From: Bacteroidales bacterium
GTDB taxonomy: Bacteria; Bacteroidota; Bacteroidia; Bacteroidales; UBA3824
Length of the DNA stretch: 44,074 nt
NCBI GenBank assembly: GCA_017541145.1
Contig: JAFXZT010000098.1
Coordinates: 1-44,074 of the forward strand
Direction: 5' to 3'
Position numbers and translations under genes: made by a program. How positions within the stretch are numbered: the stretch's first letter is position 1; the number at the start of each line of letters is the position of its first letter. Below, one piece after another: positions 1-44,074 of the stretch. The notes under the pieces are model-generated. The model was not told the DNA's origin. It ran no database searches and was given only the letters and a program-made list of their open reading frames with translations.

Positions 1-2
1 AA

Positions 3-1226
3 ACCGACGCTCTTGCATCGAAGTTTCGCGAAAAGGGCTTTGTAACCGACGGCGATTTTGAAAACTCCAATGCGGAGATTTTTGTGATTAACACCTGCAC
101 AATCACCAACCAGTCGGACAAAAAAAGCCGCGAATATATCAACCGCGCCATCCGCAAAGGTTCGCTTGTGATTGTAACAGGCTGTATGGCAGAGCAATAC
201 GCAAAAAAATATTTCTCTGACAATACAAATGTAATAGTTGTTGACAACAAGCACAAAAACCGCATTTTTGACATCGTGGAGGCTCATCTCTGCGGTGAAT
301 TTTATGACGTTGAAAACTTTGACGGCGATGTTTTCGGTTTTGAGGCGGCAAAAGAGACTTTTCACACGCGTTCCATCGTGAAAATTCAGGACGGATGCAA
401 CAATTTTTGTTCTTATTGCATAGTTCCTTACGTTCGTGGAAGAGCTGTTTCAAGACCGGTGGAAGACATCTTGAACAATATCAAAACCGAACTTGAATAC
501 GGTTTCAAAGAGATTGTTCTGACCGGCGTCAACATTTCAAAATATAATTTTAACGGTATCGGTTTTGAGGATTTGATTAAACAGATTTTGGAAATTGACA
601 AGGATTTCCGTCTCAGGATTGCGTCTATTGAGCCTGACGATTTTTCTGACAGTTTTATTGAACTCTTTAAAAATCAAAAACTTGCACCGCATATCCATCT
701 TTGTCTTCAATCGGGCAGCAACGATGTCCTAAAACGTATGCACCGTCATTACACGAAAGAAGAATTTTTGGAAATTGTGGAGAAATTCAGAAAAATAATC
801 CCTGATTTTAATTTTACGACGGATATTATTGTGGGTTTGCCTGGCGAGACGGACGAAAATTTTGCCGACACTTTGGAAGTTGCAAAAAAAATCGGTTTCG
901 GACATGTTCACGCCTTTAAATATTCGCGTCGCAGCGGTACAAAAGCCGATGCGATGGACTGTCAAATTGATGAAAAAATTAAAAACAAACGTTCAAAAAT
1001 TTTACGCGAATTGTCAGACAAATTATCCTTAGATTATTTGCAGTCAATGGTTGGAAAACGTCAGAAGTTGTTAACAGAAACCATTGAAAATGACGGCTTT
1101 ATCTATGGCTACGGTGAAAATTATGTCAGAATAAAAATGAAAAACGATAATGCTTGTCCAAACAATTTTTACGATGTTGAAATTGTTGGTTTGGATGGCG
1201 AAGTTCTTATCGGAAAACAAATTTAA
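3..1226 (+). CDS. mtaB: tRNA t6A37 methylthiotransferase MtaB, 5'-truncated by the window edge
   Basis: This is the C-terminal bulk of a radical-SAM methylthiotransferase that converts N6-threonylcarbamoyladenosine at tRNA position 37 to its 2-methylthio form. The open frame continues to base 3 without a start codon, so the gene begins outside the window; the GTG at 84 is internal. The first visible part carries the MTTase-domain cysteine in NTCTITN, followed by a second in TGCMAE. The radical-SAM cluster motif CNNFCSYC (CxxxCxxC, near 396-425) is followed by VPYVRGRAVSR, and then by a TIM-barrel region and a C-terminal TRAM-like tail. The N-terminal motif and the RGRAVSR segment fit MtaB better than MiaB or RimO. 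The gene ends in a terminator shared with the convergent neighbour. Confidence 0.93.
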   Translation, partial: TDALASKFREKGFVTDGDFENSNAEIFVINTCTITNQSDKKSREYINRAIRKGSLVIVTGCMAEQYAKKYFSDNTNVIVVDNKHKNRIFDIVEAHLCGEFYDVENFDGDVFGFEAAKETFHTRSIVKIQDGCNNFCSYCIVPYVRGRAVSRPVEDILNNIKTELEYGFKEIVLTGVNISKYNFNGIGFEDLIKQILEIDKDFRLRIASIEPDDFSDSFIELFKNQKLAPHIHLCLQSGSNDVLKRMHRHYTKEEFLEIVEKFRKIIPDFNFTTDIIVGLPGETDENFADTLEVAKKIGFGHVHAFKYSRRSGTKADAMDCQIDEKIKNKRSKILRELSDKLSLDYLQSMVGKRQKLLTETIENDGFIYGYGENYVRIKMKNDNACPNNFYDVEIVGLDGEVLIGKQI

Positions 1227-1233
1227 TTTACAT

Positions 1234-1268
1234 AAATCCCTATTCATCAATTAGTTGGATAGGGATTT
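1234..1268. terminator. Bidirectional terminator between convergent genes
   Basis: A perfect 10-bp inverted repeat (AAATCCCTAT at 1234-1243 and ATAGGGATTT at 1259-1268) with a 15-base loop lies between mtaB and the minus-strand propeller gene. A T-rich tract follows on the plus strand. The minus-strand stop codon at 1251-1253 lies inside the loop, so the element can serve both genes. Confidence 0.8.
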
Positions 1269-2741
1269 ATTTTTACCGAACCCAATCATATTTCCGTCGT
1301 AAGTCGGTACAAAAAGCATCTTGTTGTAAAACGCCGGAGTAGCGTCGGCCGGTAAATTTTCGATACTGTCCAATTCTTTCAATTTTAGTTTTTTATTGAC
1401 TTTATCTTCCTGTATTTCAAAAAGATGCAACCCTTTGTCGGTAGGTGCGGCAATTAGTTTTCCGTCGGTAACCGGAGTTGAAATTGTGAGATATGTTTTT
1501 TCTTTGAACAAAAGTTTAGGCGTCGGGTATTTCTTTTTGTTATCCGGTCCCAAAACCATTTTTCCGGGTTCGATATTCATGTAATCAATACCGTACAAAT
1601 ATCCTTCTAAGTCGTTGAAAATAGCGATGTTATATTTACTGAATTTTGTTTTGTAATTGTCGTTGATTGTTGCTGAGCCGATTATGCCGCCGTCCCAATG
1701 TGAGTAGTGCAAATCGCTGACCGGAAAGAACCACACAACGGCATTTTCGGGTTTTTGAGACGGATCTATTTTCATGATTCCTGCTTGACCTTCAATATAT
1801 TGTTTTTCCATTGTTACAAGAAGACAATTATCCTTGGTAATTGGCATACTTCCATCGATATCCGGTCCGATGAATATTTTCCAGTCAATTTCTTGAGTTT
1901 CAATATTATAACCATGAATCCAACCGGTAGAACACGGGATGTAAATATGATTTCCCAAAAGGGTGGGAGAGGCTTCGGGAACGAGGTCTGTTCCGCGAGT
2001 TTTTATATCATTTTGATCGTAAAGTTTTATTTGTTTGTAAATTTGCGGTTGCAAAATTCCGTCAACTATTCTTGCTCTATCCGGATTAGGATTGAAAATT
2101 GTAAAAAATCCATTTTCGAGCGGAATATACGCCGTATCGCCTTTTACGACAGCCGATGCATCGCAATCTCTACTGTAACAATCTGTCTGAATGGAATTTA
2201 TGCTCCAAAGTTCTTTGCCGGTCATGTACGAAATTCCGCGTAAACTTCTGCAAATTTTGCTTGTGGAATCTTTGTCGAAACCTTTGCGAGAACCTTGAAT
2301 TATGATGTAACGGTCTTCTATATTTTTGGCAAATCTGTTTACAAAAAATGTACCTGTACCTTTCAAAATATCATCAAATTCTGTACGCCAAATCACTTTA
2401 CCTGTTTCTGCGTCTATTTTTCTGAGACTATAATCAAATGCTCCTTGAATTAAGAATGTTTTTTTACCTTCTTTTATAATCAACGGTTGACCGGTCCAGC
2501 CGGCGCCTTTCCAAATTTTGTTGTAACCGTATGCCGGGCTCATGCCTTCGCCCAGTACAATCGACCAAATTGTATCAAGTTTTTGGGGCAGTTTTTCTCC
2601 GTAATAATTTCTTGAATTTCCGCCCAAAAACGAAGTGGATACGGGTTTTATTTTGTCGTGTTTCAACAATTGTTCTGCTGTTTGTGATTTTGCGGTTAGT
2701 GTGCAAATTGCTATAAATATAGTTGTTAAAATGTATTTCAT
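1251..2741 (-). CDS. Secreted PQQ-like beta-propeller protein
   Basis: This is a 496-residue protein with a signal peptide (about residues 1-20, ending AKSQ). Its repeats resemble PQQ-binding/BamB-type propeller blades, for example GKVIWRTEF, GKELWSIN and a later block with DWKIF. Those repeats alternate a conserved Trp or Gly with short strands. The protein probably folds as an 8-bladed propeller in the periplasm or outside the cell. I see no residues that would assign a dehydrogenase activity, so a binding or scaffold role is as likely. It is the last gene of a three-gene minus-strand unit, starting only 5 bases after the HAD gene stop. The substrate is unknown. Confidence 0.75.
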   Translation of the reverse strand: MKYILTTIFIAICTLTAKSQTAEQLLKHDKIKPVSTSFLGGNSRNYYGEKLPQKLDTIWSIVLGEGMSPAYGYNKIWKGAGWTGQPLIIKEGKKTFLIQGAFDYSLRKIDAETGKVIWRTEFDDILKGTGTFFVNRFAKNIEDRYIIIQGSRKGFDKDSTSKICRSLRGISYMTGKELWSINSIQTDCYSRDCDASAVVKGDTAYIPLENGFFTIFNPNPDRARIVDGILQPQIYKQIKLYDQNDIKTRGTDLVPEASPTLLGNHIYIPCSTGWIHGYNIETQEIDWKIFIGPDIDGSMPITKDNCLLVTMEKQYIEGQAGIMKIDPSQKPENAVVWFFPVSDLHYSHWDGGIIGSATINDNYKTKFSKYNIAIFNDLEGYLYGIDYMNIEPGKMVLGPDNKKKYPTPKLLFKEKTYLTISTPVTDGKLIAAPTDKGLHLFEIQEDKVNKKLKLKELDSIENLPADATPAFYNKMLFVPTYDGNMIGFGKNKSLSN

Positions 2742-2746
2742 ATTGT

Positions 2747-3370
2747 TTAATATTTAATGATCATTTCTGTTAATTCTACAGCATTGTTGGCTACGAAACC
2801 CGGATTTTTTTGATTGAGGATTTCCGACGAATTAAATCCCCAGTCCACAGAAAAAATTTTGATTCCGGCTTTTTGACAAGCTTCGATATCTCGGATTTCG
2901 TCGCCGATGTAAACTATTTTCTGAAATTTATTTTTTGCATATCGTTTAGCACGTTTCACAGCACGCTTTTTTCCAAACAATGATACGTCAGTTTCGATAT
3001 ATTCAAAATAATTTTCCAATTGGTATTTTTTTATGAAACAGTTTACTGTTTTTTGTGAATTTGTAGTTATAATTCCAAGTTTAATGTCTTGATTTTTAAT
3101 TGTTTCAAGCATTTGTAAAACTCCGTTGAATGCGCAAATTTCATCCGAATTTTCTTCTGATTTTTTGCGAAAAAATCTTATTAATTTCGGGATTTGCCAA
3201 AATTTTACTTTTGATAGTTTTATCAGTTCACGTGCTGACAGCGATTTATTTTTCTCAAAGTCAATTTGTTGATATCCAAATTGTTCTGCGTATTGGTTTA
3301 TCAGTTTAGAACCCGATAAAAACGTATCAGCCAATGTTCCGTCGAAATCGAATATTGCAAGTTTTGTCAT
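2747..3370 (-). CDS. HAD-superfamily phosphatase (phosphoglycolate phosphatase-like)
   Basis: This 207-residue cytoplasmic haloacid dehalogenase-type hydrolase keeps all the motifs of the family. Motif I is FDFDGTLAD, with nucleophile Asp8 and acid/base Asp10. Motif II is the TTNS segment, and the motif III lysine lies in the basic GKKRAVKRAKR stretch. Motif IV is GDEIRDIEACQKAGI, with metal-binding acidic residues. The helical cap between motifs I and II fits subclass I phosphatases such as Gph or pyrophosphatase PpaX. The substrate cannot be told from sequence. It sits 11 bases downstream of the LRR gene and 5 bases upstream of the propeller gene, so the three are probably co-transcribed. 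Confidence 0.85.
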   Translation of the reverse strand: MTKLAIFDFDGTLADTFLSGSKLINQYAEQFGYQQIDFEKNKSLSARELIKLSKVKFWQIPKLIRFFRKKSEENSDEICAFNGVLQMLETIKNQDIKLGIITTNSQKTVNCFIKKYQLENYFEYIETDVSLFGKKRAVKRAKRYAKNKFQKIVYIGDEIRDIEACQKAGIKIFSVDWGFNSSEILNQKNPGFVANNAVELTEMIIKY

Positions 3371-3381
3371 TTTTTAGTCAA

Positions 3382-4305
3382 TTAAAATGGAAACGAAATT
3401 ATTGCCCAAGGCACATAATTCTGTATTTTGTTAACATTGTCTTTTTTTATCAATGTATTGCTTAAATCCATGTATCTCAGGTGTTTGAGCTTGTTGATTT
3501 CTTGTGGTAAATCCGAAATGGGATTGCTTTTAAGAGTAATTTCTTCCAAATTTTTTGACAATCCGATTTCCGGCGGTATCATGATAATTCTGTTGTTGTA
3601 CGCCGAAAAAAGTTTCAAATTTTTAATGCCGCCGATTTCAGTTCCGAGCATCGTGATATTATTTTCGTCAACATATAATTTTTCCAAGTTTTCGAGTTTT
3701 TGTAAATTTTGAGGTAACTCGTTGATAATATTATTGTTAACAATTAATTCATTTAATTTGCTACATTCACAAATGCTTTCCGGAATGCTTTCTATTTGAT
3801 TGTTACTGAAATCAATATATCTGATAATCTTGCAGTTATGAAAATCAGGCATTGATTTCAAATTGTTGTCACGTGCGGAGATTGTATCAAGATTTGTTAA
3901 TTTTGAAATTTCGTAAGGCAGTGTCTCAAATTTGTTGTAATTGATACTCAGTAATTTAAGATTTTTGAGATTTCCGAACGATTTAGGGAGCGATGTCAGT
4001 TGATTTCTGTCAAGATAAATTTTTTGAAGATTCGTAAGTTCTCCAAATTCTTCCGGCAAATTTTCTAACATGTTGCAACTCAGGTTAATAACTTGAAGCT
4101 TTTTTAGTTTTGAGATTTCTTTTGGTAGTGTGTCTAGTCCGTAACTTACCAATTCGAGTTTGTAAACATTATCTGCATCTGATATCGCTTCTTGAAGATT
4201 GATATAAGTCTTTGAGTGTTTGAGTTTTTCATCGTCAAGAAGTTGTTGCGCGTTTATTGAAACGTTTATAAAAATGAGCGATATGAGTATGAAAAATCTT
4301 TTCAT
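3382..4305 (-). CDS. Secreted leucine-rich repeat protein
   Basis: This 307-residue protein has a signal peptide (about residues 1-19, ending INAQ). It carries roughly nine leucine-rich repeats of about 23 residues following the pattern LxxLxxLxLxxNxLxxLPxxI, as in LQVINLSCNMLENLPEEF and LKLLSINYNKFETLPYEI. The repeats should form a solenoid that binds proteins at the cell surface or in the periplasm. There is no C-terminal sorting domain or enzyme domain. It is the first gene of a three-gene minus-strand unit with a TATATTTG promoter core about 20 bases upstream of the ATG. The partner is unknown. Confidence 0.85.
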   Translation of the reverse strand: MKRFFILISLIFINVSINAQQLLDDEKLKHSKTYINLQEAISDADNVYKLELVSYGLDTLPKEISKLKKLQVINLSCNMLENLPEEFGELTNLQKIYLDRNQLTSLPKSFGNLKNLKLLSINYNKFETLPYEISKLTNLDTISARDNNLKSMPDFHNCKIIRYIDFSNNQIESIPESICECSKLNELIVNNNIINELPQNLQKLENLEKLYVDENNITMLGTEIGGIKNLKLFSAYNNRIIMIPPEIGLSKNLEEITLKSNPISDLPQEINKLKHLRYMDLSNTLIKKDNVNKIQNYVPWAIISFPF

Positions 4306-4325
4306 TGCAGTGATTTTTGTTTCTG

Positions 4326-4333
4326 CAAATATA
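4326..4333 (-). promoter_or_regulatory. Bacteroidota-type -7 box (TATATTTG) for the LRR-HAD-propeller unit
   Basis: On the minus strand TATATTTG matches the TAnnTTTG consensus and sits about 20 bases before the LRR start codon at 4305, implying a very short leader. No convincing TTTG box is visible at the usual spacing. It directly abuts the terminator of the upstream gene. Confidence 0.5.
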
Positions 4334-4377
4334 AAAAAAATGTAGAACTTGAATTATTTCTAATCCAAGATTCTACA
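4334..4377 (-). terminator. Rho-independent terminator of the large membrane propeller gene
   Basis: Read on the minus strand, TGTAGAA plus CTTG pair with CAAG plus TTCTACA (plus-strand 4341-4351 and 4366-4377, one bulged base). They are followed at once by eight Ts. It terminates the gene ending at 4423, immediately before the next promoter core. Confidence 0.75.
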
Positions 4378-4422
4378 CTATAAATATTTGTTTTTCCTGT
4401 GTCAATGTTGTGTTGCAAACGA

Positions 4423-7400
4423 TTACTTTACTTCAGTAAGTTTTTCGTTTACATATAGCACTTCAAAATCTTCGTTGAAGTTGCCGATAGCCAAAAGATT
4501 GTTTAAGTTGCTGAGTTTTATTCTCTTAGGCATAAAATTCAATTGCAATTCGTTACCTTTTGCGCCGTTTGTTGTATTGAAAAATCTTAGTTTTCTGTCG
4601 GTAGTCATCACGAGGAAATAATTTGTGTTGCTTACCTCAATTTCCTCAATTTCAGAGTCTAAGGTTTCACTTATTATTTGTTCTGTAGTAAACGGATTGT
4701 AAAGTTCTATTTTACCGTTGTTGTCACCAAAAACAAGTCTTGAACCGTCAGAATTTATCGACATTGATTTTATTTCAACCGTTTCGTCAATTTTTTTGTC
4801 AAATGTTTCTGCCAAAACGTCTATTCTGTAAACTTTTATTCTGTTGAAATAATCTTTTCCGGCGATATATTGCATATCTTTGGAAACTGCCATCAGTTGA
4901 AAATCGCTGATTGCCTTGTTGATAACTTTTGTTTTGGTGTCAACTTTCCATAGACTGAAATTATCTGAAACATATAGGATGTCGCTGTTAAACGGATGGA
5001 AGAATATTTTCTTTATACTTCCTGTGAAGTTTGTAATATCAGCGTGCAAACTAAATGTACTATTTGCAGTATTTAAAATTCTCAGTAATCCGTGACCTCC
5101 AATCGCCATCAGACGGTTGTTGCGGCTAAATGCCATTGCTGCAACTTCGATTTCGTCTTTGTAAGCGATTTCCCAATCCGATGTTCTGTAAATATTCAGA
5201 TTTCTACTTTGGTCGGCAATTGCGGCGTAATCGTCGTTTACGCTGAAAGCAATTTCGTTCACGCCTTCGCGGGCGATTTCGAGGTGCTTGCTTATACAAC
5301 CGTTAAATTCTGAAAGTGAGTTGTATTTTTCGTCTTGTTTTAGTTTGCTAATCAAGATTTTAGCTTTTCCGTTGTCGCAATTTGCCGCTTTTTGCAAAAA
5401 TTCTCTGTAGTTGATGTCATCAGAAAGTTTGTTGTAAATATTTGCTATCGTGAGGAATACGTCGCCCGGATTTGAGATTCCGAATTTTATTGCCTTGTTG
5501 AATTCCTCGATAGCGTTTCTGTGACGTTGCAAAATCAAGTTTGCGATTCCGGCATTGTAGTAAGCATCTGCGTTTGAAGGATTTATCTCGTTTACCATCT
5601 TGCTGTCGGCGATTACTTCCTCAAATTTTCCGAGGTTTCCGTTTGCTGTACTCCTGCGCATGTAAGCGAGCTCAAAACGCGGATCTATTTCAATAATCTT
5701 GTTGCAACATTCCAAAAGATCATTCCATTTTTCAAGTTTATGATATTCAGTCATTTCGCCAACCAAATCAACAAGAGCTTTTTTCTCGTTGGCTTCTTGT
5801 GTTGAGTATACAATTTTACTTTCATTTGACTGATTTTCAGCTGTAACTTGTTGAGTTTCTTTTGTTTGTATAGGTTCTGTTGTTACCATTTCTACTTTTA
5901 TTTGTTCTGAATTTGCTGTTGTTTCCGGCTTTGTTTCTGTTGTAACTTCTTTGTTATCAGTTACTTCTACAGTTGTTTCAAGAGCCGCCGCAAATTGTTG
6001 CGCAAGTAATTCGTTTTGTTGTTCTTCATTGAGTGATGTAATATTTTGATTTTCAGTAATTCCTTCTGTTATTGTATCTTTTTCATTGATGTTTTCAATA
6101 TCTTTAGATTTTGTAACATCTTCATCCTCTTCTACAACGTCTCCAGTTAGTGTTACATCTTCAATATTTTCAACATCTTCTTGATTGTTTTCTGTAACGT
6201 TTTCAGTTTCAGTTACTTCATCAATATTTTCGGGTTCTGTAACTATTTCATTGTTTTCAGTAACGTTTTCAGTTTCAGTAACTTCCTCGATATTTTCGGG
6301 TTCTGTAACTGCTGGATTGTTTTCTGTAACGTTTTCAGTTTTAGTTTCTTCTTCGATATTTTCGGGTTCGGTAACTATTTCATTGTTTACTGTAACGTTT
6401 TCAGTTTCAGTAACTTCCTCGATATTTTCGGGTTCGGTAACTACTTCATTGTTTTCTGTAACGTTTTCAGTTTCAGTAACTTCTTCGATATTTTCGGGTT
6501 TGGTAGATTCGTTTGACTCACTATTTATAATAGTGTCGTTATTTTCTGATGTTTCAGAATTTTCCGGTTCTGAAACTTCTTCGTTTTCTTTTACGATTGA
6601 AAGATCTTGATTGTCAGATTCTTGTTGTGCAAAATCTTCTTTTTTGGTTTCTTCGCTGTAATTTTGATAAAATTTTTCTGCCGCAATTTCTTCTTTTTCT
6701 TCTTGATTATCAGTGATATTTCTGAAATTTCTGTATTCCAAAAATTCATCTTCTGTTTTGTCTTCCGGTTTTGGCGGAAGATATGATTCGCGGTATTTTT
6801 CGGCTTCGAGAGTTTTACATTTTTCTTCGTCCCAAATTTCTATCGGTTGCAAATCTTCGATTCCGTCGTAATTTTTCAAAAATGTATCGTCTTTTATTAT
6901 ATCGTTAATTACTTTTGCGATTACTTTGCAACAACTTTTTGGTGTTTTTACGATTTGTTCTTCGGCAAAACGTATCACTATCCAACCTTGATTTGTAAAA
7001 TAATCGTTGTGTTTATCAGAAGTAAATTCCGGATTTTCGTCGTTTTGGTGTTTTGTTAAATACGTTTTTGGCTGTCGATTGTCAAGCGAATACGGGCTGT
7101 CGATTTCGATGTCGAGATAGAGTTTCCAGTCCGAAATTGCTACTACATAATTCGGATTGTATTTTTCGCCGGTTTTTTCATCTTCCAAACCGTAGTTAAT
7201 CAATACTTTACCGGGAAAATTGTTGATTAACATCCCGTAAAAACATTCAAAATATTTTGGACCTTGCCACGAGATCGGTTTTAATGAGATATTTGTGTAA
7301 AGAAGTACCTTTCTTACTTGGTTAAGTCTATAATCTTCAAGTATTTGTGGGTCATCGTTTTTTGATTTGATATTTCCACATTCGGCAACATCGTCCAAAT

Positions 7401-7740
7401 ATTGTCGCAATTGACACTCAAAACTTTCTTGTTTTCTGAGGTTTTGCGCTTTTTTCAGGCGATTGGTGATTATTTCGTAGATAGCAAATGCAGCAGCCGT
7501 TACCAAAAGTACTGTTATTGAGGCTGTTACCCAAGTAATTGATTCTAAATCTGCAAATTTGTATATAAAAATTGCTATTATTACAACTGCGAGCGATATT
7601 TCTCCAACATATTGAAACTTTCCCATTACCGGTTCTTGTGGTCTTACCGGATGCACTTTCACGGGGACAAAACTTTTTTTGGCTTCTTGAATTTTGCCCG
7701 GAATTAATGTTATCGGAAATGTCGTTAATTCTTTTTTCAT
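4423..7740 (-). CDS. Membrane protein with nuclease-like fold, acidic repeat linker, TPRs and beta-propeller
   Basis: This is a 1105-residue multidomain protein I do not recognise as a named family. It has two predicted membrane helices (about 45-62 and 68-91). A globular region follows at about 105-285, containing LYLDIEID (207-214) and then QGWIVIRFAEEQI (251-263). That spacing recalls the Vsr/DUF559-type PD-(D/E)xK fold, where an acidic strand motif is followed by a Gly-Trp then Arg-Phe strand. The assignment is inference, and no clear catalytic lysine is visible. An acidic Glu/Asn/Thr-rich linker (about 340-640) includes five 22-residue tandem repeats at 413-522. TPR-like helices (about 645-800) lead to a WD40-like propeller (about 815-1100). 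The gene is monocistronic with its own terminator and is divergent from the DraG-like gene. Confidence 0.6.
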   Translation of the reverse strand: MKKELTTFPITLIPGKIQEAKKSFVPVKVHPVRPQEPVMGKFQYVGEISLAVVIIAIFIYKFADLESITWVTASITVLLVTAAAFAIYEIITNRLKKAQNLRKQESFECQLRQYLDDVAECGNIKSKNDDPQILEDYRLNQVRKVLLYTNISLKPISWQGPKYFECFYGMLINNFPGKVLINYGLEDEKTGEKYNPNYVVAISDWKLYLDIEIDSPYSLDNRQPKTYLTKHQNDENPEFTSDKHNDYFTNQGWIVIRFAEEQIVKTPKSCCKVIAKVINDIIKDDTFLKNYDGIEDLQPIEIWDEEKCKTLEAEKYRESYLPPKPEDKTEDEFLEYRNFRNITDNQEEKEEIAAEKFYQNYSEETKKEDFAQQESDNQDLSIVKENEEVSEPENSETSENNDTIINSESNESTKPENIEEVTETENVTENNEVVTEPENIEEVTETENVTVNNEIVTEPENIEEETKTENVTENNPAVTEPENIEEVTETENVTENNEIVTEPENIDEVTETENVTENNQEDVENIEDVTLTGDVVEEDEDVTKSKDIENINEKDTITEGITENQNITSLNEEQQNELLAQQFAAALETTVEVTDNKEVTTETKPETTANSEQIKVEMVTTEPIQTKETQQVTAENQSNESKIVYSTQEANEKKALVDLVGEMTEYHKLEKWNDLLECCNKIIEIDPRFELAYMRRSTANGNLGKFEEVIADSKMVNEINPSNADAYYNAGIANLILQRHRNAIEEFNKAIKFGISNPGDVFLTIANIYNKLSDDINYREFLQKAANCDNGKAKILISKLKQDEKYNSLSEFNGCISKHLEIAREGVNEIAFSVNDDYAAIADQSRNLNIYRTSDWEIAYKDEIEVAAMAFSRNNRLMAIGGHGLLRILNTANSTFSLHADITNFTGSIKKIFFHPFNSDILYVSDNFSLWKVDTKTKVINKAISDFQLMAVSKDMQYIAGKDYFNRIKVYRIDVLAETFDKKIDETVEIKSMSINSDGSRLVFGDNNGKIELYNPFTTEQIISETLDSEIEEIEVSNTNYFLVMTTDRKLRFFNTTNGAKGNELQLNFMPKRIKLSNLNNLLAIGNFNEDFEVLYVNEKLTEVK
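6175..6504 (-). repeat. Five in-frame 66-bp tandem repeats in the acidic linker
   Basis: Residues 413-522 of the membrane propeller protein consist of five copies of a 22-residue unit of the form TEPENIEEVTETENVTENNE plus two hydrophobic residues. Each copy is 66 bp with few substitutions. Copies are precisely in frame, so unequal exchange would change linker length without a frameshift. The unit then degenerates towards residue 560. Confidence 0.9.
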
Positions 7741-8060
7741 TACAAGTTAGGTTTTTTTTCTCTCTATCTGTTTTATTTTCTTTTTTTCTTTACATTCTAT
7801 GCAAAATTTAGCCCAAAAGCTAAATATTTGCCTTGCAAAGTTAGTTAAATCTTTTCTTATTTTTGTATATTTGCAAACTTTTTTTCGTGTGTATGAACGA
7901 CAATTTTGTCTCAAAATTGTTGACGATAAAAATAATGATTACAATTTTTTGATTTTCAGTATTTTTTCGTGAAGTACTGTTATAATAATTTATTGTTTTT
8001 TACAATAATTAGAAGATAACAAAAATCATTAAATTTTATTTTTTATTTTTGTTAATTATT
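7741..8060. promoter_or_regulatory. 320-bp divergent intergenic region with promoter core and hairpins
   Basis: The region separates the minus-strand membrane propeller gene from the plus-strand DraG-like gene. On the plus strand TATATTTG at 7866-7873, followed by C, matches the Bacteroidota -7 box, which would give a leader of roughly 180 bases. On the minus strand TAAATTTT at 7803-7810 is a weaker candidate. A strong hairpin lies at 7898-7922, and a weaker AT-rich one (TTATTGT at 7990-7996 with ACAATAA at 8002-8008) lies nearer the start codon. I see no open frame in it. Confidence 0.45.
7898..7922 (+). promoter_or_regulatory. 11-bp hairpin near the predicted transcript start of the DraG-like gene
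   Basis: CGACAATTTTG pairs with CAAAATTGTTG around a 3-base TCT loop, with one G-U pair. It lies about 25 bases after the TATATTTG core, so it would form the 5' end of the leader. No T-run follows, so it is not a standard terminator; it could be an RNA-stabilising leader hairpin or an operator palindrome. Confidence 0.45.
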
Positions 8061-8894
8061 ATGTTGTGTTTTATTAGTAAACTTTTTAATAATACCAACC
8101 CTTCGTGTGCTCTGAGGTTGCAACAAGTTCAAGGATTTTTTGTAGGAGGAGCCATTGGAGAGGCACTTGCGTTGCCTGTAAGGAACAAGTCAAAAGAAGA
8201 AATTTTGAAAAATCCTGTGACGGAGCTGCTTGGATTTGGTGATTTTCAGACTCCGGCAGGTTATTTTGCTGAGTGTACACAGGCGACTTTGGATTTTGCA
8301 AAGTTTCTTTGTGACAATGCTTACGAAAAATATACGCCTGAAAGATTTTTTTATCTTTGTAATCAATGGTATATACTTAAAGCTAAGGATGAAGAACATC
8401 GTTTGCGAGTGATTTTGCCATGCGCTGCTTTGTCCGGAATTTTTTATTCGTCGATGAAAAAAGATTTTGATAGTGTTTTTTCTTCGATTCCTGATCTTTT
8501 GAGCGACGAGGCAATTGCGCCGGCGGTGGTGGTTTTTTGCGTTTTCAAGAATGTTTCTGAGGGAAAATCACTGGAAAAATCGTGCAAAATCGCAAAAAAG
8601 TCACTCAAAAAAGTGTTAAAAAAAATAGGTCTTGTAATAAATTCCGCAAATATTTCTTTAAAAATTTTGAAACTCTTAATGCATTGTGCTACAGCTACTA
8701 ACAGTTATCAAGCCGGTGTTTTGGACGGTATTAATCAAGGTGAAAATACCGACTTGACCGGAAATCTTTTGGGGAATTTGTTGGGATTATTTTACGGGTT
8801 GGAAAATATTCCTTATATTTGGAAAAAATTTTTGGTTGGCCAAGACAATTTTCTTAAAACAGCGGAACAAATTGCAAAGCTTAATTATATCTAA
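8061..8894 (+). CDS. ADP-ribosylglycohydrolase-like protein with degenerate metal site
   Basis: This 277-residue cytoplasmic protein aligns by eye with the DraG/ADP-ribosylglycohydrolase family. The N-terminal GGAIGEALALP matches the family GxxxGDAxGxP, FGDFQTPAGYF matches the pre-metal segment, and the C-terminal GINQGENTDLTGNLLGNLLG matches GGDTDTxGAIxGxLxG. The metal-binding residues are largely lost: Asp to Glu in the first motif, AECT where TDDT is expected, and NTD for DTD. Removal of ADP-ribose is therefore doubtful, and ligand binding or a scaffold role is plausible. I chose ATG 8061; a TTG at 8049 would add four residues. It lies 93 bases upstream of the unusual actin gene in the same direction, with no terminator between. 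Confidence 0.65.
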   Translation: MLCFISKLFNNTNPSCALRLQQVQGFFVGGAIGEALALPVRNKSKEEILKNPVTELLGFGDFQTPAGYFAECTQATLDFAKFLCDNAYEKYTPERFFYLCNQWYILKAKDEEHRLRVILPCAALSGIFYSSMKKDFDSVFSSIPDLLSDEAIAPAVVVFCVFKNVSEGKSLEKSCKIAKKSLKKVLKKIGLVINSANISLKILKLLMHCATATNSYQAGVLDGINQGENTDLTGNLLGNLLGLFYGLENIPYIWKKFLVGQDNFLKTAEQIAKLNYI

Positions 8895-8987
8895 ATAAAT
8901 TAGTTTGGCATAGAATTTGCTGAGATAAAATTGAAAAGCTAATTCCATATTAAAAACTAAATTTCGGAACTAACAAAAACAATAAAC

Positions 8988-10037
8988 ATGAGAAACAGTT
9001 ACAGCGTTCCAAGCGTGTTCGAACATAATAATTCGAACTTAGCCATGGTCTCACAAGATTTAATCAATGGACTTCGTCTGTATATTGATGATGTTCCATA
9101 CATTGTAGGCAATTTGGCTCTCTCTGAAGGATTATCTCCTCACCGCACAGTAAATGCGGCTCCGAGCGAAGTCGACTATCAGATTTTGTTCCAAACCGCT
9201 TTGTTGCTTGCGTCTTATAAAAACAATCGTCCTCTCGTGGTGACTACAGGTTTCCCTTTCAGTACTTACCAAGTAAATAAAGGTGTGGCTGTAGACCTCT
9301 TGAAACGTACTCACAGAATCGACTTCGACATGTCGTCTTTCACAAACAAGGGACGTACCGAAATGAAAGTTGACGTTGTATCTGTTGAGGTTTTGCCGGA
9401 AATGATGGGTAATATTGTTGCTTTGCGTAAAGGAGAAACCAAAGCTTCGGGCAATTTCTTTGTTATCAGCCTTGGTTATGGTACATGCGAAGCTGTTTTG
9501 AGTACTGAAAACGGTATCGTTCAGCGTACTGCTATCAGTATTCAGGGTTTGCAATATGCTCTTGACTTGTTTATCAAAGATCTCGGTTTGCAGTATAATC
9601 TCGGTTTGAAAAACGAAAAACAAATTGAGCAAGCTTTTATGAATAATTACATCATGCTCAACCGTAGAAAAATCGATATCCTTGATATTCGTAGAAATGT
9701 GCTTAATATGTATTATAAAGATGTAATTTCTCCTAATTTGCGTAGAGTTTTCACCGATGCCGACTTTACAAAAGCTAGCAAGATGTATATCACCGGCGGT
9801 GGTGCTCTTTATATGGAATTGGTTGAGAATTTCTACAAAGAATTTGAAGGTATTTGTAATATCGAGGTTGTTGAAAATCCGCTTACTCTTACTTCTGTGG
9901 GCTATTGCTTGCACTCTGTAGACGTAAACGGCGGCGATGTCAACACAGCTGTCGGTATCGATATAGGTAACTCTAATACTGTTGTTACTCAGTATGAAGA
10001 TGTTAACCTCGAATCAGGAAATTTGAGATTTAAATAG
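8988..10037 (+). CDS. ParM-type actin-like ATPase with apparent circular permutation
   Basis: This 349-residue protein resembles ParM/Alp filament-forming ATPases that segregate DNA or position complexes. The N-terminus begins where a normal ParM is already past its first hairpin: VPSVFEH, then DDVPYIVGNLALSEG (34-48) and LVVTTGFP (83-90). The phosphate-2 region is VISLGYGTCEAV (159-170), with Ser161 where Asp is usual. The adenosine motif is YITGGGALY (267-275), and NPLTLTSVGY (297-306) matches the usual C-terminal end. After it comes AVGIDIGNSNTVV (321-333), which is the phosphate-1 motif normally found at residue 5-15. Joining the C-terminus to the N-terminus restores the standard order. 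No upstream frame supplies a missing N-terminal motif. The gene has its own downstream terminator. Confidence 0.75.
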   Translation: MRNSYSVPSVFEHNNSNLAMVSQDLINGLRLYIDDVPYIVGNLALSEGLSPHRTVNAAPSEVDYQILFQTALLLASYKNNRPLVVTTGFPFSTYQVNKGVAVDLLKRTHRIDFDMSSFTNKGRTEMKVDVVSVEVLPEMMGNIVALRKGETKASGNFFVISLGYGTCEAVLSTENGIVQRTAISIQGLQYALDLFIKDLGLQYNLGLKNEKQIEQAFMNNYIMLNRRKIDILDIRRNVLNMYYKDVISPNLRRVFTDADFTKASKMYITGGGALYMELVENFYKEFEGICNIEVVENPLTLTSVGYCLHSVDVNGGDVNTAVGIDIGNSNTVVTQYEDVNLESGNLRFK

Positions 10038-10066
10038 TTTTTTTTAGAGAATTTTGGATTTTTCAT

Positions 10067-10074
10067 TAAATTTG
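10067..10074 (+). promoter_or_regulatory. -7 box (TAAATTTG) for the FAD-dependent oxidoreductase gene
   Basis: TAAATTTG followed by C matches the TAnnTTTG consensus. It lies directly before the terminator hairpin of the actin gene, so transcription of the next gene would start within or just before that hairpin. No clear TTTG box is visible at 19 bases. Confidence 0.4.
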
Positions 10075-10114
10075 CACGTTGCATGAAGTGATTTTATGCA
10101 ACGTGTTTTTTTTT
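10075..10114 (+). terminator. Rho-independent terminator after the actin-like gene
   Basis: A perfect 10-bp stem, CACGTTGCAT (10075-10084) with ATGCAACGTG (10096-10105), has an 11-base loop and nine consecutive Ts after it. It isolates the DraG-like/actin pair from the downstream oxidoreductase. Confidence 0.88.
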
Positions 10115-10144
10115 ATTAGTATATCAATTTTTTTTAAATTTGAA

Positions 10145-11695
10145 ATGCAGCAAGTAGATCTCATTCTTACTCCTCATGATGCCTCGGACAGTAAATTTTA
10201 TTTGTCTAAGGCGGCAAAAATTTTAGGCGTTCAAACAAGCGATATTACAAGTCATTCTATCACCAAAAAGTCGATAGATGCCAGAGGTCGCGATATAATT
10301 GTTAATATGCGTCTTTCTTTGTTTTTGCACGGTGAAAAATCCCCGGAACTGTCTGAAAAATACCAATATAACGATGTTTCCGGTAAACCGTCGGTTGTAG
10401 TTGTCGGAATGGGACCTGCCGGACTTTTTGCTGCGTTGCGACTTGTAGAATTGGGATTGAAACCTATAGTTTTGGAGCGTGGTAAAAACGTTACAGAGCG
10501 TAAACGAGATATCGCACTGCTTAGTACTCAGCATGTTTTGAACGAAGAATCTAATTATTGTTTCGGTGAAGGCGGTGCCGGTACATTTTCTGACGGCAAA
10601 CTTTATACCCGAAGCAACAAACGCGGCGATATTAGCCGTATCTTGGAGATTTTCAGTATTCATGGTGCTGACAAAAGTATTCTTTATGATGCTCGCCCTC
10701 ATATTGGAACTGACAAACTTCCAAAAATAATTGCTTCAATGCGTGAAACTATTTTGCGTTGTGGCGGCGAAGTTCATTTTTCTACAAAACTTGTTGACAT
10801 CAAGATTTCTGACGGTAAAGTTACCTCAGTTACAACATCTTGCGGCAACGAAATTCCTGCAAATGCTGTAATTTTGGCTACAGGTCACAGCGCAGAAGAT
10901 GTATATCAGATGTTACATCAAAAGTCTGTAAAATTGGAATCCAAAGGTTTTGCGATGGGTGTTCGTGTGGAACATCCGCGAGAGCTTATTGATGATATCA
11001 GATATCACGGTGCTGATACAACATATTTACCGACAGCAAGTTATAATCTTGCAACACAAGTAGACGGACGAGGAGTTTACTCATTTTGTATGTGTCCGGG
11101 CGGTCAGATAGTTCCGGCTTGTACAACCAAAGGTCAAAACGTGGTAAACGGCATGTCGGCAGCTGCCCGTCGCAATCGTTGGTCAAATTCCGGTATTGTG
11201 GTGGAAATCAGACAAGAAGATATTCCGAATGTTAGCGAGGATAATCCACTTTGCGGTCTTGAATATCAAAAATCAGTAGAAAAACTCACTTATATAAATG
11301 CCGGAAGTTCAATTGCTGCTCCGGCTCAACGACTCACGGATTTTATCAAAGGCAAGATGTCAAGTTCTTTACCTGAAACATCTTACGTGCCGGGTACAGT
11401 GATTTCTCCGGTGCATTTTTGGTTGCCGGAATTTATCAGCGACCGATTGCGTCAAGGATTCAAAGATTTTGACAAGAAAATGCGCGGATTTGTAACTGAC
11501 GAGGCACAAATACTTGCTACTGAGACACGTACATCTTCTCCGGTAAGAATTGTTAGAGACGAGGAACATCTGAATTGCGTGAATGTTTCCAATCTGTTTC
11601 CGTGCGGTGAGGGTGCAGGTTATGCGGGCGGCATAGTTTCTTCGGCAATGGACGGCGAAAAAGCGGCTGAAGCTGTGGCTCAAATTATTCACTAA
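10145..11695 (+). CDS. FAD-dependent oxidoreductase (COG2509-type uncharacterised dehydrogenase)
   Basis: This 516-residue cytoplasmic flavoprotein has a Rossmann FAD-binding motif GMGPAGLFAALRL (GxGxxG) about 100 residues in, followed by the family signature GEGGAGTFSDGKLYTR. Its C-terminal FAD-contacting segment is PCGEGAGYAGGIVSSAMDG. An N-terminal domain of about 90 residues precedes the Rossmann fold, as in the COG2509 family. The substrate of this widespread family is unknown. The open frame extends back to a TTG at 10079, but that lies inside the terminator hairpin and its translation is a non-homologous hydrophobic stretch, so ATG 10145 is the likely start. Confidence 0.88.
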   Translation: MQQVDLILTPHDASDSKFYLSKAAKILGVQTSDITSHSITKKSIDARGRDIIVNMRLSLFLHGEKSPELSEKYQYNDVSGKPSVVVVGMGPAGLFAALRLVELGLKPIVLERGKNVTERKRDIALLSTQHVLNEESNYCFGEGGAGTFSDGKLYTRSNKRGDISRILEIFSIHGADKSILYDARPHIGTDKLPKIIASMRETILRCGGEVHFSTKLVDIKISDGKVTSVTTSCGNEIPANAVILATGHSAEDVYQMLHQKSVKLESKGFAMGVRVEHPRELIDDIRYHGADTTYLPTASYNLATQVDGRGVYSFCMCPGGQIVPACTTKGQNVVNGMSAAARRNRWSNSGIVVEIRQEDIPNVSEDNPLCGLEYQKSVEKLTYINAGSSIAAPAQRLTDFIKGKMSSSLPETSYVPGTVISPVHFWLPEFISDRLRQGFKDFDKKMRGFVTDEAQILATETRTSSPVRIVRDEEHLNCVNVSNLFPCGEGAGYAGGIVSSAMDGEKAAEAVAQIIH

Positions 11696-11751
11696 AAATT
11701 TTTTTCTTTCAAAATTTTTTCTATATATTCGTAAAATTTAAATTACGATTT

Positions 11752-12354
11752 ATGTCATCAGACAAACAAATTTGGAAACCGGGAACGATGCTCAATCCGG
11801 TTCCTGTTGTGATGGTGAGTTGCGGTACATTTGGTATTAAGTCAAACATCATTACAGTAGCATGGACAGGTACAATTTGTACCAAGCCGCCCATGGTTTC
11901 CATTTCCGTAAGAAAAGAAAGATTTTCGTATGATTTAATTCGGAACACGGGCAAATTTGTTATCAATTTGGTTTCCAAAGAGTTGGTACGAGCTGCCGAT
12001 TGGTGCGGTTGTCGCTCTGGACGTAATTTTGATAAGTTTGCAGAGATGAAACTTACAGCCAAAAAAGCTGAAACTTCTGATTGTCCGGTTATTTCAGAAA
12101 GTCCTGTAAATATAGAATGCTCGGTGGTAAATGTTTTGGAACTTGGCAGTCACGACCTTTTTATTGCAAAAATTGATTCTGTGGATGTTGCTGATTACTT
12201 GATAGATACAGATACCGGCGCATTAAAACTGAAGCGTGCAAATCTTGCAGTTTATTGTCACGGATATTATTACGAAATGGGGCAGGAGCTTGGCAAGTTT
12301 GGATATTCAGTAAAAAAAACTGTAAAATCAATCTCAAAATCATCTAAGAAATGA
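11752..12354 (+). CDS. Flavin reductase-like (FMN-binding split-barrel) protein
   Basis: This 200-residue protein matches the flavin reductase/DIM6-NTAB family, which binds FMN in a split barrel. Visible signatures are the N-terminal PGTMLNPVPVVMVSCG, then the NIITVAWTGTICTKPPMVSISVR segment (about residues 26-48) and GKFVINLVSKELV. Family members reduce flavin with NAD(P)H or act as flavoproteins of unknown reaction. It probably starts a plus-strand operon: its stop overlaps the next start by four bases (ATGA). A one-mismatch -7 box (TATATTCG, 11724-11731) lies 20 bases upstream. Confidence 0.85.
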   Translation: MSSDKQIWKPGTMLNPVPVVMVSCGTFGIKSNIITVAWTGTICTKPPMVSISVRKERFSYDLIRNTGKFVINLVSKELVRAADWCGCRSGRNFDKFAEMKLTAKKAETSDCPVISESPVNIECSVVNVLELGSHDLFIAKIDSVDVADYLIDTDTGALKLKRANLAVYCHGYYYEMGQELGKFGYSVKKTVKSISKSSKK

Positions 12355-13673
12355 GCTTTTTTTCAAAAATTTTCAACAGAACCAAGAAAGACAATCTCGG
12401 TTATCCGGATGTCAAGTTTGGACGTTTTGCAAAGCCGTCGGAAAATGAGGAACTTTTGGATCTGAAAACTCAAGCTGACGAACTTTTTGAAAGCGGTCAG
12501 TATTTGGATGCTTACGTTACATTTTTCGATTATATGCAGAAACTTGGCGGCCCGGCTGTTTTGTGTGAAATTGATAACGATACCAACGATTTCATTTTCA
12601 AGTTGTTGCAAGGTTCAAAAATTGTTAGCGGAGTGATAAATCAAACTGATATTCTTGTAGAATCCAAAGTAGCAAAATTTTCGGGTGAAAACATCGCCTT
12701 GATGCGCTATTTACTTAGTCAGAATACCAAGTTTGCTTATACAAAATATGCGATTGACGGCGATACAATTTATCTTAGGCAACGTTGTCCGATAAAAGAC
12801 ATGTCACCGCAGTCGTTTTCTGACATGCTTTCTGAGATTGCGATTTGTGCCGACAGTACCGATGAGTATCTCGAAACTGAATTTGCAAATATAATTCCTG
12901 TTGACTACGAAAATATTATTCCGTTGGATTCCAACGAATTAAGAACCAAAATCGAATTTCTTAGAGTTTGGATCAAGGAGAGTTTTGAGTTGATTGAAAA
13001 ATGTAAATTTGAGAAATTCAAACCGTATTTGCTTTTGGCATTGGTGTACAAGATTTTGTACTTAATTTCACCTGAAGGTGCACTTTTGAATCGTTTTCGT
13101 AAAATTTTGTCAATTTATTCTACCTACGATAAGGAAGAAGATAATATGAACGAAGTTTTTTACAAAATGGATAAAGAACTGCACGCAATTGCAGAACTTT
13201 CCGATTCAGAATTGGAAAAATCACTTTACAGAACATACGCTGTTTTTCCGGAACTTGAGTACATGACATTTGCGGAAATGGTTGATTCTGTGGTAGAACT
13301 GTTGCGTTTGCCGTTGAAAGCTGCCGAAGCTAACATGGATGATGAAGTAGTTCCGTTGTGCGAATTTATTGTCGGTTATCATCTTAACCTTCACGGAATG
13401 CCTGATGCCGCCAGCGAATTGCTTTTAATATTTTGGCGCACGCTAAATTCCGAATATTTTTATGGAATCGGTTTTACTGATACATTTTATAATGAGACTG
13501 TTCAGCAGTTGGCACAAACAAGAATTGCTCAAGAAATTGAAAGGATAAATGCCAAATATTCAGTTATTTATCCGGGATTTCAGTTTAATCTTCTTGCTGT
13601 TGACATGTCAACATTAGAAGACTTTGCGTATACATTTTTGTTGGAATTTAAGAACTTACAAATACCCGAATAA
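12351..13673 (+). CDS. YbjN/type III chaperone-like domain protein with helical repeats
   Basis: This 440-residue cytoplasmic protein has no signal peptide. An N-terminal helix pair (about 36-66) resembles a TPR. The region at about 80-180 resembles the YbjN/CesT-like fold: strands around KFAYTKYAIDGDTIYLRQRC, then DMSPQSFSDMLSEIAICAD. The C-terminal 240 residues are mostly helical and unrecognised. Its start overlaps the flavin reductase stop (ATGA), and it ends 2 bases before the protease start, so the three are tightly coupled. The next gene also ends in a YbjN-like domain, which suggests a shared complex. The exact function is unknown. Confidence 0.6.
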   Translation: MSFFSKIFNRTKKDNLGYPDVKFGRFAKPSENEELLDLKTQADELFESGQYLDAYVTFFDYMQKLGGPAVLCEIDNDTNDFIFKLLQGSKIVSGVINQTDILVESKVAKFSGENIALMRYLLSQNTKFAYTKYAIDGDTIYLRQRCPIKDMSPQSFSDMLSEIAICADSTDEYLETEFANIIPVDYENIIPLDSNELRTKIEFLRVWIKESFELIEKCKFEKFKPYLLLALVYKILYLISPEGALLNRFRKILSIYSTYDKEEDNMNEVFYKMDKELHAIAELSDSELEKSLYRTYAVFPELEYMTFAEMVDSVVELLRLPLKAAEANMDDEVVPLCEFIVGYHLNLHGMPDAASELLLIFWRTLNSEYFYGIGFTDTFYNETVQQLAQTRIAQEIERINAKYSVIYPGFQFNLLAVDMSTLEDFAYTFLLEFKNLQIPE

Positions 13674-13675
13674 TC

Positions 13676-14773
13676 ATGGCTCAGAATACATCGATAATGG
13701 CAGAAGACGCCATCGTAAGAATATTAACCCCTTGGGGACTTGGAACCGGCTTCCTGTTAGGCGATTACGAATTGATTGTAACCAACCGTCATGTTGTGGA
13801 AGGTTGCCGTCAAGTAGTATTGACATCAGAAAACTTCAAAAAACGTATTGCAAATGTTCTTTACGTGGATCCGTTGCATGATTTGGCGTTTATCGAACCG
13901 CCTGAGGGTGTGGCAATTGGCAGTCTTCAGCTCGCTTTTGAAGGTTACGAAGTAAAAGACGGCGACCCTATTTTGGCAGTCGGACATCCGCTGGGTTTGA
14001 AATATTCAAATACCAAAGGTATCGTTTCCAAAGCCTCTCGCCGTTTCAACGGTTTGGAATATATTCAGACCGATGCAGCGATTAATCCCGGAAATTCCGG
14101 CGGCCCGCTTATTACGAGTGACGGACTTGTGATTGGTGTAAATACTTTCATTTTGGCAAACGGTCAAAATCTTGGTTTTGCGCTCAATTATTCGTACCTC
14201 AGACAATCGCTCGAGCAGTTTAAAGCATTGAAAACCGGCTATGCAGTACGTTGTAATTCATGTACAAATATTGTTACAGAAAGTACACTTCAAAATGGAT
14301 ATTGTCCGTATTGCGGTGCAAAAATGAATAGCGAAGATTTTGAAGGTAAACTTTATATTCCGGGTGCTACAAGTAAAAAAGTAGAGGAAATTATTGCAAA
14401 GATGGGCTACAATTTGGAACTTGTACGAGACGGCAAAGATTCGTGGTCAATTGAAGACGACGACCTTGTTTTTAATATTTCGTACCGTCCTGAAAGCAAT
14501 TACATTTACGCAGTTTGCCTGCTTTGTAAACTTCCGACCGAGAATATTGCCCGCGTTTACGATTTGTTGTTGCGAACCAATTATAAATTTCCGCGTATTG
14601 CTTTTGCTGTAGAAAAAGGTTATGTCGAGATGACAACATCTTGTATCAAAGATGTTGATTTTCATTCAGATACGGCTTATGATTTGTTCAGTTTGTTTGT
14701 TCGTAGTTGTCACCGTTACCGCAACATCCTGATAGAGCGTTATTATTGTCAACCAGCAGAAAACGATGATTAA
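13676..14773 (+). CDS. Cytoplasmic trypsin-like serine protease with zinc ribbon and YbjN-like C-terminus
   Basis: This 365-residue protein begins with an HtrA/trypsin-like protease domain (about 10-185). The full catalytic triad is visible: His39 in TNRHVV, Asp69 in HDLAFIE and Ser141 in NPGNSGGPL. There is no signal peptide, membrane helix or PDZ domain, unlike periplasmic DegP/DegQ, so it should act in the cytoplasm. A zinc ribbon follows, with C193xxC196 and C210xxC213. A C-terminal domain (about 230-355) resembles the YbjN/type III chaperone fold, as in the upstream gene. It sits 2 bases after that gene and overlaps the next by 8 bases, indicating a coupled operon. The substrate is unknown; a regulated protease with a built-in sensor or adaptor is my inference. 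Confidence 0.8.
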   Translation: MAQNTSIMAEDAIVRILTPWGLGTGFLLGDYELIVTNRHVVEGCRQVVLTSENFKKRIANVLYVDPLHDLAFIEPPEGVAIGSLQLAFEGYEVKDGDPILAVGHPLGLKYSNTKGIVSKASRRFNGLEYIQTDAAINPGNSGGPLITSDGLVIGVNTFILANGQNLGFALNYSYLRQSLEQFKALKTGYAVRCNSCTNIVTESTLQNGYCPYCGAKMNSEDFEGKLYIPGATSKKVEEIIAKMGYNLELVRDGKDSWSIEDDDLVFNISYRPESNYIYAVCLLCKLPTENIARVYDLLLRTNYKFPRIAFAVEKGYVEMTTSCIKDVDFHSDTAYDLFSLFVRSCHRYRNILIERYYCQPAENDD

Positions 14774-15416
14774 CATGAAGATACCGGTTTTATTGTTCGC
14801 TGTGTTGTCAATATTCTCATTTTCAGATTGTTCCAACAAGAATTTGAGCATTGACGACCAAATTACGGATAGCGTGGAACATAAAAACGGTTTGGAGAAA
14901 TTCGTAAATTTTTATAATTCAGACGGAAAAGTTGTAAGAACCAAAGAGCATTATCTCGATACTGTTGATAATCATTGGGTTTTAACCGGAATCGACGAAT
15001 TTCAGTACAACGAATCCGGGCAAGTAGTGAGGGAAGAGATGTTTCGACCAAACCTTGCTATGGAAATTTCGCCGTTGGAATTGGATTCTGTTTTTTACAA
15101 CGATAGAGGCTTAAAAATTGAGTCTGTATATTTTGTGTCCGGCGGAAAACCGGATAGTTGGGCACGCGTTTCGCGACTTTCTTACAATTATTTAGACAAC
15201 GATACATTAGTATTTTCCGAATCCCAATTTACTTGGGATAGTGACATGAAACATTGGCAAAAAGTAAATGAAAAATATTATGAATATGATTCACTTGGGA
15301 GAGTGATTTCGTTATTGACATATCAATTGGATCTGCGTGATACGTCAAAAGTAGCGAGAGATTTACAAGAATTTTATTATCCTGATGATAAACTAATTAA
15401 TGAAAATAGCTTATGA
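14766..15416 (+). CDS. Small exported protein or lipoprotein with YD-like repeats
   Basis: This 216-residue protein has a hydrophobic signal (starting MKIPVLLFAV) ending in SFSDC, a plausible but non-ideal lipobox with Asp before the Cys. Repeats such as FQYNESGQVV, FYNDRGLKIE and YEYDSLGRVI resemble YD-type repeats (Y-x-x-x-G-x), usually part of an extracellular beta structure. The start overlaps the protease gene by 8 bases; a second ATG at 14775 gives a cleaner signal peptide and may be the true start. Its stop overlaps the next gene by 4 bases. It resembles the following lipoprotein and may be an old duplicate. Function is unknown. Confidence 0.65.
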   Translation: MINMKIPVLLFAVLSIFSFSDCSNKNLSIDDQITDSVEHKNGLEKFVNFYNSDGKVVRTKEHYLDTVDNHWVLTGIDEFQYNESGQVVREEMFRPNLAMEISPLELDSVFYNDRGLKIESVYFVSGGKPDSWARVSRLSYNYLDNDTLVFSESQFTWDSDMKHWQKVNEKYYEYDSLGRVISLLTYQLDLRDTSKVARDLQEFYYPDDKLINENSL

Positions 15417-16285
15417 AACTTACCGATTTAATGTTTATTTTACCCGCTTTGGGCATATTGTCCTGCGGTGCTGGCAAAGAAGCTCCGCCGGTTGTACAAA
15501 AAACTGATACAATGATTTCGTTGTACACAACCGATACTGCAAATTATCGCAAACTTACATTTTTTTTGGGCGATTATGAGCAAGGATTTGAGTTGCAACA
15601 TATTAAGCTTAAAGAGGTTTTTGTGCCTTATTTCAAATCGATGTTCGGTTACGATTCGTTGGGTTGTAAAAATCTTATAATCAACAGTTTGTATGATACT
15701 GTAAAACAGGATTTTTTTCATGTTAACAAGCAGGAACTTGTATTTAACAAGTTGATGTATCCCGTAGAAATTACAAATTATGTTGACAAAAACGGTAAAT
15801 GGTTGCCGGTTTCCAAAGAAAAGAAAACTTATGACAACAAAATGAATGTTACAATTGATGAATTGTACAAGTTTCAGCAAAATGATTTTATCGCTTTTTC
15901 AAAACAAGAATATACTTTTGACTCGCAAAATAATCCTATCGAGATTATAGAATACGTTTCAGATACTACCGGAAAATGGGTTTACAAATCAAAAATAGAG
16001 CAAGAATTCAGTGAAAATTTACCGGTTTTTGTTTATACATACGAGCCATTAAAAAACAAAAAGTGGAATCTTGTAAGCAAAATTGAACATCAATACAACG
16101 TTAAAGGACTTCGTGAAAGTTCCATTTCGTATGTAAAAAATCCGTGGCGTAAAGACAAGTGGACATATTACGTTCGTACCGATTATTCTTACAATGAGAG
16201 CACCGGAAACATGAGTAGTATGAAAACTTCGTTTTGGGACGAGAAAAAATCGAAGTGGAGACTTCAAGAAGTAGAAGAATTTTAA
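15413..16285 (+). CDS. Lipoprotein with YD-like repeats
   Basis: This 290-residue lipoprotein has a clear type II signal: a short hydrophobic stretch, then LSCGAGK with the acceptor Cys at residue 18. The mature part carries repeated units of the form YxFDSQNNPIEIIEYV and HQYNVKGLRESSISYV, interleaved with Gly-Lys-Trp motifs (GKWL, GKWV, KSKWR). These resemble degenerate YD repeats and the preceding gene product. It is the last gene of the operon that starts with the flavin reductase. Function is unknown; a surface or periplasmic partner of the upstream genes is possible but not shown. Confidence 0.7.
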   Translation: MKLTDLMFILPALGILSCGAGKEAPPVVQKTDTMISLYTTDTANYRKLTFFLGDYEQGFELQHIKLKEVFVPYFKSMFGYDSLGCKNLIINSLYDTVKQDFFHVNKQELVFNKLMYPVEITNYVDKNGKWLPVSKEKKTYDNKMNVTIDELYKFQQNDFIAFSKQEYTFDSQNNPIEIIEYVSDTTGKWVYKSKIEQEFSENLPVFVYTYEPLKNKKWNLVSKIEHQYNVKGLRESSISYVKNPWRKDKWTYYVRTDYSYNESTGNMSSMKTSFWDEKKSKWRLQEVEEF

Positions 16286-16316
16286 TCATTTTTGTAATTT
16301 TCTGATTCATTTTTCA

Positions 16317-16324
16317 TATATTTG
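16317..16324 (+). promoter_or_regulatory. -7 box (TATATTTG) for the STAND NTPase gene
   Basis: TATATTTG lies 30 bases before the ATG at 16355. A TTTG box at 16291-16294 is 22 bases upstream of it, slightly more than the usual 19-21. The STAND gene therefore probably has its own promoter, separate from the upstream operon. Confidence 0.6.
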
Positions 16325-16354
16325 TAAACTCAAAAATCGCACGTTTATAAAATT

Positions 16355-19300
16355 ATGAAAAATGAATTCTTTTTGGGTATAAATTCTTATAATTCAGAAG
16401 ATTATGAATTTTTACCCGGTAGGACAGATGATGTCAGACAATTATCTTATTTACTTGATAATGAAACTGTTTCGATACTATGTTCCGAGCCGCGAATTGG
16501 AAAAACTTCGCTTATAAATGCCGGTATTTTGGTGGCAGAAAAATTGTCACAAAAGAAAGTCTGTGCGTTGAAATTCGACATCCCTCAATTCAAATTTGGT
16601 GACGAAGTCCTTGAAAAACAGTTAATTAAATTCATAAATTCCAAATGTGACAAGCCGTCGTATATTGATATGGCTTTCGAGAACGACAATTCATTGTGGT
16701 ACGCTTCCAAACGGCTTCAAGCGTGTTACAAGGATTGTAAGCGTTTCTATTTGATTTTGGATTCATTCGAGAATTTTTTTACATACGGTACAGCTGCCAG
16801 AAAAGAAGTTGCAAAAGCCTTGGCGAATTTGATTTACGGAGAAATTCCATCGAAATTCAGCGAGGAAATGCAAAAAATCATGCTTGGACAATCCGATGTT
16901 GTCATTTCAAAAGATGGCATGAATTTACTTTATGAACCTCTGAAAATAAGCGTGTTGTTCTCGGTATCAAAAGATCAGTATAATTCCATGTCAGAATTAA
17001 ATGACAGTATTCGAGGAATTTTTCAAAATACAATGGAATTGTTGCCTTTTGATTTTGATACAGCAAAAACTGCGTGCGAAACAATTGTAAATCAGCCTTT
17101 TGAGGATTTACCTGTCGTAGAATTTGATGCTCATGCTGTTGACAAAATAGTTTCGGGCGTGGCTTACAATGGTGTTATCAATCCCGGATTTTTGCGAAAC
17201 GCTGTTTTATATTTTAGAAATTTGGCAAAACAGTGCAGTCAAAATCTTGTAAATAAGGAATTTATAGAATCATCGGAATATTTTTCAAAATCGCGGCTTA
17301 GCAATTTTGAAAATCTTATCGAAGACGAAAATTCACGAGTAGCTTTTTCGCAATTTCTTGTAAATGAAATGGTTGTGGATGGCGAAACACAGCCGTTGCA
17401 GGCTTACAAAGGTATCGCGCAAAAAAAATATGGTCTCAGCGACGAGATTTTGGATCTTGCAAAACATAATTCCATTCTAAAATCCTTGATTTCTGCTGAT
17501 GCCCGCACATTTTATTTGCCGTATAATTCGGAAATTTTTAAGTATATTCTAAAGGATAAAAAGACTAGTTTACCTATTGTAGAACAAAAAACTGTAAGTA
17601 AACAAAAGGATACAATAATACATGGTTTAACAACAACTGTACAATCTGTTTCACCTGTAAAAGTAAGACGTAAGCCATGGATCCTTGCAATAATGGGAAT
17701 TGCGATTGTAAGTATGTCGTGTATATTACTTGCATTTTCGTTGAAAGGCGATGCAGAGCGCAGTGCTCAAAACGCACGTAGTAGCATGTTGACAGCTTTT
17801 GCATTTCAAAAGTTGGAAACCGATCCAACATTCAGTTTGCGTCTTGCACAGCGTGCCATTTCTCTTGATACTACTAATATTCAGGCTTACAGCGCGTTAC
17901 TAAATTCTTTTTACAATACTGATATTTTTTACAATATTTCGGGAGAATACGGTTTAAATGTTGTAAAAGCTGAAATATCAGACGATTGTAAATATATTGC
18001 TACATACGTTAAAAATGATTTGTTGGAACAATATGCAGCCCGAATTTTGAATGCTGACGGCGACGTGATTGTGGAAATTCCTCATAAAAAGGAAGTTACA
18101 TCAATTTCCATTTCTCGTGACAATTCAAAGATTATTACAACTTCGTATGATAGTACAGCAAGAGTATTTGACTTTAAGGGAAATGAACTTTTAACAATAA
18201 AAAATCATAAAGCAATACTTTGGACTGCTGATTTTTCGTTTGACAATTCCAAGATTCTTACCGGCGGCAGCGATTACAAGGTAAAAATCTGGGATTCAGA
18301 AGGTAACGAACTTTCTACGCTTTCCGGACATGATTTCGACGTGTATTCAGCGCGTTTTTCTCCGGATGCGTCGATGATAATTACTTCCGGTGGTGACAAT
18401 ACTGCAAGGCTCTGGAAATCAGACGGTAAATTGCAAAAAGTTTTCGCAATTAAAGAGGATAACCGTTTTTCGATGTCGATTATCATTTCAGCGGAGTTTT
18501 CTCCGGACGGTAAGTTTGTTTTGCTGGCTGCCAACGATTATTTGTACAAAAATCATAAAGCCAGACTTTTTGATTTGGATGGCAATGAGTTAATTTCGTT
18601 TTCCGGTCATAACGATTGGATAAATTCGGCGTCCTTTTCGTCGGACGGTAAGCATATAATTACGGCTTCTCGCGATAAATTTGTACGCGTTTTTGCCTTG
18701 AACGGCGAATTGGAAAAAGTGTTGAAAGGTCATAATTCTAATGTTTGGAATGCAAGGTTTATGACTGATAATCAGTCAATTATTACCGTTGGTGATGACC
18801 ATACAATTCGGTCATGGACAATCGGAAAACGTTTTGAAACCTATCCTGGCGCACGTAATGTAAGTTTTGCATGTTTTTCAAAAAACGGTTTAAATATTGT
18901 TGTTGTTCAAGATACGGTTGCACAGTCTTGGGATTTAACCGGCGAGATTGTTTCTACATTTGTCGGACATCATTCTGCAATCAATACAGCCCGCTATTCG
19001 CCTGATGGTAAGTCAGTTGTGACTGCGTCAAAGGATGGTTCAGTAAGAGTTTGGGACGCTGTATCGGGTACGCTTCAAAATATTTATTGTACACATAATT
19101 CTTCTGCAAACGATGTGGAATTTTCTCCTGACGGCAAATATTTGGTATCTGTTTCCAACGATAGTGCTGTAGTAATTCGCAATTTAGTAACCGGCACAGA
19201 ATTGAAAGTACTTGATAATTCGGCAGTTTCATCGGTTTCGTTCTCGCCTTCAGGTGAAATTTTTGCGACAGGGAATTCCGATGGACAAGTTGTTTTGTGG

Positions 19301-19786
19301 GATCTTAAAGGTAATATTCTCAAGACATTTCATGGTCATGACGGGCGAGTTAATTCGGTTTGTTTTTCTCCTGACGGTCAGTATATTATCTCAACTTCTT
19401 CAGATGAGACAGCTGTGCTTTGGGATCGTTTAGGACAAATGCAATTTACATTCCGAGGTTATGAAAACAAAGTAAATTCTGCTGTTTTCTCGCCTGACGG
19501 TAAATATATTCTTACGACTTCGGATGACGGTTCGGCAAGACTTTGGACTACCGATGGCAAAGACGTGATGAATTTCAAACATGACGGCAAAGTTTCGTCG
19601 GCTGTTTTTTCTCCGGACGGAAAATATATTTTGACAGTTTATACCGATTCGCATAAGCTTAAAACATTGAAACTTAGAATTATAAGTCCTGATGGAATTA
19701 CCCGTCATATCGATCAGCTTGATCTTTATGGTTCTGTTTGGAAACCGGATGCTGAAACAATTACAAAATATGGAATGACTTACTAA
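16355..19786 (+). CDS. Membrane-anchored STAND NTPase with WD40 beta-propeller
   Basis: This 1143-residue protein starts with a STAND-type P-loop NTPase of the novel-STAND class. It has PGRTDDVRQL (21-30), a Walker A at SEPRIGKTS (44-52) and Walker B at FYLILDSFEN (131-140). Helical winged-helix-like regions extend to about residue 400. A single membrane helix (about 442-463) is followed by a helical segment, ETDPTFSLRLAQRAISLD (488-505), that often precedes WD40 blades in this class. About 14 WD40-type units then run to the C-terminus, each with fsPDGKxIxTxSxDxxxxxW. STAND proteins are ligand-triggered switches, often in immunity or signalling, and the propeller would be the sensor. No enzymatic effector domain is visible, so the output must come from another protein or from the membrane segment. 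Confidence 0.85.
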   Translation: MKNEFFLGINSYNSEDYEFLPGRTDDVRQLSYLLDNETVSILCSEPRIGKTSLINAGILVAEKLSQKKVCALKFDIPQFKFGDEVLEKQLIKFINSKCDKPSYIDMAFENDNSLWYASKRLQACYKDCKRFYLILDSFENFFTYGTAARKEVAKALANLIYGEIPSKFSEEMQKIMLGQSDVVISKDGMNLLYEPLKISVLFSVSKDQYNSMSELNDSIRGIFQNTMELLPFDFDTAKTACETIVNQPFEDLPVVEFDAHAVDKIVSGVAYNGVINPGFLRNAVLYFRNLAKQCSQNLVNKEFIESSEYFSKSRLSNFENLIEDENSRVAFSQFLVNEMVVDGETQPLQAYKGIAQKKYGLSDEILDLAKHNSILKSLISADARTFYLPYNSEIFKYILKDKKTSLPIVEQKTVSKQKDTIIHGLTTTVQSVSPVKVRRKPWILAIMGIAIVSMSCILLAFSLKGDAERSAQNARSSMLTAFAFQKLETDPTFSLRLAQRAISLDTTNIQAYSALLNSFYNTDIFYNISGEYGLNVVKAEISDDCKYIATYVKNDLLEQYAARILNADGDVIVEIPHKKEVTSISISRDNSKIITTSYDSTARVFDFKGNELLTIKNHKAILWTADFSFDNSKILTGGSDYKVKIWDSEGNELSTLSGHDFDVYSARFSPDASMIITSGGDNTARLWKSDGKLQKVFAIKEDNRFSMSIIISAEFSPDGKFVLLAANDYLYKNHKARLFDLDGNELISFSGHNDWINSASFSSDGKHIITASRDKFVRVFALNGELEKVLKGHNSNVWNARFMTDNQSIITVGDDHTIRSWTIGKRFETYPGARNVSFACFSKNGLNIVVVQDTVAQSWDLTGEIVSTFVGHHSAINTARYSPDGKSVVTASKDGSVRVWDAVSGTLQNIYCTHNSSANDVEFSPDGKYLVSVSNDSAVVIRNLVTGTELKVLDNSAVSSVSFSPSGEIFATGNSDGQVVLWDLKGNILKTFHGHDGRVNSVCFSPDGQYIISTSSDETAVLWDRLGQMQFTFRGYENKVNSAVFSPDGKYILTTSDDGSARLWTTDGKDVMNFKHDGKVSSAVFSPDGKYILTVYTDSHKLKTLKLRIISPDGITRHIDQLDLYGSVWKPDAETITKYGMTY

Positions 19787-19823
19787 GATTTCTTAAAGAA
19801 TCGGGTGGGAGAGTCGCCAAACA

Positions 19824-19878
19824 AAACAGCCCTTTTGACTTGAATTTTCTTGTCAAAAGGGCTGTTTAATTTTTTTTG
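19824..19878. terminator. Strong bidirectional terminator
   Basis: A perfect 16-bp stem (AAACAGCCCTTTTGAC at 19824-19839 with GTCAAAAGGGCTGTTT at 19852-19867) has a 12-base loop and a T-run on the plus side. The minus side also reads into a T-rich stretch. It separates the convergent STAND and histidine kinase genes. Confidence 0.92.
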
Positions 19879-19891
19879 TAGGAAATTCTTT

Positions 19892-22171
19892 TTATTTCTT
19901 TTTGCTTTTCAAGAAACCTTGTAAAGTATTCATAAGAATCTGAATTTCAATTGGTTTCGTGATGTAATAATTGCAACCTGCGGCAATTGTTTTTTCCTTT
20001 TCGCCGGTGAGTGCGTAAGCTGTTTGAGCTATAATAATCACGTCCTTGTTGAATTCGCGGATATGTTTTGTTGCATCGTAACCGTTCATTACAGGCATCT
20101 TGATATCCATGAGAATCAAGTCGATAGATGGATTTTCTTTTGTGATTTTAACTGCTTCTTCACCGTTTTTAGCCCAAAGAACTGTAGCTTTGGTATCGGC
20201 AAGAACTTCCTGCATGTAGGCGATATTCATGTCCTCGTCTTCTGCTACAAGAATTGTACTGCCTTCCAAACTGTCGTTGTTACCTTCGGCTTGCGATGCG
20301 CCGTATTCGTCAGCGGTGTTCAATTCCGGATCGTAAGGTAATGTAAAGTAGAATACAGAACCCTCATTTTCAACAGATTCTACCCACATCTCGCCGCCAA
20401 GAAGTTCGGCAAGTTTCTTTGAAATTGTAAGCCCCAAACCTGTTCCGCTTTGATTTTTATCGTCTTTTTGTTCTATCTGACCGAAACGTTTGAAAATTAC
20501 ATCAAGTTTGTCCTGTGGCATTCCGCAACCGGTATCTTTCACATAGAAAAGCAATTGCTCCGGAGTATTGAACTTGTAACCGAATTCAATATAGCCTTTT
20601 TCCGTGAATTTCATTGCGTTGCCAATCAAATTGTTGAGAATTTGCTTGAATCTGAACGGATCAGTTTCAATATTAAAATCTTCGGAATCCACTGCACGTT
20701 TCATTCTAAGTTCAAACGGCTTGTTTTTCATGTCATTTATCTGGTAATGAGACAGATAAATTTCATTCATAATCGGATTGAGATTTACTTTTCTTTTCTT
20801 AACTTTCAGCTGACCTGCTTCAATTTTAGAAATATCAATGATATCATTAATCAAATTGAGAAGGCTCTTGCCGCTGTTGATTATGAATTCAAGATATTTT
20901 TCTTTGTGCAAATCAAAATTACCGGGTTTCGCCAAAAGCTCTGAAAATCCGATAATTGAGTTCATCGGAGTACGGATTTCGTGACTCATATTTGCGAGGA
21001 ATGCAGATTTCAGTTTGTCGGATTCCTCAGCCTTTTTCTTAGCTTCCACAAGTTCAGCTTCGTATTTCACACGCTGCGTGATGTCTTTTATCATGATTAC
21101 GCTGCCGTTTTTGTCGCCGCTTGAATAGGTATTTACTGAAATTTCAGCGTTGAAAGTCTTGTTTTCTTTGTTGATTGAAATTGCCTCAAAAGTCTTGGTA
21201 GTGTATTTACAAGTACCTGAAGATCTGTATTTTTGGATTTCATTTTCAAATTCCTTTCTGTATTCAGCCGGAACAACGATATTTTCAAAAGGTGCGCCGT
21301 TAACTTCAGCAAATGTATAACCGAAAAGTCTTTCTGCTGCATTGTTGAAGAAAGTAATTTTCATTTGATTGTTGCAAACGATAATTGCATCAAACGATGA
21401 TTTGTTTACCTTTGCAAATATCTCATTTATAGATTCTTCGTGCATTTTAGCTTCGTCGCGTTCTTGTTCGCGTTTGCTGATAGTTTCCATCATAATTCCG
21501 AAACGTTTGTAAAGTTCCGAAACTTCGTCACGACCTTCAGGAATATCAAGTTTTATATTAAATTTCTGATTTTCAGTTATATCACCGATAGTTTCAGAAA
21601 GTTTTTTCAGAGGTGTAATTATCATTTTTTGCAATCCGAAAATAATTGCAATAATCATAATTGTAGAAATTATAAGAACGACAATAATTGTTCTTATAAA
21701 TTTGAACTCGCTGAGTGAATGGCTTTTAGTAGAAACCTTCAGAAAAACTTTTCCGTTGATTGAATTTTGGAAAATAGCGGGTTCTGTTACATAAAGATAT
21801 TCGTCTTCTATATACGCTTCCGATTTGTTGCTGACTTTGGTAAGCGGTTCAAGTATCTTGTTGCCTTTGTTGTAACTTGCTACAAGTGAATCTTTTGAGT
21901 TGTAAATTTGAGCATTTTCGATGTCTTCAATAATATCAACCCTGTTAAGAATTTCGTTAACATCTTTGTAATTTTTGAAATCCAAGGCTGTAAGACATAG
22001 TTCACCAATCATCTGTGCCTTCAGGCTGTAAGACTTTTTCAGATAGTCGTCAAGGTAATTGCTGTGGACTGTTGTCATCGAAAATGTCACAATTACAATC
22101 GACACCAGCATTACTATCAAGAAACTGGCTAACAGTTTGGCGCGAATTGACAGATTAGTTAAAATTTTCAT
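19892..22171 (-). CDS. Hybrid sensor histidine kinase with response regulator domain
   Basis: This 759-residue inner-membrane kinase has membrane helices at about 11-31 and 161-180 flanking a periplasmic sensor of about 130 residues. HAMP (about 181-235) and PAS (about 255-365) domains follow. The HisKA domain has phospho-acceptor His397 in MSHEIRTP. The HATPase domain has NLIGNAMKF (N box), DTGCGMP (G1) and GTGLGL (G2). A C-terminal receiver domain carries phospho-acceptor Asp689 in LILMDIKMP, acidic Asp/Glu near 643-647 and Lys739. Signals would pass within the protein and perhaps on to a phosphotransfer partner elsewhere. It is the last gene of a four-gene minus-strand signalling operon, 34 bases after the YfiR-like gene. 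Confidence 0.95.
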   Translation of the reverse strand: MKILTNLSIRAKLLASFLIVMLVSIVIVTFSMTTVHSNYLDDYLKKSYSLKAQMIGELCLTALDFKNYKDVNEILNRVDIIEDIENAQIYNSKDSLVASYNKGNKILEPLTKVSNKSEAYIEDEYLYVTEPAIFQNSINGKVFLKVSTKSHSLSEFKFIRTIIVVLIISTIMIIAIIFGLQKMIITPLKKLSETIGDITENQKFNIKLDIPEGRDEVSELYKRFGIMMETISKREQERDEAKMHEESINEIFAKVNKSSFDAIIVCNNQMKITFFNNAAERLFGYTFAEVNGAPFENIVVPAEYRKEFENEIQKYRSSGTCKYTTKTFEAISINKENKTFNAEISVNTYSSGDKNGSVIMIKDITQRVKYEAELVEAKKKAEESDKLKSAFLANMSHEIRTPMNSIIGFSELLAKPGNFDLHKEKYLEFIINSGKSLLNLINDIIDISKIEAGQLKVKKRKVNLNPIMNEIYLSHYQINDMKNKPFELRMKRAVDSEDFNIETDPFRFKQILNNLIGNAMKFTEKGYIEFGYKFNTPEQLLFYVKDTGCGMPQDKLDVIFKRFGQIEQKDDKNQSGTGLGLTISKKLAELLGGEMWVESVENEGSVFYFTLPYDPELNTADEYGASQAEGNNDSLEGSTILVAEDEDMNIAYMQEVLADTKATVLWAKNGEEAVKITKENPSIDLILMDIKMPVMNGYDATKHIREFNKDVIIIAQTAYALTGEKEKTIAAGCNYYITKPIEIQILMNTLQGFLKSKKK

Positions 22172-22205
22172 TTTTAAAAATTTTAGTTGTTGTTATACTT
22201 TTATA

Positions 22206-22718
22206 TTATTGTTCGTAGACGTGCATTGGAGCCAACAGAGAGCTCTTTATCATCAGTCCTGAATTTTTAACTGCTTGTTTATTAAACAGATAATCAATGC
22301 AATCATCTTTGGTTTCGATGTAAAACATACATCCTTTTTTCAGTAATTCCTTGTTAGTTGTGATTGTCATCACATTTTTATTTTCGATTTTTTCGTACAA
22401 TTTTTCAAAATCAATATCGGTATTTTGGTCTATGAAAATTAAATTTACGTCTGTAATTTCAGTTTCGTTCGTGAGAAAAACTGTTTTTATTTTTTTCTCA
22501 AATTGAACATTTTTCAAAAAATTTGTTGCCATCTTAAATTGCGTTTCATCATCTTCTGCAATCATTATAACGAATTCGTTATTATTGGTTTCCGGCCATG
22601 ACGTATATTTTGCAATTTTCATAATCGCATTATAATCACTGTCTTGAAAATCGTTTTGGTTGACAGTGAATATTTGTCCTAAAAGTATAAATAATATGGT
22701 AAGTTTGTTAAACATCAT
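22206..22718 (-). CDS. YfiR family (DUF4154) exported protein
   Basis: This 170-residue protein has a signal peptide (about 1-18). Its features match the YfiR/DUF4154 family: KIAKYTSWPE near the mature N-terminus, a central strand with NLIFIDQN, and the C-terminal CIDYLFNKQAVKNSGLMIKSSLLAPM, matching the usual N-x-x-A-x-x-S-G-L-x-I-S-S-x-L-L ending. In Pseudomonas, YfiR is a periplasmic repressor of a membrane signalling enzyme; here a ligand or redox sensor that modulates the neighbouring receptors is the analogous role (inference). Its start codon overlaps the stop of the upstream receptor gene by one base, implying translational coupling. Confidence 0.85.
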   Translation of the reverse strand: MMFNKLTILFILLGQIFTVNQNDFQDSDYNAIMKIAKYTSWPETNNNEFVIMIAEDDETQFKMATNFLKNVQFEKKIKTVFLTNETEITDVNLIFIDQNTDIDFEKLYEKIENKNVMTITTNKELLKKGCMFYIETKDDCIDYLFNKQAVKNSGLMIKSSLLAPMHVYEQ

Positions 22719-25390
22719 CAGTTTTTTTGTTCTGTTTCACCATTATTTTTTGTGATTCCTAACTTTTCTTCAAGACCCTTAACCTTCTCTTTAAGAGAGG
22801 ATTCAATCTTTCTGAATTTAGAAATTCTCTTTTCCAACTCACGTTTGAAAAATTGTGCACTTGCAGTCGCTTTGTCAAGCTTGGTTCTATTGTCTGCATT
22901 TTGTTGCTTAGAATCCATCAGTTCCTTGTTGATAGAATCAATTTCAATCTCTTTTTGTCTGATAATTTGTTTGAGATTTTTAAATTCGTCGTTAGTTTCT
23001 TTTATTTGACGTTTTGCTTTTTCGAGTTCCTCTTCTGTATTTTGCTGACCCGTAATATCGGTTGCGATACAGAAAATTCGCTCAATTGAGTTGTCTTTGT
23101 TTGTAATCGGAACAAATGTATTTTTAATTTTTCTTGTTGAGTTGTTGATCTTAAATTCAATGTTGTAAGTCTCTGTGGTTCCTTGTTTTACATTGTCCCA
23201 AATCTTCTTGAATTCATCATATTTGGACAATGTAAGTTGCAGGATTTCGTAAACATTTTTTCTACGTATATCGTTGACATCTAATGTATAACGCAGAGCA
23301 AATTTGCGGTTGGCTTCCAAAGTATCGCCTTTGGTAGAAAATATCGCAACCATCATTGTTTTGTTCATTGCGTTGTTTACTTGTTCCAGTTCGTCAAGTT
23401 CTGATTGTGTTGCATGGATAAGGTTGTTGAGCGATTCGATTTCGTTTTTCAACTGATACTCTTTTTCCTCCATCACTTTTGATTGTTGACGGCTCTGTTT
23501 CAACAAGATATTGGTTTGTTCGTTGATTTTGGCGTTTGCGATTGTTGACGCTACATTTTCTGAAATTCTTTCTACGAATTGTACTTGATATTGCTCGAAA
23601 TCGCGGAACGATGCCAATTCCAAAACGCCGTACAAATAATCATTGTAAACCAATGGTACAAAGATAATTGACTTGGGTTTTGACTGTCCTAAACCTGAAC
23701 TTATATCGGTATAATCGTCCGGAATATTTTTCAGAATTATAGTGTGCTTTTCCATTGCGCACGCTCCAATCATGCCTTCATCAAGTCGTAAAATTTTCTT
23801 GTGAAAGCGTTGATGACCGTAGGCAAATACGGCGTAAAGCTCAAAACATTCGGTTTCCGGTTCGTTTTCCATTACTGTTCGGATAAACATACCGCCCTGA
23901 ATTACATTGATATACGGTACAAGTTTATCAATTACAGCATTACTCATTTTGCGAATATCCGAAATATTGTTACGCAAAATATCAGAGAAAAGCGAGTGAC
24001 CTTCGGTAGCCCATTGATTTTGTTTCTCTTCGGCGATTCTTATTTTTTCTTTTTGGCGACTGTCTAACAAATTTTGACGCATTGCAATCAATGATGTACC
24101 GATTGCATTTGTTTTTATTGTTTTGTCATAATCGCTGTCGAGATTTCCGTCGCGTATTTTTGAGGCAAATTCTGCTGTAACTTTCAATGAATCAGATAAA
24201 TCTTCAATTTCTTTAATTAATGTTCTGTATTCTTTCGGCAATTTGCCTTTGTGTTTGTTATTAAATTTTTCGTCAGAAAAATTGCCTTCCGCGAGGTTGG
24301 TAATCATCTGTTTTAACATATCAATCGGCCTTGTAAGTCTTTTGGAAATTACAATTATAAAACTGATAAAAATAACAAACATAATTACAACAATCAAAAT
24401 CGCTTTCAAAATCGCTTTTTGCTGTGCTAATTTTACTGATTTCCAGGGTGTTATCGAAATCATAGTAAAATTATTACTATTGCATGGCAGCGAAATTCTT
24501 TTGTTGTGAATATATACATTTTCGTTGTTGTTTTCTACCAATTCATATTCGATGTCAATAGGCAGATTTTCTGCGGTTTTCGACATAATATTGAGGTTTT
24601 CCTCTGTAAAACGGAGAATCTCGTGAATATTTCTGTTTTGATAATCCTTGTTGCGGCTGTAGAAAATGTTTCCTGTACTGTCAACAATATAAAGTGTGTT
24701 TTCAGTTGGAATTTGTTCATCGAGAATATTGCGGTAATATTTTTGGTCGATATCAATACCGAGTATTCCGCTGAATTTATTTTTTGTAAAAATCGGAACC
24801 AAGCAGACGATAACATTCGAAATATCAGCATCTTCCTTCAGACTTATTACTTTTGGTGTTAAGTCGTGTTTCATAGTTCTGTACAAATCGTAAACTTCAG
24901 AACATGTACTTTGCAAATCGGCTGATATTTCGGGAGTTCCGATATTTTCGTGTCGAATATATTTTGCGTACCAACCGATCGGAAATCCCGGATTTGTGTT
25001 AACTAACAAACTGTCGGAATTGTCGAAAATATACGGTTCGGAAATAATGAACATCGCTTTTGCGGTCGGGTCATTTTCCAAAAATTTAAGAATTGTTCTG
25101 TGCGTGATTTCTTTTGTGAGAAAGCCGAGCTGAGTTGTTTGTTCCGAGATTGTTTCAGCCACGGTTTGAAGTTTGATTATAGTTTGAGACAATTGAATCT
25201 CAAAATCTTTCACATATTGATCGTTGACGATATTTGTGTTAAGTTTACTATAATCTGTAATTCTGGACAACAATATCCTATCCTGAATTGTCATTATTGA
25301 TATGGAGAGAATTAATGCTCCAACAATTGCTGACAATACAGCTTTCCATCTGATTGTGTTGAGTTTACTTATTTTGTTATTGGCGTCCAT
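22718..25390 (-). CDS. Transmembrane receptor with Cache, HAMP, GAF and PAS domains but no output domain
   Basis: This 890-residue protein has membrane helices at about 18-36 and 328-348. They enclose a large periplasmic region that fits a dCache sensor (FSGILGIDIDQKY is typical of it). A HAMP region follows, then possibly a second one. A GAF domain (about 475-635) contains GMIGACAMEKHT and FVPLVYNDYLYGVLEL. A coiled coil, a PAS domain (about 680-790) and a long C-terminal coiled coil to about 880 follow. No kinase, cyclase, phosphodiesterase or methyl-accepting signature is visible, so it probably works by contacting another protein such as the operon's kinase. The downstream YfiR-like gene overlaps its stop. 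Confidence 0.85.
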   Translation of the reverse strand: MDANNKISKLNTIRWKAVLSAIVGALILSISIMTIQDRILLSRITDYSKLNTNIVNDQYVKDFEIQLSQTIIKLQTVAETISEQTTQLGFLTKEITHRTILKFLENDPTAKAMFIISEPYIFDNSDSLLVNTNPGFPIGWYAKYIRHENIGTPEISADLQSTCSEVYDLYRTMKHDLTPKVISLKEDADISNVIVCLVPIFTKNKFSGILGIDIDQKYYRNILDEQIPTENTLYIVDSTGNIFYSRNKDYQNRNIHEILRFTEENLNIMSKTAENLPIDIEYELVENNNENVYIHNKRISLPCNSNNFTMISITPWKSVKLAQQKAILKAILIVVIMFVIFISFIIVISKRLTRPIDMLKQMITNLAEGNFSDEKFNNKHKGKLPKEYRTLIKEIEDLSDSLKVTAEFASKIRDGNLDSDYDKTIKTNAIGTSLIAMRQNLLDSRQKEKIRIAEEKQNQWATEGHSLFSDILRNNISDIRKMSNAVIDKLVPYINVIQGGMFIRTVMENEPETECFELYAVFAYGHQRFHKKILRLDEGMIGACAMEKHTIILKNIPDDYTDISSGLGQSKPKSIIFVPLVYNDYLYGVLELASFRDFEQYQVQFVERISENVASTIANAKINEQTNILLKQSRQQSKVMEEKEYQLKNEIESLNNLIHATQSELDELEQVNNAMNKTMMVAIFSTKGDTLEANRKFALRYTLDVNDIRRKNVYEILQLTLSKYDEFKKIWDNVKQGTTETYNIEFKINNSTRKIKNTFVPITNKDNSIERIFCIATDITGQQNTEEELEKAKRQIKETNDEFKNLKQIIRQKEIEIDSINKELMDSKQQNADNRTKLDKATASAQFFKRELEKRISKFRKIESSLKEKVKGLEEKLGITKNNGETEQKN

Positions 25391-25418
25391 ATTGTTTTAG
25401 ATTCATGTTTTTTTTGCA

Positions 25419-27320
25419 TTATCTCTGACTCTTGTTGTCAGTAAATCTTGCAATATCTTTTTTGAGTTTCTCGTTTTCTTCTTTGAGTAATTTTATAATT
25501 TCTTGCTTTTGAGCGATTTCGTTTTTAGCTTTGTGAAGTCGCTTTGTATAGTCATCAAGTCGTCTTCCTTTTGCTTCTAATTTGAAAAGGTTTTGATTGT
25601 TGACTTTTACGTAAGAAATTGTACTTGCAATATCTTCTGCGAGACGTTTCAAAAATTTTATTTTGTATTCTTCAAATTTTTCAGTTCTGCAAAGTTCTAT
25701 TACACCGAGAATTTCTTCGTTTAACAGCAACGGAATTACTATCAAATTGCTTGGTTTGGTATTTCCGAATCCCGAACCGATTTTGATGTAATCCTTTGGA
25801 ATATCGTCAATTATCTGCATTGTTTTTTCTACAGCGCATGTTCCTACAATGCCTTCGTAAAGATTTACACGTTTTTGAATAAATTTCTTTCTGTCGGCAG
25901 CGTAAGTTGCTTTCATCTCAAGATACGGATCTTCGCCCTCTTCATCTATGTAGATGTAAATTGCACCGTAATTTGCACTCATATAATGAATTAGGTTTCT
26001 GAGTGTTTCGTTGCAAAGAGCTTCGAGATTGTTATTATTTTTTCGTAAGATGTTACCGAATTCAGCGAGTCCGATATTGATTTTATCTTGAATTTCATCT
26101 TCTTGTCGGCGAAGTCGTTGCTGTTCTTTTTCTTCTTCAAGGCTACGCTTCATATTAATAAGTGAATTGCCAAGTTCGTCGTCGTTTGATAGAAGTTTGA
26201 ATCCTTTGTCGGGTTTTCCGTTGCCGATATCCTCTGTAAAAATCTGTTTTTCTTTCAGATTCTTAATGAATTGCGAGAGTTGCAAACTCATCATGTCCAT
26301 TTCGTTGGTACTGTTGTGAGTAATTTCGGCAGTTACAAGTTCGCCTCTAAGCAATTGTTTGAGGTAGTTGCTCAGTTTGGTGATCGGTTTGTTTACTGAC
26401 CAGAACAAAATTAAGAAAAATGAAATACCTAATATTATAATTATTATCTGAATAATTACAACTTTAATAATAGCATTGTTATGAACTTTTTCCCTTGCGA
26501 GAGAGGATTCCACCATCAGTTCTTCCAAATCGGTTAACATGGTTTTTATTTGGACATTTGCCATTCCCTTGTAACCGTCAAAATTTTCCAAACCTATCAT
26601 CAATTGCTTGGAAAACAACAAATTAAATGTCATTTTGTATTCGTACAATTGATCCATAAGTTTCTGAATCTGATATTTAATCAGAATATTGCTGGTGTTA
26701 ACATTTTTCAGAGTATTGTTGATAGATTCAATTTGTTTGTTGAATTTTTTGTAATCATCTATCTTAGAGTTTAATATAAATTCTTGTTCGTATTTTTCCG
26801 CCTCCTCAAACATCTTGTTTATTCCGGCGAGAGTAAATTGGAAAATGATTTTTTTCACAGTTTGACGGCTGCTTGCAAGGCGGCCGCCGTCTTGCGTAAG
26901 TTCTGTAATTTCGTTTTCTATCTTGCTGATATCTGCTATTTTAAGTTTATAAGTCTCAAATTCTTCGTTTAGAATTTTGATTGACTGTATTGTTTTGCGA
27001 TTTGTAGAAATTGTAATTTCGTTGAGTTCAGCAAGTTCTGATTCGATATTTTTACAAACAGAAGATATATTGTCAAGAAGAGAATCTTCCCTTTCTTTAT
27101 CCTTTTTGCCTGAGTATGAATTGAAAAGCTCGTACTGAATATTGCGCAATTCAGTAATATCGTTTTTCAGTTTGATTTCTTTGCTGTAACTTGTTTCAAT
27201 TTCGTTGAAATGATCTATCAAATACCAAAACGATAAACCTGTAATGCCGGCGTAAACGGCAAAACAGATGAGCATTATTCTAAATTTTAGCTTTATGGAT
27301 ATCTTTTCTGGTGTTTTCAT
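25419..27320 (-). CDS. Transmembrane receptor with helical sensor and GAF domain but no output domain
   Basis: This 633-residue protein has membrane helices near 14-34 and 287-307. The roughly 250 residues between them are highly helical, which suggests a four-helix-bundle sensor instead of the Cache domain of its neighbour. A HAMP-like segment begins at VNKPITKLSNYL. A GAF domain (about 425-585) contains GIVGTCAVEKT and VIPLLLNEEILGVIEL, close to those of the next receptor, and the protein ends in a coiled coil rich in Lys and Glu. No enzymatic output is visible. The two receptors share the HAMP-GAF-coil core and probably arose by duplication with a swapped sensor. It is the first gene of the operon. 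Confidence 0.85.
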   Translation of the reverse strand: MKTPEKISIKLKFRIMLICFAVYAGITGLSFWYLIDHFNEIETSYSKEIKLKNDITELRNIQYELFNSYSGKKDKEREDSLLDNISSVCKNIESELAELNEITISTNRKTIQSIKILNEEFETYKLKIADISKIENEITELTQDGGRLASSRQTVKKIIFQFTLAGINKMFEEAEKYEQEFILNSKIDDYKKFNKQIESINNTLKNVNTSNILIKYQIQKLMDQLYEYKMTFNLLFSKQLMIGLENFDGYKGMANVQIKTMLTDLEELMVESSLAREKVHNNAIIKVVIIQIIIIILGISFFLILFWSVNKPITKLSNYLKQLLRGELVTAEITHNSTNEMDMMSLQLSQFIKNLKEKQIFTEDIGNGKPDKGFKLLSNDDELGNSLINMKRSLEEEKEQQRLRRQEDEIQDKINIGLAEFGNILRKNNNNLEALCNETLRNLIHYMSANYGAIYIYIDEEGEDPYLEMKATYAADRKKFIQKRVNLYEGIVGTCAVEKTMQIIDDIPKDYIKIGSGFGNTKPSNLIVIPLLLNEEILGVIELCRTEKFEEYKIKFLKRLAEDIASTISYVKVNNQNLFKLEAKGRRLDDYTKRLHKAKNEIAQKQEIIKLLKEENEKLKKDIARFTDNKSQR

Positions 27321-27708
27321 TTTCTAATTTTTTGTGCGCACTCTTTTTCAATATCAAATTTATTGCCGTTTTTAGCGTTTGCTACAAATTTTTTACAGCT
27401 CAATTTGTATTACGAATGTCTTAATCCTCTTTCAATCCAATTTGTAAATGTAATTTATTTTTGTATTCTAAAAAAACAATTTTCAATATTTTTCACGATA
27501 AACTTTGTAACAGTCACAAAAATAGACATTTAACGATTGAAAAATTTTTTATGAAAAAACTGTTTAAATATCACTTTTTATAAAAAATTAAAATAAATTT
27601 GCATCGTTTTGCATGTCATTGTTTTTTTATGCGATGAAAATGTAAAAATATTTCAGTCCGACTTCTGATAATAAATTATTTTTTTGAACCTATATATTAA
27701 AAGTAACT
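27321..27708. promoter_or_regulatory. 388-bp divergent intergenic region with two promoter cores
   Basis: On the minus strand TAAATTTG at 27355-27362, with TTTG 22 bases upstream (27385-27388), sits 35 bases before the first receptor gene. On the plus strand TAAATTTG at 27594-27601 followed by C would start lysA with a leader of about 100 bases. The rest is AT-rich. I see no open frame, no strong hairpin and no repeats in it. Confidence 0.45.
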
Positions 27709-28863
27709 ATGTTTAACAAAAATGTTATAGAAAAATTCAAAACTTTTTCTACACCTTTTTATTATTACGATTTAGATTTGTTGAGACAGACACTTGACAC
27801 ATTGAAGAAAGCTGCCGATAAATACGGCTACAAAATTCATTATGCAGTGAAAGCCAATGCTAATCCGGAAATTTTAAAAATAATTTGTTCGTACGGATTT
27901 GGAGCTGATTGTGTAAGCGGCAACGAGGTTTTGAAAGCTATTGAATGTGGTTTTCATGCTGATAAAGTGGTATTTGCAGGTGTTGGCAAGAGCGACAAGG
28001 AAATTATCGCGGCCTTGAAAAACGACATCTTTTGTTTCAATTGCGAGTCAATTCAAGAAATGGAAATAATCAACGAATTGGCAGAATCTCTCAACAAAAC
28101 AACAAGAGTTGCTTTAAGACTTAATCCGGGAATAGATGCTCATACAAATCAGAAAATTAATACCGGCTTGGCTGACAGCAAATTTGGTATTGATTTTAAC
28201 AAATTGGAAGATATTGTAAAAACAGTTTTGTCGCTCAAAAATCTCCAACTTATCGGTTTGCATTATCATATAGGTTCTCAAATTCTTGATCCTGAGCCTT
28301 TTAAATTGTTGTGTGAACGCAGTAACGAAATGCAGTCAAAATTAGAAAAAATGGGATTGCATCTTGACGAAATAAATCTTGGCGGCGGTCTTGGTGTTGA
28401 TTATTATAATCCTGACGAAAATCCGGTGCCTGAATTTGAAAAATTGCTTGATATGATTCACGAAAATCTTGATGTAAAATCGGGACAACACGTACATTTC
28501 GAGTTTGGACGTTCAGTAGTAGCTCAGTGCGGCACAATGGTATCTAAAGTATTGTATATCAAGCCGGCAACACAGACAAATTTTGCAATTGTTGATGCCG
28601 GTTTTACCGATTTGATTCGTCCTGCACTTTACGGAGCTTACCACAAAATTGAAAATTTAACTTCAGAATCATCACAAACCAAAAAATACGATGTTGTAGG
28701 TCCAATTTGTGAGTCAACCGACGTTTTTGACAAAGGAATTACATTACCGGAAACTCGCAGAGGCGATTTGCTCGCTTTTAGAACAGCCGGAGCGTACGGA
28801 GAAATAATGGCATCGCAATATAATCTGAGGGAGCTTCCTAACGTTTATTATTCTGAAAATTAA
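27709..28863 (+). CDS. lysA: Diaminopimelate decarboxylase
   Basis: This 384-residue PLP enzyme decarboxylates meso-diaminopimelate to L-lysine, the last step of lysine synthesis. The PLP lysine is Lys48 in HYAVKANANP. Other family signatures are GADCVSGNEV, HIGSQI, the phosphate-binding glycine run GGGLGVDY and the C-terminal CESTDVFDKG, with the catalytic Cys contributed across the dimer. The GAYGEIMASQYN ending is complete. The length fits the short forms of LysA common in this phylum. It is followed by the promoter region of the next gene. Confidence 0.95.
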   Translation: MFNKNVIEKFKTFSTPFYYYDLDLLRQTLDTLKKAADKYGYKIHYAVKANANPEILKIICSYGFGADCVSGNEVLKAIECGFHADKVVFAGVGKSDKEIIAALKNDIFCFNCESIQEMEIINELAESLNKTTRVALRLNPGIDAHTNQKINTGLADSKFGIDFNKLEDIVKTVLSLKNLQLIGLHYHIGSQILDPEPFKLLCERSNEMQSKLEKMGLHLDEINLGGGLGVDYYNPDENPVPEFEKLLDMIHENLDVKSGQHVHFEFGRSVVAQCGTMVSKVLYIKPATQTNFAIVDAGFTDLIRPALYGAYHKIENLTSESSQTKKYDVVGPICESTDVFDKGITLPETRRGDLLAFRTAGAYGEIMASQYNLRELPNVYYSEN

Positions 28864-28869
28864 TAATTA

Positions 28870-28960
28870 GCACAAAGATAACATTACATAAAAAACTGTA
28901 CCATAAAATCATTTTTGAAAAAAAAATTTTTGTTTTAATAAAAGATTGTTATCTTTGTGC
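28870..28960. repeat. Perfect 14-bp inverted repeat flanking 63 bp before the PorE-like gene
   Basis: GCACAAAGATAACA (28870-28883) and TGTTATCTTTGTGC (28947-28960) are exact inverted copies. Each arm contains the promoter core TATCTTTG, pointing outward in opposite directions. The plus-oriented copy has a TTTG box 17 bases upstream; the minus copy lacks one. It may be a pair of divergent promoter cores or an invertible element. Confidence 0.7.
28929..28957 (+). promoter_or_regulatory. Promoter of the PorE-like envelope gene
   Basis: TTTG at 28929-28932 and TATCTTTG at 28950-28957 match the Bacteroidota -33 and -7 boxes with 17-base spacing, about 50 bases before the start codon at 29011. Confidence 0.6.
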
Positions 28961-29010
28961 AATTATAAAATTAAGAAAATTAATCATAAAGTCTTAACTT
29001 AAAATATAAT

Positions 29011-31122
29011 ATGAAAAACAGGCTTTTATCATTATCCTTTGTTCTGATGACACTTGCGGGTGTTATGTCTGTGCAGACGGCATCTGCTCAAGACAAAGCG
29101 GTAGTTAGATTAGCACAAGAAGCTGAATCTTCAAGTGATTGGATTACAGCTACAAAAAATTACAAACAACTAGTTTTATCTAATCCTGATATTCCTCTCT
29201 ATCACTCTAAGCTCGGATATTGTTATTTGCAATGCAATAGAAGAACCGACGCTCTCAGTGAATTCAAGAAAGCTGAAAGTTTGTATACTGAGAAGCAAAA
29301 AAAGAAAGTTCCGGCATTAACCAACGAATTTTATATTGGTAAAACTTACAGACAATCAGACAGTCTTGATAAAGCTCTTACTCTTTTGAAAGATCTTCAG
29401 GGTCGTGCAAAAGGCAAACAATTAAAGAAAGATGTTGCTCACGAAATCGAACTTTGCAACTATGCCAAAACTATGAAACAAAACCCGAAAGACATTTTGG
29501 TTTTGAATCTTGGTGCTTTTGTTAACAGTGATGAAATTGAGCATACACCTATTATTACAGACGATCAAAAAAAATTGTATTTTACTTCTCGTCGCAGACT
29601 TGAAGGTCATGAAAAGACCGATGATGGCAAATTCGATGAGAATATTTACGTTTCTACATTGGTAGATTCTACCGGTACATGGTCTAAGCCGGAGCCTCTT
29701 CCTGAAAACGTAAATACAGGTGAGCATATCGCTGTAATTTGCTTATCTCCTGATGGTCAGGAACTTTATATTTATTCTGAGGAGCAAAACGGTTCTATCT
29801 TGGTATCAAAGAAAGAAGGTGATACTTGGAGCGATCCTGAGCCGCTCAACGAAATGATTAATACAGATTATCGTGAAACAGGAGCTTGTCTTTCTGCTGA
29901 CGGTAAAAAATTATATTTCGCATCAAGCCGTCCGGAAGGTTTTGGCGGTCTTGACATCTGGGTTTCAACTCGTGAAAACGGTGGTGATTGGGGCATGGCT
30001 GAAAACCTTGGCAAAACAATCAACACAGATCAAGATGAAGACGGTCCTTTCATTGCAGACAACGGAAGACTTTATTTTTCTTCTAAAGGTCACAATGGTT
30101 TAGGCGGTTACGATGTTTTCTACTCAGATCCTTCTTCTAAATCTAAGGATGGTTGGTCAGAACCTGTAAACGCCGGTTACCCAATCAATTCAAACGACGA
30201 CGATATTTATATGTTTGTTGATTCAGATGGAAAATCTTACTTATCATCAGACAGACCAAAAGGTATCGGTGCCGCTGACCTTTATGTTTTGGGTCCGACA
30301 GAGATGTTGAAAACCGATGCTACTATATATAAAGGTGAGGTTACACATTGCGATTCACTTCCGGCAAGCATAGTTTTGGTAAGAGACAACAGCACCGGAG
30401 AATCTGTTGAGATTGTTCCTGACGAAAATGGTAAATTTGAAATTTTAACATATCGCACTCACAACTATTCTTTGTCAGCAACTACAAATGATGAAGTAGT
30501 TTTCACAGATGTTTTTGATGTTGCAGCAAACGCAAGTGACTCTTTGGATTATCCGACTATAAAATTGGATCCCGGAGTTGAGTGTAAAGTTGACACTGCT
30601 ATGGTTGCAGTTGTAGATCCTAACGAAGGTCGCGACGGACAGATTTACGATTATGTTGTAGAAATTCATGACATCTATTTTGCATTTGCAAAAGCAGACA
30701 AAATTGAAACAAACGAAGATCTTAACAAGTTGGCTGATTTCTTGAAAGCGAACGAAAATACTGTTGTTATGATTAACGGTTATTGTGATGCAGCCGGTCG
30801 TGCTATTACAAATGTTAATTTGTCAAGACAACGTGTTGAAAGAGCAGTTGCTTACTTAAAAAGTAAAGGTGTATTACCAAAACAGATTAAGTCACAGGCT
30901 TTGGGTGAGGAGAATCCTCAAACTTACAATTTTAAAGATGGTCAGCTTTTTGAAGATTCAAAACAATATAACCGTCGTATTGAGTTTGAAGTAGTTCAAC
31001 AAGGTGAAAAGACATTGTTGATTCGTCCTTTGAATTCAATTCCGGAAGAATACAAAAATCCGAATTATATTAAAAAAGGTTATAAGAAAGTTTACGGTAG
31101 AAATCCGGAAACCATAAAATAG
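29011..31122 (+). CDS. OmpA-family envelope protein with TPR and PD40 repeats (PorE-like)
   Basis: This 703-residue protein has a signal peptide (about 1-26, ending ASAQ). TPR-like helices (about 30-150) are followed by WD40-like PD40 beta-propeller units (about 170-430), with repeats such as LSADGKKLYFASSRPEGFGG and GRLYFSSKGHNGLGGYDVFY. A carboxypeptidase-regulatory-like segment comes next. The C-terminal OmpA domain (about 550-670) carries the peptidoglycan-binding signature NGYCDAAGRAITNVNLSRQRVE and ends NRRIEFEV. This architecture matches PorE of the type IX secretion system and related anchors that link the outer membrane to peptidoglycan. Whether it serves that system here cannot be decided without seeing the por genes. 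Confidence 0.88.
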   Translation: MKNRLLSLSFVLMTLAGVMSVQTASAQDKAVVRLAQEAESSSDWITATKNYKQLVLSNPDIPLYHSKLGYCYLQCNRRTDALSEFKKAESLYTEKQKKKVPALTNEFYIGKTYRQSDSLDKALTLLKDLQGRAKGKQLKKDVAHEIELCNYAKTMKQNPKDILVLNLGAFVNSDEIEHTPIITDDQKKLYFTSRRRLEGHEKTDDGKFDENIYVSTLVDSTGTWSKPEPLPENVNTGEHIAVICLSPDGQELYIYSEEQNGSILVSKKEGDTWSDPEPLNEMINTDYRETGACLSADGKKLYFASSRPEGFGGLDIWVSTRENGGDWGMAENLGKTINTDQDEDGPFIADNGRLYFSSKGHNGLGGYDVFYSDPSSKSKDGWSEPVNAGYPINSNDDDIYMFVDSDGKSYLSSDRPKGIGAADLYVLGPTEMLKTDATIYKGEVTHCDSLPASIVLVRDNSTGESVEIVPDENGKFEILTYRTHNYSLSATTNDEVVFTDVFDVAANASDSLDYPTIKLDPGVECKVDTAMVAVVDPNEGRDGQIYDYVVEIHDIYFAFAKADKIETNEDLNKLADFLKANENTVVMINGYCDAAGRAITNVNLSRQRVERAVAYLKSKGVLPKQIKSQALGEENPQTYNFKDGQLFEDSKQYNRRIEFEVVQQGEKTLLIRPLNSIPEEYKNPNYIKKGYKKVYGRNPETIK

Positions 31123-31150
31123 TTTTTGTTAAGAACCTTAATAATTTGAA

Positions 31151-33643
31151 ATGTCTCAGAAATTTGCAGAAGTAATAGTACCTGTTTCATTACCTCAGCT
31201 TTTTACTTATACAATTCCTGAGACATCTCAATTTCTTTGCGATGTAGGAAGTCGAGTCGTAGTCTCGTTCGGTAAAAACAAATTATATTCAGGTGTTGTA
31301 CATCGGATATTTGATGAGCCGCCACAGCAAAGTTTTGAGATAAAAGATATAATTGAGGTTTTAGACAGTACTCCGATTATCAATACAATTCAACTTCGAT
31401 TTTGGGATTGGATTGCAGCATATTATTTGTGTTCGGTTGGTGAAGTTTATCGGGCAGCTGTTCCGTCTTCTTTGAAATTGGAGTCGGAAACTGTAATTTA
31501 CAGAACTTCAAAACCGATTGATTTTCAGGATCTCAGTCCTAAAGAAATAAATTTTTTGGGTATATTCAACGACAAAGTTCAAGAGATAGAATTGTCGAAA
31601 GTTTCAAAATATACCGGTTTGAAAAATAATATTTCTTTGGTTAAGAATCTTTTATCCAAAAATTATTTAGTCTCGGATAAGATAATTCAGGATAAATTTC
31701 AAGCGAAAACAGAAAAGTATATTGTACTTTCTGAAAATATTACAAACGAAGAACAGTTAAGAAATATTTTCGACATTTTGGAGAAAAAAGCTCCGAAACA
31801 GTTGGAAGTATTTGTTTTTTATTTGTCGTATTCCGGTTATAAGATGTTGAATAACAATATCTTAAACCGTGGAGAATTGCCGAAAAAAGATATTTTGGCA
31901 AATTCAAAACTTTCTCCTTCTGCATTGAACGGCTTAATTCAAAAAAATATTTTTGTAGAAGAAGAACGCGAAATTAGCCGTCTCAAACAATATGAAGGCG
32001 ATATTGAATTGTATCATGAACTCTCTGAAACTCAACAAGATGCGTATAACAAGATTCTTGAGCAATTCAATAAATTGAATACAGTTTTACTGTTTGGTGT
32101 TACAGGATGCGGCAAAACTGAAATTTATATTAAACTTATTGATAAATACCTTTCACAAGGGAAGCAGGTACTTTATCTTTTGCCTGAAATAGTACTTACT
32201 TCTCAGATAATCAGAAGATTACAAAAAGTTTTCGGTAACAAAGTCGGAATCTATCATTCTAAGATTTCGGACATGGAACGTGCTGAAATTTGGAAAAATC
32301 TTTGTGATACTCAAAATCCTGATTCTTATAAACTCATAATAGGAGTGAGGTCGTCTATATTTCTGCCTTTCAGTAACTTAGGATTAATTATCGTAGACGA
32401 AGAACACGAAAATTCATATAAACAATTTGATCCTCAACCACGGTACAATGCCCGCGATTTGTCGGTAGTTTTGGCAGGAATGCACGGCGCAAAAGTACTT
32501 TTGGGAAGTGCTACACCTTCGTTTGAATCCTATTTTAATGCTCAGAACGGCAAATATGGATTAGTAGAAATTTACAACCGTTTTGGTTCGTCTCAAATGC
32601 CTGAGATTCAGGTAATTGATACTCGTCAAGCTGCAAGAAAAGGTTTGATGAGATCGTTGTTTTCTCAGAGTTTGTTAAAGTATATCGGTGATAATATCCA
32701 AAGTCATAAACAAACAATTTTGTTCAGAAATCGTCGAGGATTTTCGCCTTATGTGGAGTGCAATTCATGCGGTTGGATACCAAAATGTGAAAATTGTGAT
32801 GTTACTTTAACATATCATAAACGGGAGAATCGTTTGGTTTGTCATCATTGCGGTTATGCGATTGATATGCCGCACAAATGTTTTGCTTGTGGTGATAACA
32901 ATCTGTCAACCAAAGGGTTTGGAACCGAGCAAGTGGAAGATGAAATCAAAGTTTTTTTCCCGGATGCGAAAATTTCCAGACTTGATGCCGATGTTTCTAC
33001 TTCGCGTAACAAGTTTGAACAGATAATTTACGAATTTGAACAAGGTTACATCGATATTTTGACCGGTACGCAGATGATTTCCAAGGGGTTTGATTTCAAA
33101 AATCTTACGCTGTGCGGAATTTTGAATGCTGATTCCATGTTGTTTTTCCCTGATTTCAGAGCTGAAGAACGGACATTTCAGCAGCTGACACAGGTGAGCG
33201 GAAGAACTGGACGTACCGAGGTAAGAGGCAAAGTTATAATACAATCCTCAAATCCTGAAAATCAGGTGTTTACCGATGTCGCTAACAACGATTACAAAGG
33301 TTTTTACAAGCGTTCGATGTCCGAAAGAAGTCGTTTTGCTTATCCGCCGTACACAAAACTTGTAAAAATTCAAGTAAAACACAAGGACGAACCGCTTGCA
33401 ATGCGATCGGCTTTTTATCTTGCGAACTTGTTGCGGCAAACTTTCGGAGGCGGGGTTTTAGGACCGGAACCGCCTGTAATTTCTAAACTTCAGAATTTTT
33501 ATATCCAAGAAATATTGTTGAAAATTAGCAAAAAATACTACGGATCTACTGCTAAAAAAATCATTATGGAGAATATTAACAGTACGAAAGCTGTGGCAGA
33601 AAAATCCGGATTGATAATCTCGGTGAATGTAGATCCGATGTAA
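31151..33643 (+). CDS. priA: Primosomal replication restart helicase PriA
   Basis: This 830-residue superfamily 2 helicase reloads the replicative helicase at stalled forks. The N-terminal DNA-binding domain (from PVSLPQLFTYTIP) is followed by Walker A at GVTGCGKTE (316-324) and DEEH at 416-419. Eight zinc-binding cysteines lie in pairs at 537/540, 546/549, 564/567 and 577/580. Later helicase motifs include GTQMISKGFDF and QVSGRTGR. Length is slightly above the typical 730 residues, as is usual in Bacteroidota. It starts 28 bases after the envelope gene with no terminator between, so read-through is likely. Confidence 0.96.
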   Translation: MSQKFAEVIVPVSLPQLFTYTIPETSQFLCDVGSRVVVSFGKNKLYSGVVHRIFDEPPQQSFEIKDIIEVLDSTPIINTIQLRFWDWIAAYYLCSVGEVYRAAVPSSLKLESETVIYRTSKPIDFQDLSPKEINFLGIFNDKVQEIELSKVSKYTGLKNNISLVKNLLSKNYLVSDKIIQDKFQAKTEKYIVLSENITNEEQLRNIFDILEKKAPKQLEVFVFYLSYSGYKMLNNNILNRGELPKKDILANSKLSPSALNGLIQKNIFVEEEREISRLKQYEGDIELYHELSETQQDAYNKILEQFNKLNTVLLFGVTGCGKTEIYIKLIDKYLSQGKQVLYLLPEIVLTSQIIRRLQKVFGNKVGIYHSKISDMERAEIWKNLCDTQNPDSYKLIIGVRSSIFLPFSNLGLIIVDEEHENSYKQFDPQPRYNARDLSVVLAGMHGAKVLLGSATPSFESYFNAQNGKYGLVEIYNRFGSSQMPEIQVIDTRQAARKGLMRSLFSQSLLKYIGDNIQSHKQTILFRNRRGFSPYVECNSCGWIPKCENCDVTLTYHKRENRLVCHHCGYAIDMPHKCFACGDNNLSTKGFGTEQVEDEIKVFFPDAKISRLDADVSTSRNKFEQIIYEFEQGYIDILTGTQMISKGFDFKNLTLCGILNADSMLFFPDFRAEERTFQQLTQVSGRTGRTEVRGKVIIQSSNPENQVFTDVANNDYKGFYKRSMSERSRFAYPPYTKLVKIQVKHKDEPLAMRSAFYLANLLRQTFGGGVLGPEPPVISKLQNFYIQEILLKISKKYYGSTAKKIIMENINSTKAVAEKSGLIISVNVDPM

Positions 33644-33793
33644 AAAAAACTGATAGTTTTTTCGTTTTTTGCTGTTGTCAGAAAATTTCAAGAATATACA
33701 ATTTTTATATAAAAACTGTAAAACTATTCAATTTTTTGATAGTTATTTAATTAAATTTTCATACACGATATACTTGGATATTGAATTTTTTAC

Positions 33794-33801
33794 TACTTTT
33801 G
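33794..33801 (+). promoter_or_regulatory. -7 box (TACTTTTG) for the aminotransferase gene
   Basis: TACTTTTG matches TAnnTTTG and lies 32 bases before the ATG at 33834. A CTTG at 33773-33776, 17 bases upstream, is a weak -33 candidate. Confidence 0.5.
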
Positions 33802-33833
33802 TCACAGAAAAATAACGAATAAAACATATCAAA

Positions 33834-35024
33834 ATGAGATTATCTTCAAGAATTAACAGAGTTGCTGAGTCTCAGACACTTGCAATGGGTCAGAAAAGCA
33901 ATGAACTAAAAGAACAAGGTATTGACGTCATTAATTTTACAGTTGGTCAGCCTGATTATTTTACACCGGATAATATCAAGCAAGCTGCAAAAAAAGCTAT
34001 TGATGACAACTTTTCTTTCTATTCTCCGGTTCCCGGTTTCAAGGACGTTGTAAAAGCAGTACAAGCTAAATTTAAACGTGAAAACAATCTTGATTTCGCT
34101 GAAAATCAGATTCTTGTATCTACCGGTGGTAAACAGTGTCTTGCAAATGTTTTCCAAGTACTTTTTCAAGAAGGCGACGAGGTGATTATTCCTGCTCCTT
34201 ATTGGGTTAGTTACATCGAATTGGCTCATCTTTGCAACGCAACTCCTGTTGTGATTGAAGGAAAGGCAGAAAACAATTACAAAATCACTGCTGAACAGTT
34301 GGAAGCTGCTATCACTCCAAAAACTCACGGTTTTGTTCTCAACGCACCGTCAAATCCTTCCGGCAGCATTTACACCAAAGAAGAATTGAAAGCAATGGCT
34401 GATGTTTTGGCTAAGTATCCTGAGGTTGCTGTTATCTCTGATGAGATGTACGAACATCTTACTTACGACGGTAAACATGAAACAATCGGTCAGTTTGAAA
34501 ATATTAAAAATCAGGCAATTATCGTAAACGGTATTTCTAAGGCTTACGCAATGACCGGTTGGAGAATCGGTTATATGGGTGCGCCGGTAGAAATCGCAAA
34601 GGCTTGTAAAAAACTTCAGAGCCAAACTACTTCTGGTACATGTTCTATCGCTCAAAAGGCTGCTGTTGAGGCGCTTAACGGCGATCAAACAAGTATTGAA
34701 GAACACAAGAAAGTTTTGATTAAAAGACGTGATGCAATGGTAGAAGGTTTGCGTTCTATTCCGGGCGTAAAACTCAATACTCCTCCTGCTACATTCTACA
34801 CTTTCCCTGATGTAAGTGCTTATATCGGAAAGTCTTACAACGGCAAAAAAATCAACGATTCTTTTGAATTGGCTGATTTCTTGTTGAATGTGGCTCACGT
34901 TGCTACAGTTGCCGGAGCTGCTTTTGGTATCGATTCTTGTATCAGATTGAGCTATGTAGTTGATGTTGACAGAATTAACGAAGGTATCAGCAGAATTAAA
35001 AAAGCTCTCGCTGAGTTGAAATAA
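33834..35024 (+). CDS. aspC: PLP-dependent aspartate aminotransferase
   Basis: This 396-residue class I/II aminotransferase transfers the amino group between aspartate and 2-oxoglutarate. The PLP Schiff-base lysine is Lys236 in VNGISKAYAMTGWRIGY. Other signatures are the N-terminal VGQPDYFTP, the PLP-stacking PYWVSY, NAPSNPSG, the cofactor-binding ISDEMYEH and the C-terminal carboxylate-binding region near CIRLSYVVD. The sequence fits the Ib subgroup of aspartate aminotransferases. It has its own promoter and a strong downstream terminator, so it is probably monocistronic. Confidence 0.93.
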   Translation: MRLSSRINRVAESQTLAMGQKSNELKEQGIDVINFTVGQPDYFTPDNIKQAAKKAIDDNFSFYSPVPGFKDVVKAVQAKFKRENNLDFAENQILVSTGGKQCLANVFQVLFQEGDEVIIPAPYWVSYIELAHLCNATPVVIEGKAENNYKITAEQLEAAITPKTHGFVLNAPSNPSGSIYTKEELKAMADVLAKYPEVAVISDEMYEHLTYDGKHETIGQFENIKNQAIIVNGISKAYAMTGWRIGYMGAPVEIAKACKKLQSQTTSGTCSIAQKAAVEALNGDQTSIEEHKKVLIKRRDAMVEGLRSIPGVKLNTPPATFYTFPDVSAYIGKSYNGKKINDSFELADFLLNVAHVATVAGAAFGIDSCIRLSYVVDVDRINEGISRIKKALAELK

Positions 35025-35048
35025 TTCATGTTGTTATGATATTTTTAG

Positions 35049-35079
35049 GGCTGTCAGTTGAAAAATTGACAGCCTTTTT
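35049..35079 (+). terminator. Rho-independent terminator after the aminotransferase gene
   Basis: An 11-bp stem (GGCTGTCAGTT with AATTGACAGCC, one G-U pair) closes a GAAA loop and is followed by five Ts. Confidence 0.9.
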
Positions 35080-35088
35080 CAATTAATT

Positions 35089-35119
35089 TTTGTCGGTTTT
35101 TCAATAATTGGTATTTTTG
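35089..35119 (+). promoter_or_regulatory. Canonical Bacteroidota promoter of the GroES-like gene
   Basis: TTTG at 35089-35092 and TATTTTTG at 35112-35119 are separated by exactly 19 bases, the consensus spacing of the main sigma factor in this phylum. It is the clearest promoter in the window and gives a leader of only about 20 bases to the ATG at 35145. Confidence 0.8.
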
Positions 35120-35144
35120 TACCAAAATTTTAGTGAAAATAAAT

Positions 35145-35528
35145 ATGACAATCAATTTAAAGGAAAAAGATTTAGAACAGCTTGTAATTATGGGAGATAA
35201 GGTTTTGATAAAACCGAAATTTCCACAAGAAAAAACACAATCAGGATTGTTTTTGCCGCCGAGTGTTATCGATAGAGAGCAAGTTTCGTTGGGATATGTT
35301 ATAAAAACCGGTCCGGGCTATCCGATTCCGGCAGTTAACGATTACGACGAGCCGTGGAAAGATAAATCTGAAAATGTAAAATACGTACCGTTGCAAGCAA
35401 AACGTGGCGATTTGGCTGTTTTTCAACGTCAAAACTCAATAGAAATTCAGTTTAATTCCGAGAAATATTACATCATTTCTGCCTCTGCAATTTTGATGTG
35501 CGTGAGGGACGAAGGTTTGTTGAAATAG
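35145..35528 (+). CDS. Divergent GroES-like co-chaperonin (cpn10)
   Basis: This protein of about 127 residues has the cpn10 fold: IMGDKVLIKPKFPQEKTQSGLFLP corresponds to the first strands and the mobile loop, and the C-terminal KYYIISASAILM to the last strand. It is longer than the usual 90-95 residues because of an insertion around PAVNDYDEPWKDKSENVKYV. No GroEL gene is adjacent. It may cap a chaperonin variant or have a separate role; it is probably not the housekeeping GroES. ATG 35145 is preferred to GTG 35133 because it fits the strong promoter and the family N-terminus. It is monocistronic with its own terminator. Confidence 0.8.
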   Translation: MTINLKEKDLEQLVIMGDKVLIKPKFPQEKTQSGLFLPPSVIDREQVSLGYVIKTGPGYPIPAVNDYDEPWKDKSENVKYVPLQAKRGDLAVFQRQNSIEIQFNSEKYYIISASAILMCVRDEGLLK

Positions 35529-35546
35529 ATGTCAAAAAAAAAAATA

Positions 35547-35587
35547 AAAAAACGGTTGTCAGAATTGTTCCGACAGCCGTTTTTTTA
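35547..35587. terminator. Bidirectional terminator between GroES-like gene and purT
   Basis: ACGGTTGTC (35553-35561) pairs with GACAGCCGT (35573-35581) with one G-U pair. The stem is extended by A-runs and T-runs on either side, so it can act in both directions between convergent genes. Confidence 0.85.
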
Positions 35588-35607
35588 TGATATTTTATTT
35601 TGACATC

Positions 35608-36792
35608 TTACTTAACTTCTACCTTGATACATCCGGCCATTTGCTGAACTTTTTTTCTTGCTTCGTCTACCGAATTGGCTCTTGCTAACAATACAGCCAT
35701 TCTGCGGTGACCTGAAATATATGGTTTGCCGAAAATTCTGATTGAAGTATCTTCCAAAGAAAGGGCGTCTTCTAAGCCGCTGAAGGTAATATCTTCGGTT
35801 TCGCCTTCTACTACAACCGCCTTGGATGCCGATGGTCCGTGAAATGCGATATTGGGTATTGGTAAACCGAGAATTGCTCTTGCATGAAGCGCAAATTCCG
35901 ACAAATCTTGTGAAATCATTGTTACCATGCCGGTATCGTGAGGTCTTGGTGATACTTCGCTGAATATCACTTCGTCGCCTTGTACAAACATCTCAACACC
36001 GAAAATTCCGCGTCCGCCGAGTGCCGTTGTGATTTTTTCGGCAATTTGCTGAGCTTTTTTCAGTACAATCGGATTCATCGGTTGAGGTTGCCAAGATTCC
36101 TGATAATCACCGTCTTTCTGGTAGTGTCCGATTGGTTCGAGAAAACTTGTACCGCCGATATGTCGTACAGTGAGCAATGTAATTTCATAATCGAATTTTA
36201 CAAAACCTTCCACAATAACTTTACCTGCTCCTGCGCGTCCGCCTTCTTGTGCGATGTTCCATGAGTTTTTGATATCGGATTCGGATTTAATAACAGATTG
36301 ACCGTGTCCGGACGAACTCATTATCGGTTTTACAACGCACGGAATTCCAATTTCTTTTACTGCGGCTTCAAACTCTTCTTCAGTTGCTGCGAATCTGTAA
36401 GGCGAAGTTTTGATGCCGAGTTGTTCTGCTGCAAGTCGTCTGATTCCTTCGCGGTTCATGGTCAGGAATGTGGCGTTTGCTGTCGGGATTACATTGTAAC
36501 CTTCTTTTTCCAATTCCATAAGTGTCTTGGTTGCAATGGCTTCCACTTCCGGAATTATGAAATTCGGTTTTTCGGTTGTGATTATTTCACGAAGTTTTTT
36601 GCCGTCGAGCATCGATACGATGTAATGTTTGTGTGCTACTTGCATTGCCGGTGCGTTAGGATATTTGTCGCACGCAATTACTTCTACGCCAAGTCTTTGA
36701 AGTTCTATTGCAATTTCTTTACCTAATTCGCCGGAACCCAAAAGAATGGCTTTTTTACCTTTGGATTTGCCGATTGTGCCTATTTCCAACAT
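35608..36792 (-). CDS. purT: Formate-dependent phosphoribosylglycinamide formyltransferase PurT
   Basis: This 394-residue ATP-grasp enzyme makes formyl-GAR from GAR, formate and ATP in purine synthesis. The N-terminal nucleotide-binding [17 protein letters not shown] and [16 protein letters not shown] are typical. The ATP-grasp core follows with [14 protein letters not shown] and [29 protein letters not shown], which contains metal-binding acidic residues. Length and ends are complete. It begins 25 bases after the SGNH hydrolase stop in the same direction, so it may be co-transcribed, though the functions are unrelated. Confidence 0.95.
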
Positions 36793-36817
36793 GGTTATTT
36801 GATTGTTTATTAGTTAG

Positions 36818-38899
36818 TTATTTTAAAATCTTTTTCAATTCTTCTGCCCAAATCATGTAACCTTTTTCGGTGGGGTGAGTGTAATCACCGCAAATATCGC
36901 TGCTCAAGATTCCGTTTGGGTCAAGCATTTTGCTGCTTAAATCTATGAGTGTGATATGATGTTTTTCCGCAAAAGTTTTGATTTTTTCGTTGGCTTGATT
37001 TATCAAAATTCTCCTCGGATTGTCGGGTTTTTCTTCGCGGGGAAATATTGACATCAGGATTATTTTCGCGTATGGCATTTTGCTTCTGACTTGTTTGCAA
37101 ACCTCTGCCACGCCTTCGCAAATTTCGTCTGCCGTATTGATTCGTGCGTTTGGAGTATCAGAAGTATTGTTTGTACCGATATGAATTACAACGTATTCGG
37201 GATGCAGATTGTCAACTTCGCCGTGATTTAGCCGCCAAAGTACATTTTGAGTTCTGTCCCAACCAAAGCCGAGATTCAAAACGCGTTTGTCACCGAAAGC
37301 ATAATCCCAAGCCTTCTGACCGTTTGGTTCGCGGGGTGTGCCGTCGTTCCAAACTAATGAAGGTTCGCCGCCCCAAAAATGTGTAATTGAATTGCCGATC
37401 AGTATTATTTCCGGGTCGATTTTATCTTTGATTTTCAATACTTTATCGTGACGGTCATACCAGTTGTAGCAATCGTCTTCAAGTTTTGGAGTCGGAACAA
37501 TTGCTGTATTTTGGGGAAATTTGCAGTGAGGTTTGTCTCCGAGAATTTCGCAAACCCAAGGTTCCATTTTTTTGAGCCAAAGTTCTGCACCGAGTGGAGT
37601 AGGATGGAGGCAATCACCCATAAGTTCTTGATTGATAGAGCCGTCGTAATTTTTTAAAACATGATTGATGTCAACATAAAATACATTTTTGTTGTCAACA
37701 GTTTGCGATACAAGTTCGGAAGCGCGTTCCAAAATCATGCGGTGCGACGTCGGCATTTTGCCATCGTAAGAGCCGGGAAAACAGCGCAATAGTATCACTT
37801 TGGCTGACGGCATTCGTTGTCGGCACATCCTTACGAGTTTGTGCATTCCCAAAGCAAGTTCTGTGGCGGTGCATCTGTAAGGATAATTTGCGCGGTCGAT
37901 ATTGTTTGTACCAATCTCAATTACAACGAGTTTCGGTTTTTGAAAGTTGAAATCCAAATTTTCAAGTTCCCAAACTAAATTTTCTGTTCTGTATCCTGAA
38001 GTTCCGATATTTATCGCATTTCTGTCACCAAAAAACTTGTTCCAAACAGGCTGATATTCAGTTTTTTCAAAATTGTGCGTAATCGAATTTCCTAGAAAAA
38101 TTATGTCGTATTTGTTCTTTTTCAGATTTTCAGTGATTTTGTCGTGACGTTGTTTGTCGTAACCCTTAACTGCTTTTTCTGCCGGATTTGGATTTTTTAC
38201 AACTGTATTCGGCAGTGATTTTAGCAATTTTTGAAGTTCGTAAAAATGATTTTCTTCGTAAGTATATGATTTTTTGGATTGGAAATTGCAGGGTAGAAAT
38301 TTAGCAGTTCCGCCGTCAAAACCAACCCATGCAAGGTAAAATTCGTATGCTGCGTTGTAACTTTCACGACTGAGTTTGGTGGTGTCAACACTAAGAAAAA
38401 GTCGCGAACCTGCGGGATTATACGGCGGAACAGCCAACGGATAGGCATCTCCAAGTGCTTTAGTTTCAAGGTTTTGAGCGTTGGTAAGTACCAAGTTTTG
38501 CGGTAATTGTTTGTTGTCGAGATATTTGATGGCTTGAGCCGCATAAAGACAAGATTTTCCGTCGGCTGCTATCGACAATGAATGTAAATTCGGTTGTGAT
38601 TTTGTATTAACTGCTGTTGCGGTATACTTGTCTTGCTGATTTTTTAAATTTAAATATTCTTTTTTTATGGAATTTACCAACAAACTGAAATCTTTTATGG
38701 TGTCGGTTTTATAATTGTAAACACAAACATCGTAGCCTAAAAGGTTGAGACTGTTTTTCATAGCCGTATGTTTGCCTTTTTCGCTTACGAGCAAAAATGT
38801 ACCGCAACTGTGCTCTGCTTTGTAGATTTTCAGGTTTTGAGCAAACGCGTTTACGATTGTTGTAACGGACAAAACTGTTAATAAAAGATATTTTTTCAT
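36818..38899 (-). CDS. Secreted protein with tandem SGNH/GDSL hydrolase domains
   Basis: This 693-residue protein has a signal peptide (about 1-20, ending AFAQ). The first 230 residues resemble a degenerate alpha/beta-hydrolase (SLSIAADGKSCLYAA in place of a nucleophile elbow); I see no catalytic triad there. Two SGNH hydrolase domains follow, each with all four blocks: GNSITH with the Ser nucleophile, a Gly block, GTNN, and the Asp/His block (DCLHPT in the first, DYTHPT in the second). Such domains deacetylate or de-esterify carbohydrates. The frame extends to a TTG at 38926, but that overlaps the promoter core, so ATG 38899 is the start. Polysaccharide or mucin glycan esters are a likely substrate (inference). 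Confidence 0.85.
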   Translation of the reverse strand: MKKYLLLTVLSVTTIVNAFAQNLKIYKAEHSCGTFLLVSEKGKHTAMKNSLNLLGYDVCVYNYKTDTIKDFSLLVNSIKKEYLNLKNQQDKYTATAVNTKSQPNLHSLSIAADGKSCLYAAQAIKYLDNKQLPQNLVLTNAQNLETKALGDAYPLAVPPYNPAGSRLFLSVDTTKLSRESYNAAYEFYLAWVGFDGGTAKFLPCNFQSKKSYTYEENHFYELQKLLKSLPNTVVKNPNPAEKAVKGYDKQRHDKITENLKKNKYDIIFLGNSITHNFEKTEYQPVWNKFFGDRNAINIGTSGYRTENLVWELENLDFNFQKPKLVVIEIGTNNIDRANYPYRCTATELALGMHKLVRMCRQRMPSAKVILLRCFPGSYDGKMPTSHRMILERASELVSQTVDNKNVFYVDINHVLKNYDGSINQELMGDCLHPTPLGAELWLKKMEPWVCEILGDKPHCKFPQNTAIVPTPKLEDDCYNWYDRHDKVLKIKDKIDPEIILIGNSITHFWGGEPSLVWNDGTPREPNGQKAWDYAFGDKRVLNLGFGWDRTQNVLWRLNHGEVDNLHPEYVVIHIGTNNTSDTPNARINTADEICEGVAEVCKQVRSKMPYAKIILMSIFPREEKPDNPRRILINQANEKIKTFAEKHHITLIDLSSKMLDPNGILSSDICGDYTHPTEKGYMIWAEELKKILK

Positions 38900-38921
38900 T
38901 GGTTTTACAATTGTTTTGTTG

Positions 38922-38977
38922 CACAAAGATATAAAAATTATAATGAATCTGTTTATTTTTTTGTTTTTATCTTTGTG
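38922..38977. promoter_or_regulatory. Divergent promoter pair with mirrored TATCTTTG cores
   Basis: TATCTTTG occurs on the minus strand at 38924-38931, driving the SGNH gene with a leader of about 15-20 bases, and on the plus strand at 38968-38975, driving the caspase gene about 75 bases downstream. The two sit in a perfect 10-bp inverted repeat, 36 bases apart. The -33 boxes are poor on both sides. Confidence 0.6.
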
Positions 38978-39049
38978 ATTACAATTTTTTTGTAAAACAT
39001 CAGTTATGGAATTTAATTATAGATAAAAAATCAAAAACCAAAAAATAAT

Positions 39050-41452
39050 ATGAAAATGACAAGCCAACAAAAAATCTTTTTAGCAGCGTTGTCGTTGTTG
39101 ACAGCAAATCAGGCTGTTGCGCAATGTATCAGCGGCAATTGTAAAGACGGCTACGGCGTTTATCAAGATGCCAAAGGACGTTACACAGGATTTTTCAGCA
39201 ATCAGTTGCCGGACGGATTCGGAATTATGAACCGCATGTCGGGTGCTGCTTATATCGGACAATTTTCTAATGGAAAATTCGCAAAATCAGGTACTTACTA
39301 TTGGAGCGACGGTACTCGTTACATCGGACAATGGCAAGACGGTAAACGTCAAGGATTGGGTATTGAAATTCAGTCGGACGGTACTACAAATACCGATTTG
39401 TATGTTAACGACGATTTGGCTGATGCTATCAAGCCCGGACCTGCTAACGGTGATACCAAAAACGGGTGGGGCGTTTATATTTACGATGACGGTTCTGTTT
39501 ACGAAGGATATTTCCGCAAAGGCAATCGTGACGGCTACGGAAAACTCACTCTTACAGACGGTTCCATCTATCAAGGACAGTTTGCGAAGGATAAATACGA
39601 GGGCTACGGCGTGATTTCTAATCCCGACGGAACTCAAATTGCCGGTATTTTTGAGCGCGGACGTTATGTTGGTGAGCTCAAAAATCAATTTGGCTGTGTA
39701 TCAGGCGATTGTTACAACGGATACGGCGTAAAAGTTGATAATACGGGTTCATATTTCGGTGAGTTCAAAGAAGGAAAATTTCACGGCATGGGTCGTTTTG
39801 TAGAGAAAAACGGTATTGAGTACGACGGATCTTTTGTAGCCGGAAGTTTTGACGGATTTGCTACACTTACCTATCCAGAGGGAGTTCGTCCGGACGGTCT
39901 TGTAAAATACATCGGCGAGGTAAAAAACGGCGATCCGAACGGCTACGGCGCGATGTTATACAAAGACGGTTCAATTTATTACGGTCATATTTCCAACAAC
40001 AATTACAACGGACAAGGTGTGTTGGTAAATATGAGTGACAACGGAAAAAAACTTATTGGTGTTTGGCGTGACGGTCAACTTGTTAACCCGTTGGAAGAGA
40101 AAGAATTGGATTTGATTTACGGTTCAAAAAACGGTTACGGAATCAAGCTTACCGAGTCGGGACGTTATCAAGGTAACATGGAAAACGGATTGCCGTCGGG
40201 TCAAGGTATGATGAACTTTTATTCCGGTTCGTTTTACGTTGGCGAATTTGCACACGGCAAGGCAAACGGCGAAGGTATGTCGGAAGATATCAAAACCGGT
40301 GTAAAATATGTCGGCGAGTTTACTGACAATGCGATTACCGGTAAAGGTATAATGTACTTGGCAGACGGTACAAAACAGAAAGGTTTTTTCAAGGACGGAC
40401 AACTTGTAGAAGAAAAATTTGTAGCTTCGGTACAAAAACCTTCTGTTTCATGGACTTCGCCTCAGATGTACACCACAACTACCGGCGAATCAACCGCAAA
40501 AGTCAGCATCTGCGTATCGTCACGAGTAGATCCCGACCAAGTTTTACTTTATGTTAACGGCGAAGTAAAAGCCAAAAAAGCCAACAAATCGTATCAGTTG
40601 ATAAATTCTCAATGTGATTATTCATACGATTTTACAGTGGATTTGGCGCCGGGTCGCAACGAATTGAAAGCCGTTGTAAAAAACGAAGGCGGTAGTTCAG
40701 CATCTGACACCAGATTTATTAATTACGAAGTTGGCGACCAAATATCAAGTCAAAAGAGAATCGCGCTCATCATCGGAAATTCATCGTATCAGCATGTTCC
40801 GGCGCTCAAAAACGCTGCAAATGATGCAAAATTGATGTCAGAGACATTGAAAAATCTTGGTTTTGAGGTGATTTGTGTTACCGATGCCGACCGTACTACA
40901 ATGCGTGACAAAGTTTATCTCTTCGGAGAAAAAATCGCGTCAGAAAAAGCAGTCGGACTTTTCTTCTACGCCGGACACGGTATTCAGGTGGACGGTATTA
41001 ACTATCTTGTACCTGTAACTGCAAAAATTGCACGCAAGGAAGAGGTTGAAGATGAGTGTTTTTCAATAGAAAAAGTTTTGGGACAAATGACATTTGCAAA
41101 AAATGATTTGAATATCATAATTCTTGATGCTTGTCGTGACAATCCGTTTGCACAAACAAGTCGTGCAGTGAAAGGTGACGGCGGTCTTGCTCAGTTGAAT
41201 GCTCCGAAAGGTACATTTATTGCCTTTTCAACTTCACCGGGCAAAACAGCTTCCGACGGTAACGGTGACAACGGACTTTATACCGAGCAACTTGCTAAGG
41301 CAATGCTTGTTCCGGGAGCAAAGATCGAAGACGTTTTCAAACAAGTTCGTAACGAGGTGTTCAGAATTTCGCACGATTCCAACGGAGATGGTCAAGAGCA
41401 AATTCCGTGGGAAAATTCATCAGTCTTCGGTGATTTTTACTTCATAAAATAA
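39050..41452 (+). CDS. Secreted MORN-repeat protein with C-terminal caspase-like protease
   Basis: This 800-residue protein has a signal peptide (about 1-24, AVA before Gln25). About 14 MORN-type repeats (residues 32-456) follow the pattern GxYxGxFxxGxxxGxG, for instance TRYIGQWQDGKRQGLG. A beta-rich Ig-like segment (about 460-560) leads to a peptidase C14 caspase-like domain (about 568-800). The catalytic dyad is visible: His643 in FYAGHGIQ and Cys695 in ILDACRDNPF. The Asp-rich NGDNGLYTEQLAKA segment and the SSVFGDFYF ending are normal for bacterial caspase homologs. The enzyme should therefore be active outside the cytoplasm, with the MORN array acting as a stalk or lipid or envelope contact. 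The target is unknown. Confidence 0.9.
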   Translation: MKMTSQQKIFLAALSLLTANQAVAQCISGNCKDGYGVYQDAKGRYTGFFSNQLPDGFGIMNRMSGAAYIGQFSNGKFAKSGTYYWSDGTRYIGQWQDGKRQGLGIEIQSDGTTNTDLYVNDDLADAIKPGPANGDTKNGWGVYIYDDGSVYEGYFRKGNRDGYGKLTLTDGSIYQGQFAKDKYEGYGVISNPDGTQIAGIFERGRYVGELKNQFGCVSGDCYNGYGVKVDNTGSYFGEFKEGKFHGMGRFVEKNGIEYDGSFVAGSFDGFATLTYPEGVRPDGLVKYIGEVKNGDPNGYGAMLYKDGSIYYGHISNNNYNGQGVLVNMSDNGKKLIGVWRDGQLVNPLEEKELDLIYGSKNGYGIKLTESGRYQGNMENGLPSGQGMMNFYSGSFYVGEFAHGKANGEGMSEDIKTGVKYVGEFTDNAITGKGIMYLADGTKQKGFFKDGQLVEEKFVASVQKPSVSWTSPQMYTTTTGESTAKVSICVSSRVDPDQVLLYVNGEVKAKKANKSYQLINSQCDYSYDFTVDLAPGRNELKAVVKNEGGSSASDTRFINYEVGDQISSQKRIALIIGNSSYQHVPALKNAANDAKLMSETLKNLGFEVICVTDADRTTMRDKVYLFGEKIASEKAVGLFFYAGHGIQVDGINYLVPVTAKIARKEEVEDECFSIEKVLGQMTFAKNDLNIIILDACRDNPFAQTSRAVKGDGGLAQLNAPKGTFIAFSTSPGKTASDGNGDNGLYTEQLAKAMLVPGAKIEDVFKQVRNEVFRISHDSNGDGQEQIPWENSSVFGDFYFIK

Positions 41453-41848
41453 TTTAACTAAAATACATAAAAACAGGCAGTTCTGTTGTATGAATATGCC
41501 TGTTTTTATTTTTTATTTTACAGTGTTTTGATTATTTTAAATCATTTCTAAATTTACTTTTTTGAATGAAAAATTATTTTGTAATAAAGAATTCGTTGTA
41601 ATAGTCTATTATTTTTTTATTTTGTAACTTTTTTAAATTTATACATTTTCTTAATATATATTAAGTGTTTTTGTTACAATGATTTGAACTGAGTTTGACA
41701 ATCTTTTGTTACTTTATGAGGTTAACTTTTCTTAATATATACTTAATTATATTTTTCCAGTTATTTGTTTTTAAATTGCTTACTTTGTCGCAAAGTTTTA
41801 GAATTATCTAATTAGTTCGGATTTTTTAGAACTAAAGAAAACGTAATT
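41453..41848. promoter_or_regulatory. 396-bp intergenic region with palindromes upstream of the efflux regulator
   Basis: After the caspase terminator this very AT-rich stretch contains no open frame. It holds a 16-bp perfect palindrome (CTTAATATATATTAAG, 41650-41665) and a second copy of its left part, TTTTCTTAATATATA, repeated at 41646-41660 and 41727-41741. Nearer the gene lie a spaced palindrome ACTTTG-TCG-CAAAGT (41782-41796) and an inverted repeat TTAGTTC/GAACTAA (41812-41818, 41829-41835). These are candidate operators for the regulator that starts at 41849. A near-consensus -7 box (TTACTTTG, 41780-41787) overlaps the ACTTTG palindrome. Confidence 0.5.
41468..41516 (+). terminator. Rho-independent terminator after the caspase gene
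   Basis: A perfect 12-bp stem (TAAAAACAGGCA at 41468-41479 with TGCCTGTTTTTA at 41497-41508) is followed by a T-rich run. Confidence 0.85.
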
Positions 41849-42331
41849 ATGCAGGAAAAGTTAACTGAAGAACAAAGAACGCAGAAGCAAAGAGAACTCG
41901 TAGAAGCAATGGGACGACTGACCAATCAGGGCGGCGGAACGTCGCTTGCGGGCAGAATCCTTGGATTACTCTCTTTTCTTGATAAAGAGGAATTTACATT
42001 TGAAGAAATCGTAGATGAACTCAAAATTTCGAAATCATCGATTTCAACAACGATAAATCATTTGATGGAAACCGACAAAATCGAATATGTAACCTATCCC
42101 GGCGACCGCAAACGCTATTTCAGAATCAAAATCAACACGCGCAAACAGTTTTTGTTGGCGATGAAACGTCATATCGAAAAACTTGAAAAACTCAACCGCA
42201 CGGCGTTGGAACTCAAACTTGACAAAAATTCGCGTACAGCAAAAAACATCGGCGAAATTCTCAAAGGTTTTGCCTTTTGGAAAAATCAGATCGAAAGTTA
42301 CGAAAAAGAATTTTTAGCGGACGAGATTTAA
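41849..42331 (+). CDS. GbsR/MarR-family transcriptional regulator
   Basis: This 160-residue cytoplasmic regulator has a winged helix-turn-helix (about 30-95). The recognition region ISKSSISTTINHLMETDKIEY is typical, and the wing is YPGDRKRYFRI. A long helical C-terminus (100-155) should dimerise it. The GRILGLLSFLDKEEFTFEEI segment is characteristic of the GbsR subgroup. It is the first gene before a TolC-like channel and an RND adaptor, an arrangement common in Bacteroidota efflux operons, where the regulator usually represses the pump. Palindromes upstream are candidate autoregulatory sites. The effector molecule is unknown. Confidence 0.85.
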   Translation: MQEKLTEEQRTQKQRELVEAMGRLTNQGGGTSLAGRILGLLSFLDKEEFTFEEIVDELKISKSSISTTINHLMETDKIEYVTYPGDRKRYFRIKINTRKQFLLAMKRHIEKLEKLNRTALELKLDKNSRTAKNIGEILKGFAFWKNQIESYEKEFLADEI

Positions 42332-42368
42332 CAATTATCAAGTAAATAAAATAATACAACATACAAAA

Positions 42369-43679
42369 ATGAATTTAAAGAGAACATTAACGCTGATACT
42401 GACGGCAGGGATCATCTCGGGCGCAAACGCTCAGACCGATACCGCCGCAAATCAAGGGAAACTTGTTCTTACCCTTGATTCGGCAAAAACTTACGCCGTT
42501 CAGCACTCAAAAACGATGAAAACTGCCGACCTCAATATCCAGAAGGCGGAATGGGCTAAATGGCAGAGTATCTCTAACATGCTTTTGAACGTGGATGCAA
42601 CTTTAAGTTATACGACAATGTTCGGTTATGAGGCGCATCCCGAAATGAATGGGCAAAAAATAACAATCTCCGTAAATGATGTTGGAAACCTCGGAATCAC
42701 CGCTACTGCTGCCGTTAATGGACAACTCATTGTAGGAGTTCAACTTAGCAAAATGGCAATCGAGATGCAGAAACTTGCTCAAACTGGCAGTGAAAACGAT
42801 GTAAAAGCTGCTGCTACAACCTCTTATCTTTCGGTTTTGATTGCTCAAGAAAGCAAAAAGACCATTGAGGACAGCCGCGCCAATCTCGAAAAAAGTTACA
42901 ACAACGTCGTTCAGCTTACAAAAGTCGGAATGGCAGAACAGACTGATGCTGATCAGTTGAAAGTTCAACTCATGGTTCTTGACAACAATCTCAGAGCCGC
43001 TGACAGAAATATTCAACTCGCTAAAAGCGCACTCATAACCGCACTCGGAGCACCGCCCGCAACGGACGTGGAACTCACCGAAAGTCTCGATTATTTTTTT
43101 GAAAACGAGCAGATTACAGAACCGTCAGGCAGTGTTGAAACTAGTATCACAATGAAACAGCTTGATATGAGTATCGACATCGCAAAAAAACAGTGGACTC
43201 TCAGTCGCTGGGCTTACGGACCAACACTTTCTCTTTCATACAATTACAGTGGAAAAACGTATTTTGGAAAGGATGAAGGTTTCAATATGAGTCCTCCTCA
43301 CACGATGACACTTGCACTTCAAGTGCCGATTTTCTCATCAGGCAACCGTTACGCCGCTTGCAAACAGAAAAAAATCGATGTTGACATCGCTCAAACTCAA
43401 CGCGACCAAACTTTGGAACAGTTGCAAGTTCAAGAAATTCAGTTGAAATATAATCTTTCCAACGCTATCGAGACTTACAATTCAAGCAAAGAATCTTTGG
43501 AACTTTATCAAAAAATATTCAAAAATTCATTGCAAAAATTCAACGTCGGAACAATTTCAAGCAACGATTTAATTACTGTTAACAACAACCTTTTGAATGC
43601 GCAAAGCACTTATATTCAGAGCCTTTACTCGGTTATGAACGCGCAGACAGAATTGCTTAAACTTTATAACAATTTATAA
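42369..43679 (+). CDS. TolC-family outer membrane efflux protein
   Basis: This 436-residue protein has a signal peptide (about 1-21, ending NAQ). It has the two-fold repeated coiled-coil layout of outer membrane factors. The first half includes LTLDSAKTYAVQHSKTMKTA, the usual N-terminal helix, and YNNVVQLTKVGMAEQTDADQLK. The second half repeats it in LQKFNVGTISSNDLITVNNN. It should form the trimeric outer-membrane channel of a tripartite pump, receiving substrate from the adaptor encoded next. It starts 37 bases after the regulator and ends 23 bases before the adaptor, so the three form one operon. Confidence 0.92.
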   Translation: MNLKRTLTLILTAGIISGANAQTDTAANQGKLVLTLDSAKTYAVQHSKTMKTADLNIQKAEWAKWQSISNMLLNVDATLSYTTMFGYEAHPEMNGQKITISVNDVGNLGITATAAVNGQLIVGVQLSKMAIEMQKLAQTGSENDVKAAATTSYLSVLIAQESKKTIEDSRANLEKSYNNVVQLTKVGMAEQTDADQLKVQLMVLDNNLRAADRNIQLAKSALITALGAPPATDVELTESLDYFFENEQITEPSGSVETSITMKQLDMSIDIAKKQWTLSRWAYGPTLSLSYNYSGKTYFGKDEGFNMSPPHTMTLALQVPIFSSGNRYAACKQKKIDVDIAQTQRDQTLEQLQVQEIQLKYNLSNAIETYNSSKESLELYQKIFKNSLQKFNVGTISSNDLITVNNNLLNAQSTYIQSLYSVMNAQTELLKLYNNL

Positions 43680-43702
43680 AAAAAGTAAATAAATTAAAAG
43701 TC

Positions 43703-44074
43703 ATGATAAAATTAAAACATTATTCACTCATTGCGGCTTCGGCTCTGCTAATTGCTTCGTGCGGCAGTTCAAAAGATGAAAAGGCCGCTGAAACCGAAAA
43801 GGAAAAAGTTGAAACCGTTTCAGTTTCCGAACTCAAAAAAACTGAAATTATGCGCGTTCTGACCCTTTCAAGTGTGTTGCAACCTTACGAAAAAGTGGCA
43901 GTTGCTCCCGCACTTCAAGGCAGAATCACAAACCTTTACGTAGAAGTCGGCGATAAGGTTCAAAAAGGTCAGATGCTCGCTAAAATGGACGAGACTCAGT
44001 ACCTTTCAACAAAACTCAATTACGAAAATACCAAAACCGATTTCAACCGTATCAAAATTTTGAACGATTCCAAC
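43703..44074 (+). CDS. RND efflux periplasmic adaptor lipoprotein, 3'-truncated by window edge
   Basis: The first 124 codons of a membrane fusion protein are visible, starting at ATG 43703. A lipoprotein signal peptide ends in LLIASC, with the acceptor Cys at residue 20. An acidic linker is followed by the first lipoyl half, ending ALQGRITNLYVEVGDKVQKGQMLAKMD, which is diagnostic of HlyD/AcrA-type adaptors. The inner-membrane pump gene should lie just beyond the window. The whole unit (regulator, channel, adaptor) resembles RND export operons in Bacteroidota. Confidence 0.92.
   Translation, partial: MIKLKHYSLIAASALLIASCGSSKDEKAAETEKEKVETVSVSELKKTEIMRVLTLSSVLQPYEKVAVAPALQGRITNLYVEVGDKVQKGQMLAKMDETQYLSTKLNYENTKTDFNRIKILNDSN

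Follow-up and report, generated by a model that had tools for sequence, protein, structure and literature searches.

To our knowledge, the filament-forming actins described to date share one topology. In ParM/Alp proteins the hairpin that carries the phosphate-1 (P1) motif lies at the N-terminus, and MreB likewise has P1 at its N-terminus. Asp12 of Spiroplasma MreB5, which we cite for this N-terminal P1, holds the Mg coordination sphere together with Asp156 and Glu134 (PMC9195046). A chromosomal ParM-like actin, the genome-encoded Dh-cParM1 (PDB 8x1i), is described in PMC12270681 together with a companion protein, Cb-cParM, that has a ParR partner; the terms 'permut', 'bacteroid' and 'bactofilin' do not occur in the main text of that paper. 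In the passages considered from PMC10945521 and PMC12448750, bactofilins are tied to M23 peptidases and to membrane binding and no actin partner of bactofilin is named; where actin is mentioned in those of PMC10945521, it is as MreB or in a general sense.

Here, we analysed a 44,074-nucleotide stretch of a Bacteroidales genome (contig JAFXZT010000098.1; hereafter the window), which contains a gene for an actin-like protein. On the best reading of its sequence, the protein belongs to the actin superfamily, with the ParM/Alp proteins (PF17989 ALP_N, phrog_691) as its nearest relatives, and is a natural circular permutant. The family to which it belongs shares with ParM/Alp an ALP_N match above the cut-off, a presumed catalytic Glu, the GGG of the adenosine motif and a similar length, but its P1 hairpin follows the core and does not open the protein, its phosphate-2 Asp is replaced, no member was found on a plasmid, and its gene often stands beside a bactofilin gene. 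Like Dh-cParM1, the top match of the family profile among solved structures (E 0.001), it is a chromosomal ParM-like actin. With MreB it shares the actin fold, giving weak profile matches around the GGG that stay below the cut-off, whereas the phosphate-2 Asp present in MreB (Asp156; PMC9195046) is replaced. A search of the literature, which left out preprints and most subscription journals, returned neither a permuted actin nor an actin-bactofilin operon; the actin superfamily is already known, and as far as the literature searched goes the permuted topology and the pairing with bactofilin are undescribed.

Position of the P1 hairpin and the rotation test

The actin ORF runs from 8988 to 10037 on the plus strand, starts with ATG and encodes 349 residues, of which residues 321-333 form the P1 motif AVGIDIGNSNTVV (9948..9986, +), as located by the ORF, the rotation test and the alignment. 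The Pfam profile ALP_N matched residues 4-141 with 49.7 bits (curated cut-off 26.3), and this match covered profile positions 18-148 of 148. Profile positions 1-17 were absent from the N-terminus, which opens with a putative strand, SVPSVFE (residues 6-12; 9003..9023, +), whose equivalent in normal ParM/Alp proteins comes after the P1 hairpin. A second P1 near the N-terminus was not found in the sequence, and upstream of the ATG the frame is open for only 9 codons, which hold no other P1 motif. The core continues with E138 (9399..9401, +), the presumed catalytic Glu, which from its context would be equivalent to that of ParM and MreB, with the predicted phosphate-2 loop VISLGYGT (residues 159-166; 9462..9485, +), and with the GGG of the adenosine motif (residues 270-272; 9795..9803, +). 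A linker, residues 311-320 (9918..9947, +), delimited from spacer lengths in 58 sequences, joins the old C-terminus to the P1 hairpin. Other profiles contributed little: the window protein alone had no solved-structure match at E up to 10 and no phrog_691 match in native or rotated order, MreB_Mbl was not among its matches at E up to 1, and MreB-like_C (20.7 bits, cut-off 27.8) and the MreB profile NF010539 (16.7 bits, cut-off 293) were below their thresholds.

For the rotation test, the C-terminal 30 residues were moved to the front in silico, and the rotated protein with the moved tail shuffled served as the control. Against ALP_N, the window protein scored 49.7 bits in native order (18-148), 55.4 bits when rotated (1-148) and 47.3 bits with the shuffled tail (17-148). 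The corresponding values for the family member L106 were 50.1 (17-148), 61.3 (1-148) and 52.7 bits (6-148), and L095 rose from 53.5 (18-148) to 62.2 bits (1-148), giving gains on rotation of 5.7 bits for the window protein, 11.2 for L106 and 8.7 for L095, with both shuffled-tail controls (window and L106) under the rotated form. Against phrog_691, a 'partition protein' profile of 329 positions, L106 scored 89.6 bits in native order (27-309), 105.4 rotated (6-309) and 93.8 shuffled, and L095 scored 78.0 (27-319), 84.4 (6-319) and 77.9 bits, respectively. Since the shuffled tail of L106 outscored its native form by 2.6 bits with ALP_N and by 4.2 bits with phrog_691, only the excess over the shuffled control was taken as the specific gain. 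Native and rotated forms were indistinguishable when the family profile was compared with eight distant normal-order ParMs (135.2 versus 135.0 summed bits), so that the test rests on the closer profiles, ALP_N and phrog_691, which did tell the two orders apart. ALP_N matched 15 of 15 members of alignment A2 at E up to 0.1, and was not listed at E up to 0.01 for the long-tailed members L087 and L049 scanned whole.

These results bear on an earlier note on this DNA. Its placement of P1 at residues 321-333 of 349 was borne out by reading the ORF, and its statement that the N-terminus begins with the strand that normally follows P1 fits the start of the ALP_N match at position 18. The sequence also agrees with its description of the remaining fold as being in normal order, only the P1 hairpin having moved behind the core, and its expectation that rejoining the termini would rebuild a canonical protein is matched by the rotated form, which aligns with ALP_N from end to end.

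Conservation of the permuted order in Bacteroidota

A search of 59 relatives gave matches in 15, of which 13, all in the genus of the window, were full length. Within this genus, the full-length gene is carried by 13 of 18 genomes (the window's included) with 76-100% identity and in the permuted order; the five genomes without a match are draft assemblies with listed completeness of 61-96%. An order-wide search matched 22 of 393 genomes, and P1 lay behind the core in all 18 loci (16 genomes) read in genera other than the window's. A relative is encoded by 153 stretches of named genomes; in the best 80 of the 153 P1 always follows the core (76 called by pattern; L067, L083, L089 and L092 on visual inspection), and the frame ahead of the chosen start stays open for no more than 33 codons. 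One of the two patterns used to retrieve these 80 loci was the P1 motif, a bias towards the presence of P1 and not towards its place. A query without P1, and thereby without this retrieval bias, matched 24 of 395 genomes of the phylum at 26 places; with the window and the contig-edge fragment L140 set aside, 24 of 24 loci were permuted (21 by pattern; L133, L134 and L136 by eye). No normal-order member of the family was present among the loci read. The normal-order ParM noted in a Bacteroidota genome (G602) is a distant one, and phrog_691 matches, found in all 247 genomes among the matches listed, were mostly short stretches taken for other actin-fold proteins, so that a sister of normal order may exist in the phylum.

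The tree of the family includes Roseivirgaceae, Cyclobacteriaceae, Sphingobacteriaceae, Chitinophagaceae, Odoribacteraceae and Porphyromonadaceae, and the window's genus joins L017-L020 and L052 with support of 100/99. In five pairwise comparisons dN was 0.08-0.13, with dS 2.3 in one and saturated, hence not computable, in four; for the 20 codons around P1, dN was 0.02-0.21. The actin gene is under purifying selection. One relative, in a genome listed as 100% complete (G047; L014/L016), is split by a frameshift, which represents either a pseudogene or a sequencing error. Queries with family proteins detected no member on plasmids (four proteins tried) or in phages (three proteins tried), nor did one turn up in viral contigs, so that these searches give no support to a plasmid or phage origin; the sole plasmid match was a normal-order ParM of Persephonella with 26% identity. 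As far as seen, the family is chromosomal and widespread in Bacteroidota.

In most members P1 ends the protein. Long tails follow it in L049 (the same gene as L017), L087, L088 and L092, and P1 is therefore better described as lying behind the core than as strictly terminal. Remnants of a tandem duplication, sought by eye in four long tails, were not evident. L087, L088 and L092 form one clade without an adjacent bactofilin; their tails comprise about 90-100 variable residues and end in RLGKFLKTGMW in two and RIHKFLISGTW in the third, which resembles a docking peptide on a flexible linker. The spacer between S310 and G323 measures 11-12 residues in 51 of 58 sequences and 19-32 in the other 7. 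Variable length at the new joint is a prediction of permutation, and this variation supports it. Taken together, the rotation test, the phylum-wide conservation of the order and the variable-length linker at the new joint make the circular permutation proposed in the earlier note a well-supported reading of the sequence, and the check that it had suggested, the motif order in homologs from Bacteroidota, gave the permuted order in every intact locus read.

Active site and neighbouring bactofilin genes

Site conservation was counted in 58 sequences, 57 picked from 122 at an 85% identity cut plus the window. D325 of P1, E138, E168, G270 and G271 were invariant in all 58. Position 161, at the place of the phosphate-2 Asp of actin, holds Ser in the window protein; across the set it is Ser in 55, Gly in 2, Asn in 1 and Asp in none. 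Of 8 normal-order ParMs, 6 gave a pattern match to a phosphate-2 motif with Asp at that place. Mutations of the residues that probably correspond to position 161 have been studied in MreB5, R1 ParM, AlfA and pSK41 ParM: the D156A mutant of Spiroplasma MreB5 was assayed (PMC9195046), the equivalent Asp mutations in R1 ParM and AlfA abolish the ATPase and leave polymerisation intact, and the equivalent mutant of pSK41 ParM forms no filaments (PMC4911067). Since the phosphate-2 Asp is absent, we infer slow or no hydrolysis, a suggestion based on one residue, for which the invariant E168 might compensate. The label 'ParM-type' given in the earlier note holds only at the level of the fold: the phosphate-2 Asp is lost, and no direct repeats like those of parC lie beside the window gene.

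When flanking ORFs were clustered for the best 80 of the 153 named loci, one family was present in 53 of the 80 and the next largest in 14. The recurrent neighbour is a bactofilin: PF04519 matched all 8 proteins scanned, with 56.0-83.7 bits (cut-off 27.9). With a bactofilin profile built from the neighbour proteins found by this clustering, a gene was counted as adjacent when its ORF lay on the strand of the actin gene and no more than 400 bp away. Three of the 122 loci, with less than 600 bp of downstream DNA, were set aside. By this measure 71 of the other 119 loci have a bactofilin next to the actin gene; among 56 non-redundant loci the number is 29, and the remaining 27 have no adjacent bactofilin. 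In L130, L131, L132 and L135 a bactofilin lies 1.0-1.2 kb downstream of the actin gene, and in L095, L097 and L102 one lies on each side of it. Because the bactofilin-positive loci are spread over many branches of the (unrooted) tree, we think that an ancestral actin-bactofilin link has been lost on several occasions. Bactofilin was present in 25 of 26 chosen genomes (G160 had none), so co-occurrence alone is uninformative; each of the 25 has only one to three matches, so that adjacency by chance should be rare, by our estimate roughly one in a thousand. In G080, G272 and G362 the actin-adjacent bactofilin is an extra copy besides another one. We regard the bactofilin link, which the earlier note does not mention, as the best lead to the function of the actin, and a ParR-like partner was set aside because the recurrent neighbour is bactofilin.

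An M23 peptidase gene adjoins the actin gene in both loci scanned for it (L130 and L131), with a TPR protein on the other side in the one scanned for it. The gene order in L131 is M23 peptidase, actin, TPR protein, bactofilin; in L130 an unscanned 375-aa ORF occupies the TPR position, and in L132 the peptidase was not found with one short key. Clustered bactofilin and M23 peptidase genes, as at L131, are also characteristic of the bactofilin-M23 morphogenesis module (PMC10945521), from which L131 differs by the permuted actin as an added component. In the window's genus, adjacent bactofilins were found in 0 of 12 named loci, for some of which the flanking DNA is short, and the only bactofilin match of the window's genome lies on another contig (L175, 4985-5371), behind a carboxylase-like gene. 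Elsewhere, the bactofilin domain upstream of the actin gene in L030 belongs to a longer open frame (537 aa). L122-L124, L141 and L142 belong to one genus, in which two of three genomes matched by the P1-free query carry two divergent permuted actins, and a bactofilin ORF lies within about 0.4 kb of each of these five loci.

Possible functions and the surroundings of the window gene

On balance we favour, as rather likely, a chromosomal, permuted and probably slow-hydrolysing actin that works with bactofilin. The P1 hairpin would fold back in cis into the sheet of domain I and rebuild the nucleotide site, the adenosine motif, the catalytic Glu and the Asp of P1 would together bind ATP or GTP, and the protein would polymerise, the missing phosphate-2 Asp leading to slow or no hydrolysis and hence to stable filaments. 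The permuted actin and bactofilin could then form part of a membrane-bound scaffold for local remodelling of the cell wall, which in some lineages might also include the M23 endopeptidase and the TPR protein. More tentatively, the two proteins may co-assemble, coupling a nucleotide-binding filament to a nucleotide-free polymer, with the new C-terminal tail offered to partners beside the nucleotide site and the loss of the Asp stabilising the scaffold; we consider this possible rather than probable.

The actin fold is also found in proteins that do not form filaments, and the protein could be one of these non-polymerising kinds: an enzyme with an actin fold, or a switch or adaptor for bactofilin that depends on nucleotide. 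The lack of the phosphate-2 Asp in all 58 sequences, the sub-threshold MreB-like_C match and the filament-less Asp mutant of pSK41 ParM (PMC4911067) are consistent with such a protein, but the best matches are ALP_N and the 'partition protein' profile, the neighbouring bactofilin is itself a polymer-forming protein, and ATPase-dead R1 ParM and AlfA still polymerise (PMC4911067), which leaves this as an unlikely though serious alternative. Still less probable, in our judgement, is a ParMRC-like segregation system on the chromosome whose DNA-binding adaptor has escaped recognition. Similarity to ParM and phrog_691, though distant, points in that direction, genome-encoded ParMs with ParR exist (PMC12270681), and bactofilins can act in chromosome organisation (PMC12448750). 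However, the two large neighbours of the window gene encode an ADP-ribosylglycohydrolase-like protein and a FAD-dependent protein, neither of them a ParR, no parC-like direct repeats lie beside the gene, bactofilin is the recurrent neighbour elsewhere, and the searched plasmids yielded no family member.

A different geometry is conceivable, in which the fold of each subunit is completed by the P1 hairpin of the one before it and polymerisation proceeds by strand donation. A hairpin behind a linker of up to 32 residues leaves the geometry open to such swapping, but the spacer of just 11-12 residues in 51 of 58 sequences suits closure in cis, and we give domain swapping little credence. That the order is an artefact of sequencing, assembly or gene model, or the mark of a decayed gene, can practically be dismissed: the frameshifted relative in G047 is of that kind, yet every intact locus read, those of type strains and of genomes in few contigs among them, has the same order, and the gene is under purifying selection.

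Under the favoured reading of a permuted actin paired with bactofilin, a natural, phylum-wide permutation would mean that the actin fold can accommodate a new position of the hairpin bearing its key Asp, and the protein would offer a naturally occurring way to ask which termini and contacts are required for filaments. Through the gene pairing, bactofilin, a long-studied nucleotide-free polymer, gains a candidate nucleotide-binding partner, and the pairing suggests, as a proposal, a two-part cell skeleton. This partnership could be tested in Bacteroidota that are in culture, such as Roseivirga, Sphingobacterium and Dysgonomonas.

In the window, a sigma-54-like -24/-12 site, TGGCATA-N4-TTGC (8906..8920, +), matched by pattern, is a possible promoter of the actin gene, and rpoN is present in the window's genome. 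A looser form of this site was found in 14 of 109 distinct upstream regions compared with about 0.8 expected, 13 of the 14 being from the window's own clade and so not independent. Downstream of the gene, a pattern match revealed a terminator-like hairpin of 15 pairs followed by T8 (10074..10106, +), which suggests a terminator without proving one. Together, the site and the hairpin suggest a single-gene transcript, and the actin gene is probably transcribed alone. Farther from it, the minus strand encodes a leucine-rich-repeat protein (3382-4305) next to the gene for a protein of 1105 aa (4423-7740) that has TPR and WD40-like matches and is repetitive in its middle part. On the plus strand, 12351-14773 encodes a protein that weakly matches TY-Chap1 (T3SS/YbjN chaperone-like) and, after it, a trypsin-like peptidase, behind which there are weak zinc-ribbon and YbjN matches.
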